DNA of 64,000 bases, from assembly GCF_000002425.4 (NCBI RefSeq), contig NC_037270.1, positions 10,278,494 to 10,342,493 of the forward strand. Reading direction: 5' to 3'. Source of the DNA: Physcomitrium patens. Its lineage: Eukaryota > Streptophyta > Bryopsida > Funariales > Funariaceae. Positions 1 through 64,000 of the stretch are shown here, in pieces (the stretch's first letter is position 1; every line of letters begins with the position of its first letter). The notes beneath the pieces were generated by a model, which was not told the origin of the DNA, made no database searches, and saw only the letters and a list, made by a program, of their open reading frames with translations. The position numbers and the translations under genes are program-made.

Positions 1-19
1 CCCCTAGAATGGAGGGTTA

Positions 20-551
20 TGTCATAGACATGCATATTTATTTCAATAATTATTTATATGATTAGGTAGAAATAAGTAAAACTAAATTAATTTTATATCT
101 TCTAAAAAAGCCTCTTACAATCTTCATAGACATGGTATTGACTTTATATGAGTTTATAGTTGATTGATAAATTAAAAACTTTGTTAATAAGATAATTACA
201 TGTAATGTATATTGATAGTTTATAAAAAAAAACTTATTATGTGGCATACCTATAAAAAACTTGCCTTATAAATTAAGATATGTTTTACAAAGTCAACTTA
301 TATTAAAGGTCTTGTAGAATGTCATCACTTAGCTCCTAATTAGATAGTATATATAGAGGCAAGAATGAAGTTTTTTCACTCTTGTCAATGTCTTTCTAGT
401 CCCTAGTCTTGTTTCAAGACTTTCTAGTCTTCTTATCTTTGGAAATAGCTAATCTAGTTTAATACTATATCATCTTTAAGTGATTTTTTAGTCTTTTTAA
501 GTCACAAAAGAGTATATTGATCTTAATTCTTTGAGGTTCATATCTTTGGCA
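20..551 (+). mobile_element. Gypsy LTR, 3' LTR of an element lying to the left
   Basis: This 532-bp LTR starts TGTCATAG and ends TTGGCA. It is clearly related to the LTRs at 20423-20986 and 32392-32920. A purine-rich tract (AGAATGGAGGG, about 7-17) lies just in front of it, as a polypurine tract does before a 3' LTR, so the element body lies left of the window. A TATA box (TATATATAG, 348-356) is followed by the same imperfect palindrome as in the other LTRs (left arm near 359-370, right arm near 375-386). The sequence after 551 has no coding relation to the family. Confidence 0.8.
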
Positions 552-1842
552 TAGTAAGATTTTGAATCTAAAAGAATTTCATGTAAAATGTCATGACCTA
601 ATGCAAATGAGGGATATTATGTGTTATATGTACTTTAGCCTACATATTATTCTACATACAGAAAGACATGATATAGAATTAATTAACTAGACAAATTCCA
701 TATATCAAATCATCATTAGTCTATAATAATCTTACAATTAAAAAATATATATATTTTTATACCTTGTAAAATTATATTTTTAAATCATATCTAATTACTT
801 TTCTATCATAAATCACACCATCAAACTTCTTTCTTATATTAGTTTCAATGAATTGGATATCCTCTTTTTATAAAATAAATCTTTCAAAAGCAAGTGATAT
901 AGGTCCCATTTTCCTTTGAGATTGGCTTAATTTTGATTCACTTTGATTCTTTTGTAAAATAACTTTGCATGTTAATGGTCAACTTTTTGATGAGCTATCA
1001 CTACTTTCTATTACCTTTGGTCTTAGATGTAAGAGTCTTCAATGATGTAACTTTTTTTGATCTTTGCCTACCCTTCTTCAAAATAAATTGCTTAGTATTA
1101 TTCTTCTTCTTCGATGAATGAGATTTAGAAGCTTTTTCTTTGTCATCTTTTGACTTTTTGAATGTCACCTTTTTAGGCAACTTTAAAAATTTTGATGTTT
1201 TTTTTTTCTTTTCTAATATTGTCTTTACTTAATTTCTTTTTAGCAGCAGACCTTCTTCTTTTAGTTTTCTTGGCAAAACTAAATCAAAAATAAGAAGTTG
1301 AAATAATAATATTTTAAGCTACTTAGTAGAGTTAAAAATAAGTAAGTAAATATAATTAAAAAGAGAAGGCAATCAAAGTGAAACTACATTAAGAATGATA
1401 ATAGTTTCATCTTTTGGAATCACTATTGGTTTTGGAAGTAGCTCTCTTTCTAGCATTTGTAACTTAGATTGTCTCTACTTTACTAATATTGTTGCCACAA
1501 AGAAAAAATAAATAGAAAAAAATGTAAAATCACTTAGTAAAAAAATGTGCAAAATAACAATGATAGCAACAATGAATATATAAATATAGAAAAATAATTA
1601 AAAAAAATAATAAAGTTAATTATATAGAGTAGACATTATCATTGTCATACTCAATCTCCTTCTTGTCACTTTGAGCTATCACTAGCAATCTATGACAATA
1701 TAAAATGTCCTGTGAACTTTCTATGATCAATAGTAAAATGTAAGGTTATTTCTTGATAATATTATATTTTTTTAATGAAAATAAAGAAAGATATATGTAA
1801 TAAATAAGAATCACATTCTATCTCTACAGAATATTAAATTTT
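552..1842. other. AT-rich interval between two gypsy remnants
   Basis: This stretch separates the + strand LTR ending at 551 from the truncated end of gypsy element 1 at about 1843. It does not match the LTR or internal sequence of the other elements in the window. The one coding-like signal is the lysine-rich relic at 1001-1278. Weaker coding-like pieces occur on the same strand near 750-940 and 1390-1450 but are broken by stops. I see no RNA gene. Confidence 0.5.
1001..1278 (-). pseudogene. Lysine/serine-rich coding relic of unknown function
   Basis: Read on the minus strand, this stretch encodes about 90 residues very rich in Lys, Arg and Ser (for example AKKTKRRRSAAKKKLSKDN near the start). 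It ends at a TAG (1003-1001). It has no start codon. Directly upstream is a splice-acceptor-like sequence (TTTTTGATTTAG, ending at 1279), so it may be an internal or last exon. The frame is kept only if one A is removed from a run of ten A (sense strand) at about 1198-1207, so it is frameshifted as it stands. The composition resembles tails of chromatin or nucleolar proteins, but no family is recognised. It lies just past the truncated end of gypsy element 1, on the same strand. Confidence 0.35.
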
Positions 1843-2394
1843 TAGGAACGAGCTTCATAAGAAGCGGTCTTTATATGTTAAGAAAATTTAAAATATAGCA
1901 AATTATATTTGCCACATACTTTGATCTTTGTTCTCTTTGAAGATAGTTGATAGGTCGTCTCAGCCATCAATAGTGTTTCATATTAGAGTGGGAAGACTAC
2001 CTTGTTATTTGATCGTTGTTGAGGCCTTCATAACTTCCTTCAAATAAAACATTTAGAATACTATCAAGTCTTATTTTTACCTCTAATAAAATTATCAAAA
2101 ATTGAGAGTCTCTTTTAATGTTGTCATATCAAACGCATTATATCTCGCCATCTATTCAAGAGAAAACATGTCATTCTTAAAGATCTTTATCTCAATTGTA
2201 ACATCTTGAAGGTTGTGACAATTACAATGTCTCATCTAGTAAGTCAGGTAATGAAAGCTCTTCAATTGAATCCACTAGTTGTTGGTTCTCTACTTCTATA
2301 GCATCAAAAATACAAAGAAGCTATAAACAAGGATTGAAAGTAGAATGTTATCTTACTTAGAACTTATTTTTTTACAAGAAAAGTCTTTATTTTG

Positions 2395-5300
2395 ATTTTG
2401 ATGGATGTCGTTGATAAAAAGCCTCCATCTTCTTTGCTGCATTTGCAAGATTCTTTGCTGGCTTTCATGTACATTCACTAATATTGTGTTTACACCAATA
2501 AACAAGATATTTTAACTTATTTTGGCATCGCCTTGAGTCTAAGACTTCTTCCACTTCAAATTCTTTATTATTGTCTACTTCTATAGGAAGAGGTAGTAAG
2601 TATCTTCTTTTTGGTATATCCTTTGTCTTGTATGGTTTAAAAAGAGACACTTGAAATATTGGATGGATTTTCATTGACTCCAATAGGTGTAAATAATATA
2701 CAACTAAATTGATTTGTGAAGTAATAGAAAATTGTGGAAGCTTACAATAGTCCAACTTGTCACAAGTATGAGTAGTCTTGATAGTGTGACAAAGTAACCA
2801 TATCTTATCATCTATGAGGAATGGTCGTTGTTCCTTTTGATAGACATCTGCATTGATCTTTTATTGTTCTTGAGCTTCTTTTAACTGCGCCTTTATTGTT
2901 ACATATAGCTTTGACAAATAATTTGCCAAATCTTTTGTCGCAAGATTATTAGCTTTTGAAAAGTCAAAAATATCAAGTTATAGATGATAACCATAATTGG
3001 CAAAGAAAGGTGTTTGTTTTGTAGAAGAACGAATTATGTTATTACAAGCAAACTTTGCCAACAGAAAAAGAGTTGTCTGATCAACTTCTTGGTAGTTGAT
3101 GGTAAATCTTAAATATTGCTCTAAAAATTGATTAATATGCTCTATTTATCCATCAATTTAAGGATAGAATGTTGAAGATATTTTTATATCTATTTTTGGA
3201 ATCTTCAATAGAATTCACCAAAATCTTGATATAAATTGAATTTTCCTATCCAATATAATATCTTTGGATAATCCATGATAGCAATAGATATTGTTAAGAA
3301 AGAGTTTAGCTATTTCTTCACCTGTGATAGATTTTGTACATAGTACAAAATATGCCATTTTAGTAAAACGATCTACTATCACAAATATAGAGTCATAAGA
3401 ATGTGAGATTGAAAGATCTATGATGAATTCCATAGAAACAAAAGACCATGGTTGTTCTAGAATGGATAATAATTGAAGAAGTCCATAAAGTTGATGACAA
3501 GGAGTTTTTGATCTTAAACAAACGTTGCATGACTGAACAAAGTCTTTCACACCTTTTTACATTTGTAGCCACCAAAAATCTCTAGTTATAAGCACTAAAG
3601 TCTTATTGTATCCAAAATATCCTGTTGCTAGAAAGTTGTGATGTACTTAAAGAATACATAATTGTGCTTCTCCTTTTGGAACATATAATCGATCTTTGAA
3701 ATAGAGTAGGTTGTTTTTGAACTCAAACTTTGAAGTATCTTCAGACTTAAAAGAAAGATTCTTAATATTGTGAACAAGAAGATCAGAAGACATACTTGAT
3801 TGGATTTGTTTCACAAAAGTTGAATCAACAATCAACGTTGATTTCATTACTCGAAGATGAAAATACTTTGGCTTCAAAACAATCATTCTTTGTTGATTAA
3901 AGATGCATCTCTTTCTTTTGGTATAAGATAAGAATATCTATAAAGAGCGTCTGACAAACCTTACTATTTTCTAAATTGATATGTGATCTTGAAACCAAAT
4001 CTTCATAAAGACATGCTCCAACGAGCTTAGCGACAATTCAAAATACGTGCTGACATGAAGTACTTGACATTCTTATAGTTCATATATATGGTGATTGGAT
4101 TGGAAGCACCTTCTAAATAATGATGCCATTCTTGAAATGAATCCATGATTGCAAGAAGTTCTTTGTCATGAATTTCATAGTTAATCTCAGCTACTGAAAA
4201 TTTTCTAAAATAAAAAGCTACTAAATGAAGTTTATCATCTATTTTCATTTGTCATAATATAGCACCAAAAGCAAGGTTAGATGCATCTATTTTCATAAAA
4301 AATGCCTTAAAAAAGTTGATACAATATAAGATTGGTGCAGAAATAAAGACTAACTTTAAAGATTCAAAAAATGCTTGAATTTCTTTGCTCCACTCAAGTT
4401 TGTCTTTGTAAGTCAAACATGTAAATGGGACTACAATTTGAGAGAATTCTTTGATGAAGATTCGATAATAATTAATAAAACTCAAAAAGCATTAAACATC
4501 TCTTACTATTTTTTTAAATCTTCTAATCCATAATAATTTCAACTTTTTTAGGATCCATCACAAATCTATCATTTGAAATGATGTATCCTAAGAAGTTAAC
4601 TTGAGTTGTGTAGAATACAAAATTTTCTATCTTGGTATAGAGTTCTGCATCTCTTAATTTTTATAACACATGATGAACATGAAGTTTATGTTTATTTATA
4701 TTCTTAAAATAGATCAAGATGTTGTCTAGATAAAAAATAATAAAATTATCTAAAAACTCTCAAAAAAATATCATTCATTAGATGTTAAAAAGCTATCGAT
4801 GCATCTATAAGTCCAAAAGGTATGATATTGTATTCAAAATATCCATACCTAGTTTAGAATGCAATCTTCCATTCATCTCTTTTTTTAATACATACTAAAT
4901 TATATGTTCTCCATAAATTTATTTATGTATAGATCTTAGTTTGATTCAGTTAATCAAGAAGTTCAGATATCAAAAGTAGAGGATACCTATTCTTGATGGT
5001 AATCTTGTTGAGTCTTCAATAATCAACACATATCCGCAATGATCCATCTTTCCTCTTCACAAATAAGATTGGAGCTCATGTTGAAAATTTGGAATGGCAT
5101 GTAAAATTCTTGGCCAAATTTTCTTCAATGTATTCCTTGACTACAGCCAATTCATTTTGTGATGAATTATAGATTGGTCCAAATGGCAGTTGTGCTCCTT
5201 TTTTAAGATCAATTGAGCAATCAAAGGGACAATGTTTTGAAAGAATATCCATATTCTTCTCCTCAAATACATCTTAAAACTCTTGATATTAGCTTCAAAT

Positions 5301-5834
5301 GCCACTTTAAGTCTTTGCATCATTAGAAATAAGAGTGGCGTAAATGATACAAGGTGATCATTCTTTTGTAGCATGCAAGAAAGCTTTTGCACCTACAAAC
5401 ATAGGTTTTATTGTACTAAACTTATGACTTTCTATGATATGAAAAATCAAATCTATGCAAGGATTATACTTTTCTAACAATAATAAACTTAAAATGACTG
5501 AATTAGAGGGAGATCTAATTATATTAAAGATTACACAACTACTATGAGCATTTATTGCTACATCTATAGGAAGTGTTTCATGAGTAACATCTCCAAAAGA
5601 CAACGGACAACCATCTATGACTTCTACATGAATAGGTTTAGTTTTTTGTACTAACAATATTTTATGACTTTTAACAAATTCTACATCTAAGAAATAAGCT
5701 AAGGCTCTTGAATCTAATAAGGCGGAAGCTTTATAATTATTAGGTCCTAAATGCACATCTACTATAAAACAAGGAGAAGGTTTTGAGGAGAAGATAGGAC
5801 CTTCATTAGAAATTTTACAAGATTCCAGCCTCAC
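2395..5834 (-). pseudogene. Pol relic of gypsy element 1 (PR-RT-RH-IN-chromodomain)
   Basis: The fragments keep the chromovirus order. Protease is at 5834-5358, with LLDSR where LLDSG is expected. RT is at about 5200-4500, and its YLDD box reads YLDN. RNase H is at about 4485-4027, integrase with pre-integrase domain at about 3886-2900, and the chromodomain at about 2755-2400 (FEVEEVLDSRRCQNKLKYLV). Many stops and some indels separate the pieces. It is the decayed equivalent of the element B pol frame. Confidence 0.8.
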
Positions 5835-5839
5835 AGTCC

Positions 5840-6844
5840 CTATTGTAGTTGGACAAATTTATTTTCTAACACATTATCTTCTTTGACAGATGTGCTCCCC
5901 GTTTTGTGATTTCATCACTTCTATGGACAATATTGAGCAATATATTTAGATTCTCTACAATATAAGCACAATCCTTCTTGATGGTGATAAGTCTTTTTTT
6001 GCTCGGTAAGAGATTTAAAACATACTGCATTAATTTATATATCCTTTACTTCTGAATGTATGTATAGAAGAGATGTTGATGTTGCCATCAAATTGTAGTA
6101 ATATTGAGGCTTACTTGTATGACTCTCAGATTGAAATTCAAAAAGTCGATTGTCATACTTCACAACAAAGTCAATTGCTTGATTCAATGTTTGAGGATCA
6201 GATAAGTTGAGCATCAATTTCTTTACTTCATATTGTAATCGATAGAGAAATTGGCTAATAAGTGCATCATCCCACTTGATATCAATTACAAGTTGTCAAA
6301 ATTATGAAGCATATAATATTACAGATTGATTGTCTTATCGTAAAATACAAATCTTGTTGGTTGCAACATGAATTGCATGATGTTTTCCATACATAGACTA
6401 AAATTCTACCAAAAATGCCTCCAAGTTATCTAATATTGGATCTCATCATTCAAGAAAAGACAAAAACTACGATAGTCTTGAACCTGAAAGAAGTATACCG
6501 ATAAATCTAACTTGTGATCTTGGAGTTGGATAGCTTTAAAGTTGAAGTTCAATCACAAGTTATATTTGATTGACAAATCTTCGAAATTTGGATCTTGTAC
6601 CATCAAACTTCTCGAGCAAGGTAACTTTTGATTTTCTAGCACTTGAAAGATATTCCATTGTAGGTAGAGGGACATGATTTGGTACAGATGTTGAAGTAGC
6701 TCTAATCATCTCTTTATCCTCACTTCCTATCATTCTTATTGATCTTTGTCGTAGTAAGCTAAGTTAATGCATTATAAGCATCAACTCCCTCAATTACTCT
6801 TGTATTTGTGCCATTGCACTCTTCATTTCAATAAGCTCTATCAT
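5840..6844 (-). pseudogene. Gag relic of gypsy element 1
   Basis: The start codon is at 6844-6842 and is followed by an N-terminus like that of element B gag. An in-frame stop appears after about 15 codons and more follow. The late part (about 6217-6035) carries the conserved run LSDPQTLNQAIDFVVKYDN. A zinc knuckle follows near 5965-5925 in which the His of CX2CX4HX4C is replaced by Tyr. Gag would form the virus-like particle and bind the element RNA. It is unlikely to be functional. Confidence 0.7.
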
Positions 6845-7050
6845 AGTAACAATTAAATAAATATCTAATACTACTCAAGATAAGTAAAAAAAAGGACTTG
6901 ACGACAGAGAAAATATTAAGAACAATATCAATTTAGAAGAGGGTGATCCACAACTTCTAATAAGCTTATGTCTTATCATAAAAAAAGAACAATCCACTAT
7001 TAATGAAGACAAGAGAAAGCTCTGATATTGTAAGTGTACTCTTATCAATT

Positions 7051-7600
7051 TATCAATGACATGAATTGGAAGATAATGCATAAATCAATGAAATATGTGT
7101 CAAAAAAAAAGTGACAATAGAAATAAAGAAGTACTTATATTAAAAAGAAACTAGAATGGCTTATTGCGAAAGAAAAGAAAACTTCAGACTCTTGAAACAA
7201 GACTAGAAGCAAGAAAGGAATTAACAAGAATGAAAAAGGCTTCATTCTTGCCTCTATATATACTATCTAACTAGGAGCTAACTATGTGGCAATGTTCTAT
7301 AGGACCTGTAATATGTATTGACTTTGCAAGACACATGCCTTAGCTTATAAGGCAAGTTTTCTATGTATGGGCCACATAGTTAGCTTGTTCTTCAAGCTAT
7401 CAACATGTGTGGCACATGGCCAACTTGTTGATCACATTTCTAATCTAAAAAGTCAATGAAAGACACCTATATAGTTAAAGCAGCGTCTATAAAGCTTTTA
7501 GGAAGCTTCTATAGAAGATATTATGGAATTGACCTACTTTTACCTATTATTATCTAAATCATATCACTAATTATTGGTTTACATGTGTATGTCCATGACA
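7051..7600 (-). repeat. 5' LTR of gypsy element 1
   Basis: The 550-bp LTR ends GTCCATGACA on the + strand, so in element sense it starts TGTCATGGAC. Its inner edge TATCAATG at 7051 corresponds to TGTCAAGG in element B. In sense orientation it has a TATATATAG box. A 10-bp inverted repeat (7225-7234 with 7241-7250) follows it. The bases next to the inner edge (7039-7050) are complementary to 7219-7230, as described for the putative self-primer. Confidence 0.75.
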
Positions 7601-8780
7601 CTTACTTTGCAATGCAAAGCTTTATAAAATGATCTATAAAACGGCTTGTGAACTCTATAAAATGGCCTATAAATTTTAAAGATAATTTTTTTTGATGAAA
7701 ATAAAGATTCATCTATGCAACCATTGAGAACCACTATTTGTCTCCTTGAGCATTCTTAATATATAGACTAGTTGAATATGTATCTATAGTAATATTTTAT
7801 TATTGAATGTAAACAAAATAAAAAGTATCTACTCCAAAATTTCATTTTTGTATGATTCTCTAGTCCTTCTTTTGCTCCTTTGATTATTAGTGTTTACTTT
7901 ATGCTTTGATTAATTCATTATTAACATTTTATAATTTATGCATGAAGGTGCTTTCTCATATTCCAACTTGATCATAGATTGTTGTTATTGCTAGGATCTC
8001 TTTTATATAAGTTTAGTTTTTATCTAAGTATTTTAGTTTATTTTTTCACAATAGTACTTATCTAATTTTAACATGATATGATTATTCTTATTAGTATTCT
8101 TTAATTATATTATTTTTCATTATATCAATATATTGGTATTTTTAATTAGATTTTATGCACAAGTTTTAGTCAAATCATATATAGTATCTACTACAAATAA
8201 TAATAATACATTAGATATTAAGAATAAAAATACAACATTTATTTTGATGAGGTTCAAGTATGTTGGTTTAAATATAGTAAATCTAAAGTTGAGCATGAAT
8301 AATATGGTTTTATAAATGATGATTTGATTGTTCATTTAAAACGTGTTAGAACATTTAATAACAATGGTGAATATTTTAGAATCATAGACATTTATATTAT
8401 AAAGTAGTCACAAAAAACTAAAAAATAAAAAAAATAAAAATAAAGATTCACTGTGGACAAATATTTTTTAATCCAAAAATTGCTATTTGATAATAACAAT
8501 TTTTGGTTTTGAATTAAACCACATTTTAACCTGAAGAGTAACTTACACTTAATTTTTAAATTTATTATAATATTATAAAATATGATCATTATATATGAAT
8601 ATTCCAAAAAATACTATATATATATATATATATATTTATATTCTGAAGATAATATTTGGAAAATAAATTTATGTGACTGATTGCGTTCATGGTTTCTTTT
8701 TACTGGCAACACACACTTGCCTTAATCACTCTTTCCTTTAAGAACAATAAAAAGTTTCATACTAAATCAGGAAAAAAGCC
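7601..8780. other. AT-rich intergenic stretch
   Basis: I see no gene here. It holds a (TA)n microsatellite at about 8613-8633 and a 14-bp inverted repeat with one mismatch (8473-8486 with 8493-8506, core CCAAAAATTG and CAATTTTTGG). The short open frames at 8133-8607 have ordinary AT-rich composition and match nothing I know. Confidence 0.5.
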
Positions 8781-11700
8781 CACCATTCGTGGCCTCAAAT
8801 AACACTCTCCAAAACTTAGGCTTCATCTTCGTTAAAAGTTTTTATTTTAGGTCGATTTCCAGGTTGGCGTTCTCTCATTGGCCCCTATTTTCAGTTAGAT
8901 TATATACAATTCCACAGTGTCCATCCAGTATGACGCTCTCTGTAATAAGTGTCTATTGTCCTAGAAACATGAAACACCCTCATGACACCATGACTGCAAT
9001 TTGTAGTATGTAGAGTTATTCATCCAAGAGTCTGTTGTGTAGTAACAATCAAAGTATTATACAAGATGAAAAGAAACCTGAAGCGAAAACCCAGCAACGT
9101 TTCATTAACATATTTCCATGAAACTAATAAATTTTCCTCCACAAAGAAATGGGACCCACGATTCCATTTCAGTTTCGTGACCAGTATCTATAAAGCCTAC
9201 GTGGAAGTAGTGGAACTCTTGGAGCAACTCAAGAATAACATTTTTGCATTTATTCAGATGAACCTGACTCGTTTTCTGAGGACAATCAAAGAGGCAACCA
9301 TGCATTAAAAACAGTTGAACGCAGAAAGTATAACCAGAATAAGGCTGCTAGAAATAGTAGCAGTTATACCAATTGGCGTTCAGTGGGGCCCACAGATCGC
9401 AATGGTGTTGATGCATGCTTTTGTCATACGAAGTGGAACGCGTGCAACGATCGGCTAGAGCATGAGACAGCGAGCGCGGTGAACAAGGAACTCAGGAAAT
9501 ATGGCGGAGAATGACTGGGATTTGCAGACAGTTGCTCAGTTGGAGCCGTCGAGTTTACAGGATTGAGAGAATAATAAATGAAAGAACAAAACAGATAGGA
9601 GCTTACGTACTTGCTGCGAGACCACTGTCGCAGGCTTAAGTGCATGTGTAACAGTGATCTGAGTATTCGCCACAAATGTCGGATCTCAGGTCATCCATAC
9701 GATATTCATTCGATGATGAAGTAGAGATGGATGTTCCAACAAGGATGACCTAATTTTGCACGTTGCCATCACGGTTTTGTAGAATCTGGTGAAGGCGACA
9801 ATGCAATGCCGGAACCCAGGGCTCTAGTCAAAATAAATCTCTGACATTTCTATCCAGATTCCGAGGACTACAGGTGAGCGCCGAGCTAGACCTGCAGTGG
9901 GGACGCAGTCCGTATTCCGCAAGTCTGGTCAATCTGTGCACGAGGTATGCCTTTCAATCATTCAAACGCAAACCTTTTCGCACCCCTTTTTACAAGGTGC
10001 TTGCTGTACTGTTGTCTCGTCACTGTTTTTCTTCCTGCTTACATCTCTCACTTCGTTGATCTAAAAGTAGTGAAGTGGAATGCACCAGAGCCATAGTAGA
10101 GAACGGGAGTTAAAGCAGATAGTAGGGGAGCCTTAGTAAGAAAATCACGGGAGCTTCATCTGCTTACAAGGATAGTGGTCCCGTGTTGTTTTGTTTCAAG
10201 ACGGAATGTGACTGCTCGGGTGGAGGCGAATTGTGGGCGTCGCCGAGCTCCTAGATGATCGATGAACTGTTTGATGCCGTAGAACGGCTCCTGCTCCTGT
10301 GGGTTTGAGTTCGAAGTCTGTCACCAGCACAGGTTGGTGTGACGATCTTGGTTCAAGTGAATGTGTGATGAATCGTTGGGATGAGCGGCGAATCTGTGTT
10401 GTCGGTAGGATGTCTTACTTGTTGGTTGGATGCACTGAACGTCGCTCGCTAGAATTCGTGTCTCACCGTCGAGAGGATGAAGGTTACAGTGGTGTCGCCT
10501 GTTGGTTAGCGCAACCACAGCCTCTCGAACACGATAGTTTCGACTAGCATAAAACGTACAGGTGATGGCTGATCCAGAAGCTAAGGAAATACCGTGTTGG
10601 AGACGTATGAGTACGAAAAAAACACTCCTTTCTTGCAACGAGTAACTGCTGTAGGTGCCCAATTTTCATGAGCTCTACCTGGCCGAGTATATGTGCTCAT
10701 TTACATCTTCAAAGGATTAGAAATCAAGTAGCCGTCGCAGATTTCGGATCAAACTTCTCTCTAGTTCTTAAGCTTAGGTATCAATCGGGTTTCTATTCAG
10801 GTATTGTCCATCTTTTGTTCCGTCCCGTTGCATGGGGAAATATTATTTGTGTTAGCCTCCATTCGAAAAGAGGCCTCTACGTTAAGCTGAATCAGTGGAG
10901 TCCATCCCTTTGCTGGCACCTTCCGTGTTCATCTCATCTAGGAACTCGTTGCTAAAGTTTGACAAATGGGATTGTAGTTGACAAAAACGTCGAAGAAATT
11001 ATCGCACAGCCACGATTGCAAATCCATCATGCACTATGGCTTTGGTGACACAGCATACGTTCTGCACACGCCGCTGGGTCAAAAGCAATCCCGTGTTGTT
11101 GAGAAACAGTGGCGATGGCAGACGTCCTTCCAGTGAAAAAACACTTTCGTTGGGGTGTCGTTTTCCCGAACCTGTCCATTTTTGGTTGCTTCCCCTCATT
11201 TGATACACTGCAACTGTTGTCAAGGAGTCTCCTCTTCCGTTCCAATGAATAGTCAACCACAACCTACATCGTTTGTGACATTGACGCAATCAGGGCACTG
11301 AGGTCCATAGAAACGGAGAGGGTCGAACTTGAGCCTGTGTTACGTGGGTCGGGGCCTAGGAATGCATCCACTAGGGGAAAGATACTTGGCCCGAAGTGAG
11401 GATTGTCTCTTGAGGTTTTTTTCGTAGGGGCCACTTTTTTTCATTTTATTTCTCTTTAAATCCTTATCCAAAAGTGTTATATTGGAACTCAACCGCACCT
11501 TGCCTTCCCACAGGGGTTCACTGCATTGGGCAACGTCTATTACCCTCGGAATGGATAGATTTTAATAGAAAGAGCAACTGTTCTGTGGACCCAAGGCATA
11601 GTATGTTTTGCAATTAAAACCTGTACAGATTCTCCAAAACCAGCCGATTGCGAGAAAGTGCTATTTGTGTCCCATTTGCCTCTAGAATAGCCGTACATAA

Positions 11701-11947
11701 TGATTTTTGCCGTTTTCAGCTGGAGTTGTGCTATATTGCAGGGATTGGGGAGATGCGTGTAGCTAGAGTAATGCGTATTTCAGAGCCTGATTCTCGCCAC
11801 TGACAGGTTCGAACGGATATTTTGACATCCTTTCTACTGAGGGGCACTCGTGGCAATGGAGACACAATAGTCAGACCGGTGAGTAAAAAAATTGGGAATC
11901 GGGAATTCATTTACAGATCCAGCATATTCGAAATTATAATTGAAACT
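8781..11947. other. GC-richer region upstream of the GT47 gene
   Basis: Base composition changes sharply here from the AT-rich flank, as expected of a gene neighbourhood. No open frame looks like a protein I recognise. The longest (minus strand, 10662-10321) has no family features. The stretch probably holds promoter and untranslated sequence of the GT47 gene. Possible splice signals include CAG/GTGAGC at 9873-9874 and acceptor-like CACTGACAG ending at about 11804, so a 5' UTR intron is possible but not shown. Confidence 0.4.
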
Positions 11948-13558
11948 ATGGGGTATGCACCGCAATGGAACACTGTGGCCACCAAGGGAAATCACCGCGC
12001 TTCAACGAAATCGAGACTTGCTGTAGGGCGGAGGGCATACGTCGCAATCGGCGCCGTCTTGGTTTTCCTTTTGTACACATGGATTGGATATGATGAGATG
12101 CGACTGGGACCTCGAACTTCATCGAGGTTCAAGCAGACTCTGAGATCAGGGGGTATTGCCGGGCAAGAATGCGAACAAAGTGCTGAACCAAGTCAGGAAG
12201 GAATTAGATCTTTAGGGTCATACGCCACGAACGCTTTAGAGAGTTGTGAATCGGCTGGACCAGATCTTCCCGTAGGGTACAACTTCGAAGCTACCAAACT
12301 CACCCCGGAGGAATGCGAAGGCCGGCACGTTTACATGTACGACCCGCCAACCGAGTTCACCGTTGATATCATCAAAAACTGCCAGAACTGGTCAACGTGG
12401 TGGACGATGTGCGAAGACGCGCAGAACGGCGGATTTGGGGTGCGATTGAGACTGCGAAAGTCCGACCCCCTGTCGAGTATCACCCAACCCCCCGATTCTT
12501 GGTATCGAACTGAGCAGTTCACCCTAGACATGTCCTGGCACAGCCGAATGAAGACCTACCCCTGCCTGACTGACGACCCAAACGAGGCTTCCATTTTCTA
12601 CGTCCCCTTCTATCACAGCCCCGATTTGACTCGAAACTTGAAGAATCCCAACATGACGGAAACAGATTACTTGACTACACGATTCGTCAAGTGGTTGGGC
12701 AAACAGGCGCCATATCAGCGCTATGGCGGCAGGCGCCACTTCATCGTCATGGGCCGCATCTTCTGGGACCACAATCGGCTTTTCAATTCCACGCACGGTT
12801 GGGGAAGCTCTCTCTTCTCGCAGCCGGAGCTGAAAAATGTCTTCAAGGTCATGATCGAGCGAAGCGAATGGGCGGCAGACACAATCGCCATCCCATACCC
12901 TACGAACTTCCATCCCACATCTGAGGCCGCGTTGCAAGCCTGGGAGGCTAAGATCCGAGTCGCGAAACGCACTAAGCTGATCTCTTTCGCTGCATCCGAC
13001 CGAAGTCGAAACATGACGGGCATGGTGCGTGGTGAGCTCTTCGACCAGTGTTCCAAATCTAAAACCTGTAATCACGTCATTTGCTCCACGGAGCTCTGTG
13101 TATTCCGGCCCCAGACAATTTATAAGATCTCCCTCGAATCCGTCTTCTGTCTAGAACCTGGAGGCGACAGCCCCACACGCAAAGGCATCTTCGATTCTCT
13201 CATCACGGGATGCATTCCAGTCCTCTTCAACACGAATCAAGCTGTGAAGATGTACTTGTGGCATCTACCAGGCAATGGCAGCGACTATTCCATCCTGATA
13301 GACGAAAATAAGGTTGTGAACGACCACTACGATGTGATGCAGCACCTGGAGCGCATTCCGAAGGAGGAGATCGCCCGGATACAGGAAAATATATTCGCCA
13401 TGTTTCCGCGGCTCTTGTACAGAAACACAAAACTGACGGGCGAGTACAAAACCAAGGATGCGTTCGACATCACAATCGACAAGCTTCTCCAAAAGCTCCC
13501 CGCTGAGGACAAGACCTCAGGCAATCACACCACCATCGGTTCGTCACTATCCCATTGA
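11948..13558 (+). CDS. GT47 exostosin-family glycosyltransferase (MUR3-like xyloglucan galactosyltransferase)
   Basis: This single-exon frame encodes 536 residues from ATG 11948. The frame is open further upstream, but only from a non-ATG codon. It fits a Golgi type II membrane protein: a basic cytosolic tail, one membrane anchor at about residues 30-47 (AYVAIGAVLVFLLYTWIGY), a stem, then the exostosin domain from about residue 123. Family marks are CEGRHVYMYDPP, WYRTEQFTLDMSWHSRMKTY followed by CLTDDPNEASIFYVPFY, and the sugar-nucleotide-binding stretch VFCLEPGGDSPTRKGIFDSL at about residues 399-418. Several N-glycosylation sequons (NWST, NMTE, NSTH, NMTG) suit a lumenal domain. Plant members of this GT47 group add galactose or related sugars to xyloglucan side chains. 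The exact donor and acceptor cannot be read from the sequence, and an arabino- or uronosyltransferase of the same group is possible. I see no break. Confidence 0.9.
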   Translation: MGYAPQWNTVATKGNHRASTKSRLAVGRRAYVAIGAVLVFLLYTWIGYDEMRLGPRTSSRFKQTLRSGGIAGQECEQSAEPSQEGIRSLGSYATNALESCESAGPDLPVGYNFEATKLTPEECEGRHVYMYDPPTEFTVDIIKNCQNWSTWWTMCEDAQNGGFGVRLRLRKSDPLSSITQPPDSWYRTEQFTLDMSWHSRMKTYPCLTDDPNEASIFYVPFYHSPDLTRNLKNPNMTETDYLTTRFVKWLGKQAPYQRYGGRRHFIVMGRIFWDHNRLFNSTHGWGSSLFSQPELKNVFKVMIERSEWAADTIAIPYPTNFHPTSEAALQAWEAKIRVAKRTKLISFAASDRSRNMTGMVRGELFDQCSKSKTCNHVICSTELCVFRPQTIYKISLESVFCLEPGGDSPTRKGIFDSLITGCIPVLFNTNQAVKMYLWHLPGNGSDYSILIDENKVVNDHYDVMQHLERIPKEEIARIQENIFAMFPRLLYRNTKLTGEYKTKDAFDITIDKLLQKLPAEDKTSGNHTTIGSSLSH

Positions 13559-14852
13559 TTCTAACCAAGAGCAAGTAGAATCCAAAACTAGTTCTCAGTA
13601 AGTGCCCCAGTAACAGCCCAACAAGATGCCCCATAATTGTTTTTGCTGTACCCAGAGCTGCGTTGTTGGTACATGCTACTCTCAAGCACTCAATCTACTA
13701 GAAAGCACAGCAGTTCTGGTTAGTCGATCATCGTACCGGGAGTGAACCTCTGCAGCTTCTTTCCATATGAAATTAGGCAGCGTTGAAGTGTTTCATGCGC
13801 ATTCACCAGCATTGCTTTGTTCGATCTGAGCCTCGTCGTGTGTCGGTGACTTGTCGGTAACAATCATGGTGAGGATTTCATGTTGTGTTTTAGAGAGTTG
13901 TGGGGATACTCATCAGTTGTGTGCTGATTTCTAGACACTGCATCGTCATGTGCAGCTCCCTTCAATGGGACATCTTGACCTCGCAGTGTAGGTTTATCAA
14001 TGGGCCCCCATCAATACATCTAATGTAGGAAACAATATTCTGCAGCGTTTTGGACACACACACCTTGGAAGAAAGGAAAGGTCACGGATGGTTGTTGATC
14101 GTGATCACAACTGGAGAGATGAAGCTAATTGTGTCGGTGAGGCTTTGCTTGTGGAACTAGGATACCGCTCTTCTACATGCTACTTTTGACGGTGTCTGAG
14201 GGTAATACTACATCTCTGTCATGATTTATAGTACCTCATGTAGAAACATGAAATATCATTACGATATTTTTTCAGTTGTTTTTTCATATCACCAACATAT
14301 TTGATCTTTTTGATGGCGCATCCCTAAATTGTTGGAAATCTATTAAAAAATATTTCAGTTATTTTGTAGGCACCGTCTACAAATCTCATAAATATCTTTT
14401 AAATCTTAATTAAAACCTAGCATACCTTATATTACTATATGACCTTAAAAAAGTGTTTGGTATTTTTATGTGATAGTTGCCACTTGACACAAGTGCAGGA
14501 TGGTCCCTTCGGTGGTCCTGCGGACTGGTCAACGGGCAAGGCCAAGCGGTAGTGGCTCTTGCAAAGTATTGTCCTCGGAAGAAAATTTGAAACTGGCGGA
14601 AAAGTGTACTAGCATTTTTTTTTTGCCAACTTGCATCGTACCACACCGCACATTCTGTTGCTATTCTCCAGTGTGGTGCAGTGACTTTCACTGCACCACA
14701 TATTCCTTTTTCAAACCTACATTACAAGTCTTGTTGCACACAGACATTACAAGCCTTGTTGTGTACAGAAATCAAACCATGTAAACCGAGTAAAGGCTAT
14801 GGTGTTTATTTTTTTTAGAATTATCATTTTGTTGAGGTAATGACCAATTTGT
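13559..14852. other. 3' flank of the GT47 gene with a hairpin and a short tandem duplication
   Basis: Downstream untranslated and intergenic sequence. A perfect 13-bp inverted repeat (14672-14684 with 14688-14700, TGTGGTGCAGTGA and its complement) has a 3-nt loop. Just after it is a 25-bp tandem duplication (14719-14743 and 14744-14768, starting ACATTACAAG). Open frames at 14410-14784 span these structures and show no family features. Confidence 0.45.
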
Positions 14853-15215
14853 TGAGGGGTCAACCTTGTGATGCTCCTCATCCTTCTAAGTCTTTTCATG
14901 TTTCTTCTATTTGGACTAGCATTGCTTGCTTTGCCTCTTGTTTGATTGTCATATTTGGAGCTTGTAGTTTCTTTATTCTAGTTAAAAAGCTTCCTCTTTG
15001 CATGTGTTTGAGCCTCCATAGAATCACTGTCTTATTGAAGAGTGATAATCCAAACTAAAACCTTCTAACTCCTCAGTTGTTTTTCTTTTAGCCAAACCTT
15101 AATTAAAAATTTCCTTGTAATCGATCTTTTGAAGATTGTAGAGACTAACTTGTTTTTTGTTTGATTTCAAGCTATACAACAATCATCTAACACCTACTAT
15201 AAAGAAATTAAGTAT
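14853..15215 (-). repeat. Dispersed repeat, copy 1, with coding-like relic
   Basis: This segment matches 39169-39575 in inverted orientation over about 350 bp, including CTCTACAATCTTCAAAAGATC and GTTTGGCTAAAAGAAAAA in minus-strand sense. Read on minus, one frame is coding-like and basic (ITRKFLIKVWLKEK, then a stop, then more). The copies therefore probably come from a mobile element or duplicated gene that once encoded protein. The family is not recognised. Confidence 0.5.
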
Positions 15216-17561
15216 TCTTGCTATGTCCATACACCTAGCTACAATATCTCTTGGCTCTTTGTTCACATCACATCTAGCTCATTTTAGAAGTTTTTTTCTT
15301 GGATTATTAGAAATTCTTTAATAGCAATTTCTTGACTTAGGCAACCTACCAAATCTTCCTTATCACATTATGCAACCATAATGCATCTATGCTATGTATC
15401 TTTCACCTATTTCGTTTTGCCAAACTACCCTAGTTCACATTTATAAATAATAAATATCTTAGTTCAAAAATGGATCCATTAAAAAGATATCTAATAATCA
15501 ATTAAAAAACTCTGGTTCAAATTATAATATATCCTTACATCTCTCTCACTGACTAGTAGTTTTTATTGAAAATTATACATTCAAATATTTATGAAAAATA
15601 TCATCAAAATTATGTAATTCTTATGAACAATTATTCATTTTATCATTTATTCTCTATGTATGTCTTGTCTCATTATATAATTTTTGTGCTAAAGATAATT
15701 CTTTTGTTAAAGATTATGCTCTCTCTTTTTTTTTCTCTTTCTTTCTCTATTTTTTATATGTATATATATATATATATAATGAATTATATTTGTTTAATTC
15801 TTGTAAAAATAAATTTTTACTATACTTTAGATAAAATTGTAAGAAATTATGATTCACCAAAAGAAGAAAGAACCATGAACATCAATGTAAAATATTCTTG
15901 AAAAAAGAATCAAATCTTTGAAAAAAGTATTAAATCTTCTATCTTATTTTATATACATTTATATATAAAAATAAATAAATTAAAAGATTATAATAAATTA
16001 AAGTTAATAAAATTATATTTTTAATTGAGTATTAATTATAAAATAAACTTATTTTAATATACATATAAATTTTTAAGTTTTATTTAGATAGCTTGTATTT
16101 GTTTATTAATTATATTATTATTAGTGGAATCAATTATTATAACTTATGTAATATCATATCATATATATTTTTCTTGTTAGTTGTTAATGTATATATATAG
16201 CAACAAAAAAACTAATAAGAAAAATTTGAATTTAAACTTTATTTTATTGTTGCGTGTCTATATTGTGGGTACTTGCAGTTTGTTTGTCAATATCCAACAT
16301 CACTACATGCACCTCAAGATATTCTAAATGCTTTGCATTAGGAGTCCTCAAATCCAAAAAGATTTTTTTTTGTATCATTTTTCCATGGTGGATGCCTTCT
16401 TATCTGCACCATCTATGGTTTACCAATAAGTTGTGGCTATTGTTGTGACATAGTTTAGAGTTCCATAAGTATAAATATCTTTTGATGTGGTGGAAGGCTA
16501 TTGATGGTTGTTAAAACTTCTTCCAATATATTGGACAAAAAATTGAATGCATTCTTAATAAAAAGATAACTACATCTAGCTTTGATAAGTATCAATGGCA
16601 GTCAAAGTTATTGAAATTAAAATGTTGCTCTTCATGTAACATAATTTAAATTAAATGTAAGCATGGCAGACCAAACATTATTATAAAAGTTCCTTTGCAA
16701 GTCTCATTATTTCTTAGAACATGCAAACATATAAGTAACTTACTTATAAATCTTCTTTAATGCATAATGACAGATTAGTTAGTTGACATCTTAAAAGATC
16801 TCACTGCAAGGAATTAGATTTGTAAATGTCAAGATGTGCATCTTTTTACAAGAGATTTGTATTAAATATTCCTTATATATGTTTTTGATATAAAGCTCTA
16901 TGCATTAGTATATATCAAGAAAATCAAATTTGCTTCATCCAAGCTATTGCTTAAGCATATCATATATGTCTTTTGTTACAAAGATCACAAAGTTAGTAAA
17001 GTGGCAAATATTATTTCTCCAATCCACAAAAAAAAAAAATCTTTGTATACATCAATTTATATATTTTTAATGTACATAATTGCCTTAAAAAAATTTATAT
17101 TCTAAGACTTGAAAAAGATACTTTATTGTGCTTCAATTTTTTTCCTAGAATGCACAAGTACTACCAAGTGCCGACTTTACAAAAATTCTTGCCATTGCTT
17201 ATTTATAAAGTCTTGCTTATAATTTTTTACAATATTTTTGTCAATATGTCAAAGGCATAGTAGAATGGTTGTAAATAGAAATATTCCTTTGATTGCATTA
17301 ATTAGAATTAGCTAATAATCCACAACAAAGATATTAGGTGAAGGTACTTCAATAAATAATTGTTTCAACTATTTAAGTGCAATTCAATAAGTTCCAACTT
17401 CTTCCAAGGTCATAAATAGAAGTGCCACTATAAAAGACTTATTAAAAATTATGCCCAACAATATGCAAGAGCGGCATTTAATACTTATTAGTCTTATATG
17501 TGGCATTATTCAGTAATATTAATTGATTCATGCAAACAAAGTTGATTGAAATAAGGTGAAT

Positions 17562-17606
<45 letters not shown>

Positions 17607-17775
17607 CTGCCACTTATTATTATGTGTACTACATGGCAACCTTACCAAGTAAAGTCATCAAGAAGGCTTCTAGTAATATACATCTATTAAATAATATTTT
17701 AATAAACCTTTGATATACATTATTAATTATCTTTTTTATAGCAAAAAATCTTCTATCTTATTGGTACATTATTAT
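15216..17775. other. AT-rich intergenic DNA
   Basis: No gene recognised. It holds (TA)n runs near 15765-15778 and a long one at about 17563-17601. The moderately long open frame at 15566-15901 crosses the first microsatellite and is hydrophobic by composition only. The copia element begins at 17776. Confidence 0.5.
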
Positions 17776-18092
17776 TGTTAAAGTAAGAATAAGATATTAT
17801 TACCTTTGAATAAATTACTAATGATCAAAGAATAGTAAAAGAATGAAGATAAGTTACTAATGTAGTGGCTAAGGTTTTAAGTGGCAGCTAGGTTAAGAGG
17901 AATCTAGGTTTAAGTTGGATAAAAGAAAGAAGGATGAACATGATCATAGATGAAGTTCAACTATAATAGATGTAAATTCTTCTTATAAGTAAAAGGTATT
18001 GGAGGCAAGAGGCATCTCATTCCACTCTTCTCTTTTGAGCAACATTTTTTATTTCTACTTACTTGTGTCTTGCTTGTTGTATTTTTTTAATA
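17776..18092 (+). repeat. 5' LTR of copia element 1
   Basis: Starts TGTTAAAGTAAG and ends at AATA before GGTTATGGGCCCA. It is the same length as the 3' LTR at 34718-35034, and the two remain easy to align. The bases after the LTR are not the usual initiator-Met tRNA primer site. Confidence 0.8.
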
Positions 18093-18195
18093 GGTTATGG
18101 GCCCATACACTATTTTTTGTGCTATGCAAGTAGTTGTACTTTGAACACATAGAGACTTCTTTTCTTGATATTTTTTAATAGTCTTCTTCTTAAAT

Positions 18196-18895
18196 ATGGC
18201 TTCTAATAAAGGTGAAGGTTTGAAAGTGATTGAGTAATTTAATGGAAATAATTTCTAGTATTAGAAGGTCAAAATGGAGCTTTTATCAGCATCTTTGGAC
18301 CTTTGAGACATTATAGATAAAAGTGAAGAGCCTCCAAGCATACATTCAGATGCTAAAAAAATAAAAAAATAAAAAATAAAAAATAATTCAAAAGACGTGA
18401 AAAAAAGGCTTTTGGCATAATTGCTATCAAGAACAAGAACTTTTCCAACATCATCTTTACAAGGAAGAAATTCTTTACTTGCAAGATAGAAGAAGGTAAA
18501 GGTCTCATGGTTTATGTCAATAAGATAAAGGCTCTTACAATCTAACTAGCAATTTTTGAAAAGCCTTTAAAAGATGGTGATATTTTCATGACCTTACTTA
18601 TGAATCTTCTTGAGTCCTAAAACTACCTCATTGTGGCATTGGAATCTATTAAGTTAAAGGAATTCGAAATAAACTACATAATGGCAAGACTTGCCTATGA
18701 AGTGATTTAAAAAAAAAAAAAACTCAAAATAAAAAAAAAACTCAAAATAAAATTTCAGCTCTCTTTTCAAGACAAGGCAAGAAGAGTTATTTTTATCAAT
18801 GTAGCAATAAGAAAACTTACTTTATTTATCGAAAATTAAGTCATTTTTCATAAATATATATATATATATATAATACTAATAATATATATTAGTAA
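18196..18895 (+). pseudogene. Copia 1 Gag relic
   Basis: The start reads MASNKGEGLKVIE and matches the start of copia 2 Gag at 46017 (MASNEDEGLRVMENF). Stops interrupt it early, including several expected Trp or Gln positions. The region with long A runs at about 18352-18390 and 18709-18750 is slipped relative to the sibling. The zinc knuckle near 18795-18845 is eroded but recognisable (YQCSNKKTYFIYRK). Confidence 0.6.
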
Positions 18896-20422
18896 TTTGG
18901 AAGAGATGATTTTATATTCATGGCAACTGAAGGCACTTCCATGGATGTCATATCCAAGTAGATTGTTGATTTAGGTGACACTGAGCATATAAATGTATAT
19001 AAGTATTCACTTGATACTTGTAAAGAAATTTTAGCAAAAAATATTTTTATACAATGTAATAGCATAACATAAGCCATTTGAATATGTTCCATTAAAGTGG
19101 AGATTTTTGTGAGAAGAAACATTAAGAGGATTAAATTGAAGGACGTCTTGCATATACCTAAAATTAAGAAAAATCTCTTTTTAATGAGTAAACTAGTTAT
19201 ACATGGTTATAAGGTGTAATTTGATAAGAATGGATACTTTGTAAAGACATTAGATATAGATGATGTTACTAAAGACTTTAGGGATAGCAACATCTACTTC
19301 ATCAAATATAGAAATATGAATAAAGTTGAAGTGGCTGTATTTGCTTAATTTTTATATGATTAAGATAAATTTGGCATTTGATATTAATACCTTGGTCATT
19401 TGAATGCCAAGAGCATGAAAAAAAATCCAATCCATGGTAAGTAACTTGGATCTTAAACAATCATGCAACAATGCCATGCTTCTTATTTGTAAAAGTTGTA
19501 TCTAAAGTAAACAAAAAAGAGCCTCATTTTCAAGTAGAGTTATAATGCATACAAGTAAGTTGTTGGAGATTGAGCATTTTGATGTATGTGGACTAATGAA
19601 GATACCATCAATTAGAAGAGCAAGATACTTTATTACATTCATTGATGATTTTTCAAAGAAGATGTAGATTTTCATCTTCAAATCCAATAATGAGTGCTTT
19701 TCAAAATTTAAGGAGTTTAAAGCACTTATAGAAAAGCAATGTAAATATAAGATCAAGGTATTGCATATAGACAATGGAGGTGATTATTTATCAAAGCATT
19801 TTGATGATTTCTTCAAGATTAAAGGTATTGAAAGACAAACCTCCACTTCTTACACTCCATAACAAAATCAAGTTGCTCAAAGAGCAAATTAAACCATTGT
19901 AGAGATGGCAAGGAACATACTACATATTCAACACCTTAGATATGAATTTTAAATAAAATCCATGTAAATGCATTATATTTCACATATGAGGACGTTTTGA
20001 TGCATTGTTTATGCAAAAATATTAGATTATATGAGGTCCAAACTTGATGCAAAAGGTTCAAAATGTATATTTATTGGATATTTTAAAAGTACCAAGACAT
20101 TTAGACTAATGTGTTCAAATGCCAAAAAGATCATCAAAAGTTGTATTGTTGAGTTTTTTAAATATAAGAATATTTATGAGTACTTAGAGATGTATCCAAG
20201 TAAGAGTAATGGTGTATTTGTGGACACATACTCAATTTCAGCAAAAACAAAAAAAAAAAACATAAAAAAACAAAAAAAACAAGATGATGATGAAAATAAA
20301 GTTAGTAGAAAAGTGAATGAAGGTGAGATAGTAAAGGAGATAAAGAGCAAGTCCTCTACAATTCCTAGGAGCAACATTGAAGATATCAATGATGATGATG
20401 ATGATGATGATGATGATAATAG
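18896..20422 (+). pseudogene. Copia 1 protease-integrase relic
   Basis: A protease-like stretch (IVDLGDTEHI, near 18961-18990) stands where copia elements have W-x-x-D-S-G-A. The integrase follows: its zinc-finger remnant near 19380-19500, then the catalytic core with FITFIDDFSKK and IDNGGDY (about 19630-19790), and the conserved C-terminal run KCIFIGYFKSTKTFRLM (about 20061-20111). The frame runs through an Asp-rich GAT repeat (20392-20418) and is then cut by the LTR of gypsy A at 20423. Confidence 0.7.
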
Positions 20423-20428
20423 TATCAT

Positions 20429-20474
<46 letters not shown>
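20392..20474. repeat. GAT repeat joined to a (TA)n microsatellite
   Basis: A (GAT)n run at about 20392-20418 belongs to the copia reading frame. A (TA)n run of about 40 bp (20431-20473) lies in the first bases of the gypsy A 5' LTR and explains why that LTR is about 35 bp longer than its partner. Confidence 0.75.
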
Positions 20475-20477
<3 letters not shown>

Positions 20478-20986
20478 CTTTAGTAAATATCTATATGATT
20501 AGGTTGAAATAGATAAAATTAGATTAATTTCATAATACAATTTAGAAAAGCTTTCTAAAAGCTTCATAGATGTTGTTTTGACTTTACATATATTTGTAAT
20601 TGATTGATAGGTTAAAAACTTGATCAATAAATTAATTACATATTGGTAGCTTGTGAAACAAGCTAATTATGTAGCACATATGTAAGAAACTTGATTTGCA
20701 AGTTAAGATACGTGTCTTGCAAAGTCAACATGTTTTGGAGGTCCTATAAGACATCGCCACGTAGTTTTTAATTAAGAATATATATGGAGACAAGAATGAA
20801 GCTTTCTTCACTCTTGTCAATGTCTTTCTAGTCTTTAGTCTTATTCTAAGACTTTCTAGTCTTCTTGTCTTTGGCATTAGCTATTTTAATTCAATAATAT
20901 ATCATCTTTGAGTGACTTTTTAATTCTTTTCAGTGATACATGAGTATATTGAGGATTTTCTTTCTTCAAGATTCATATCCTTGAAA
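20423..20986 (+). repeat. 5' LTR of gypsy element A
   Basis: Its start (TATCATAGATATAT) aligns with TGTCATGGATATAT of this family and is partly overrun by a TA microsatellite. It has TATATATGG at about 20779-20787 and an inverted repeat (20789-20801 with 20806-20818). It ends TTGAAA where siblings have TTGACA. Confidence 0.75.
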
Positions 20987-21245
20987 ATTTGATAAGAATA
21001 CTAACTTATTGTTTCTAGCTTGTTTTAAAAGTGAGTGAATTATTCTACTTCTATTGTTGTATTTTGAGGATTACGAACTATCTATCTTTAATTAAAAAAA
21101 TATATTTTTTAATATTAATCTTTTTCTAAAAGAAATTAAATTAAACATCTTTGTGAAAAAATTTATTTGGTATTAGAGGTTGTAGATTATTCTCTTCTAA
21201 TTTAATTTTTTGAATTTGTTTGAATTATCTATAAAAAGAAAGATT

Positions 21246-22250
21246 ATGGATGCTACTCTCAATGGAAGTGAGAATAGATTTGCAACTATTACAGATCTTC
21301 ATGAGCTTATTAATACTCTAAGAATAAAAATCTCATGTATTTTTAACATGAATCATGGAAGTACTATGCTTACGCCTATAGAAGAAGTTCAAAGTTTGTG
21401 GCAAGAAGTTGTGCACTTGAAAGAAGTAAGTAGATCGACATTGCAACTAAATCTAAGGAGTCTTTCTTTTATAAGTATGATGGAGATAAGGATTAATATG
21501 CTTGAGAAGTTTGATGGAACAAGATCAAAATTTCAAGGATTTTTACAATAAGTCAAGCTCTATTTAAAATTACATCTTTTCCGATATCTAGATGGATTTA
21601 TTCAAGTCTAATTTATATGTATACTTCTATCAAAAAGTGTTTTCTATTGATTTGTACCTTTAATAGAAAAAGATTTATAATTCTTTTATTATTTGAATTC
21701 ATTATTAGAAGTATTTACGGCCATATGTAGAAAAAGTGATTGAGAAAGAGTAATAAAGACTAAGTTCTTATTTTTATAGCAAAGTTCACGATCAGCCACC
21801 ATATATGTTTCTGAATTCCAAAACCTTGCTTACAATATGGATTGGAATGACAAAGCCCTTATCAATCAATTTTGATATGGATTGAAGAATAATGTCAAAG
21901 ACTTATTACTAACAATGCCAAACGTAGAATCTTTAGAATAATTTATTGTTCAATCCATTGCATGTGACAATCAATTATTTGAAAGACATTAAAAATAAAG
22001 ATTTGGCTAAAGAGGAACAAATCAAATAATGATGGCAGCTTCTAAGTTTTCAAAAACTTATTCATTGAAGTTAAAACCAATATAAATTGATAAAATATAT
22101 TTTAAATCTTTTACAAAGCAAAAAAAGACACAATAATGTCAAGAGGGTTTATGCTTATATTATGAAAAAGCTAAATACATTGCTTAATATTATTCAAAGA
22201 AATAACCCAAGTACAAAATGAAAAGCATGATTGCCAAAAAAGATGAAAAT
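21246..22250 (+). pseudogene. Gag relic of gypsy element A
   Basis: It starts with ATG 21246. The N-terminus and middle (LEKFDGTRSKFQGFLQ, about 21495-21549) match element 4 Gag better than element B Gag. Stops follow from 21549 on, with recognisable blocks such as NMDWNDKALINQF near 21837. The zinc knuckle near 22151-22190 has lost key Cys and His (CLYYEKAKY). It ends at the inverted protease segment. Confidence 0.7.
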
Positions 22251-22479
22251 TATTGGATTGGACGTAGATCTTATTACGTTAAATATTACTATGTTACTTT
22301 AATCTTTAGTTGTTACATCTAAAAGAAAAATCTCATGCATAACGTCTCCAAAAGATAGCAAACGACCATCTATGACTTCTACATGTACAAGTTTAGTTTT
22401 TTTGACTAATGATATCTCTTATTTTTTGACAAAATCTTTGTCTATAAAATAGAATCAGGCTCTTGAATCTAACAAAGTT
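22251..22479 (-). pseudogene. Inverted protease segment inside gypsy element A
   Basis: Although A is a + strand element, this 229-bp segment reads as gypsy protease only on the minus strand. It begins at the active-site remnant LLDSR and passes KKTKLVHVEVIDGRLLSFGD to FNVIRSTSNP. Left of it gag reads on +, and right of it pol resumes on + with YNLQIDWIS. The protease part in front of LLDSG and the ILGLSWL block are missing, so the inversion came with small deletions. Confidence 0.75.
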
Positions 22480-22998
22480 AAAAAAATTATAATCTTCAAA
22501 TAGATTGGATTTCTTGTAACCTTAATTTTTCTAATAGTTTAATTCAAAATTCTATTAGTCAAGTAGAAATACATAAGTCTAATATATCCAAATCCTTACT
22601 AATAAGGGTGGGAGCTTTTATGTATGCCACAAAAAAAAGGTTATCTTTTGTTTTATATATCACATCCATTTTTGATGGCAAAAAGACATTAAGTCGTATT
22701 CCTAGTCAGTATCAAGATTTCCAAGGTATTTTTGAAAAAAATAACGTAAATATTCTTCTAAAGCATTAACCTTATGATTGTTCCATCGATCTTCATGAAG
22801 GAGCTCAATCACTATTTGGACCAATCTATAGCCTATCACAAAACAAGTTGGTTGCACTCAAAGAGTACATTGATGAGAATTTGGCCAAAAATTTCTTACG
22901 TCATTCTAAATCTCCAACTGAAGTTCTTATCTTATTTGTGAAGAAAAAAGATGGATCTCTGCGGATGTATGAAGACTATCAAGGACTCAATAAGATCA
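22480..22998 (+). pseudogene. Gypsy A pol, left part (end of PR to RT)
   Basis: Reads + from YNLQIDWIS through the linker (QDFQGIFEKNNVNILLKH) into RT with LILFVKKKDGSLRMYEDY. It breaks at GATCA 22994-22998 in the codons after GLNKI. The other half begins at 29387. Confidence 0.8.
22994..22998. repeat. Target site duplication GATCA, left copy
   Basis: GATCA directly precedes the TGTCAAGG edge of element B and recurs at 29387-29391 after its other edge. Five-base duplications are normal for gypsy integration. Confidence 0.85.
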
Positions 22999-23559
22999 TG
23001 TCAAGGACAAGAACTCGATGAAAAAAAAATTCAGACAGGTGAGCCTTCACTCAAAGAGGGGTAACAAAATATATATAAATAAGGATATATATTGAAAGAG
23101 AAACTGGAATGGCTATTGCCAAAAGACAAGAAAACTAGAGACCCTTGAAACTAGACTAGAAGCAAGAAAGGAGTTGACAAGAGTGAAGAAGCCTTCACTC
23201 TTGTCTCTATATATACTATCTAACTAGGGGTTATATGGTGACGTTCTATAGGACCTCCAATATGAGTTGACTTTGTAGAACACATGCCTTGACTTACAAG
23301 TCAAGTTTTTCTACATGTGGGCCACATAGTTAGCTTGATCTTCAAGCTAACAATATGTGTGGCACATGGCCAACTTGTTGACCACGTTTCTAATCCAAAA
23401 AGTCAATTAAAGATACCTATGAAGTCAAAGCAGCATCTATGAAGCTTTTAGGAAGCTTCCATATTAAATACTATAGAATTAACTTACTTTTATTTATTTT
23501 TACTTACTTCTACCTATTTGTATATGTAATTACTAGCTTACATGATTATGTCCGTGACA
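22999..23559 (-). repeat. 3' LTR of gypsy element B
   Basis: On the + strand it runs from TGTCAAGGACAAG to GTCCGTGACA. It carries a perfect 13-bp inverted repeat (23176-23188 with 23193-23205) beside the TATA box, and one heat-shock-type dimer in GGAAGCTTCC near 23451-23460. Confidence 0.9.
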
Positions 23560-24117
23560 TTACCCCCCCTTCTAGGAACGAGTTCCACGAGGAGCGGTCA
23601 TCATATGTTGAGAAAATCTATGATGCGATGAATTGTATTCGCCACATACTCTGATCTTTGTTCTCTTCGAAGATGATTGATAGGGCCTCTCAACTATCAG
23701 TAGTGTTCCATACCAGGGCGAGAAGACCACCCAGTTATTTGATCATTGTTGAGGCCTTCGTAACTTCCTTCGAATAGAATATTTGGAACACCATCAGGAG
23801 TTGTTCCTACCTCTAGCACAATCACCAAACATCGGGAGTCCCTTCCCAAATCATGATACCAAACGCATTGTATCTCGCCATCTATCCGAGGAAGAACATG
23901 TCGTTCTTGAAGATCTTCATCTGGATTGCATCGTCTTCAAGGTTGTGACAATCGTAATGTCTCATCAGACAAGTCAGCAAATGAAGGCTCTTGAGTCGAA
24001 TCCGCTGGTTGTTGGTTCTCCATCTCCTAAGCATCACTACTACAAAGAAGCTACAAACAAGAATTAAAAGTAGAATGTTATCTTGCCTAGATGTTGTTTC
24101 TTTTATAAAGAAGGTTT

Positions 24118-27100
24118 TCATCTTGATTTTGATGGATGTCGTCGATGAAAAGCCTCCACCGCCTTTGTTGCATTTACAAGATTCTTTATTGGCTCCCATG
24201 TACATTCACTAATACCATATCCACGCCAATGGACAAGATATTCTAATTTATTTCAGCGCCACCTTGAATCTAAGACTTCTTCTACTTCAAACTCTTCATT
24301 ATTATCCACTTCTATAGGAGGAGGTGGAGCTTGTCATCTTCTTGGTATGTCTACTATCTTGTATGGTTCAAGAAGAGACTCGTGGAATACTAGATGGATT
24401 TTCATTGACTCCGGTAGACGTAAACGATATGCAATTGGATTGATTTGTACAGAAATAGAAAATGGTTCCAGCCTTCGATAGTCCAGCTTGTCACAAAGAC
24501 GAGTGGACTTGATATTCCGACGAAGTAGCCATACCTTATCACCCAAGACGAATGATGGTTGTTCCTTTCGATAGACATCCGCATTGACCTTTTGTTGTTC
24601 TTGAGCCTCTTTTAACTGTGCCTTTATCGTTGCATGTAGCTCTGATAAATGAATTGCCAAATCTTTCGCAGCAGGATTATCAACTTTTGAAAAGTCAAAA
24701 GTATCAAGTCATGGATGATAACCATAATTAGCAAAGAAAGGTGTTTGTTTTCTAGAAGAATGTACTGTGTTATTGTAAGCAAACTCTACCAATGGCAAAA
24801 GAGTTGTTCAATCATCTTGTTGGTAACTAATGGTACATCTTAAATATTGCTCCAAAACTTGATTAACATGCTCCGTTTGTCCATGAGTTTGAGGATGGAA
24901 TGCCGAAGATAGTTTTACATCCACTTTAAGAATCTTGAAAAGAGTCCGCCAAAATCTTGATACAAATTGAGTTCTCCTATCTGATATAATATCCTTGGGT
25001 AATCCATGATAGTGATAGATATTGTCAAGAAAGAGCTTAGCTGTTTCTTCACCTGTGATAGATTTTGTACATAGTACAAAATGTGCCATCTTGGTAAAAC
25101 GACCTACTATCACGAAAATAGAGTCAAAAGAACTTGAGATTGGAAGATCCGTGATGAAGTCCATAGAAACAAAAGACCATGGTTGTTCTGAAATGGATAA
25201 TGGCTGAAGAAGTCCAAAAGGTTGATGACGAGGAGTTTTCGATCTTGAACAAACATCACATGATTGTACAAAATCTTTAACTGCCTTCCACATTTGAGGC
25301 CACCAAAAATCCCTAGATATCAGCTCCAAAGTCTTATTATATCCAAAATGTCCTACTGCTGGGAAGTCATGACGAGCTTGAAGAACACGTAAACGAGCTT
25401 CTCCTTTTGGAAGATATAGGCATCCTTTGAAATACAGTAGGTTGTTCTTGAATTCAAATTTAGAGGGGTCATGAGATTTAGAAGAATTATTCTTGATATC
25501 ATGAACAAGAGGGTCTGAAGACATACTTAACTGGACTTACTTAAGAAAAGTTAAATCAACAGTCAATGTTGATTTTAATGCTCTAAGATGAAATTGCAGT
25601 GGCTTCAAGAGAATCGTTCTTTGTTGCTCAAAAGCTACATCTCCTTCTTTTGGTGCAAGATAAGAACGTATAGACAAGGCATCGAACAAACCTTGTTGTT
25701 TTCCTGGCCGATAAGTGATGATGAACTCCAATCTTGATAAAGACATGCTCCAACGAGCTTGGCGACGATTTAATATGTGTGTTGACATAAAATATTCGAG
25801 GTTTTTGTGAACCGTATATACGGTGACTGGACTGGAAGCGCCTTCTAGATAATGACACCATTCTTGAAAAGAATCCACAATTGCAAGAAGTTCTTTGTCG
25901 TGGATCTCATAATTAATTTTTGCTGCTAATAATTTTCTTGAATGAAAGGCTACTGGATGAAGTTTGTCATCTGTTCCCATTTGTGATAAAACCACACCCA
26001 GAGCAAAGTCCGATGCATCTGTTTCTATAAAGAATGCTTTGGAAAAATCAACATGATACAAGATTGGTGTAGAAACAAACGTTGTCTTCAAAGATTCAAA
26101 AGCAACTTCCGCTTCTTGATTCTATTGGAGTTTGTCTTTAGAAGTCAAACGTGTAAGTAGAGCTGCAACTCGAGAGAAGTCTTTGATGAAGACTCGATAG
26201 TAGTTGGCAAATCCCAAAAAACATTGGACATCTCTTACCATTTTTGGGATCTCCCAGTCTATAATAGTTTGAACTTTCTTAGGATCCATTATAAGTCCAT
26301 CATTTGAAATGATGTAACCTAAGAAATCGACTTGAGTAATGTGGAATACACACTTTTCTATCTTGGCATAGAGTCCTGCATCTCTTAATTTTTGTAACAC
26401 ATGACGAACATGAAGTTCATGTTTTTCTGGATTCTTAGAATAGATCGAGATGTCGTCTAGATAACAGACTACAAAATCGTCCAAAAACTCTCAAAAAATA
26501 TCATTCATTAGATGTTAAAAAGCTGCTGGTGCATTTGTAAGTCCAAAAGGCATGACGTTGTATTCAAAATTTCCATACCTAGTTCGAAATGCAGTCTTCT
26601 ATTCATCTCCTTCTTTAATGCATACTAGACTATATGCTCTCTGAAGATCTATTTTTGTATAGATCTTAGCTTGATTCAGCTAATTAAGAAGTTCAGATAT
26701 TAAATGTAGTAGATACCTGTTCTTGATGGTAATCTTGTTGAGTCCTCGATAATCAATACACATCCGCAATGATCCATTTTTTTTCTTCACAAATAGAATT
26801 GGAGCTCCTCCCAAAGATTTAGAATGGCGTATGAAATTTTTGGCTAGATTTTCTTCAATACACTCCTTGAGTTCAGCCAACTTATTTTGTGATAAACTGT
26901 AGATTGGTCCGAATGGCGGTTGTACTCCTTCTTAAAGGTCAATTGAGCAATCATATGGACAATATTTTAAAAGTGTATCCGCATTCTTTTTTTCAAATAC
27001 ATCTTGTAATTCTTGATATTGGCTTGGAATGCCACTTGAAGTCTTTTCACCAGTAGAAACGGGTGTGGCATAAATAATATATGGTGATTCTTTCATAGCA

Positions 27101-27741
27101 GCATGCAAGAAAGCTTTTGTATCTATAAATATGGGTTTAATTGAACTAGACTTATGACTCTCTACTTGATTAACTACACTATTAGTTATACTTTTAGAGA
27201 AAGTAAGAATTCGAGAAATCCAATCTATTTGAGGGTTGTATTTTTCTAACCACGATAAACCTAAAATGACTAGATTAGAGGGAGATCTAATGATATTAAA
27301 TACTACAAAACTATTATGACCATTGATTATTACTTCTACAGGAAGGGTTTTGTGAGTAATATCTCCAGAAGATAATGGACGACCATCTATGACTTCTACA
27401 TGAACAGGTTTAGTTTTCTTTACTAAAGATATGCTATGTCTTTTAGTAAATTCTTCATCTAAAAAACAGGCTGAGGCTCCTGAATCTAATAAGGCAGAGA
27501 CTTTGTAATGTTTAGGTCCTAAAATAACATTTAATGTAAAACAAGGAGAGGGCTCTGAGGAGAGAATAGGACCTTTACTAGATGTTGTGCAAGGTTCCAG
27601 CCGCACAATCCCTATTGTAGCTGGACAAACTCGTTTTTCGACATATTGTCTTCTTTCACAGCCATACTCTTCATTTTGTGATTGCGTCGTTTCTTTGGAC
27701 AATGTTGAGTAGTGTGCTTTGGTTCTCCATAATATAAACAT
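24118..27741 (-). pseudogene. Pol of gypsy element B (PR-RT-RNase H-IN-chromodomain), single frame with point stops
   Basis: One continuous frame of 1208 codons runs without net indel. Protease has LLDSGASACFLDEEF (about 27500). RT has [20 protein letters not shown] and an intact YLDD box (about 26455). RNase H has ETDASDFALG and HDKELLAIV (about 26020-25890). Integrase keeps its zinc finger (H...H...CDVC) and the D-D-E residues (MDFITDLP, SDRRTQF, GQTEH). The C-terminal chromodomain reads FEVEEVLDSRW and LEYLVHWRGYG. Eleven in-frame stops break it, each one transition away from a Gln, Arg or Trp codon that the sibling copies predict. Pol opens in the -1 frame relative to gag and overlaps it. 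It is close to its original sequence but cannot make a full enzyme. Confidence 0.9.
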
Positions 27742-28613
27742 AATCCTTCTTGACGATGATGAGTCTTTTCTTGCTCAGTAAGAGGTTTGAAACGTACTGC
27801 ATTAATTTGCATATCCTCTACTTCCGAATGTATGTGTTGAAGAGGTGTTGGTATTGCCATTGAATTATAGTAACGTTGAGGTCCACTTGTACGGTTCTCA
27901 GATCGGAATTCAAAAAGGTGATTGACACACTTCACAGCAAAGTCAATTGCTTGACTCAATGTTTGAGGATCAGGTAAGTTGAGCATTAATTTTTTTACCT
28001 CATATTGTAATCCGTAGAGAAATTGGCTAATAAGTGCAGCATCATCCCACTTGATATCAATTACAAGTTATCAAAATTGTGAAGCATATAACATTACTGA
28101 TCGATTGTCTTGTCGTAAAATACGGATCTTATTGGTTGCAACACAAATTGCATCATGTTCTCCATACAAGGATCCAAATTCCACCAAAAAAGCCTCTAGA
28201 TTATCCAATATTGGATCTCGTCGTTCAAGAAAAGATGAAAATCATGATAGTGCTGAACCTGAAAGAAGCATACCAATGAATCTAACTTACGATCCTAGAG
28301 TTGGATAGCTTTGGGATTGAAGTTCAATCACAAGTTGTACTTGATTGATAAATCCTCGAAACTTGGATCTAGTGCCATCAAACTTCTCGGCAATTCTTGG
28401 TTCTCTAACATTTGAAGGGCATTCCACCATAGGAGAAAGGATATGGTTTGGTGCAGATGTTGAAGCAGCTCCAACCATTTCTATATCTTCACTTCCTGCC
28501 AATCTTATTGCTCCTTGTGGTGGTAAATTGAGTTGATGCATTGCAAGCATTAACTCCCTCAATTGCTCTTATATTTGTGCTATTGCACTCTTCATTTCAA
28601 CAAGTTCTGCCAT
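27612..28613 (-). pseudogene. Gag of gypsy element B
   Basis: ATG at 28613 opens a frame of about 333 codons ending at 27612, with in-frame stops after about 13 codons, near 28287 and later. Conserved blocks include VREPRIAEKFDGTRSKFRGF (about 28400-28340) and LPDPQTLSQAIDFAVK (about 27980-27930). The zinc knuckle CLYYGEPKHTTQHC has its second Cys replaced by Tyr. Gag normally forms the particle and binds element RNA. The last 130 bases overlap pol. Confidence 0.8.
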
Positions 28614-28639
28614 AATAACACTAAGAAGAAAGAAGATGT

Positions 28640-28825
28640 CTAATATCGCTCAAGACAAATAGAAGAGAGGACTTAAGAACAAAGAAAATACTAAGAACAA
28701 TATCAGTTTAGAAGAGGATAATCCGTAACTTCTAATATGCTTATATCTTATCAAAAAAAAGGGATAATCCACTCTTAATCAAGATTAGACAAAGCTCTGA
28801 TATTATAGGTGTATTCTTGTCAATC
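28640..28825 (-). ncRNA. Leader of element B: primer-site region and stem-loop unit
   Basis: Sense-strand sequence after the 5' LTR begins GATTGACAAGAATACACC (28825-28808). TTGACAAGA (28823-28815) is complementary to TCTTGTCAA (29009-29001) at the expected transcript start. Next comes a stem-loop whose arms are AATATCAG and CTGATATT and which encloses two GGATTATCC-like motifs. This is untranslated element RNA, and no separate RNA product is claimed. Confidence 0.5.
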
Positions 28826-29386
28826 TGTCAAGGACAAGAACTCGATGAAAAAACAAGTCAGACAAGTGAGCCTTCATTCAAAGAGAGGTAAAAAAATATA
28901 TATAAATAAGGATATATATTGAAAGAAAAACTGGAATGGCTATTGCCAAAAGACAAGAAAATTAGAGACCCTTGAAACTAGACTAGAAGCAAGAAAGGAG
29001 TTGACAAGAGTGAAGAAGCCTTTACTCTTGTCTCTATATATACTATCTAAGTAGGGGCTACGTGGCAACGTTCTATAGGACCTCCAATATGTGTTGACTT
29101 TGTAGAACACATGCCTTGACTTATAAGGCAAGTTTTTCTATGTGTGGGCCACATAATTAGCTTGATCTTCAAGCTAATAACATGTGTGGCACATGGCCAA
29201 CTTTTTGACCACGTTTCTAGTCCAAAAAGTCAATTAAAGACACCTATGAAGTCAAAGCAGCGTCTATAAAGCTTCTAAGAAGCTTCCATATTAAATACTA
29301 TAGAATTAACTTACTTTTATTTACTTTTACTTACTTCTACCTATTTGTATATGTAATTACTAGCTTACATGATTATGTTCGTGATA
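28826..29386 (-). repeat. 5' LTR of gypsy element B
   Basis: Same length and ends as the 3' LTR, except that the outer end reads GTTCGTGATA instead of GTCCGTGACA (two C-to-T changes). It contains the inverted repeat 29003-29015 with 29020-29032, now with one mismatch, and a TATATATAG box in sense. Confidence 0.9.
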
Positions 29387-29391
29387 GATCA
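29387..29391. repeat. Target site duplication GATCA, right copy
   Basis: GATCA directly after the outer end of the element B 5' LTR. Element A RT sequence resumes here. Confidence 0.85.
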
Positions 29392-32000
29392 CTATCTAGA
29401 ATAGGTATCTTCCATCTTTGATTTCAAGACTTCTTGATCAACTCAATTAAGCAAAGATCTATATAAAAATAGATCTATAAAGAGCATATAATTTGATATG
29501 CATTAAAAAGGAGTTGAATAGAAAATTGTGTTTCAAACCAAGTATGGGTATTTTGAATATAATATCATGCTTCTTTGACTCACAAATCCACTAGCTACTT
29601 TTCAACATCTAATAAATGATATTTTTCTTGAGTTTCTTGATGATTTTGTCGTTTATTATTCAAATGATATCTTAATCTATTCTAAAAAATATAAAAAAGT
29701 ATGAAATTTATGTTTATAAAAACTTAGAGATATAGGATTATATGCAAAGTTAAAAAAGTATGTATTCTACACTACTCAAATTGACTTTCTAGGATACATC
29801 ATTTTTAATGAAGGACTAATAATAGATCCAAAGAAAGTCCAGACTATCATAGATTTGAAGATTTCAAGAATGTTAAGGGACGTACAATGCTTTTTGGGCT
29901 TTGCCAATTTCTATCAAAACTTCATCAAGAATTTTTTTCAAGTTGTACCTCCACTTATATGTTTGACTTGTAAAAATAAATTTGAGTGTAATAAAGAAGC
30001 CAAAGCATGATTTGATGCTTTAAAAAAGGAATTTACTTTTGCACCAATCTTATATCATGTCGACTTTTCTAAGGTATTTTTTTATAGAAACAAATGCATT
30101 AGACTTTGCCTTGGGTGTAATATTATCATAAATAAGAGTAGATGACAAACTCCATCCAATAGCTTTCTATTCTAGAAAATTTTTAGTAATAGAAATTAAT
30201 TATAAGATCTATGACAAAGAGTTCTTTCGAATCATAGATTCATTTCAAGAATGACATCACTATTTAGAAGACCCCTCAAGACTAGTCATTGTATATATAA
30301 ATCACAAGAACCTCAAATATTTCATATTAGCACATGTTTTAAATTGTCGCCAAACTCATTGGAGCATGTCCTTATCAAGATTTGATTTCAAGATCATTTA
30401 TCAACCCAAAAAATAATAAGGTTTTTTGGATATCCTTTCTATACATTCTTATTTTATACCAAAAGAAAGAGATGTATCTTTTGATCAACAAAGAATGATT
30501 TTCTTGAAGCCAAAATATTTTCACCTTCGAATAACAAAATCAACATTGATTGTTGATTCTATCAATATCACCCAAATTCAATCTAGTATATCCTCTGATC
30601 TTCTTATCCATAACATCAAGAATAATTCTCCTAAGTCTTATGATATTTCTAAATTCGAATTCAAGAACAATCTACTCTATTTTATGGGACAATTATACAT
30701 TTTAGAAGGTGGAGCACGATTACTTCAAAGTCATCATAACTTTTTAACAACTAGATATTTTGAATATAATAAGACATTGGAACTAATATTAAGAGATTTT
30801 TGGTGGCCTCAAATGTGGAAGGCAATCAAAGACTTTATACAATCATATAATATTTGTTGAAGATCTAAAACTACTAGCCATCGACCTTATGAACTTCTTC
30901 AGCCTTTACCTATTCTAGAACAATTGTGGTCTTTTGTTTCTATGGATTTTATTATAGATCTTCTAATCTTAATTTTATATGATTTTATATTTATAGTAGT
31001 AGATTTTTTTACCAAGATGGCATATTTTGTATCATGTATAAAATCTATCAAAAGTAAAGAAACACCTAAATTTTTTCTTAACAATATTTACCACTATCAC
31101 GGATTGCCTAAAGATATTATATTTGATTGGAGGACTCAATTTATATCAAGATTTTAGAGAAATCTTTTTAAGATATTAAAGATAGATATAAAGCTTTCTT
31201 TTACTTTTCATCCACAAATTGATAGACAAAAAAAATGGATGAATCAAATTTTGGAGCACTACTTGAGATGTACCATCAACTATCATCAAGATGATTGAAC
31301 AACTCTTTCACCATTGGTGGAGTTTGTATATAATAATTTGATACATTCTTCTACTTAATAAATACCTTTCTTTTCCAACTATGGTTATCATCTATGACTT
31401 GATACTTTTGACTTTTCAAAAGTTGATAATCCTACCATAGAAGATTTAGTGAATCATTTTTCAATGCTATATGTAACAATGAAGGCGCAATTATTGGTAG
31501 CTCAAGAATAATAAAAAAATTATGCAGATGTCTATTGCAAAAAACAACCATAATTCAATATAGGCGATAGGATATAGCTACTTTGTCATAATATCAAGAC
31601 TAATTGTCTTTGTGACAAGTTGGACTATCATAGGCTTAGACCTTTTCCTATTAGTAAAGAAGTCAATTCTATTGTTTATTGATTATATCTACTAGAGTTA
31701 ATGAAGATCCACCTTATATTTCATGTATCTTTTTTTGAGCCATATAAGACAATGAATATCTCGAGAAGAAGAAAAATGCCACCTTCTTCTATAGGAGTAA
31801 ATAATAATCAAGAGTTTGAGATGGAAGAAGTCTTAGATTGAAGGCAGCACCAAAATAGGTTAGAATATCTTGTTCATTGGCATGGATATGATGTTAATGA
31901 ATGCACATGGGAGCAAGCAAAGAATCTTGCAAATGTAATAAAGAGAGTTGAAGTTTTTCATTGACAACATCTATCAAAACCAAGATGAAGAATAGTAAAT
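29387..32000 (+). pseudogene. Gypsy A pol, right part (RT to chromodomain)
   Basis: Continues the RT interrupted at 22998. Then come RNase H (about 30000-30330, with [12 protein letters not shown]) and a pre-integrase zinc finger and integrase (30426-31300, with RDFWWPQMWKAIKDFIQSYN and SMDFIIDLLI). The chromodomain is at about 31815-31940 (LEYLVHWHGYDVNECTWE). Many stops are present, so no protein can be made. Confidence 0.8.
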
Positions 32001-32391
32001 CTTTGCTATAAAAGAAACAAGATTCAAGAAAGATAATATTCTATCTTCTAACATATCTTTTTTTAAATAGATGGCGAGATATAATATGTTTGGTATCACG
32101 ACCTTAGAAGAGAGTCTTGATGTTTGGTGATTTTATTAGATGTAGAAACAACTTTTGGCAGTGTTTCAAATATTTTATTTGAACGAAGTTACGAAGGCTT
32201 CAACAATGATTAAATAATGGAGTAATCTTCTCGCCTTGATATGAAACATTATTGATGGTTGAGAGGACCTATCAACCATCTTTGAAGAAAACAAAGATTA
32301 GAATATGTGATAAATATAATTTATCACATCTTAGATTTCTTCAATATATGAAAATCATTCTTTATGGAACTTATCTCTAGAGGGGAGATAA

Positions 32392-32920
32392 GATCATGGA
32401 TATATCTAAGTCTTCTAATAAATACTTATATGATTAGATAGAAGTAGATAAAAGTAAATTAATTTCATAAAACCTTCTAAAAAAACTTCTTTGAAGCTCA
32501 TAGATGTTGTTTTGACTTTACATATGTTTGTAGTTGATTGGTAGGTTAGAAACTTAGTCAACAAGTTAATTACGTGCTGGTAACTTATAAAATAAGTTAA
32601 TTATGTGGCATACATATAGAAAACTTGCATTGTAAGTTAAAATATGTCTCTTACAAAGTCAACATGTTATAGAAGTCTTATAGAACATAGTCACGTAATT
32701 CCTGGTTAGGAATATATATGTAGACAAGAGTGAAGCTTTCTTCACTCTTGTTAATACCTTTCTAGTCCTTAGCCTTATTCTAAGACTTTCTAGTTTTCTT
32801 GTCTTTGGTATTAGTCATTCTAGTTCAATAATATATCATCTTTGAGCGGATTTCTAGTTCTTTTCAGTGATATAAGAGTGTATTGAGGATTTTCTTTCTT
32901 CAAGATTCATATCCTTGATA
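32392..32920 (+). repeat. 3' LTR of gypsy element A
   Basis: Preceded by the purine tract AGAGGGGAGATAA. It starts GATCATGGATATAT for TGTCATGG and ends ATCCTTGATA. The terminal 20 bases are duplicated in tandem to 32940, so the exact end is uncertain. Confidence 0.75.
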
Positions 32921-33052
32921 AATAATGAGTATCCTTGATAAATAATGAGTATAAAATTTTGGGTGAAAAAAGATAAGCTTTAACAAAAAATAATCTTAAA
33001 AGAGAGCATAAAGTGCAATAAGATAAATTTTCTTCAAATAAAATAAGATTTC

Positions 33053-33057
<5 letters not shown>

Positions 33058-33085
<28 letters not shown>
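33058..33085. repeat. Poly(A) tract inside copia 1
   Basis: A run of about 27 A within the decayed copia linker before RT. It is probably a slippage expansion. Confidence 0.8.
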
Positions 33086-33086
<1 letters not shown>

Positions 33087-33089
33087 TAT

Positions 33090-34676
33090 GTGGTGAATAG
33101 TGGAAGAATTACGTTTTTCTTCAAATAAGTGAAGAACATGCTAATGTTGTACTTTTTATTGATCCATTGAACTTATGTCATACAATAAAGTCTACAAATG
33201 CTTTGAAGTAGATGAAGATCATGGAAGAAAAATATAAATTATTCATAAATAATACAATATAGCAATTGATTCAACTTCCACTAAATAGATCTTCAATTGA
33301 ATGTAAATCAGTGTTTAGAATCAAAAGAGATTCATTAGATAAAATTGTGAGATATAAGATAAGATTAATTACTAAAAGCTACTTACAAGTTATTGATGTT
33401 GATTTCAATGAAATATTTGCTTTTGTGGCCAAATTCACTACCATTATAATCATTGTAGCAATTGAAGTAGCAATGGATTTTGAAATACATCATATAGATG
33501 TAAAGATGGCTTTCTTGAATAAAAAGTTTAAAAAAGACATCTATATGAATCAACTTCAAGGATTTATTGAAGAAGACAAATAATATCTTGTTTGTAAGTT
33601 GAAAAAATCCCTGTATAGACTAAAACAATAATGAAGGGCATGGTATCAATGTATTGAGACATTCTTTGTGAATGAGGAGTTTGCAAAGAGTGAGGCTGAT
33701 CATTCATTGTATGTGATATAATCAAATGAATTCATATTGATTGTCATCTTCTATATTGATGATTTAATAATATTGAGTAATACTATAAAAAAGATAGATT
33801 GATTGAAGGTAAAGTTAAAATAAGAATATGAGATGAGTGATTTGAGAGAGCTTTATTATTATTTAAAAAAAGGAGTTTATAAGAGATTGTGATAACAAGA
33901 TCATTACAATGAGCCAAAGCAAGTACATTGAAGAAGTGTTGAAATACTTCAACATGGAGGAATACAAGTCCATTAAAATACCTTTAGATGCCAATTTGAA
34001 GTTAATAAAGCTTATAGATAATAATTTTATTAAAATTAAAAATGAAATAAAAGATGTTTCTTATAAAGTTATAGTAGGCTCTCTTATATATGCAATGATT
34101 AGTATAAAGATGGATCTTGCATATGCAATGAATATTATGAACCAATACGTATTACACACTGGACCAATCCATTGAATAACCATTAAGAAGATTATGAGGT
34201 ATTTCAAAGGTAATTTAAACTTTAAATTGTGTCTTAGAGGATATAATATTATATTGTATGGTTATTGTGATACAGATTGGATTGGAGATATAAATCATAA
34301 AAGATCAATAATATGATATGTATTTGTTATTAAAGTGGGAGCAATTTCATGGAATTGTAAGAGACAATCAATAATTGTAAGGTCTACAATGGATATAGAA
34401 TACATGGCAGTAAGTCATAATACAATGATGGTAATTTAGCTAAGACAAGTTTTAGAAGACATTAGAATTATATAATTAAAGGTAATTTCAATGAAGTGTA
34501 ATAATCTAGGATGTCTTGTTTTTACAAAGAATTCCAAGCATCATTTAAAAACCAAGCACATTGACATTCGATATTATTACATAAGAGAGAAGATTGAAAT
34601 GAAAGTAATTGACATGAAGTATTGTGCAAAAAAAGATATACTTGTTGGTATGCTAACAAAAGTTAATAAAAAATAG
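33090..34676 (+). pseudogene. Copia 1 reverse transcriptase and RNase H relic
   Basis: The copia RT opening is clear (KSVFRIKRD...KIVRYKIRLITKSY at 33308-33380, then IHHIDVKMAFLNKKF). The catalytic box reads FYIDDLIILSN (about 33750) in place of YVDD. RNase H follows (about 34200-34676), with SWNCKRQSII and TKHIDIRYYYIREK near its end. Stops and shifts are frequent. It directly continues the copia cut at 20422. Confidence 0.75.
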
Positions 34677-34717
34677 GCATTAGATTTAAAAGCCTTTGAC
34701 CAATATCAAAGTGGGAG

Positions 34718-35034
34718 TGTTAAAATAAGAATAAGATATTATTACATTAAATAAGTTGCTAATGATTAAAAGATAATAAAAAAAATAAAAATAAGTTATT
34801 AATGTGACAACTACAGATTTTAGTAGTGATTAGGTTCAAAAGAATCTAAGGTTAAGTTAAATGAAGCAAAGAAGGATGAAGATGATTATAGATGAAGTTC
34901 AACTACAATAGATGTACACTCCTCTTAAAAGTAAAAGGTGTTGGAAGTGAAAGACATCTCATTCCATACTTTTCTTGTATACAACATTTTTGATTTTTAC
35001 TTTCTTGTATCATACTTGTTTTATTTCTTCAATA
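34718..35034 (+). repeat. 3' LTR of copia element 1
   Basis: A 317-bp partner of 17776-18092. It starts TGTTAAAATAAG after the polypurine tract and ends TTCTTCAATA. Confidence 0.8.
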
Positions 35035-35138
35035 GTTATCAAAAAAAATTGTTATTGTATAATATGAATACTTCCTAAAAAATGCATTAGGCACTAAATT
35101 GGAGAAGGTAAATAGAAAATACAACAAAAAGATCCTAC

Positions 35139-35760
35139 CAAGTCTAATAGAATCTTAAATAAACTCTAACTAATTCTTAACAACTTTAATCAAATTTTAA
35201 TCAATCTAAAAAAAAATCAAAAAAAATTACAAAAGAAACATAAAAAATTCATAAATTAATTTTAAAAAAATAATAATAATAAATTCCTAAAAATTAGACA
35301 TAATATTAAAAAATATCAAAATAAAAATATTTAAGAAATAATTAAAAAAAAATTAAATATTAAAAATAGAAATATTAAATAAATCCTAAATAATCATAAA
35401 TAAATCCTAATCAAATCTTGATATAGTTCTAATCAAATCCTAATAAATTTCTAATAATTTTAAATAAATATTAATGAAATCTTAATGAAATCTTAGAACA
35501 AATTTTAATAAAATTATAATGAAATTCTAACAAAATCTTCATAAAATCTTAGAAAACAATTTAATAAAATTCTAATAAAATCCTATACAAATCTTAACCA
35601 AATCTTAATCATATCCTAACTAAATCTTAGATCAAATCTTAAAGTAAATCCTAATTAAATCCTAAGTAAATCCTAAATAATCTTTAAAAAATTCAAAGTA
35701 AATCTTAATCAATTATTATAGTTGTTTTAAAACCTCAATAAATATTAATTAAATTTTTGA
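35139..35760. repeat. Degenerate short-unit repeat array, core AATCYTAA
   Basis: Dozens of AATCCTAA or AATCTTAA units recur at 11-12 base spacing, for example the series between 35580 and 35690. The phase is irregular and units are mutated. They recall eroded CCCTAAA telomere-type repeats, but the unit length and missing C triplets do not prove that. Confidence 0.6.
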
Positions 35761-35842
35761 TCTTAAAAAGAATTTAATTTATATTTAAATCTATAATAAA
35801 TTGATAAACATTCAAATTTTGAAAAAAATCAATTCATCAATT

Positions 35843-35885
<43 letters not shown>

Positions 35886-37605
35886 CTAAATCATTTAGAC
35901 AATAGCCATTTTTTTTCTCCAATCCAAATATTGATATTCTAATAGAAATTTTTTCTTTTTGAGTTATTTAATTTCTTCAAAAATTAGCTAATATGTAGAA
36001 TTCTAAATCCAAATAGCTATCACCAATTTTTACTTCAATCAAATTAGTAGATGTTATAAGATTGCAAAAATTCTAATTGATCCTAAATTTTTATTATCTA
36101 AGACCATGATCCACAAAAACTTTCATAATCATCAATCTAACCATTCAATGAACATTAAATTTCACAAATACATTTAAGACAAACAAAATGATAGATTGAA
36201 AAAATTTCACTTATAAATATGCTGCAACACTTATAAAATCCTCAAAATTGTGAACTTCTTTTTATTTCTCAAAATCTAAATCAACTAAATACAACCCTTA
36301 CTTTGAAAAGCCCTCAAAACTTCAATATGCCTTCAAAACACATAAAATAAACTTTCAAAAATCATCACAAGTTTGTCTTCAAATTTCACCCTTTAAACAA
36401 TTAAAGAACCTCAGATTTTCTACAGGTGCATGGTTTTATACCTTGGAATCTAATTTCAACCTTGGTTCACAATTGGTCCTCTTTGAAATATTGATTCTTT
36501 ATATTTTGAGATAATTTTTATTAAAACCTATTTTACATCTCTTCTTAAAAATTTCTATATTAATTATTTATCTTATTTACTTTGATTTGACTCACTTAAG
36601 TTTCTACAAAAGAAATAAAAATCTCTTCTTTAAGAATATAGCATTAGCATTTATTAATTTTTGCTACCTCTGTATCTATATTTTTAAGATAATTTGTTAA
36701 AGTATTTTCATTTAAGATCTTTTATAATATAATATTTTCTTTCTTCTTTCACCATATAATTATATTATTACATAAAAATGCAATCAAATATTTACAAACA
36801 CCAAATTGTCAAGACATGCACTATCAATCAATATTAGTTTTTTTATGTGTAACATGTCTATGAAGAGTCAATAATGATTCATGATTGTGCTTAGAATTAA
36901 TGACCTTGAAGTACAAAAAAACATTGTTCTTGTCTAATCAAGAAAAAATCTCAAATATACAACTAGTTTTTTGAATTGATATTTCTTGCTTTTGAAAAAT
37001 CTCAAAAATAATGTTTTTGTAGCCATTGTAGTGGTTATAATAATACCACATATGATAATCTTTTTTTGAGCGCTTAATTTTAATAGCATAGCTACAATCT
37101 ACTATATAGATTTAGATATCTTTGAACAATTCTTCTTGTGTATTATATATTTTTTTTGAATTTGGTGGAAGAAAATTCATTATTTAAAAAATAAAAAATA
37201 AAAAATAATTAAAAATAAAAAAGAATAAAAGAAAAAAAAAAAAAAAATAGAAAGAAGTTGACACAAAGTTTAAAGTTAAATGCAATGCATATACTATTGA
37301 TTGCTTATTTTGAGGTTGTACATGCTACTTAAGTAATAATTTTGTACTATCAAATATAAAAGATAATAATTAAAAACATGTCATGTGGTATGAGATTTTT
37401 TAAGATAATCATTTGAATAACAAATTGTATATATGTATGTGTGTGTGAGTGAATGAAAGAGGGATTTCTATAGCAAGAATAAAACTCACTTAGCATATAA
37501 ATTTGAATAGTATTTACATTTGCTAAGTAAAAGATATGTATTGCAATTTGCCTTACTTATATTACAAAATATTTACAAAAAAATACCACCTACTATTCCA
37601 TGTAA

Positions 37606-37775
37606 GTTTTAGTCTAGATTCTATGTTAACAATGATAAATTTTTATAAATTCAAGTTACAACTTAGTCTTAATTCTACCTTAATACTAATATATTTCTAT
37701 AAATTTAAGTTACAATTTAGTCTAGATTCTACCTTCACACTATAAAATTTCTATAAATTCAAGTTTTAACTTACA
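37606..37775. repeat. Three-copy tandem repeat of about 54 bp
   Basis: Units start at 37606, 37655 and 37709, each opening GTT(A/T)(C/T)A..TTAGTCT and closing CTATAAATT(C/T)AA, with a partial fourth at 37763. The short open frame across them is a by-product. Confidence 0.7.
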
Positions 37776-39168
37776 ATATTATTTTTTTATTATTTTTTTG
37801 TCATTTAAATATTAATAAAATATTTACTTATTTTATATAAATGATCTTCAAAAATTTATGCCTTAAACTTTCAATTCTTCTATAAAAGATCATACTTTAA
37901 TAATTATGCCAAATCACCACCATATTTTCAACCATTTACTGTTAGTCTTCAAAATTTCAATGAGTTTTTCAAATAAGTCAAAATAAATAGAAAATATAGC
38001 ATATTTTTAAAAGATAGGTACCAAATATAATAAAAATTAGGACTCACTTTCAAATATTGGAATTTCTTTATATTGTCATTATTTTTGATAGACAAATAGC
38101 TACTTTGACTAAAATATTAATATTCTTTTGCAAACTTTAGATATAACCATTTTATTCCAAAATAGAATAGTCATAGATTGAAAAATATTTATTATAATTA
38201 TAACTCATAAGCCATTATAAATACAATTAATTAATTTCAATTTATTAAAATAAAATTAGTTACAATTAAAAAAGCTCAATATGTTGAATTATATTATCTT
38301 GTAAAGTCCTATTAGCTCTAACTTAAAACTAACAAAAAATATGATAAGACCTTTTATCTTCAATGTAATTTACAACTTGTAACTGTGATCATGATATATT
38401 AGAATATCAAACAATATAATTACATTTATTAAAAAGTTTTACTCAATTTTTATTTTTGTGGTAAAGACACAATATTCTTATATATTAAAAACTATTTGAT
38501 TACAATTCTACTCAATAAGAATATAATCTGTTAAAATATTTAGATTAAATATTAAATTGTAAAAAAATTAACAAATTTCTATACTTCATAAGGTAAAATT
38601 AACTACCATTATTAACAATAAATAAATAAACTCGCATAAAGATATTTTATTTTTTTAGTAAATCTTTTTAAATATAAGTAAAAAAAATTACAATAAAGCC
38701 ACAATACACAAATCATATTAAGAAGAAAATATAATAGGATAATTGAAAAAGAATATAAAATGTGTAATAGAAAAAAAGCATATCAATAACAAGAATTTGA
38801 AATTATGCAGATGTTTCTTAAACGTCCATTTGTTGCCACTTATAATTGAAGTACAATACCATATAAAAGCTTACAAGAGCAAATATATGCATTACATATT
38901 TTCTTTGATCTATCAAAGTGGATGTTAATGATTTTATCCTATGAACATAAATAACAATGTCACCAATAATATAAGAGTATAGTTGAAGACTAAAGTTCCT
39001 CCCAACTCATATTGGCCTTAAAAGAAATAACAAAAATTATGACTTTTAATATTTTCACCATTGTTATCATATAGAAATTTGGTATAAAAAAATCAATAAT
39101 AAATGTTAAGATACTTATAAAGCAATTTGATTTATAGGAGTGATTAATCATTAACACTTCTTACTGGA

Positions 39169-39218
39169 ATATAATCACTTTGTAGTAGATGCTAGATGAT
39201 TATTGTGTAGCTTAAAAT

Positions 39219-39250
<32 letters not shown>

Positions 39251-39575
39251 AATTTAGTCTCTACAATCTATAAAAGATCAATTACAAGGAAATTTTTTAG
39301 ATAAGGTTTGGCTAAAAGAAAAATCACTAAAGAATTGGCAGATGTAAGTTTAGAATATTACTCTCTTCAATAAGATGGTAATTCTATGGAAGCTTAAATA
39401 CATGCAAAGAAGAAGATTTTTAGTTAAAGAAGTAAAGAAACTACAAGCTTCAGATATGATAATCAAGCAAAAGACAAAGCAAGCAATACTAACTAAGTCA
39501 TTTATAAAAGTAGTTCACATAGAAGAAACCAAAATAGGCTCAAAAGGATAAAGATCATTACAAGCTTGATTAGTC
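39169..39575 (+). repeat. Dispersed repeat, copy 2
   Basis: Inverted match to 14853-15215. It carries the same landmarks, TTAGTCTCTACAATCTATAA at about 39252 and GGTTTGGCTAAAAGAAAAA at about 39306. A run of about 32 A (39218-39249) has expanded where copy 1 has a mixed A/C stretch. One + frame is coding-like (STIYKRSITRKFF) but broken. Confidence 0.5.
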
Positions 39576-40278
39576 AAAAAATTAGTCATTATCGCAACAA
39601 AATGATAATTCAAAAATAAAAAATAAAAATAAAAACACCACACAACCTTCTTTCAATTTACTTTGTTTACTTGATCTAATTTTTGTGCACAATGAGACTT
39701 GTGGTGTTTATATTCAACAAGGCTTATAATGTATGTGGGTATCAAGGCTTTTAATATTTGTATGCAATGAAGCTTGTAATGAAGATTTAAAAAGAGAATA
39801 TTTGGTGTAGTAAAAGATAACATACCACATCGCAAAATAGCAATAGAATGTATGGTGTCGTATATTAAAAGTTAGCAAGAATATTGTTGATATACTTTTT
39901 GGCTAATTTTAGATTTTCTTCTAATAGAACTATCTCTAGACCTTGCTTATTGACTAGTTAGTGGGACCACTAGAAGGGCATTGCTACCTCCTTTCACTTT
40001 CTTACACTCATATAAGGTGGCAAGATTCATAAAAAAAAATACCCATCTAATCACAATCCTCTATATTTCTAGGATGTGCATATACCAATATGAGCTGTAT
40101 GTGTGAGTATAGCAACTTAAAGTGTACTTGTAGCTTAAGCCTAAAACATAATATAAACAATCAAATGAAAAGTCAATATTAAAAAATAGAATTATACTTA
40201 AGGTAATAAAATTTATAAGTATAAACTATTTTAGAATTTTATTAAAGATCGTATCTTAATCTTTGAAAAAATTATGCG

Positions 40279-40316
<38 letters not shown>

Positions 40317-40727
40317 AAATTATGCAATATAATTTTTGTATTACAAAATTTAAAAGTAAAGATAAAAGTTCTATTAATTTCATTAGAAAAGCTTTTAAGT
40401 AGAATATAGATATTATGTTTTCTTAAAAGATTCAAAATTAGAAACCTAAAAGCATATGTGATAGAAATTCAATAAATTAATAAATAAAAGATTATATTAT
40501 AAGATAAAAATTTAATAAATTAATAAATAAAAGATGGTATTACAAGAAAAAAATGATATATATATATATATATATATTTATTTATATTTATTAACTTAAA
40601 ATTAATTTATTAAATAATTTAATAAAAAATAATATTAATCACTACTTATTAAAAATAAATATAAATATTTCTATAAAATTAGTATCAGTATACTTTACTT
40701 TTTGTTATAAATCACTTAGGATAAATT

Positions 40728-40769
<42 letters not shown>

Positions 40770-41187
40770 ACTACAATACAAGTCTTTTACATAAATTAAC
40801 CAGAAAAATAGAAAAATAGAGATTAAAGACTAATTTAAAAAAAAATAAAGTCATGAGCATTATAGATTGAAAGTAAGAAAAGTGACACCACAATAAATAT
40901 TTAATTAATTAATTAATTAAAATAATATAAATTTAGAAAAATATATAACAAATTTTTTTTGATCTAATATTTTTCAAATAAAAATTAATGAAGATTTTAT
41001 TTGTAAATAATTAAGATCCAAGAAGTATAAAAAATAATATTAATAAATATATATATATATATATATTATTGAATCTTAATATATATTGAAATCTTAAAAA
41101 ATAGAATTTAAAAAATATATTTTATTTCTTTAAACCTTAATTATTAATTAATAATTAAAATAAAAGCATAAATTTTTAATTTTTAAT

Positions 41188-41239
<52 letters not shown>

Positions 41240-41759
41240 CAATAAGATTTTTGAATATTTTTTGAAAATTTTTGATATAGAAAAGAACATAACTTCTCAT
41301 TAAAATTAATGAATAATTTATTAACATATATATAATATTAAAAAATTATAAAATTATTACTTATTTTTAAAAAAAATGCTTAATAAAGAACATATGCCTT
41401 GTAGAATATTTGTATGTAAATTATTCTAATTTGTTCAAATGAGAGCTTTTTTTAATTTCAAAATAATACATCATTAAAAAAATTAATTGCTATTACTTCA
41501 ACCATTTATTGATTTTAATTTAACTAAGTTGATTATAAAGATTCTAATGTTGAAAACAAAGAAGTCAAAACTTTGAGTTTAGTAAAATCTACACAAATTT
41601 TAACTAGTTCTAATAACCACTAATATAGTTTTTTCTAATTAGAATTTAATATAAATTCTTAAAATTATATTTTAAAATAAATAATAAATAAATAAATAAA
41701 TCTTACATAAAATTTACCATAAATATTAAAAAGAGTCAAGTATAAGAAGATATTTTTAT

Positions 41760-42144
41760 TATTGAAGAAAAAGAACTTTGAAATCACCAACACATAGCAT
41801 CAATAAGGTTGCTCACAAAGAGTGTATAGAATAAGATGTCTCTTACTTCTAACATCCATTACTTATAGGTCATGGCTACTGCCCCAATAGACAACTTCCA
41901 TCCTTTGATAAACACATCTATCCAATATTCTACTAAGACTATTCATAGCTATTTTATCTACTATAAAAATATATCTTTAGCATATTTTCTATATCCTTAG
42001 GATCCTTTGTCCATTCATCTACATTTATCTCTTGGCCTTCTTATATATCAAGAATCAATCTTTTAATCAATATCAACTTACTTAAAATAATATCTTCTAT
42101 AATATAATTTATTTTATTTTTATTTTTATTTACTTACTTTAACA
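41760..42144 (-). repeat. 3' LTR of copia element 2
   Basis: In sense it starts TGTTAAAGTAAG (42144) after the tract AAAGTGACAG and ends CTTCAATA (41760). The partner copy is at 46508-46860. Confidence 0.75.
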
Positions 42145-42149
42145 CTGTC

Positions 42150-43560
42150 ACTTTGCTATTAGTCAAAGGCTTTCAATTCTAATGTCTTTTTTAACATGTG
42201 ATGTCTATCCTTTACTAATGCATTTGTCAACAAATCAAAAAGTATATCTTTTATTACATAATATTTTATATCAATCACTTATATTTCAATCTTATCTTAT
42301 GAAGTGATGTTGAATTTCAATGTATTTGGTCCTTGAATGATATTTTGGATTCTTTGCAAATGTAAGATATCTTTGATTGCCTCCATTTGTACTACTTCAA
42401 TGTCTTCCAATAGTTGTCTTAGCCATATTACTTCTATTGCACTATGGCTTACTACTATATATTCTGTCTCTATTATTGATCTTCTAATTATTGGTTGTCT
42501 CTTGAAATTCCATGAAATAGCTATCACCTCAACAAAAAAAACATATCCCATTGTTGATCTTCTATCATTTGCATCTCTAGCCCAATCCGCAATACAATAA
42601 TCATACAAAATAATATTAACACTTCCAAGGCATAATTTGAAATGCAAAGTACCTTTTAAATACCTCATGATCTTTTTGATAGTTGTTCAATGGATTAGTC
42701 TAGAATTTTACATGTATTGGCTCATAAGATTCATTGCATATGCAAGTTCCACTTTTGTCCCAACCATTGCATATATAAGTAACCCTACTAATGTCTTGTA
42801 TAGAACACCTTGCATTTGATCTTCAACTTCAGCAAACTCTTCATCCATAAGCTTAATCAACTTCAAACTAGTCTCCAAAGGTATACCTATAGGCTTATAC
42901 TCTTTTATGTTGAATCATTTCAACACCTCTTCAATACACTTCTTTTGGCTCATTATAATGGTCTTCTTAGCACAATTTTTCACAAATTCGACTCCTAAAT
43001 AATAGTAAAGTTCTTCCAAATTACTCATCTCATATTCTTTTTCCAACTTTACTTTCAACCAATCCATTATCTTTGATGTGTTGATTAAGATGATCAAAGC
43101 ATCAATATAGAAGATAACAATTAATATAAATTCACTTTTACATCACATATAAAAAATGATCAACCTTACTTCTTTTAAATCCTTCATTCAAGGAAAATAT
43201 GTTAATATGTTGATACTATGCCCTTGGTGATTGCTTGAGTCCATACAAAGATTTCTTCAACTTACAAATAAGGTGTCATTTGTTTTCTTCAATAAATCCT
43301 TGAGGTTGTTCCATATAGATTTTTTCTTCTAATTTTCCATTTAAAAAAGTTGTCATCACATCTATTTCATGCATCTCTAAATCCATTGCTACTTCAATTA
43401 TCACAATAGTTTTAAAAGTGTTGAATTTGGCCACAAGAGCAAATGTCTCACTGAAATCAATACCAACAACTTGTGAATAGTCTTTAATAATCAATCTAGC
43501 CTTGTATCTCATAATATTATCTATTATATCCTTTTTGATTTTAAAAATTAGTTTATAACT
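42150..43560 (-). pseudogene. Copia 2 reverse transcriptase and RNase H relic
   Basis: RT fragments lie at 43512-43276 (MRYKARLIIKDYSQVVGIDF, then MHEIDVMTTFLNGKL) and 43097-42915 (LEELYYYLGVEFVKNC). RNase H is at 42668-42297 (WARDANDRRSTMGYVFF and SWNFKRQPIIRRS). These are better preserved than in copia 1 but contain stops between blocks. Confidence 0.75.
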
Positions 43561-43999
43561 AATTAAAAATTGATTTAATGGAATTTAAGTCATTTTTCAT
43601 ATTCTATTATCTATAAATGATTTGTACTCTTCTTCCATCACATTCTTCCACTTCATAACATCTGTGGACTTTATTGCATCCCTCAAATTCAATAGATTTG
43701 CAAAGAGTTCAACATTGGCCTATTCTTCACTTACTTGAAGAAAGATGGGATTCATCCATGAATAATCAAGTTATTTTCTATCTCTCAAAAGATATCTCCT
43801 TTCAATTGATGAAAATTCATCTTCTTACACTCCAATGTCTTTTACAACGTTCTTCTTTGTTAAAGCTTGTCTCTTCACAGTTAATAGTTGATATTCTTTA
43901 TAATCATCTTCAACACCTTGATTGTCTTCATTGTTGGTTTTAGTAATTTTAGACATATTTTGATTTTTTTTTTTTTTTTTTTTGTCATCTTCATTCACA

Positions 44000-45565
44000 T
44001 CTTTACCATCTTTATTGTCATCATCTTTTCTTTTTTTTTGTTAAAATTAGAAACGTGTCTAAAAACTTACTATTACTTATACTTAGACATATTTTCAAGT
44101 AGTTATAAGAATTTTTATATTCCAAAAACTCTACATCATGACTCTGAATGATCTTCTTGATTTCTAAATATATAAGCCTATATGCCTTGGTACCTTCACA
44201 ATATCCAACAAATGCATATTTTGTTTCTTTTGCATCAAATTTGGACTTCATATAATTTAATACTTTTCCAGAAGCAATGCATCCAAAAATCTTCATGTAT
44301 GAAATACAAGGTTTTTTATCACTCTAAGCTTCTTATGGAGTTATTGATGTGAGTGCACTTGTAAGGAACCTATTTCTTGTATATACTTATGTAACCATGG
44401 CTTCCACTTAATATTCATGCCTAAAGTTTTGTGCTTGAAGCATACTCCTTGTCATCTCCATAATGGTGTGATTTTTTCTTTCAACAACTCCATTTTGTTG
44501 TGGAATATAAGAAGTAGAGGTTTAACTTGCAATGCCTTGAATCTTTAATACATCATCAAAATACTTTGAAATATATTCACTTACATTATTTGTGCCCAAC
44601 ACTTTGATCTTGCACTCACATTATTTTTTTATAAGTACATTAAATTCTTTAAATCTTGAAAAATACTCATTCTTTGCTTTAAGGATGTAAATACACACCT
44701 TCTTTGAAAAATCATCAATAAATATGAAAAATTACTTTTTTTCTCCAATTGATGGCATCTTCATTGGTCCACAAACATCAAAATGCACAATCTCCAACAA
44801 TTTACTAATATATGTTGCAATTCTTCTTGAAAATGAAGCTTTTTGTTGTTTGCCTTGAATACAACCTTCACAAGCAAGTATTATGGCATTATGGTTGAAT
44901 TGATGAAGATCCAAGCTACTTACTATGGATTAGAGTTTTTTCATGCTTTTGACATTCAAATGACTAAGTTATCAATGCCAAATTCCAAACTTGTCTTAAT
45001 TTTGTAGAAATTGAGTAAATGCTACTACTTCAATTCCATTCACCTTTTTACAATTGATGAAGTAGAGGTTGCCATCTTTTAAGCCTTTAGCAATATATTA
45101 TGCTCCCAATGTCTTCACAAAATATCCATTTATATCAAATTAAACTTTACAATCATGTAATACAAGTTTGCTCAGCAAAAAGATGTTATTTTTTATCTTT
45201 GGTACATATAAGACTTCCTTCAATTTGATCTTCTTCATTTGATCCTTTACAATGAACTCCACCATAATAGAGCTAATTCTAATAGCTTATATTATGCCAT
45301 TATCTTTCAACCAAATATTTGTTGCTTGAATTTCTTCATAAATGTCAAATCAATATTTATATAATATCATGTCCTTAGTAACACCCAAATCTATAATCCA
45401 CTTAAACATGGCAGCCATCGAAGCTCTTTTACTTGCCATGAAAGCATAATCATCTCCACCAAAACTATCACTAGTATTGTTTGTATTTTTTCTATTTCTT
45501 TTCTTGGCTTTGTAGCAATTTTTAGCAAAGTGACCTGATTTTTTATAAATATAGCAATTTTTCAT
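44000..45565 (-). pseudogene. Copia 2 zinc knuckle, protease and integrase relic
   Basis: A zinc knuckle CYIYKKSGHFAKNC (near 45560) has its second Cys replaced by Tyr. The protease remnant FKWIIDLGVTKDM follows near 45400. The integrase shows CEGCIQGKQQKASFSRRIA and HFDVCGPMKMPS (44914-44732) and the C-terminal MKIFGCIASGKVLNYMKSKF (44296 onward). Normal copia order. Stops interrupt it. Confidence 0.75.
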
Positions 45566-45619
45566 ATTAATTTTTGAATTATCACATTAGTGAGAATAGC
45601 TACCTTTGCCTTGTCTTGA

Positions 45620-46017
45620 AAATAGAACCGAATCATCACTTTGAAGCTCTTTTTTTTTTACTTCTTGGTCACTTTAAGAGTAAGTTTGAATATGACATAA
45701 TTCATAAAAAGTTCTTTCATATTGATAGATTCCAATACCACAATGAGATAGTTGTAAGACTCAAGAAGGCTCATGAGCAATGTCAACACAATTTCCTTAG
45801 CATTAATTGGCTTGTTAACAACTACTAGTTGATTTGCCTTCCTTTGACAATGTTTATATTCCTTCTTCACCTTGACATTAGCATCGTCACTTGAAGGCTC
45901 TTCACTTTCATCAACAATGTCTTAAAGGTCTAATAAAGCCAACAAAAGCTCTGTTTTTTTCTTCCAGTGGTAGAAATTCTCCATTACTCTCAAGCCTTCA
46001 TCTTCATTTGAAGCCAT
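45620..46017 (-). pseudogene. Copia 2 Gag relic
   Basis: ATG at 46017 opens MASNEDEGLRVMENFYHWKK, matching copia 1 Gag. Later blocks include NAKEIVLTLLMSLLESYNYL. A frameshift or stop near 45930 separates the two parts. Confidence 0.7.
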
Positions 46018-46507
46018 GTCTCATGAAGAGGTCTATCAAAGAAAATCAAGAAAAGATAAGATAAAGCTCTCTAAATAAACAAGAAAGTTTTGCTGCTTTA
46101 AAAACCTAAAATACCTTTTTCTTAAGTAAACTAGTGATTTTACTTTTTAATCACTCTCAACTCTCATAGGAACACTTTTAATTTCACAAATATCTTCTTA
46201 TCACTATAAGAAAACCTCTTAAAAAATTCAACACAAAAAAGCACAATATTAGTGCATCAATGATGTAACTTAACAAAGAAACACAATACTAGTATTCTAT
46301 AACATCATTCTAAAATGATTGATACTTTCTAAGACAATGAATGCACTTAATAACAAGTAAGAGCAAAACTACATCAATAACTAGATGCAAAAGGAAATTT
46401 AGAAGATAACAAATCTTAACATCAGTAACAACCATAAGATTTATTCTTCACAACAAGACTTCAAAGAACTTCAAAATTCATTATGAAAGGTCAATGGGCC
46501 TATAACC

Positions 46508-46860
46508 TATTGAAGAAAAAGAACTTTGAAGTCATCAACATATAGCATCAATAAGGTTTCTCATACAAAAAGTATGGAGTACAATGTCTCTTACTTCCAA
46601 CACCCATTACTTATAGGTAATGGCTGCTACTCTAATAGACAACACTTCCATCCTTTGATGAATACATCCATTCAACATTCTACCAAGACTATTCATAGCT
46701 ATCTTTTCTATTATGAAAATATATCTTTAGCATATTTTTTATACTCTTAGGATCCTTTGTCCGTTCATCTACCTTTATCTCTTGGCCTTCTTATATATCA
46801 AGAGCCAATCCTTTGACCAATAATAACTTGCCTAAAGTAATATCTTCTATAATATATTTC
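46508..46860 (-). repeat. 5' LTR of copia element 2, outer end eroded
   Basis: Aligns with 41760-42144 from CTTCAATA (46508) to about 46860, then diverges into non-element sequence. In sense, the sequence after the LTR reads GGTTATAGGCCCATTGACC. Confidence 0.75.
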
Positions 46861-48114
46861 TTCTTTTCTGAAAAAATCACCTCTGAGTGGAGTAATGTAA
46901 ACGGTTCTTCCTTAGTGTAGAAACAACATTTACAGATCTTAGCTCAGTTTCTTTTACACACAAACTTTGCCCAGATCATTATCTGACGATAAGTTAGGTT
47001 AGACTGAAGTTAATTGACCCTTTTTCTAAATCCAAGCTTGTCATGAAATGGGCTATCAACCTCACATGCGAACAGGTCCAAAGGTACTGTACAACAACCG
47101 CACATGTACACATGTAAGGTGGCTCTCTTATATTTCACATCTGAACAAAATGTTGTGACCCAACAACATGAGAATTTAAAGCATTTCAAAACAACAGCAA
47201 AAAACAGCAATATTGGAGCCTTGTTTACATCCAAAAATCCACGAGAACAGCAAGGATTAGTAAAACCTTCCAAACAGCAAGGACACGAGTATGCTGTCCT
47301 TCTGCAAGTTTACAGATAAGAGCAGAAATCCTTACAATAACAACCTGCAGGATGAATTGCATGGAAAGCTTAGTTGAAAAATTTGCCCCTGATAAACAAT
47401 GAAGTGGGCCATACAGATGTCCACTAGTATGGTTCCTATAACTACCATAGAATCCAATATTGGGGCGACACACTTGCAATTCTGTGTACATAAACTATGA
47501 GGGTTCATTCACAAGACGAAAGCCTGAACTCACTAATGTGTTCAGAACGCTTGACTTCACGAGTGAGGAAATCTACATGGCTTGAAAAAGAAAAAAAATG
47601 TGTGGAGATCTAGCCTCCATGTCGAGACTTCATTGGGTGAGCCCGGTCTTTTCAGAACGAAATAATCCAGCCACAGCACACCATCTTGGTATCTGAGAAA
47701 AGCAGCCACCGGCGCCCCAAAAAATCCATGGCTGCATTAATCGGTCCCTCGCAGATGAAGTTTCTCAAGAGAATCTTGTCTTCTGTACTCTCAGCTAATC
47801 TTCATCTCCGACGATGGAAGGCTGTGACAGCCAGCAAAGAATAATTGATCTAGGTCCAGATTCAAATCATGAAAACATCAAGAAGCCACAGATCCAAAAA
47901 CTTGGACATGCTGGTTGTGCCAAGTAGAAGCCGTTGTCCTCTACAATACTGAATGTGGTAAGCTAGGGCATTATGTCAAGGTCCTACTCAAGTCAAAATC
48001 ATTCGGTGAACCCAAACGATAAACCATCGCGTGACTAAGAACCAAGGATGTCGGTCAGAAATTACGGTGCTTTGCTAGGATTTTGAACTACTTCAGCAAC
48101 GGATTAATCACAAA
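46861..48114. other. 3' flank of the bZIP gene
   Basis: Composition turns GC-richer here, consistent with 3' untranslated and flanking sequence of the bZIP gene. Short open frames at 47010-47491 have no family features. I see no other gene or RNA. Confidence 0.5.
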
Positions 48115-50155
48115 TCAACCAAAAGAGGCTGTGCTCCCGTGATTGATTGCGATGCTTGATCCTTCAGCCTTCATAAACCCAGTTGAGAGACCATATCCAC
48201 TCCGTTGCATGTAATCAGAATGCATCTGCGGCTGTGAAGCTTGCTGCTGCTGATTATTAAGTGTTGATTGCTGAAGTTTCTGCGTCTGAAACACATGCTG
48301 CCCACTCATATTCAAGTTCTGACCAGTTGCAACTTTCAAACGCTGAACTTCGTCTCGTAGAGCTTCATGCAGAGCTGATACACCATGGCAGACTTCAGTT
48401 AGAACAAAGAGGAATAGATTTGTGCTATGATCAGCAGAAAATCTTAACAACTGAGAGGAAAACGATTAGAATCAGTAGAATTTGAGTTTGTGCATAGGTA
48501 CCATCCCGTAGCTGAGCTTGCTGCTCCATGGAATGCAACCGGAGTTTGAGCTCGCTATTCTCTGTGGTCAAGCTTGTTGTGTCTTTCTGTACATCAGTCA
48601 TGCCAATCAAAATAAGAGGGTCAAAATATGTGTAGATGTCAAATCAATAACTTGGGCTACTAGGCAGTCATCTGATTACGAAAAAAAAGTATTCATAACC
48701 TTCACAAATAACTGAACTGAGTAAATGACTTCAACTTCAGCACCCACTTTGCTCGCCCCAATATCCTGTGTTTATCTCCGTCTTCCTTTAGCTTCGAACT
48801 GTATAGTGCTAGTATGTAGAACCGAGTTCTCATAGATGGACATAAAAATAGTTTTGTCATGAATTTTATCACAAGGCATGGTAAACAACTAAAAAAAGTC
48901 AAGGTAGTATATGCAAACCTGCAATAGTGTAAGCTGAGCAGAGAGAGTCGTGGCTTCAGTCTGTAATGACTGCACCTTGCGTTCCAGTTCTGAGATGTAA
49001 CGCAACTTCCGCTCCTTGGAGCGAGCCGCTGATTGCCGATTGGCTAAAATTCTGAGTGACAAATGGGAGAAAACTAGCTTCCGTAAGCAGCAAGATGGAT
49101 GAGATTAGAGTTACAATCACATTCAGTTACTAACTAACCAACGCAAAAAAACAAAACCAACAAAGAACAAAATTTAAAAAATCAACTACAAACAAACTAA
49201 AGAGGAGAAAGAGTAGGTTGGAAAAATGGTTATATATGCACAAGTACCAAATTGAAACAAGCGAGACAACCATGCCAGTTAAGAAGTGACAAAATGAAAA
49301 GGAGAAATATGATTACCTTTTCGCGCGCTTGGGATCAATTAGGGCAATTTCTGACAACTTCGCTGAAGCCATAGCCTTCCTATCAGAGCCCTCATAATCT
49401 GACATGTTGAAAGATGTGGAGCCGTCCATTGAGCTACTGTGCTGATGTCGGAGTCGTCGGACTTCAGAAGACGTAGAATAGCTCCCTCCCAATCCAGGTC
49501 TGTCACTATTCAAACCTGCAAGAGTATCCAATGACGGACTCCTAGAGTGATGTGACGTTGGAGGAAGCACACTGCTTGCCCCTGCAGTCGATTTCGCACC
49601 GGCCTGCCCAGAAGTAGCACTATAGTTGTTGATCTGCTCCATGTCAATGTACATAGAGAAAAGATCCTCGTTTCCGTCGTCAGTCAGTGCTGGCATTTCT
49701 GAGCCATGCAATTCGCGTTCAAAGGACGCCTCATCTGGTAGGCGAAGAGCAATCTCAGACTGTACACGGCGATGGCCTCTCCGCCGTGGAGGAGAATCTG
49801 GCATTTGATTCACGTCAGTGCTGTAATTGTGAGCTGGACTGGACATCCGAGGGGGTTGTCCTAAACCAGTGAAACTGGGCGGGGCTGAAGAGTTCACTGC
49901 ATCTTGCATAGACACCTCTACCGACTCTTTCATCCTCATTGAACCATCCGAATGACCAGGAGATGCATCCCTCTTTACAGTAAACGGGTGAGAAGTGGAG
50001 GGATAACCAACAAAACGCAACTGATGTAGCTGAGATTGTGGAGGATGTAACGTATTATTGCTAGTAGATGCATTCCCAGAGCTCTTAGCAGCAGTGTCAG
50101 CTGCTGACTGAATCCGCTCCACAAACGCCTCGTATCCTCCCCCTAAACCCTCCAT
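48115..50155 (-). CDS. Group I bZIP transcription factor (VIP1/RSG/PosF21-like), four exons
   Basis: Exons 50155-49317, 49051-48919, 48586-48502 and 48374-48115 join in frame with GT/AG introns to 438 residues. ATG 50155 is used because the codon opening the longer frame (50179) is TTG. The bZIP spans the exon 1/2 junction: KRAKR then [19 protein letters not shown]. The N-x7-K spacing of the basic region (Lys instead of the usual Arg) is a mark of plant group I. Exons 2 and 3 supply the leucine zipper ([20 protein letters not shown]) and exon 4 a Gln-rich tail. Exon 1 is Ser/Pro-rich and carries [16 protein letters not shown] and [14 protein letters not shown], the type of Ser sites used in relatives for phosphorylation and 14-3-3 retention. 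It is expected to act in the nucleus as a dimer. Targets are unknown. Confidence 0.92.
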
Positions 50156-50594
50156 GATGTTTAACCTCACTGTTTCCAATCCTCACTTCCACAACAATAA
50201 CAATGGTTGAAAATGATGAAAACAAAATCAACCCTTCCAACACTCACTGACACCCTTCTTCAGCCTCGTAATCTGGCTCCAAAAGAGCTGAACACATCCA
50301 AACACAGAGAATCTCAAAATCCTAAAAAAATTACTATTAACACCAAATCACGTAGATGACCAAAGAATAAATCAAAGCGAAACCCAAAAAAGCAAAACGA
50401 AACAAAACAAAAATAAATAAACAAAAAAAATAAAATTAAAACTATACTACCCAATAAATGTAGAAACAAGCTCAAAGCACTAAACAACTTCGAGCCAACT
50501 TCAAACGACCAAACCTCAAAAAATTAGCTTACTCCCCGAGCTCTCAAGTCCCCTAAACCTCATTCACCATCATCCTCCCCACAAAAGCCACGAG

Positions 50595-50627
<33 letters not shown>

Positions 50628-51380
50628 ACTCTTATCACACCACCCCTTTCAACACCATTCCTCGACGCAACCCACACAGACAAACAAACAAACAACCCCC
50701 AGGGCGAAGATTCCTCGACAATAAATCATCCAGGGCTATTCCCCAGAACCCACAACCCAACCCAACCCAACTATCTCTCCGTCTCAACTGATCACTGCGA
50801 CTCAGACATGCCTCACCCAATGCTCATGGCACCAACTCCCTATCCCTTCGTCCCCCCTCCCCCTTCCTCCCTTCTCAGCCTCCTGGACCCTCCTCAAATC
50901 CCTTCCCACTCCCCTCCATCAGCACCCCCCCCCCCCCACCAATCAGCTCTTCAAACGAAAACCTTCAAAAATAATCCAAAATGACGCTTTCTAACAGAAA
51001 ATAAAGGAAATAACAGTTGACCCAGAAAAATTGGTGCCGCAGCAACAACAGCAGCAGCAGCTGAAACAGCTTTAGCTTAGCTATGGCTGGGATTGGGCTT
51101 GGGTTTGGGCTCGCTGGTGAGCGTGGGGAGGGGGGGAGAGATGGTGATGCAATGATATGGGCTCCGACATCATGCTTCGGACAACGACGGACGGAGGAGA
51201 CGTCTACACGACGAGGACGAGTTCGGCGTGTCTGTCCACGCTGTCTGGTTCTGCTGACGTGGCCCGCACATGCGCCATCGTGGCAACCCTGCGCGCACGT
51301 CAGCGCGGCTGCAGCGACTCGTCTTCATCCGTGGATGGATATTTTCTGGATGAATCATCTCATTTCTTTGTGTAAATAAA
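50156..51380 (-). promoter_or_regulatory. 5' leader and promoter region of the bZIP gene
   Basis: Upstream sequence rich in simple tracts: a run of about 29 A (50598-50626), a run of about 13 C near 50926-50938, long C/T-rich stretches and CAG repeats near 51041-51062. In gene sense these are T, G and pyrimidine/purine tracts typical of plant leaders and promoters. A GC-rich block follows at 51070-51330. The open frames there are compositional. No TATA box is assigned. Confidence 0.4.
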
Positions 51381-51957
51381 AAATTGCTGCTAAGTTGCTC
51401 AATATGTATATATATTAAACCCTATTGCTAATATTTTGAAGGCATTTAACAATTGGTTGGCTATCATTAAGATAGCCATAAAAACTAAGGGAATTATCTA
51501 GCGTCCACATCGATCTATTAAAAGAATTTTTCTTCAAAACTTGTGAACATATTTTGAAACCTTAAATTTTCTATTTGGTATTAGAATTGTCAGACAAGTT
51601 TAATAAAGAATTATAACATCTAAATAGAATATGACATCAGAAGATTTATCTTTTTTGAGATTTTTTTAATTATTTACTTATACCTTGTTTAGAAAAGTAA
51701 AAAATACAACTCATCACAAATTTTGTAAAATGACTCTGCAATATAGTATTTATGAAAAACTATATCAAATTAAATTTTACATTAACCACCGAATATGATC
51801 AATTGAAGTTTGTTTTTATTCTTCTAAAAAACATTTTTCTCGGGGGAACACATAAATATATGGCTTTAAAATTCAATAATTTAGCGATAAAATATAAAGA
51901 TTAATTTAAATGAACCTTGGGATTTAATGCATACTTCATGATAAATATGGAATCCAG

Positions 51958-51999
<42 letters not shown>

Positions 52000-53675
52000 A
52001 TATGTATTGAAATATTATATATATTCTAAATTTAAATTAAATTTGGTCAAAATATATAATAATATGAACATTGACAATCTAAATGACTCAAAGTATGTTA
52101 AGTACATAATTTTTAAGAAATGCAATCTTTAGTTTGAAGACATTTAAATATTTGCAAGCCCTAGTAAGTATTTTTATTAATGGAGTTATTTAGAATATTA
52201 CTATGAATATTTTAAGCACTATATTAATGTTATAAAATAAATTTATTCAAAATAGATTTTACTTAGGATTATGCATCTTTATTTGTAGTTCATATTAAGA
52301 AAACTTTGTTTGTCACTTATACTGAAAATAAAGTTTTACATCATACAAATTACTGAGATGCTTTTAACATGATAAAAGATTTTGTGAAGACTCCCATCAC
52401 AGTTTAAGCATGCTTTAAAATATATTCCTATTAACCTAAAACTTACCAAAAAAAATGTGTTTGAAAATAGAGCAACAAAATAAATATTTAAAGTTTAATT
52501 CTGTATTTAAAGTAGATGACTATTAAAATAGTCGTGAAAAATTAATGCAATATAGAAGTTGTTTGCCGTCATAGTGTACAACCAGTATATGGAGTTATTT
52601 AGTGTTATTTAGTGTATAAAGGTTGTAGATCATTATATATAACAGTAATGATCTACAACCTTTATATTTTTTTACATTTACGCATAGGTAACTTATCTCA
52701 TGAAAGATCAACCAAATTTTCTATCAATAAACAAAAAAACCAAAGTAGTAATTACAATTTTGGGTGTACTGCGCAATCATGATAAAAAAATATTATTACA
52801 TGCAATAAAACTGTTTTGTTTTAGAATAGTACTGTTACATATAATATAAATTACATAAAACACCTTTCAGATAACAAAATTGCACGTCTCTTTTGTTTAA
52901 AAATGTGTGATTTTGATATTTATCACATGCAAAACAACAAGCCTAAAAAACTCAAAATGCAATATTCAAATTCTCTAAAAGAATCCGAAATTGTAAAAAC
53001 TAGGTTGCAACTACTTTCACTACTGCTGATTAGTATAATAAATATTGTAGACGTTAAAAAGCTCTTAATCTCTAGAACTCTTTTAAAAAAATTGTGTGAA
53101 TCACACTAACTTCTACATTCATCAACCTCCTCAACAATTTCATGTAATATTTGTGACGATCATTTAAATATCTTGGCATCACAACTCGTTCCCTTGATGC
53201 TGCCAAAATTACTTTTCAAGGCACAATAATGTGGCAAGGTTGAGCTTCAAGCGCCACGAAGAGTTCGAACCTGAACCCAAACTCTCAGCTATCTGCAGAT
53301 CCACTTTAGAACAAAAGCATCAGTTCTGAGACACATCGACTCCAAACTAGCTCAATTCGAACCACATGCATTGCCATCAAACAGAAACAACCAAACACTA
53401 CGACTAACTTCGGCATCAGGCAATCACAGCACATTAAACCCCCATTCATCCCTGCATGACATTCGAAAGAGCTTTCGAGGCACCCCAACAAACCCTGCAT
53501 CATCTTCGCTCCCCGCCAACCTGATATACCTGATTTAAAAGTCGTAACTGCACCTAAAAAAACACCAGCAGTTCGCGTTCACAATCCAGTAAGCTATTAT
53601 GCACGGGGTCGACCATTCCTTCCACATGGTGGTGTTCATGAACACCAGTTCGGTCATCATCACGAGTCACCCTTC
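51381..53675. other. Intergenic DNA between bZIP and H1, with a strong hairpin
   Basis: The AT-rich part (51381-53150) contains a (TA)n run at about 51966-51997 and the hairpin at 52615-52666. The part from about 53150 to 53675 is more balanced and probably holds the 3' untranslated region of the H1 gene. No other gene is seen. Confidence 0.5.
52615..52666. repeat. Perfect 21-bp inverted repeat with 10-base loop
   Basis: Left arm 52615-52635 (TATAAAGGTTGTAGATCATT and one more A) pairs fully with 52646-52666, with loop TATATAACAG. The right arm is followed by a T run. It could be a small folded transposon, a hairpin RNA source or a chance expansion. Nothing around it decides. Confidence 0.75.
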
Positions 53676-54857
53676 TCATTTCCTGGCCTTCTTTGCTGGA
53701 GTGCCCACCGCTTTCACTGCCTTCGCCTTCACACCTGCGTTCGCACCCTTCACCGACTTCGGGACCTTTTTCGGCGTGGTCATCTTGCGTACTGTCGGTG
53801 GTTTCCTCACCGTCACAGGCTTCTTCGCAACCGCTGATGGGATCATTTTCTTCGCAGTCGCCGTACTCTTCTTAGCAGATACGGATGTCTTGGCCACGGC
53901 TTTTTTCGGTGCTGCTGCAGCTGCCTTGCTGCCAGACTTCATCTTTCCAGTTTTCGTCGCCTTGGCCTGTGGTTCAGCGCCTTTGATCACCTTGGCACTT
54001 GGTGCCTTGGACTTGGCAGCACCCTCTCCGGCGCTCTTCGTCTTCACGCGACGAGCCACAAGCTTCTTGATGGCCTTGGCTTTCGGCGCAACCTTCACCA
54101 CTGCCTGTGGAGCGCTCGGAGCTTTTACCGGTTTCGAAGGCTTCTTCAACTCGTTCGACAGTTTGAATGAGTTCTTCACCTTAACCAGTTTCTCGGCCTT
54201 ACTCAAATTACGCAACTGAGTACTCAGAGTCTTCTCGAAGTTGGGGGGCAGCCCTGTATTATACTTGTCTTCCAAGTACTTCGCAATGGCATATTGGCTA
54301 GACCCAGTCCTCTCCTTCAAAGCGCCAATGGCTTCCACAACCATCTGAAATCATCCTCACCGCATCACTCGTTAGATCCGAAACCCTGCTCGAACTGCAG
54401 CTCCCTTAGCCACGCGGCTAACCAACGTATTTCCGAGAACAGGGTATGAACAACCAACATAATAAATGAAACCAATTCACCGCCTCCATTATTGAGACCA
54501 CATCGATCCCGAAACAAGTTTCCAGCGGCACTAAACATCGCGAACACCCTACTTACAACCATCATGTGTCCCGAGTGACCCACATCATACCTTATAGAAT
54601 ACGTTGTTCATATACTAATGCGGACGGATCAAACTCACCATCATGTACGTAGGGTGAGACGCAGCCAACTTCGGAACCTTCTCTGAGGTAGCCTTGGGCT
54701 CTTTGACCTTAGCTTCTTTCACTTTTTTCTCCTTCTCCATCTTGACCTTCTTCCCTTTAGACGCCTGTCGAGGCTCCACCTCCTCCACGGGGAGCTTTTC
54801 TACCACCGCTAAATCAGAGGCAGGATCAACCACAGGGGTGGGCTCAACGGCAGCCAT
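53676..54857 (-). CDS. Linker histone H1, two exons
   Basis: Exon 1 (54857-54639) encodes 73 residues and exon 2 (54344-53676) 222, giving 295. The 294-base intron has GTGAGT and TTTCAG ends and splits the globular domain after HPTYMM. The layout is classic H1: an acidic/basic N-tail, the winged-helix domain at about residues 65-130 (MVVEAIGALKERTGSSQYAI, KYLEDKYNTGLPPNFEKTLS, then QLRNLSKAEKLVKVKNSFKL), and a long Lys/Ala/Pro-rich C-tail with repeated KKVP and AKK motifs. It binds linker DNA at the nucleosome and compacts chromatin. An E2F-type site upstream suits S-phase expression. ATG 54857 is chosen because the longer frame opens with TTG. I see no damage. Confidence 0.95.
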
Positions 54858-57133
54858 TAAAACCCCTTCCAATCACGCCTCCCAGACACAACTCTAAGAA
54901 GAAAGCCCCTAGAACTCCAATATCAACCTGAAATTACGTAAACCACCAAATCCAGCTCACGTTCCCACAGTCACGGGTGCTACCACAATACACACACAGT
55001 AATTGAGTCTAGGAACACAGGAACGCTAAAGCGCGGGCGGGATGAGAGCAGAGCGAGCACGGTGAAAATCGACGATGCGAGAGTGAGAATGGCGAAGGAA
55101 GTGCGAAGAGGAAGCAGAAATGTGGGGCTGAGTGGAGAGGTCGCTCATGTTTGGAGCGAGTCTTCGCTCGCTTTCCCGCTCCCGCCACCTCGCGTTTGAA
55201 TTGCCCGGGAAAATTTGATTTGAACTCTCACGATCCCTATGTGAGATTCTGTTCTCTAGTTATGAGAATGCGTCATGGCGTCGATCCCTTTCAGGAAGGA
55301 GCGTGAGGGGGCCAAATGAATTTAAACACTTAGTTGTTTAAGGTATAATTATCATAAGAAATTGTTAGGTAGACACCTTCCTTTTATTATTACATAGAAT
55401 TTTTTTCGCATATAAATTTCTAAAAAAATATTTTTTCTAGTATAACTGATTAAAAAAATGAAATTAATAAATGATAACAATTATAAATTACAAATTTTAT
55501 GTTTTTGTTATTCAAAAAATAGTTTGGTAAAGGTTTCCAAGGTCAAAAAAACTATAGGTTGAGATAATATGGAACCATAGAATATAAATTGATACTAACA
55601 TATCAAATTTAGGATTGAAGTAACAGATATTACAAGAATCATGATTTTACGCCAAACTTAATTTATTTTTTGCAGGATTTGTATGGTCTGGTATCCACAT
55701 AGTAAAAAGAAGGTGTCCATGCAGTAAGGAGGGGGGGGGGTGTGTGTCTAGCTAACAATTTCCCTACAATATTATCATTGAACTTGTTATTTAATTCCTT
55801 ACAATATCAGTTTGCAAAGAAAAAGTGGAAATTCTTAATATATTAACATAACAAGCTGTAAATGATCATGAATTCGTATATAAAATCTTACTATTATTAT
55901 GATGCTTATGAACACTTTTACACAATTACTGTGGATATTGACACTTTGTGCAGGAGCACAACTTGTGAGAATCGTATCAATCTTTGTTTTGTTTTATTCA
56001 AGAACTCTAATCCCAAATCCTAAACATTTTTGCTCTAATAACAACTTGTATGTATTCAAATATTGCAAAACTTAATTTTTTTTAATCATTCTTATTTGTT
56101 CATGTTAATGAGAATTGAAAGTGCTTGTGTTGCTTTGCAAGTGATATAAAAATATAAGCTAAACATGAATAACATATTACAACCATATAAAAAAATTAGA
56201 TTGAATAAGATATGGGAGATTAAATTTAGAAAGTATAAATACACTAATTGTATGTGCCCAGTCTTAAGTACAAGTATTAAAATCTGGAATTCTTCTTTTG
56301 GAACATTTCTGCATTGAAAAGTGCAAAAAATAAAACAGAAAAATATTTAAAATTTTTATATATTGGCTGGACAGCATAGAATCTATCAAAAGATGTGAGT
56401 AAAAGTAATGCTTTTTGGATTCTATCAGTTCATTAACGTTCATTTGTTTAACTTGAAGTTCAGAATCAACAGTAGTTATACTGGAAAATATTAAAAAAAT
56501 AATTAATATGTGAGAGACGCAATCGAACACCTCAACAAACCACCTTTTCATTAATTAATTAATTATATATGTACGTAAAGTTATTATTTTAGGTGTCACT
56601 GAAATTACGAGAAAAGTTTTTAAGAAATATAAAAATCCAATTGCATCAAATTACACTTGAAAATTAGAATAAAATAAAGCAAAGATTGATCAGATCCCTA
56701 CAAATTGTATTCCTGCACAAAGAGCCAGTACCGACATAGCTTTGCTGCAAAGACAAGTTGAACTCATTCATTTCGCTTCATTCCGAGCGGCGACCTTTCA
56801 CACGCTGCGACAACCGAAAACAACAGGAACAGAAGCCCGACGATGGAGAAGAATAAAAATAAAGCAATGACCACCTCTGCTCGTCCAGCCATCCCATTGC
56901 CTGCCTCTCCTCACAACACAGCACTAATAACGTGTGGAAAAACAAACAAGAAAAAACGAACACAAGGAGAAAACCGCAGGAAAAAAAGGTAACGCCCACC
57001 CCAGTCTTTCCACGAAATAGATGTGACATCGCTACCTGCAAATATCGACCGACTCGCATGGGAATACGCGCCGCGCAACAGGTCCGGAGCGTGTTCCGAG
57101 AAGAAGGAATGAAAAGGCCTGGCCTGGAGTGGG
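54858..57133. other. H1 promoter region and AT-rich spacer
   Basis: 54858-55300 is GC-rich and is the likely leader and promoter of H1. 55300-56740 is AT-rich and has no recognisable gene; it includes a short G run followed by TG near 55731-55747. From about 56740 the composition rises again toward the possible exon at 57134. Confidence 0.45.
55172..55179 (+). promoter_or_regulatory. E2F-type site upstream of histone H1
   Basis: TTTCCCGC fits the E2F consensus TTTSSCGC and lies about 315 bases upstream of the H1 start codon, followed by another CCCGCC. E2F sites drive S-phase genes in plants. Binding here is inferred from sequence only. Confidence 0.5.
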
Positions 57134-57487
57134 ATGGCTTCGCCAGGTGTGGTGGAAGTCGTCGCGGGTGTGGACGTTGGGAAAACCGCCAACCCCCGCA
57201 GCATTAACACTACCACCGCATGGCATCGCAGAGCACTGATCTCCCGGACAAAACAAGAATCCGTGCGAGAGATTCCTCGAGACTTGCAGGGCCTGGTAGA
57301 GCCTGAAGATGCCTTCAGCTTCGAGTCATGCAAAAGACCTGCCCACGGATGCCTCGCCCTAAGTCTCTCCACCACCCTCCTCTCCCTCCTCCCCAAGGAC
57401 TCCTCGACTACATTCATCCATTTATTACATATTTCATTCGTCTTTCGAATCATCCGTCCGTTCAGTGCCGTGGATGGATGGAGGTAA
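57134..57487 (+). CDS. Possible first exon of an unknown gene
   Basis: ATG in good context (GGGATGGCT) opens 117 codons in a GC-rich island. Near its end lies a consensus splice donor, GATGGAG/GTAAGC at about 57482, and an AATAAA-rich stretch lies at 57725-57745. The product (MASPGVVEVVAGVDVGKTAN and on) matches no family I know. An open ATG frame on the other strand (57453-56911) overlaps it, so the strand is uncertain, and the stretch may be untranslated RNA. Confidence 0.2.
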   Translation: MASPGVVEVVAGVDVGKTANPRSINTTTAWHRRALISRTKQESVREIPRDLQGLVEPEDAFSFESCKRPAHGCLALSLSTTLLSLLPKDSSTTFIHLLHISFVFRIIRPFSAVDGWR

Positions 57488-58881
57488 GCTTGACAGATGT
57501 GGTCAGGGCTTAACCTGGGTCCGGCGGTCTGGGCAATCTAATGCCTACGTGGCCACGGATGTTCACAATGGGAGAGGCCAAAAGCAGCTTTGCAATGAGA
57601 AATGGAGAGCGTGTTCGGAATCTCTTCCCCTCATTTTCAGTGCTTGTGTTCTATTATCCATGTCAGAGCATTATCACCACCACACTTGCATCCCCACCAT
57701 GTAAATTTTAATCTATCAAATGGCAATAAAAATAAATAAATAAATAAACTTGACAGACTAGAGAATTTTTCCGCAGGTGTTCTTTATTGTTTTCCGGAAA
57801 TACCAAAAACATGCATTTTAATATTTTTTGTGAATTGACAATTCTTAATACACACATGCATTTTAAAACTTTTCAATATGTTATGGTATTTGAAGATCAA
57901 TTGTTGCGGATGCCTAATCAAGTTTCAGACTCCAGCTTGACAAGATGTTGCATGCTTTACGGTACAATTTATTGTTTAATTAATTTTTTCTGGCTATAAA
58001 TCTAAACCCATCAATTTATTATAATAACTGATATAGTACATGTACATATCAAAATATCAACATACACAAATTGCTTCAGTTCTCACAAATCCTGCTGCTC
58101 TGGAACGCAAAATGAAATCAGGTTAATTCAAAAAATTAAAATATCAACAAAAACCAATATTATTATGATAATGTATAGTTCATTATTAATTGAATGTCCT
58201 AAAAACCTCTCTTATATACCTACATACACAAAATTCGAATGTTAGCAATTGATTTCAAAGCTATCATACATCTGTTTGGTTTGTCTGACTCTTTATAATG
58301 TGAAGTAAACCAAACTACAAATAATATATTTATATATGAACAAAATACATATAAATACATTTTTTTAAACGTATTAAACTAAAAAATTAATGAAAAACCA
58401 TTATTAATTGTCATGATTTTAAAGTATTTTTATTTATTTATTTGCATACAAAAAATTAAATGTCAAAAAATATGAATAAGATAGATTACATCAATGATTA
58501 AATTATGCATTTTCTATAATTTCATATATGTGTGCAATCAATAGACTGTTGCACACATCAGGATAACAAAAACCATATACACCATCATTATCACAAGCAC
58601 TAGACAATACAAGGCTGTAAATGAAAATTAGAAACAAATCAATGAAATGTTGAATCAAAAAAGAAAAGAAAAGAAAAGAAAAGAAACAAAACAAAACAAA
58701 CAAAAAACAAAAAAACCTCATCTATTTTTTTTGGAAACAATATCTTGTGGAATAAGCAAAATATTTACTAATCACATGTTAATTCAAATAATTGTAAAAA
58801 ATGAAAAATATGAGAATAAGTGACGCCCAAGTAGAGAGTGTATGGCTAGTTCATGAGCAGTGAATTGAGGTTGTGAGTAGT

Positions 58882-58886
<5 letters not shown>
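57488..58886. other. AT-rich spacer
   Basis: No gene recognised. It has an AATAAATAAA tract near 57725-57745 and an AAAAG/AAAAC simple repeat near 58655-58712. Confidence 0.5.
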
Positions 58887-58912
<26 letters not shown>

Positions 58913-60173
58913 GATACAAATATAATTTTTATTTCTATTAGAAGAAGTTAGTGTACATGACTCCAACCAGGTCCAGTCAAGGATAGGATTACATACTAGA
59001 TATTATCCACAAAATTTCTAGTAGGCCAATTTAGCTTCCACTTTCATTTGTTTTGCTACTATGTCGCTAATATTTGGTCCTTACACCACTGATGGCAAAA
59101 TTGTTGAGAGTACATAGCAACTTACATTGGTCATCATTTCATCTCTAATTGTATTTAATACCACACATTTCTACCATATTTGGTGAATTATAGCCAAATT
59201 TTTGTGGTACAGTTGTTCTTCTTGCTGATGCACCTCATTAAAAGCAACATTATTTTACTTGATCTAGATTATATATATGATGATATCTTGAAGTAGTAAC
59301 CATATCCGTCATATTTTTCTGAATTGTCTTAGTATTTGATACAAAAAGATGTCATACTTCTAAGACAAAAGAATTGTCAATCTCTAATTTTGGATAAGGT
59401 CATGCCTTATTGCCTTGAGGTTTCTTACCTTGTCACCTCAAGAGTCTACCCTTTTTCATGTGGCATTCATCAATCTTCTTAACTGTGTAGGTTGTTTTCT
59501 TCTTGAGGTGAGTATTTGGAGGATGGAGATTCTCTACATTTAGGCTTTTGAAGCCGATATGTACTTCCGAAAGTGATGAAGTATAGGTGAATATCAGTTT
59601 TTTTGTATTCTCTACTCACTATTATGACATAAATCTTTTTGATGGACCTAATTGCATATATTTCTTTAAGATCTCCTTTCCCATCTTCCATGTTCTAAAC
59701 TTGCTTCCAGTTTGGTGTGGCAGTGATTAAGTTATTTATCATGTCGAATACTTTGTAAATCTGAACTTATGTAAGGACCTTAAGTTTGGTGGATCCCATG
59801 TCTATTTAGTAGGTTGGCATGGATTGCCACACAATCATAGATAACTACAAGTCTTCATTTGCAAAGAGAGCTATCTACTTGCCAATTTGTATTTCTTGAT
59901 CTATATTAGGAAAAATTTGCAGCTGCAATTGAATAATCAATTGTATCAACATCCATTAATTTTTCTCCTTGCTTAGTATTAGGTCATATTATATTTAGCC
60001 TTCCTCAAAGCTTAATAATCTCTTGTTTGTTTAGATGTTGTTATCTTTTTAAAGGCCAAATTTATGTAGATTGATTGTTTTTATTTTAGAAAAGCTTGGT
60101 ATAATGTTGATGAGTAGGTGGTACCAAATGCTATAATTGCTCCATTCTTCTCAATATGTTCAGAGAGAAGTAT
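58887..60173 (-). mobile_element. LINE-like retroposed relic ending in poly(A)
   Basis: On minus, a decayed coding stretch (for example VHQQEEQLYHKNLAIIHQIW near 59230-59170 and CNPILDWTWLESCTLTSSN near 58990-58940) runs into AATAAAAATTATATTTGTATC and then a run of about 28 A (T on +, 58887-58914). A poly(A) end with a nearby AATAAA is typical of LINEs or processed copies. The in-frame stops are TAG and TAA. The 5' part up to the next element is weaker, so the right boundary is only the start of element 4. The family is not certain. Confidence 0.4.
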
Positions 60174-60212
60174 TGTTAGGGACATAGTCCTTAGACCTTT
60201 CTAGAGACAAGT

Positions 60213-60444
60213 TTCTAGAACCTTCTAGAAAGAAGTCTCTAGAAACTTCTAGAAGATTCTTTGAATATTCTTTTAGAATATTCTTCAAAGATTTCTTAAA
60301 TATTCTTTGAAGATTCTCTAAAGATTCTCTTAGAAGGCTCTAGAAGATTCTTAGAATATTCTAGTAGATTCTAGGAAGTTATTTAAGAAGCTTCCTAGCT
60401 CTTGGGTAGTTCCTCGAGAAGCTTCATAGTTCTTGGGAAGCTTC
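60213..60444. promoter_or_regulatory. Cluster of heat-shock elements in the element 4 LTR
   Basis: Two perfect four-unit heat-shock elements are visible, TTCtaGAAccTTCtaGAA (60213-60230) and GAAacTTCtaGAAgaTTC (60242-60259). GAAnnTTC dimers follow at 60263, 60276, 60309, 60343, 60354, 60387, 60418 and 60437, the last three as AGAAGCTTC or GGAAGCTTC. Heat shock factors bind alternating nGAAn units, and two or more adjacent units suffice. Position directly upstream of the TATA box suits an enhancer. Activity is inferred. Confidence 0.8.
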
Positions 60445-60477
60445 TTGATGCGCTTCCTTAGAACCATAGGCCAGTAG

Positions 60478-60486
60478 TATATATAG
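60478..60486 (+). promoter_or_regulatory. TATA box of the element 4 LTR
   Basis: TATATATAG. The same box, embedded in AGTATATATAG, is kept in element 1, element B and the LTR at 20-551. About 33 bases downstream lies the segment complementary to the primer site. Confidence 0.75.
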
Positions 60487-60509
60487 GAGTCGAGGCTGAA
60501 GAGTTCTTC

Positions 60510-60520
60510 AGTCTCAACAA
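60510..60520 (+). promoter_or_regulatory. Putative self-primer at the expected transcript start
   Basis: AGTCTCAACAA begins 33 bases after the first T of the TATA box, where transcription should start. It pairs with 60650-60660 (TTGTCGAGACT) at 10 of 11 positions. Confidence 0.5.
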
Positions 60521-60648
60521 CGCATCTCTTGAAGCTCTAGCTCAATTCTCTTGGTGTTGCTCTTGTACTCATCTGATAATCTAGTTCTTGTCATTTCTTC
60601 TTGAACTTTTTCTTTAAATTTCTTGTTTATATTTTTGGTCCATGACAG

Positions 60649-60660
60649 TTTGTCGAGACT
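60649..60660 (+). promoter_or_regulatory. Putative primer binding site of element 4
   Basis: TTTGTCGAGACT lies one base after the LTR end, the normal place of a primer binding site. It lacks the TGG that a site for a tRNA CCA end would start with. Confidence 0.5.
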
Positions 60661-60671
60661 ACCTTTATCTT

Positions 60672-61045
60672 AATATCAGAGCTGAATCCTTCTTGTTTGA
60701 GAGCGGATTACCCCTCTTCTTGAAGGTATTCTAGCGCTTTAGAGGTTGCGGATTACCTTCCTCTAAACTGATATTTTCTCAATCACAATATCAGAGCTTA
60801 GTTCTTTGAGGCAGAGAGTGGACTACCCCTTTCCTTGGAGATACTTGAGCATTCTAAGGGTTGTGGATTATCCTCTCTTGGACTGATATTAATTCCTTCT
60901 TTTTGTTTAGCATAGCTAGTAGAAAAGATTGTTAACATCGATTTCAGAGCTTTGCCTTCTTGATAGAGTGCGGATTACCCCTCTTCTCGAAAGCATTGAG
61001 GCATTTTTAGAGGTTGCGGATTACCCTCCTCTAAAACTGAAATCG
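60672..61045 (+). ncRNA. Three tandem leader stem-loop units of element 4
   Basis: Each unit has closing arms and two internal GGATTACC-like motifs. Unit 1 has arms 60672-60679 and 60768-60775 (AATATCAG, CTGATATT). Unit 2 has 60787-60794 and 60883-60890 (same arms). Unit 3 has 60939-60947 and 61037-61045 (CGATTTCAG, CTGAAATCG). The change in unit 3 is compensated in both arms. It lies in untranslated element RNA between primer site and gag, so packaging or translation control is possible. Confidence 0.6.
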
Positions 61046-61168
61046 TTTAGTGTTTTTTTTTTCTCTTTTCTCCGAGTAGGTTTTAGTGACAGGTAGTGCT
61101 ACAATTTTCTCCAAGAGACTTAGCAATTCCTTCTTCTCTCAAAATTTTAATCCATCTATTCTCTAAAT

Positions 61169-62218
61169 ATGGAAGTAGACCAAGTCATAGACAGTGCATC
61201 TCCACAAGTACACAATAGAGTGGTAACTCTTGCAGATCTTCAAGTTCTTATGAATAGTGTACGAAAGGAGATTGTATTTCTTCGCAATCTAAGTAAAGAA
61301 CCTCAAATTGATCTAGTGACCGAAGAAGCTAGACGCAAAATTCATAGCCTACAACAAGAGATTATTCGACTGAGAGAAGCAAGACATGTGTCACATACGA
61401 CCCCTATAGATACTTCAAGGATTAGTACGAAAGAACCAAAAGCGAGTATGCCAGACAAGTTTGACGGAACAAGAGCCAACTTCCGAGGTTTTGTGCAACA
61501 AGTACGGCTTTACCTACGCCTATATCCTTCTCGTTATCCGAATGGATTTGCCCAGGTTGCTTTCATAGGTACTCTTCTATCAGGAAATGCTCGGTCTTGG
61601 CTTGCTCCACTATTGGAGAAGGATTCTCCAATATTGTACGACCTAGAGGCTTTCATAGAGAGACTTACTGTTGCGTTTGGAGATAGCGATCGAGAAAGAG
61701 TGGCTGAAAGAAAGATACAAAATCTGCGACAAGGATCACGTTCTGCTGCAATCTATGCTGCAAAATTTCAACAGGTTACATGTGATCTTGATTGAAATGA
61801 TAAGGCGTTCATGACATGATTTCGATATGGACTGAGAGATGATGTCAAGAACTTATTGATCACCATGCTTAAGGCGGATATTTTAGAAGAACTTATATCT
61901 CAGGCAATTATTTGTGACAACCACCTCTTTGAATTACGACAAGAAAGACGATCAGGCTGGAGAAATGATGGAGCATTTGCTACATTTTCAAAAGGTCCAG
62001 AGAATCACTCCACAGATCCTGAACCCATGCAAATTGATGCGGTACGTTTCAAACCCCTCACAGCTGAGGAAAAGAAGCGACGGTTTGAACAAAACTTGTG
62101 TTTATATTGTGGAGAAGCGGGCAATAAAGCTATAGATTGTCGGAAGAAACAGAAGCCTCAAACAACAAGACTCAGGAGTACAAGCATGCAGGAAAACAAG
62201 GACGCCCAGCCACAATAG
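61169..62218 (+). pseudogene. Gag of element 4, two in-frame stops
   Basis: 350 codons including the stop, from ATG 61169. The N-terminal half is partly helical and charged, followed by the capsid-type block MPDKFDGTRANFRGFVQQVR and LLSGNARSWLAPLLEKDSP, then MLKADILEELISQAIICDNH. Two TGA codons (61793 and 61817) interrupt it; the first stands where siblings have Trp. The zinc knuckle CLYCGEAGNKAIDC has Asn in place of its His. The gene would supply the particle shell. The last 91 bases overlap pol in the -1 frame. Confidence 0.85.
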
Positions 62219-64000
62219 GGACTGTGCGGCTGGACATCTCAACATCCAAAATTAATCAAGGTCCCTTTCTCTCAGCTCAACCTTCAGATTGTTTTATGGT
62301 ACCTTTATATCTGGGTATTCAAGAACTACAAGTCAATGCTTTATTAGACTCGGGTGCATTCGCTTGCTTTATAGATGAAGAGTTTGCCAAGCTTCACAAT
62401 ATTTCTCTTGTAAAGAAACTTAAGCCTGTCCATGTAGAAGTCATAGACGGACGACCATTGTCTTCGGGCAATGTTATCCATGAAACTAAACCATTGAAGG
62501 TACGTCTTGAAAACCATGAGAGCAATATTGTGTTTAATGTTATCAAGACCCCTTCATGTCCTATCATTTTGGGACTATCTTGGCTTGATAGATATAATCC
62601 ATTGATAGATTGGAAGTTGCGGAAAGTGACATTTCCAACAAACTCCTTGAAGGTGGAATCTGCCAAGAAAATGTCTAGAAACAAATCCTTGTTTATAGGT
62701 GCAAGGGCTTTCATGAAGGAAGCCAAGCAAAATACACCTCTTATCATCTTCGCAACTCCGACTCGAGAAGATGCAACTCCGACTTTGGTTATTTCAAAGC
62801 AGTATGAAGAATTCAAAGATGTCTTTGAAAAGAAGAATGCTGATATGCTGCCAGAGCATCGACCCTATGACTGTGCCATTGAATTGCAAGAAGGAGCACA
62901 ACCACCTTTTGGACCAATCTACAATTTGTCGCAGACGGAGTTGACTGAGTTGCGGAAGTACATTGACGAGAATCTAGCCAAGAACTTCATTCGTCATTCG
63001 AAGTCGCCAACTGGGGCACCAATCTTATTTGTGAAGAAGAAGGATGGCTCACTACGGATGTGCGTGGACTATCGAGGTCTCAACAAGGTGACAAAAAAGA
63101 ATCGCTACCCACTGCCTTTGATCTCCGATCTTCTAGAACAACTTAGGCGTGCAAGGATCTTTACAAAGATTGACCTAAGAGGAGCTTACAACCTTGTGCG
63201 AATCAAGAAAGGAGATGAATGGAAGACAGCTTTCCGAACAAGGTATGGCCATTTTGAATACAATGTCATGCCATTTGGTCTTACTAATGCTCCAGCGGTC
63301 TTTCAACACATGATGAATGACATCTTTCGAGAGCATCTAGACGATTTTGTTGTTATCTATCTAGATGATATTTTGATATTTTCTAAGAACGAGGAAGAAC
63401 ATAAGAAGCACGCTCATTTGGTACTCAAAAAACTACGGGAGCGAGGACTCTATGTCAAATTGGAGAAGTGCTTATTTCACCAAACTGAGATGGAGTTTTT
63501 GGGATTCATTGCGACTACGGAAGGCTTGAAGGTGGATCCAAAGAAGGTGGAAGCAATCATATCTTGGGAAGTTCCGAAGACAGTTAGGGACGTACAATGT
63601 TTTCTTGAATTTGCTAACTACTATCGGATCTTCATGAAGAATTATTCTCAAGTTGCTGCCCCCCTCACTCGGTTAACGTGCAAGAACAAGCTCGAATGGG
63701 GACCTATCGCAGAAAAAGCATTTCAAGATTTGAAGATGGTATTTATTACAGCTCCAATCTTAGTACATCCGGACTTTACAAAGGCCTTTTATTTGGAGAC
63801 AGATGCTTCGGATTTTGATTTGGGAGCTTTACTTTCACAGATGGGCGTAGATGAGAAGCTCCATCCAGTTGCGTTCTATTCTCGAAAATTCTCTGCTGCT
63901 GAGATCAATTATGAGATCCACGATAAGAAACTCCTTGCTATAGTAGATTCTTTCCAAGAGTGGCGCCACTTTCTCAAAGGAACTGCACATCCAGTGACCG
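62128..64000 (+). CDS. Pol of element 4 (protease, RT, RNase H), open to the window end
   Basis: The frame opens after a TAA at 62125 and has no stop up to 64000 (about 624 codons). It has no ATG at the start and should be made as a Gag-Pol fusion through -1 frameshifting or a similar event. Protease shows NALLDSGAFACFIDEEF (about 62336). RT has FVKKKDGSLRMCVDYRGLNK (about 63030), RTRYGHFEYNVMPFGLTNAP and the catalytic IYLDDILIFSK (about 63356). RNase H has LETDASDFDLGALL (about 63794) and HDKKLLAIV (about 63919). In that last block the catalytic Glu of KELLAIV is Lys, which would impair RNase H. Integrase lies beyond the window. It acts in the particle to copy element RNA. Confidence 0.9.

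Follow-up and report, generated by a model that had tools for sequence, protein, structure and literature searches.

This locus raises the question of how the LTR elements of the moss Physcomitrium patens prime the reverse transcription of their own RNA. The initial annotation had proposed that gypsy elements here self-prime, the site just after the LTR pairing with the expected 5' end of the transcript. The window analysed is a stretch of 64,000 nt, positions 10,278,494-10,342,493 of contig C18, and the genome searched is the 470.4-Mb, 101-contig assembly to which it belongs. The window contains nested LTR elements, with recognisable pieces of gag, protease, RNase H and integrase. Four of them, elements 1, A, B and 4, carry a candidate primer near the TATA box and a candidate primer-binding site (PBS) after the 5' LTR.

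Pairing sites in the window

The features of the four elements are as follows.

60478-60485, plus strand: TATA box of element 4, first T 32 nt upstream of the putative +1
60510-60520, plus strand: putative RNA nt 1-11 (self-primer) of element 4, AGTCTCAACAA
60648-60649, plus strand: GT spacer of element 4 between the LTR end CA (60647) and the PBS
60650-60660, plus strand: PBS of element 4, TTGTCGAGACT
29001-29011, minus strand: putative RNA nt 1-11 of element B, ACTCTTGTCAA
28813-28823, minus strand: PBS of element B, TTGACAAGAAT
28826-29384, minus strand: 5' LTR of element B, aligned to the 3' LTR at 22999-23557 (94% identical)
20810-20820, plus strand: putative RNA nt 1-11 of element A, ACTCTTGTCAA
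20989-20999, plus strand: PBS of element A, TTGATAAGAAT
7221-7231, minus strand: putative RNA nt 1-11 of element 1, ATTCTTGTTAA
7038-7048, minus strand: PBS of element 1, TTGATAAGAGT

The four pairings described in the initial annotation are present where it had placed them, and all can be read in one common 11-nt register. In this register, 10 of 11 positions form Watson-Crick pairs in element 4 (AGTCTCAACAA with TTGTCGAGACT) and in element B (ACTCTTGTCAA with TTGACAAGAAT). Element A has nine Watson-Crick pairs and one G-U pair out of 11 (ACTCTTGTCAA with TTGATAAGAAT). Element 1 has eight Watson-Crick and three G-U pairs, and all 11 positions are thus paired when G-U is counted (ATTCTTGTTAA with TTGATAAGAGT). 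The first paired base in all four elements is the A after TTC, 31-32 nt from the first T of the TATA box. The closeness of the partner to the TATA box, which had been given as 32-34 nt, stands for all four elements, and the distance itself is revised to 31-32 nt in the 11-nt register; for A and B, the earlier figure had been counted from a base slightly further inside. The 11-nt site begins 2 nt past the LTR end in every element, a position that is fixed for element B by its aligned LTR pair. The earlier statement that no TGG-starting tRNA site follows the 5' LTR holds as well, TGG being found directly after the LTR in 0/4 window elements.

Among the 127,980 11-mers of the window on both strands, which take in the elements' own sites, seven have at least 10 Watson-Crick matches to the element 4 primer and 10 have as many to the B/A primer. 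Elements A, B and 1 are mutually related, so the four pairings are not independent. Element B (22999-29384) is nested within the LTR pair of element A (20465-20987 and 32400-32921, 83% identical). Another LTR, at about 39-548 and related to element A, has a primer-like 11-mer at 378. Since a PBS was not found downstream of it (best 7/11, at about 500-710), it is regarded as a solo or 3' LTR. Two host genes share the window, one for a linker histone (53676-54350, minus strand) and one for an exostosin GT47 protein (11804-13558, plus strand).

Primer and binding site across genome copies

Self-priming as the mechanism is supported by the genome copies more than by the window. The PBS-side pattern of family 4, with at most two mismatches allowed, has 462 matches in the genome, and its reversed control has 0. 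Forty-eight relatives were fetched, all from exact PBS-side matches, and a GT gap separates the LTR end from the PBS in 48/48. Two could not be mapped; 41 of the 46 mapped relatives picked in this way pair at 11/11, and these 41 carry the primer AGTCTCGACAA. Primer position 7 is A in element 4 and G in most relatives. Because 41/46 relatives pair perfectly, the mismatch of element 4 is a minority variant, and its primer AGTCTCAACAA was seen at at least six places among the start-site matches listed.

A second family 4 sample was chosen by the start-site side and not by the PBS. The start-site pattern matches the genome 4,248 times (2,129 + 2,119), a count that takes in both 5' and 3' LTRs. Among the matches listed, which are all on contig C1, 17 upstream and three downstream members of LTR pairs were taken, with a pair spacing of about 5.6-5.8 kb and with the already sampled 6.07-kb pairs excluded. 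A PBS is present at 17/17 of the 5' junctions: 14 pair at 11/11, two at 10, and one at 10 plus a G-U. The three downstream members are without a PBS, and 3'-LTR junctions, namely these three and the window 3' LTRs of B and A, match at 4-6/11 in 5/5. The PBS is identical in 15/17 junctions; the next 13 nt occur in nine versions among the 17. In the one copy examined per family, the start-site 11-mer is also the best partner of the PBS within the LTR, with 11 matches versus 8-9 for the next.

All 30 family B loci were mapped, window element B among them, and 22/30 have the PBS TTGACAAGAGT and pair at 11/11; seven of the remainder share a C/A mismatch at primer position 2, and one has a G-U. The element 1 search gave 29/30 mapped loci, window element 1 included, of which seven pair at 11/11 by Watson-Crick rules and the others at 8-10. 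The element A search listed 41 places, window A among them, and 20 others were fetched and mapped; three pair at 11/11 and the others at 9-10. When G-U is counted, the 79 loci of these sets pair at 11 (48 loci), 10 (26 loci) or 9 (five loci) positions. In 15/79 loci, spread over the B, 1 and A sets, an A at PBS position 10 faces a primer C, so that base 2 of the primer is mismatched (C/A). A loss of complementarity in further copies had been named as an observation that would count against self-priming; the copies sampled, unsorted by intactness, did not refute it.

The pairing is usually bounded at nt 11 in families 4 and B. At position -1 of family 4, C faces A in 45/46 copies and T faces A in the other; at +12, C faces T in 44/46 and T faces T in two, leaving 46/46 unpaired. 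Family B is unpaired at -1 in 29/30 copies and at +12 in 29/30. An extra pair is possible at -1 in 14/20 loci of the A set, and at -1 in 3/29 and +12 in 14/29 loci of the element 1 set. Because the A and element 1 sets often extend, the exact 11-nt limit holds for two of the four sets.

Covariation between primer and site, which the initial annotation had suggested as a check, is seen between families. The common primers of B (ACTCTTGTCAA) and 4 (AGTCTCGACAA) differ at positions 2, 6 and 8, and each of these three differences is compensated by a change at the partner position of the PBS (TTGACAAGAGT in B, TTGTCGAGACT in 4). Within the B/1/A copies, in contrast, covariation is weak (n=79, shuffle p = 0.054), with p = 0.03 for pair 7 and p = 0.70 for pair 2. 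This test had 79 rows; L070 was unmapped, and the 14 pattern-picked loci L132-L145 were excluded. Fourteen loci with an altered PBS were picked and 13 mapped (L144 was unmapped). Twelve have a change at PBS position 4 with an unchanged primer, resulting in 11 G-U pairs and one mismatch; the thirteenth has a shifted site. Watson-Crick compensation occurs in 0/13. These uncompensated changes may be mutations that arose after insertion and are not evidence for coupling. A third leader type was sought with the pattern GACA, two bases, TT, C or G (PBS position 4) and ATATCAGAGC, and none was found: of the 15 sites, 13 are variants of the B type, one is a variant of family 4 and one is unrelated, a result that speaks only against a third leader type of that form. 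A search of viral contigs for encoded relatives gave none.

Predicted folding of the leader

The primer:PBS helix is the dominant feature of the predicted folds. Its mean probability is 0.956 in 30 B loci, 0.785 in 29 loci of the element 1 type and 0.982 in 46 family 4 loci, and it exceeds 0.5 in 30/30, 24/29 and 46/46, respectively. Mononucleotide-shuffled controls give 0.005 (B), 0.005 (element 1) and 0.016 (family 4), with a value above 0.5 in 1/46 family 4 shuffles. The stability of the single folds is z = -1.29 for element 4 and z = -2.70 for element B; given the former value, the overall stability of element 4 is not exceptional.

Downstream of the PBS, the leader is predicted to form a three-way-junction module of about 104 nt that starts 8-12 nt past the PBS. 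It consists of a closing stem and two arms, with a GGAUUACC-type or GGATTACC-type loop in each of the two arms. The modules predicted in the window are the following.

60672-60775, plus strand: leader module 1 of element 4
60787-60890, plus strand: leader module 2 of element 4
60940-61044, plus strand: leader module 3 of element 4
28700-28804, minus strand: leader module of element B
6925-7029, minus strand: leader module of element 1

By eye, the module is not recognisable in element A. Modules were collected by their start motif, which misses decayed copies, from seven family 4 sources whose leaders are of the three-module type (the window and six loci), seven further family 4 leaders, 27/30 B loci and 14/29 element 1 type loci. 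This gave 74 modules, 67 of them distinct (28 from family 4, 25 from B and 14 of the element 1 type). Of the cells for the 38 predicted pairs, 92.4% contain a standard pair. Changes on both sides occur in 20/38 pairs, and in 16/30 after exclusion of the closing stem, which had contributed to the choice of module ends. Sliding the partner columns by 1-3 reduces the standard fraction to 49-60% and the both-side-change pairs to 5-13, a comparison that favours the predicted structure because it was derived from the same alignment. Shuffling letters within columns gives a mean of 87.1% and a maximum of 87.8% standard.

In Rfam, 60400-61300 has three weak matches, the best with E 0.19, none of which reaches its gathering score, and among the literature matches listed, nothing on such a module was found by title and the start of the abstract. 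We tentatively propose, at a little short of an even chance, that the module represents a new class of cis-acting RNA, present in one to three tandem copies, compensated in all stems and coupled to self-priming. It would have a role in packaging, in dimerisation or in holding the primer complex. The module may be more novel than self-priming itself, and of the features described here it most deserves new work. In L186 and L188, the sequence TGGTATCAGAGC lies in the first arm of the module, at nt 22-33 counted from the start of the PBS; in L187 the last letter is different. This 12-mer is identical to what we take to be the plant tRNA-iMet PBS, and TGGTATCAGAG presumably corresponds to 11 of its 12 letters or to all of them. 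In a bolder form of the proposal, the first arm, which equals this site in some copies, would be a remnant of an ancestral tRNA-primed state.

Self-priming, its alternatives and known relatives

The use of the RNA 5' end as its own reverse-transcription primer is very probably the best explanation for these moss elements, judged from their sequences. From the TATA spacing, we infer that the primer 11-mer is RNA nt 1-11. The transcript would begin with the A of TTC|A, about 31-32 nt past the TATA box, and RNA nt 1-11 would fold back onto the 11-nt PBS located 2 nt past the 5' LTR; the pairing is present in the sequence and the fold is predicted. By analogy with Tf1, the RNase H of the element would cut after nt 11, and the cleaved 11-mer would be extended through U5 and R. 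Plus-strand synthesis would then copy the primer and help to regenerate, in each cycle, a PBS complementary to the 5' end of the RNA, and such copying would keep the two sites matched. Between families, primer and binding site remain matched and the adjoining leader diverges.

An origin of the 11-nt LTR match as a by-product, with a host tRNA or half-tRNA as the actual primer, is improbable. It would agree with the primer type of most chromoviruses, which is tRNA-Met in the sections of Neumann 2019 (PMC6317226) drawn on here, and TGGTATCAGAG does occur in 3/17 family 4 leaders, the full 12-mer TGGTATCAGAGC in two. However, this iMet-like stretch lies more than 20 nt past the LTR end, where it misfits the CA+2 boundary. 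The other 14 junctions lack its TGG, and its TATCAG segment forms an arm of a covarying stem. The leader stretch TATCAGAGC was accordingly rejected as the main site of iMet priming, since it is a stem arm, is located more than 20 nt beyond the LTR end and begins with TGG in only 3/17 junctions. TGG was found no more than 8 nt from the end of the LTR in 2/127 junctions, of which one belongs to the element 1 set and one to the A set. The search of tRNA 3' ends that the initial annotation had called for turned up no rival primer among the genes compared: 20 tRNA genes (Lys, Asn, Gln, Arg and Ile, with iMet outside the set), fetched out of 63 scored matches and compared with either PBS, reach at most 7/11 Watson-Crick, no better than shuffled sites.

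The pairing could instead be a long-range fold of the leader with a non-priming role in packaging, translation or start-site choice. The predicted stability of the primer:PBS helix and the presence of other conserved structure in the leader are compatible with such a role, which we consider even less probable than a tRNA primer: the site occupies the PBS position, CA + 2 nt, its length equals that of the Tf1 primer, and no alternative PBS candidate was seen at that position. A chance match in T/A-rich LTRs, passed on to related copies, has hardly any probability left. It might account for the four window elements taken alone, which are related and pair imperfectly, and B, A and 1 share one primer type with weak coupling within those copies. 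It does not fit the perfect pairing over 11 nt in the majority of copies examined from two families, the compensation of 3/3 differences between them, the standing of the start-site 11-mer as the best LTR site, or the lack of a match at five 3'-LTR junctions.

The pol pieces of one family 4 copy match RVT_1, integrase, SH3_Tf2-1 (PF24626, E 3.4e-18) and chromodomain (PF00385, E 1e-15). The organism names among the 120 matches listed of 2,604 in the RT search are Hyla sarda and Scortum barcoo, and those among the 120 listed of 4,130 in the integrase search are Anolis carolinensis (three times) and Morchella importuna. The relatives listed under an organism name thus comprise a frog, a fish, a lizard and one fungus. 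By sequence, family 4 fits membership of the Tf1/sushi-Tcn1 group.

The cited literature is summarised here from the excerpts consulted. The primer of Tf1 from Schizosaccharomyces pombe is made up of RNA bases 1-11, with the cut falling between bases 11 and 12, and self-priming has been proposed for Tcn1 of Cryptococcus (PMC7175516). The moss elements resemble Tf1 in the inferred complementarity of RNA nt 1-11 to the PBS, in the lack of a tRNA site at the LTR end, and in a chromodomain integrase with a Tf2-1-like SH3 domain. They differ in having a plant host and a PBS that starts 2 nt past the LTR. In the Tf1 'pretzel', two further duplexes flank primer:PBS (PMC10085805); a search for these side duplexes in six moss copies found no consistent helices. 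Tandem three-way-junction modules follow the PBS in the moss elements. Tj1 is treated in PMC4600332 and general LTR structure in PMC3601003.

Self-priming in a plant chromovirus had been considered new. This did not hold, since the accessible text of Neumann 2019 (PMC6317226) already predicts it for Tcn1-clade elements of moss and club-moss, the majority of which are without a tRNA PBS. The same source describes other plant chromoviruses as differing from the Tcn1 clade in priming, and the TAR copia elements as further predicted self-primers. The TGG-starting, tRNA-matching PBS at the LTR end that characterises tRNA-primed plant chromoviruses was not found in the elements studied here. Selaginella SM-Tcn1 gave evidence for neither tRNA priming nor self-priming in the part of Novikova 2010 (PMC2864245) available, and Physcomitrella is stated to have Tcn1-like chromodomain elements (Novikov 2012, PMC3350952). 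The elements described here, like those of the Tcn1 clade, are chromoviruses of a non-seed plant for which Neumann's prediction applies, and most likely belong to the same clade. They are a sharper case of a known kind that confirms a published prediction, and are not new to plants. Supplements aside, no published account of the start-site coupling, the exact 11-nt limits or the between-family covariation was found for moss elements in the portions of the literature consulted. On the same basis, self-priming is demonstrated for Tf1, and the plant cases are predictions only.

RLG1 is the most abundant family of Physcomitrium patens and bears a chromodomain; it is expressed in protonema and polymorphic between accessions, according to the excerpted text of Vendrell-Mir 2020 (PMC7466625), in which its priming mode was not found. 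The abundance and the chromodomain are shared with the elements described here, and RLG1 probably corresponds to the elements of type B or 4. Going by those excerpts, the moss has at least one family of this kind that is abundant, polymorphic and expressed in protonema, and a plant could thus offer a direct test of the mechanism.
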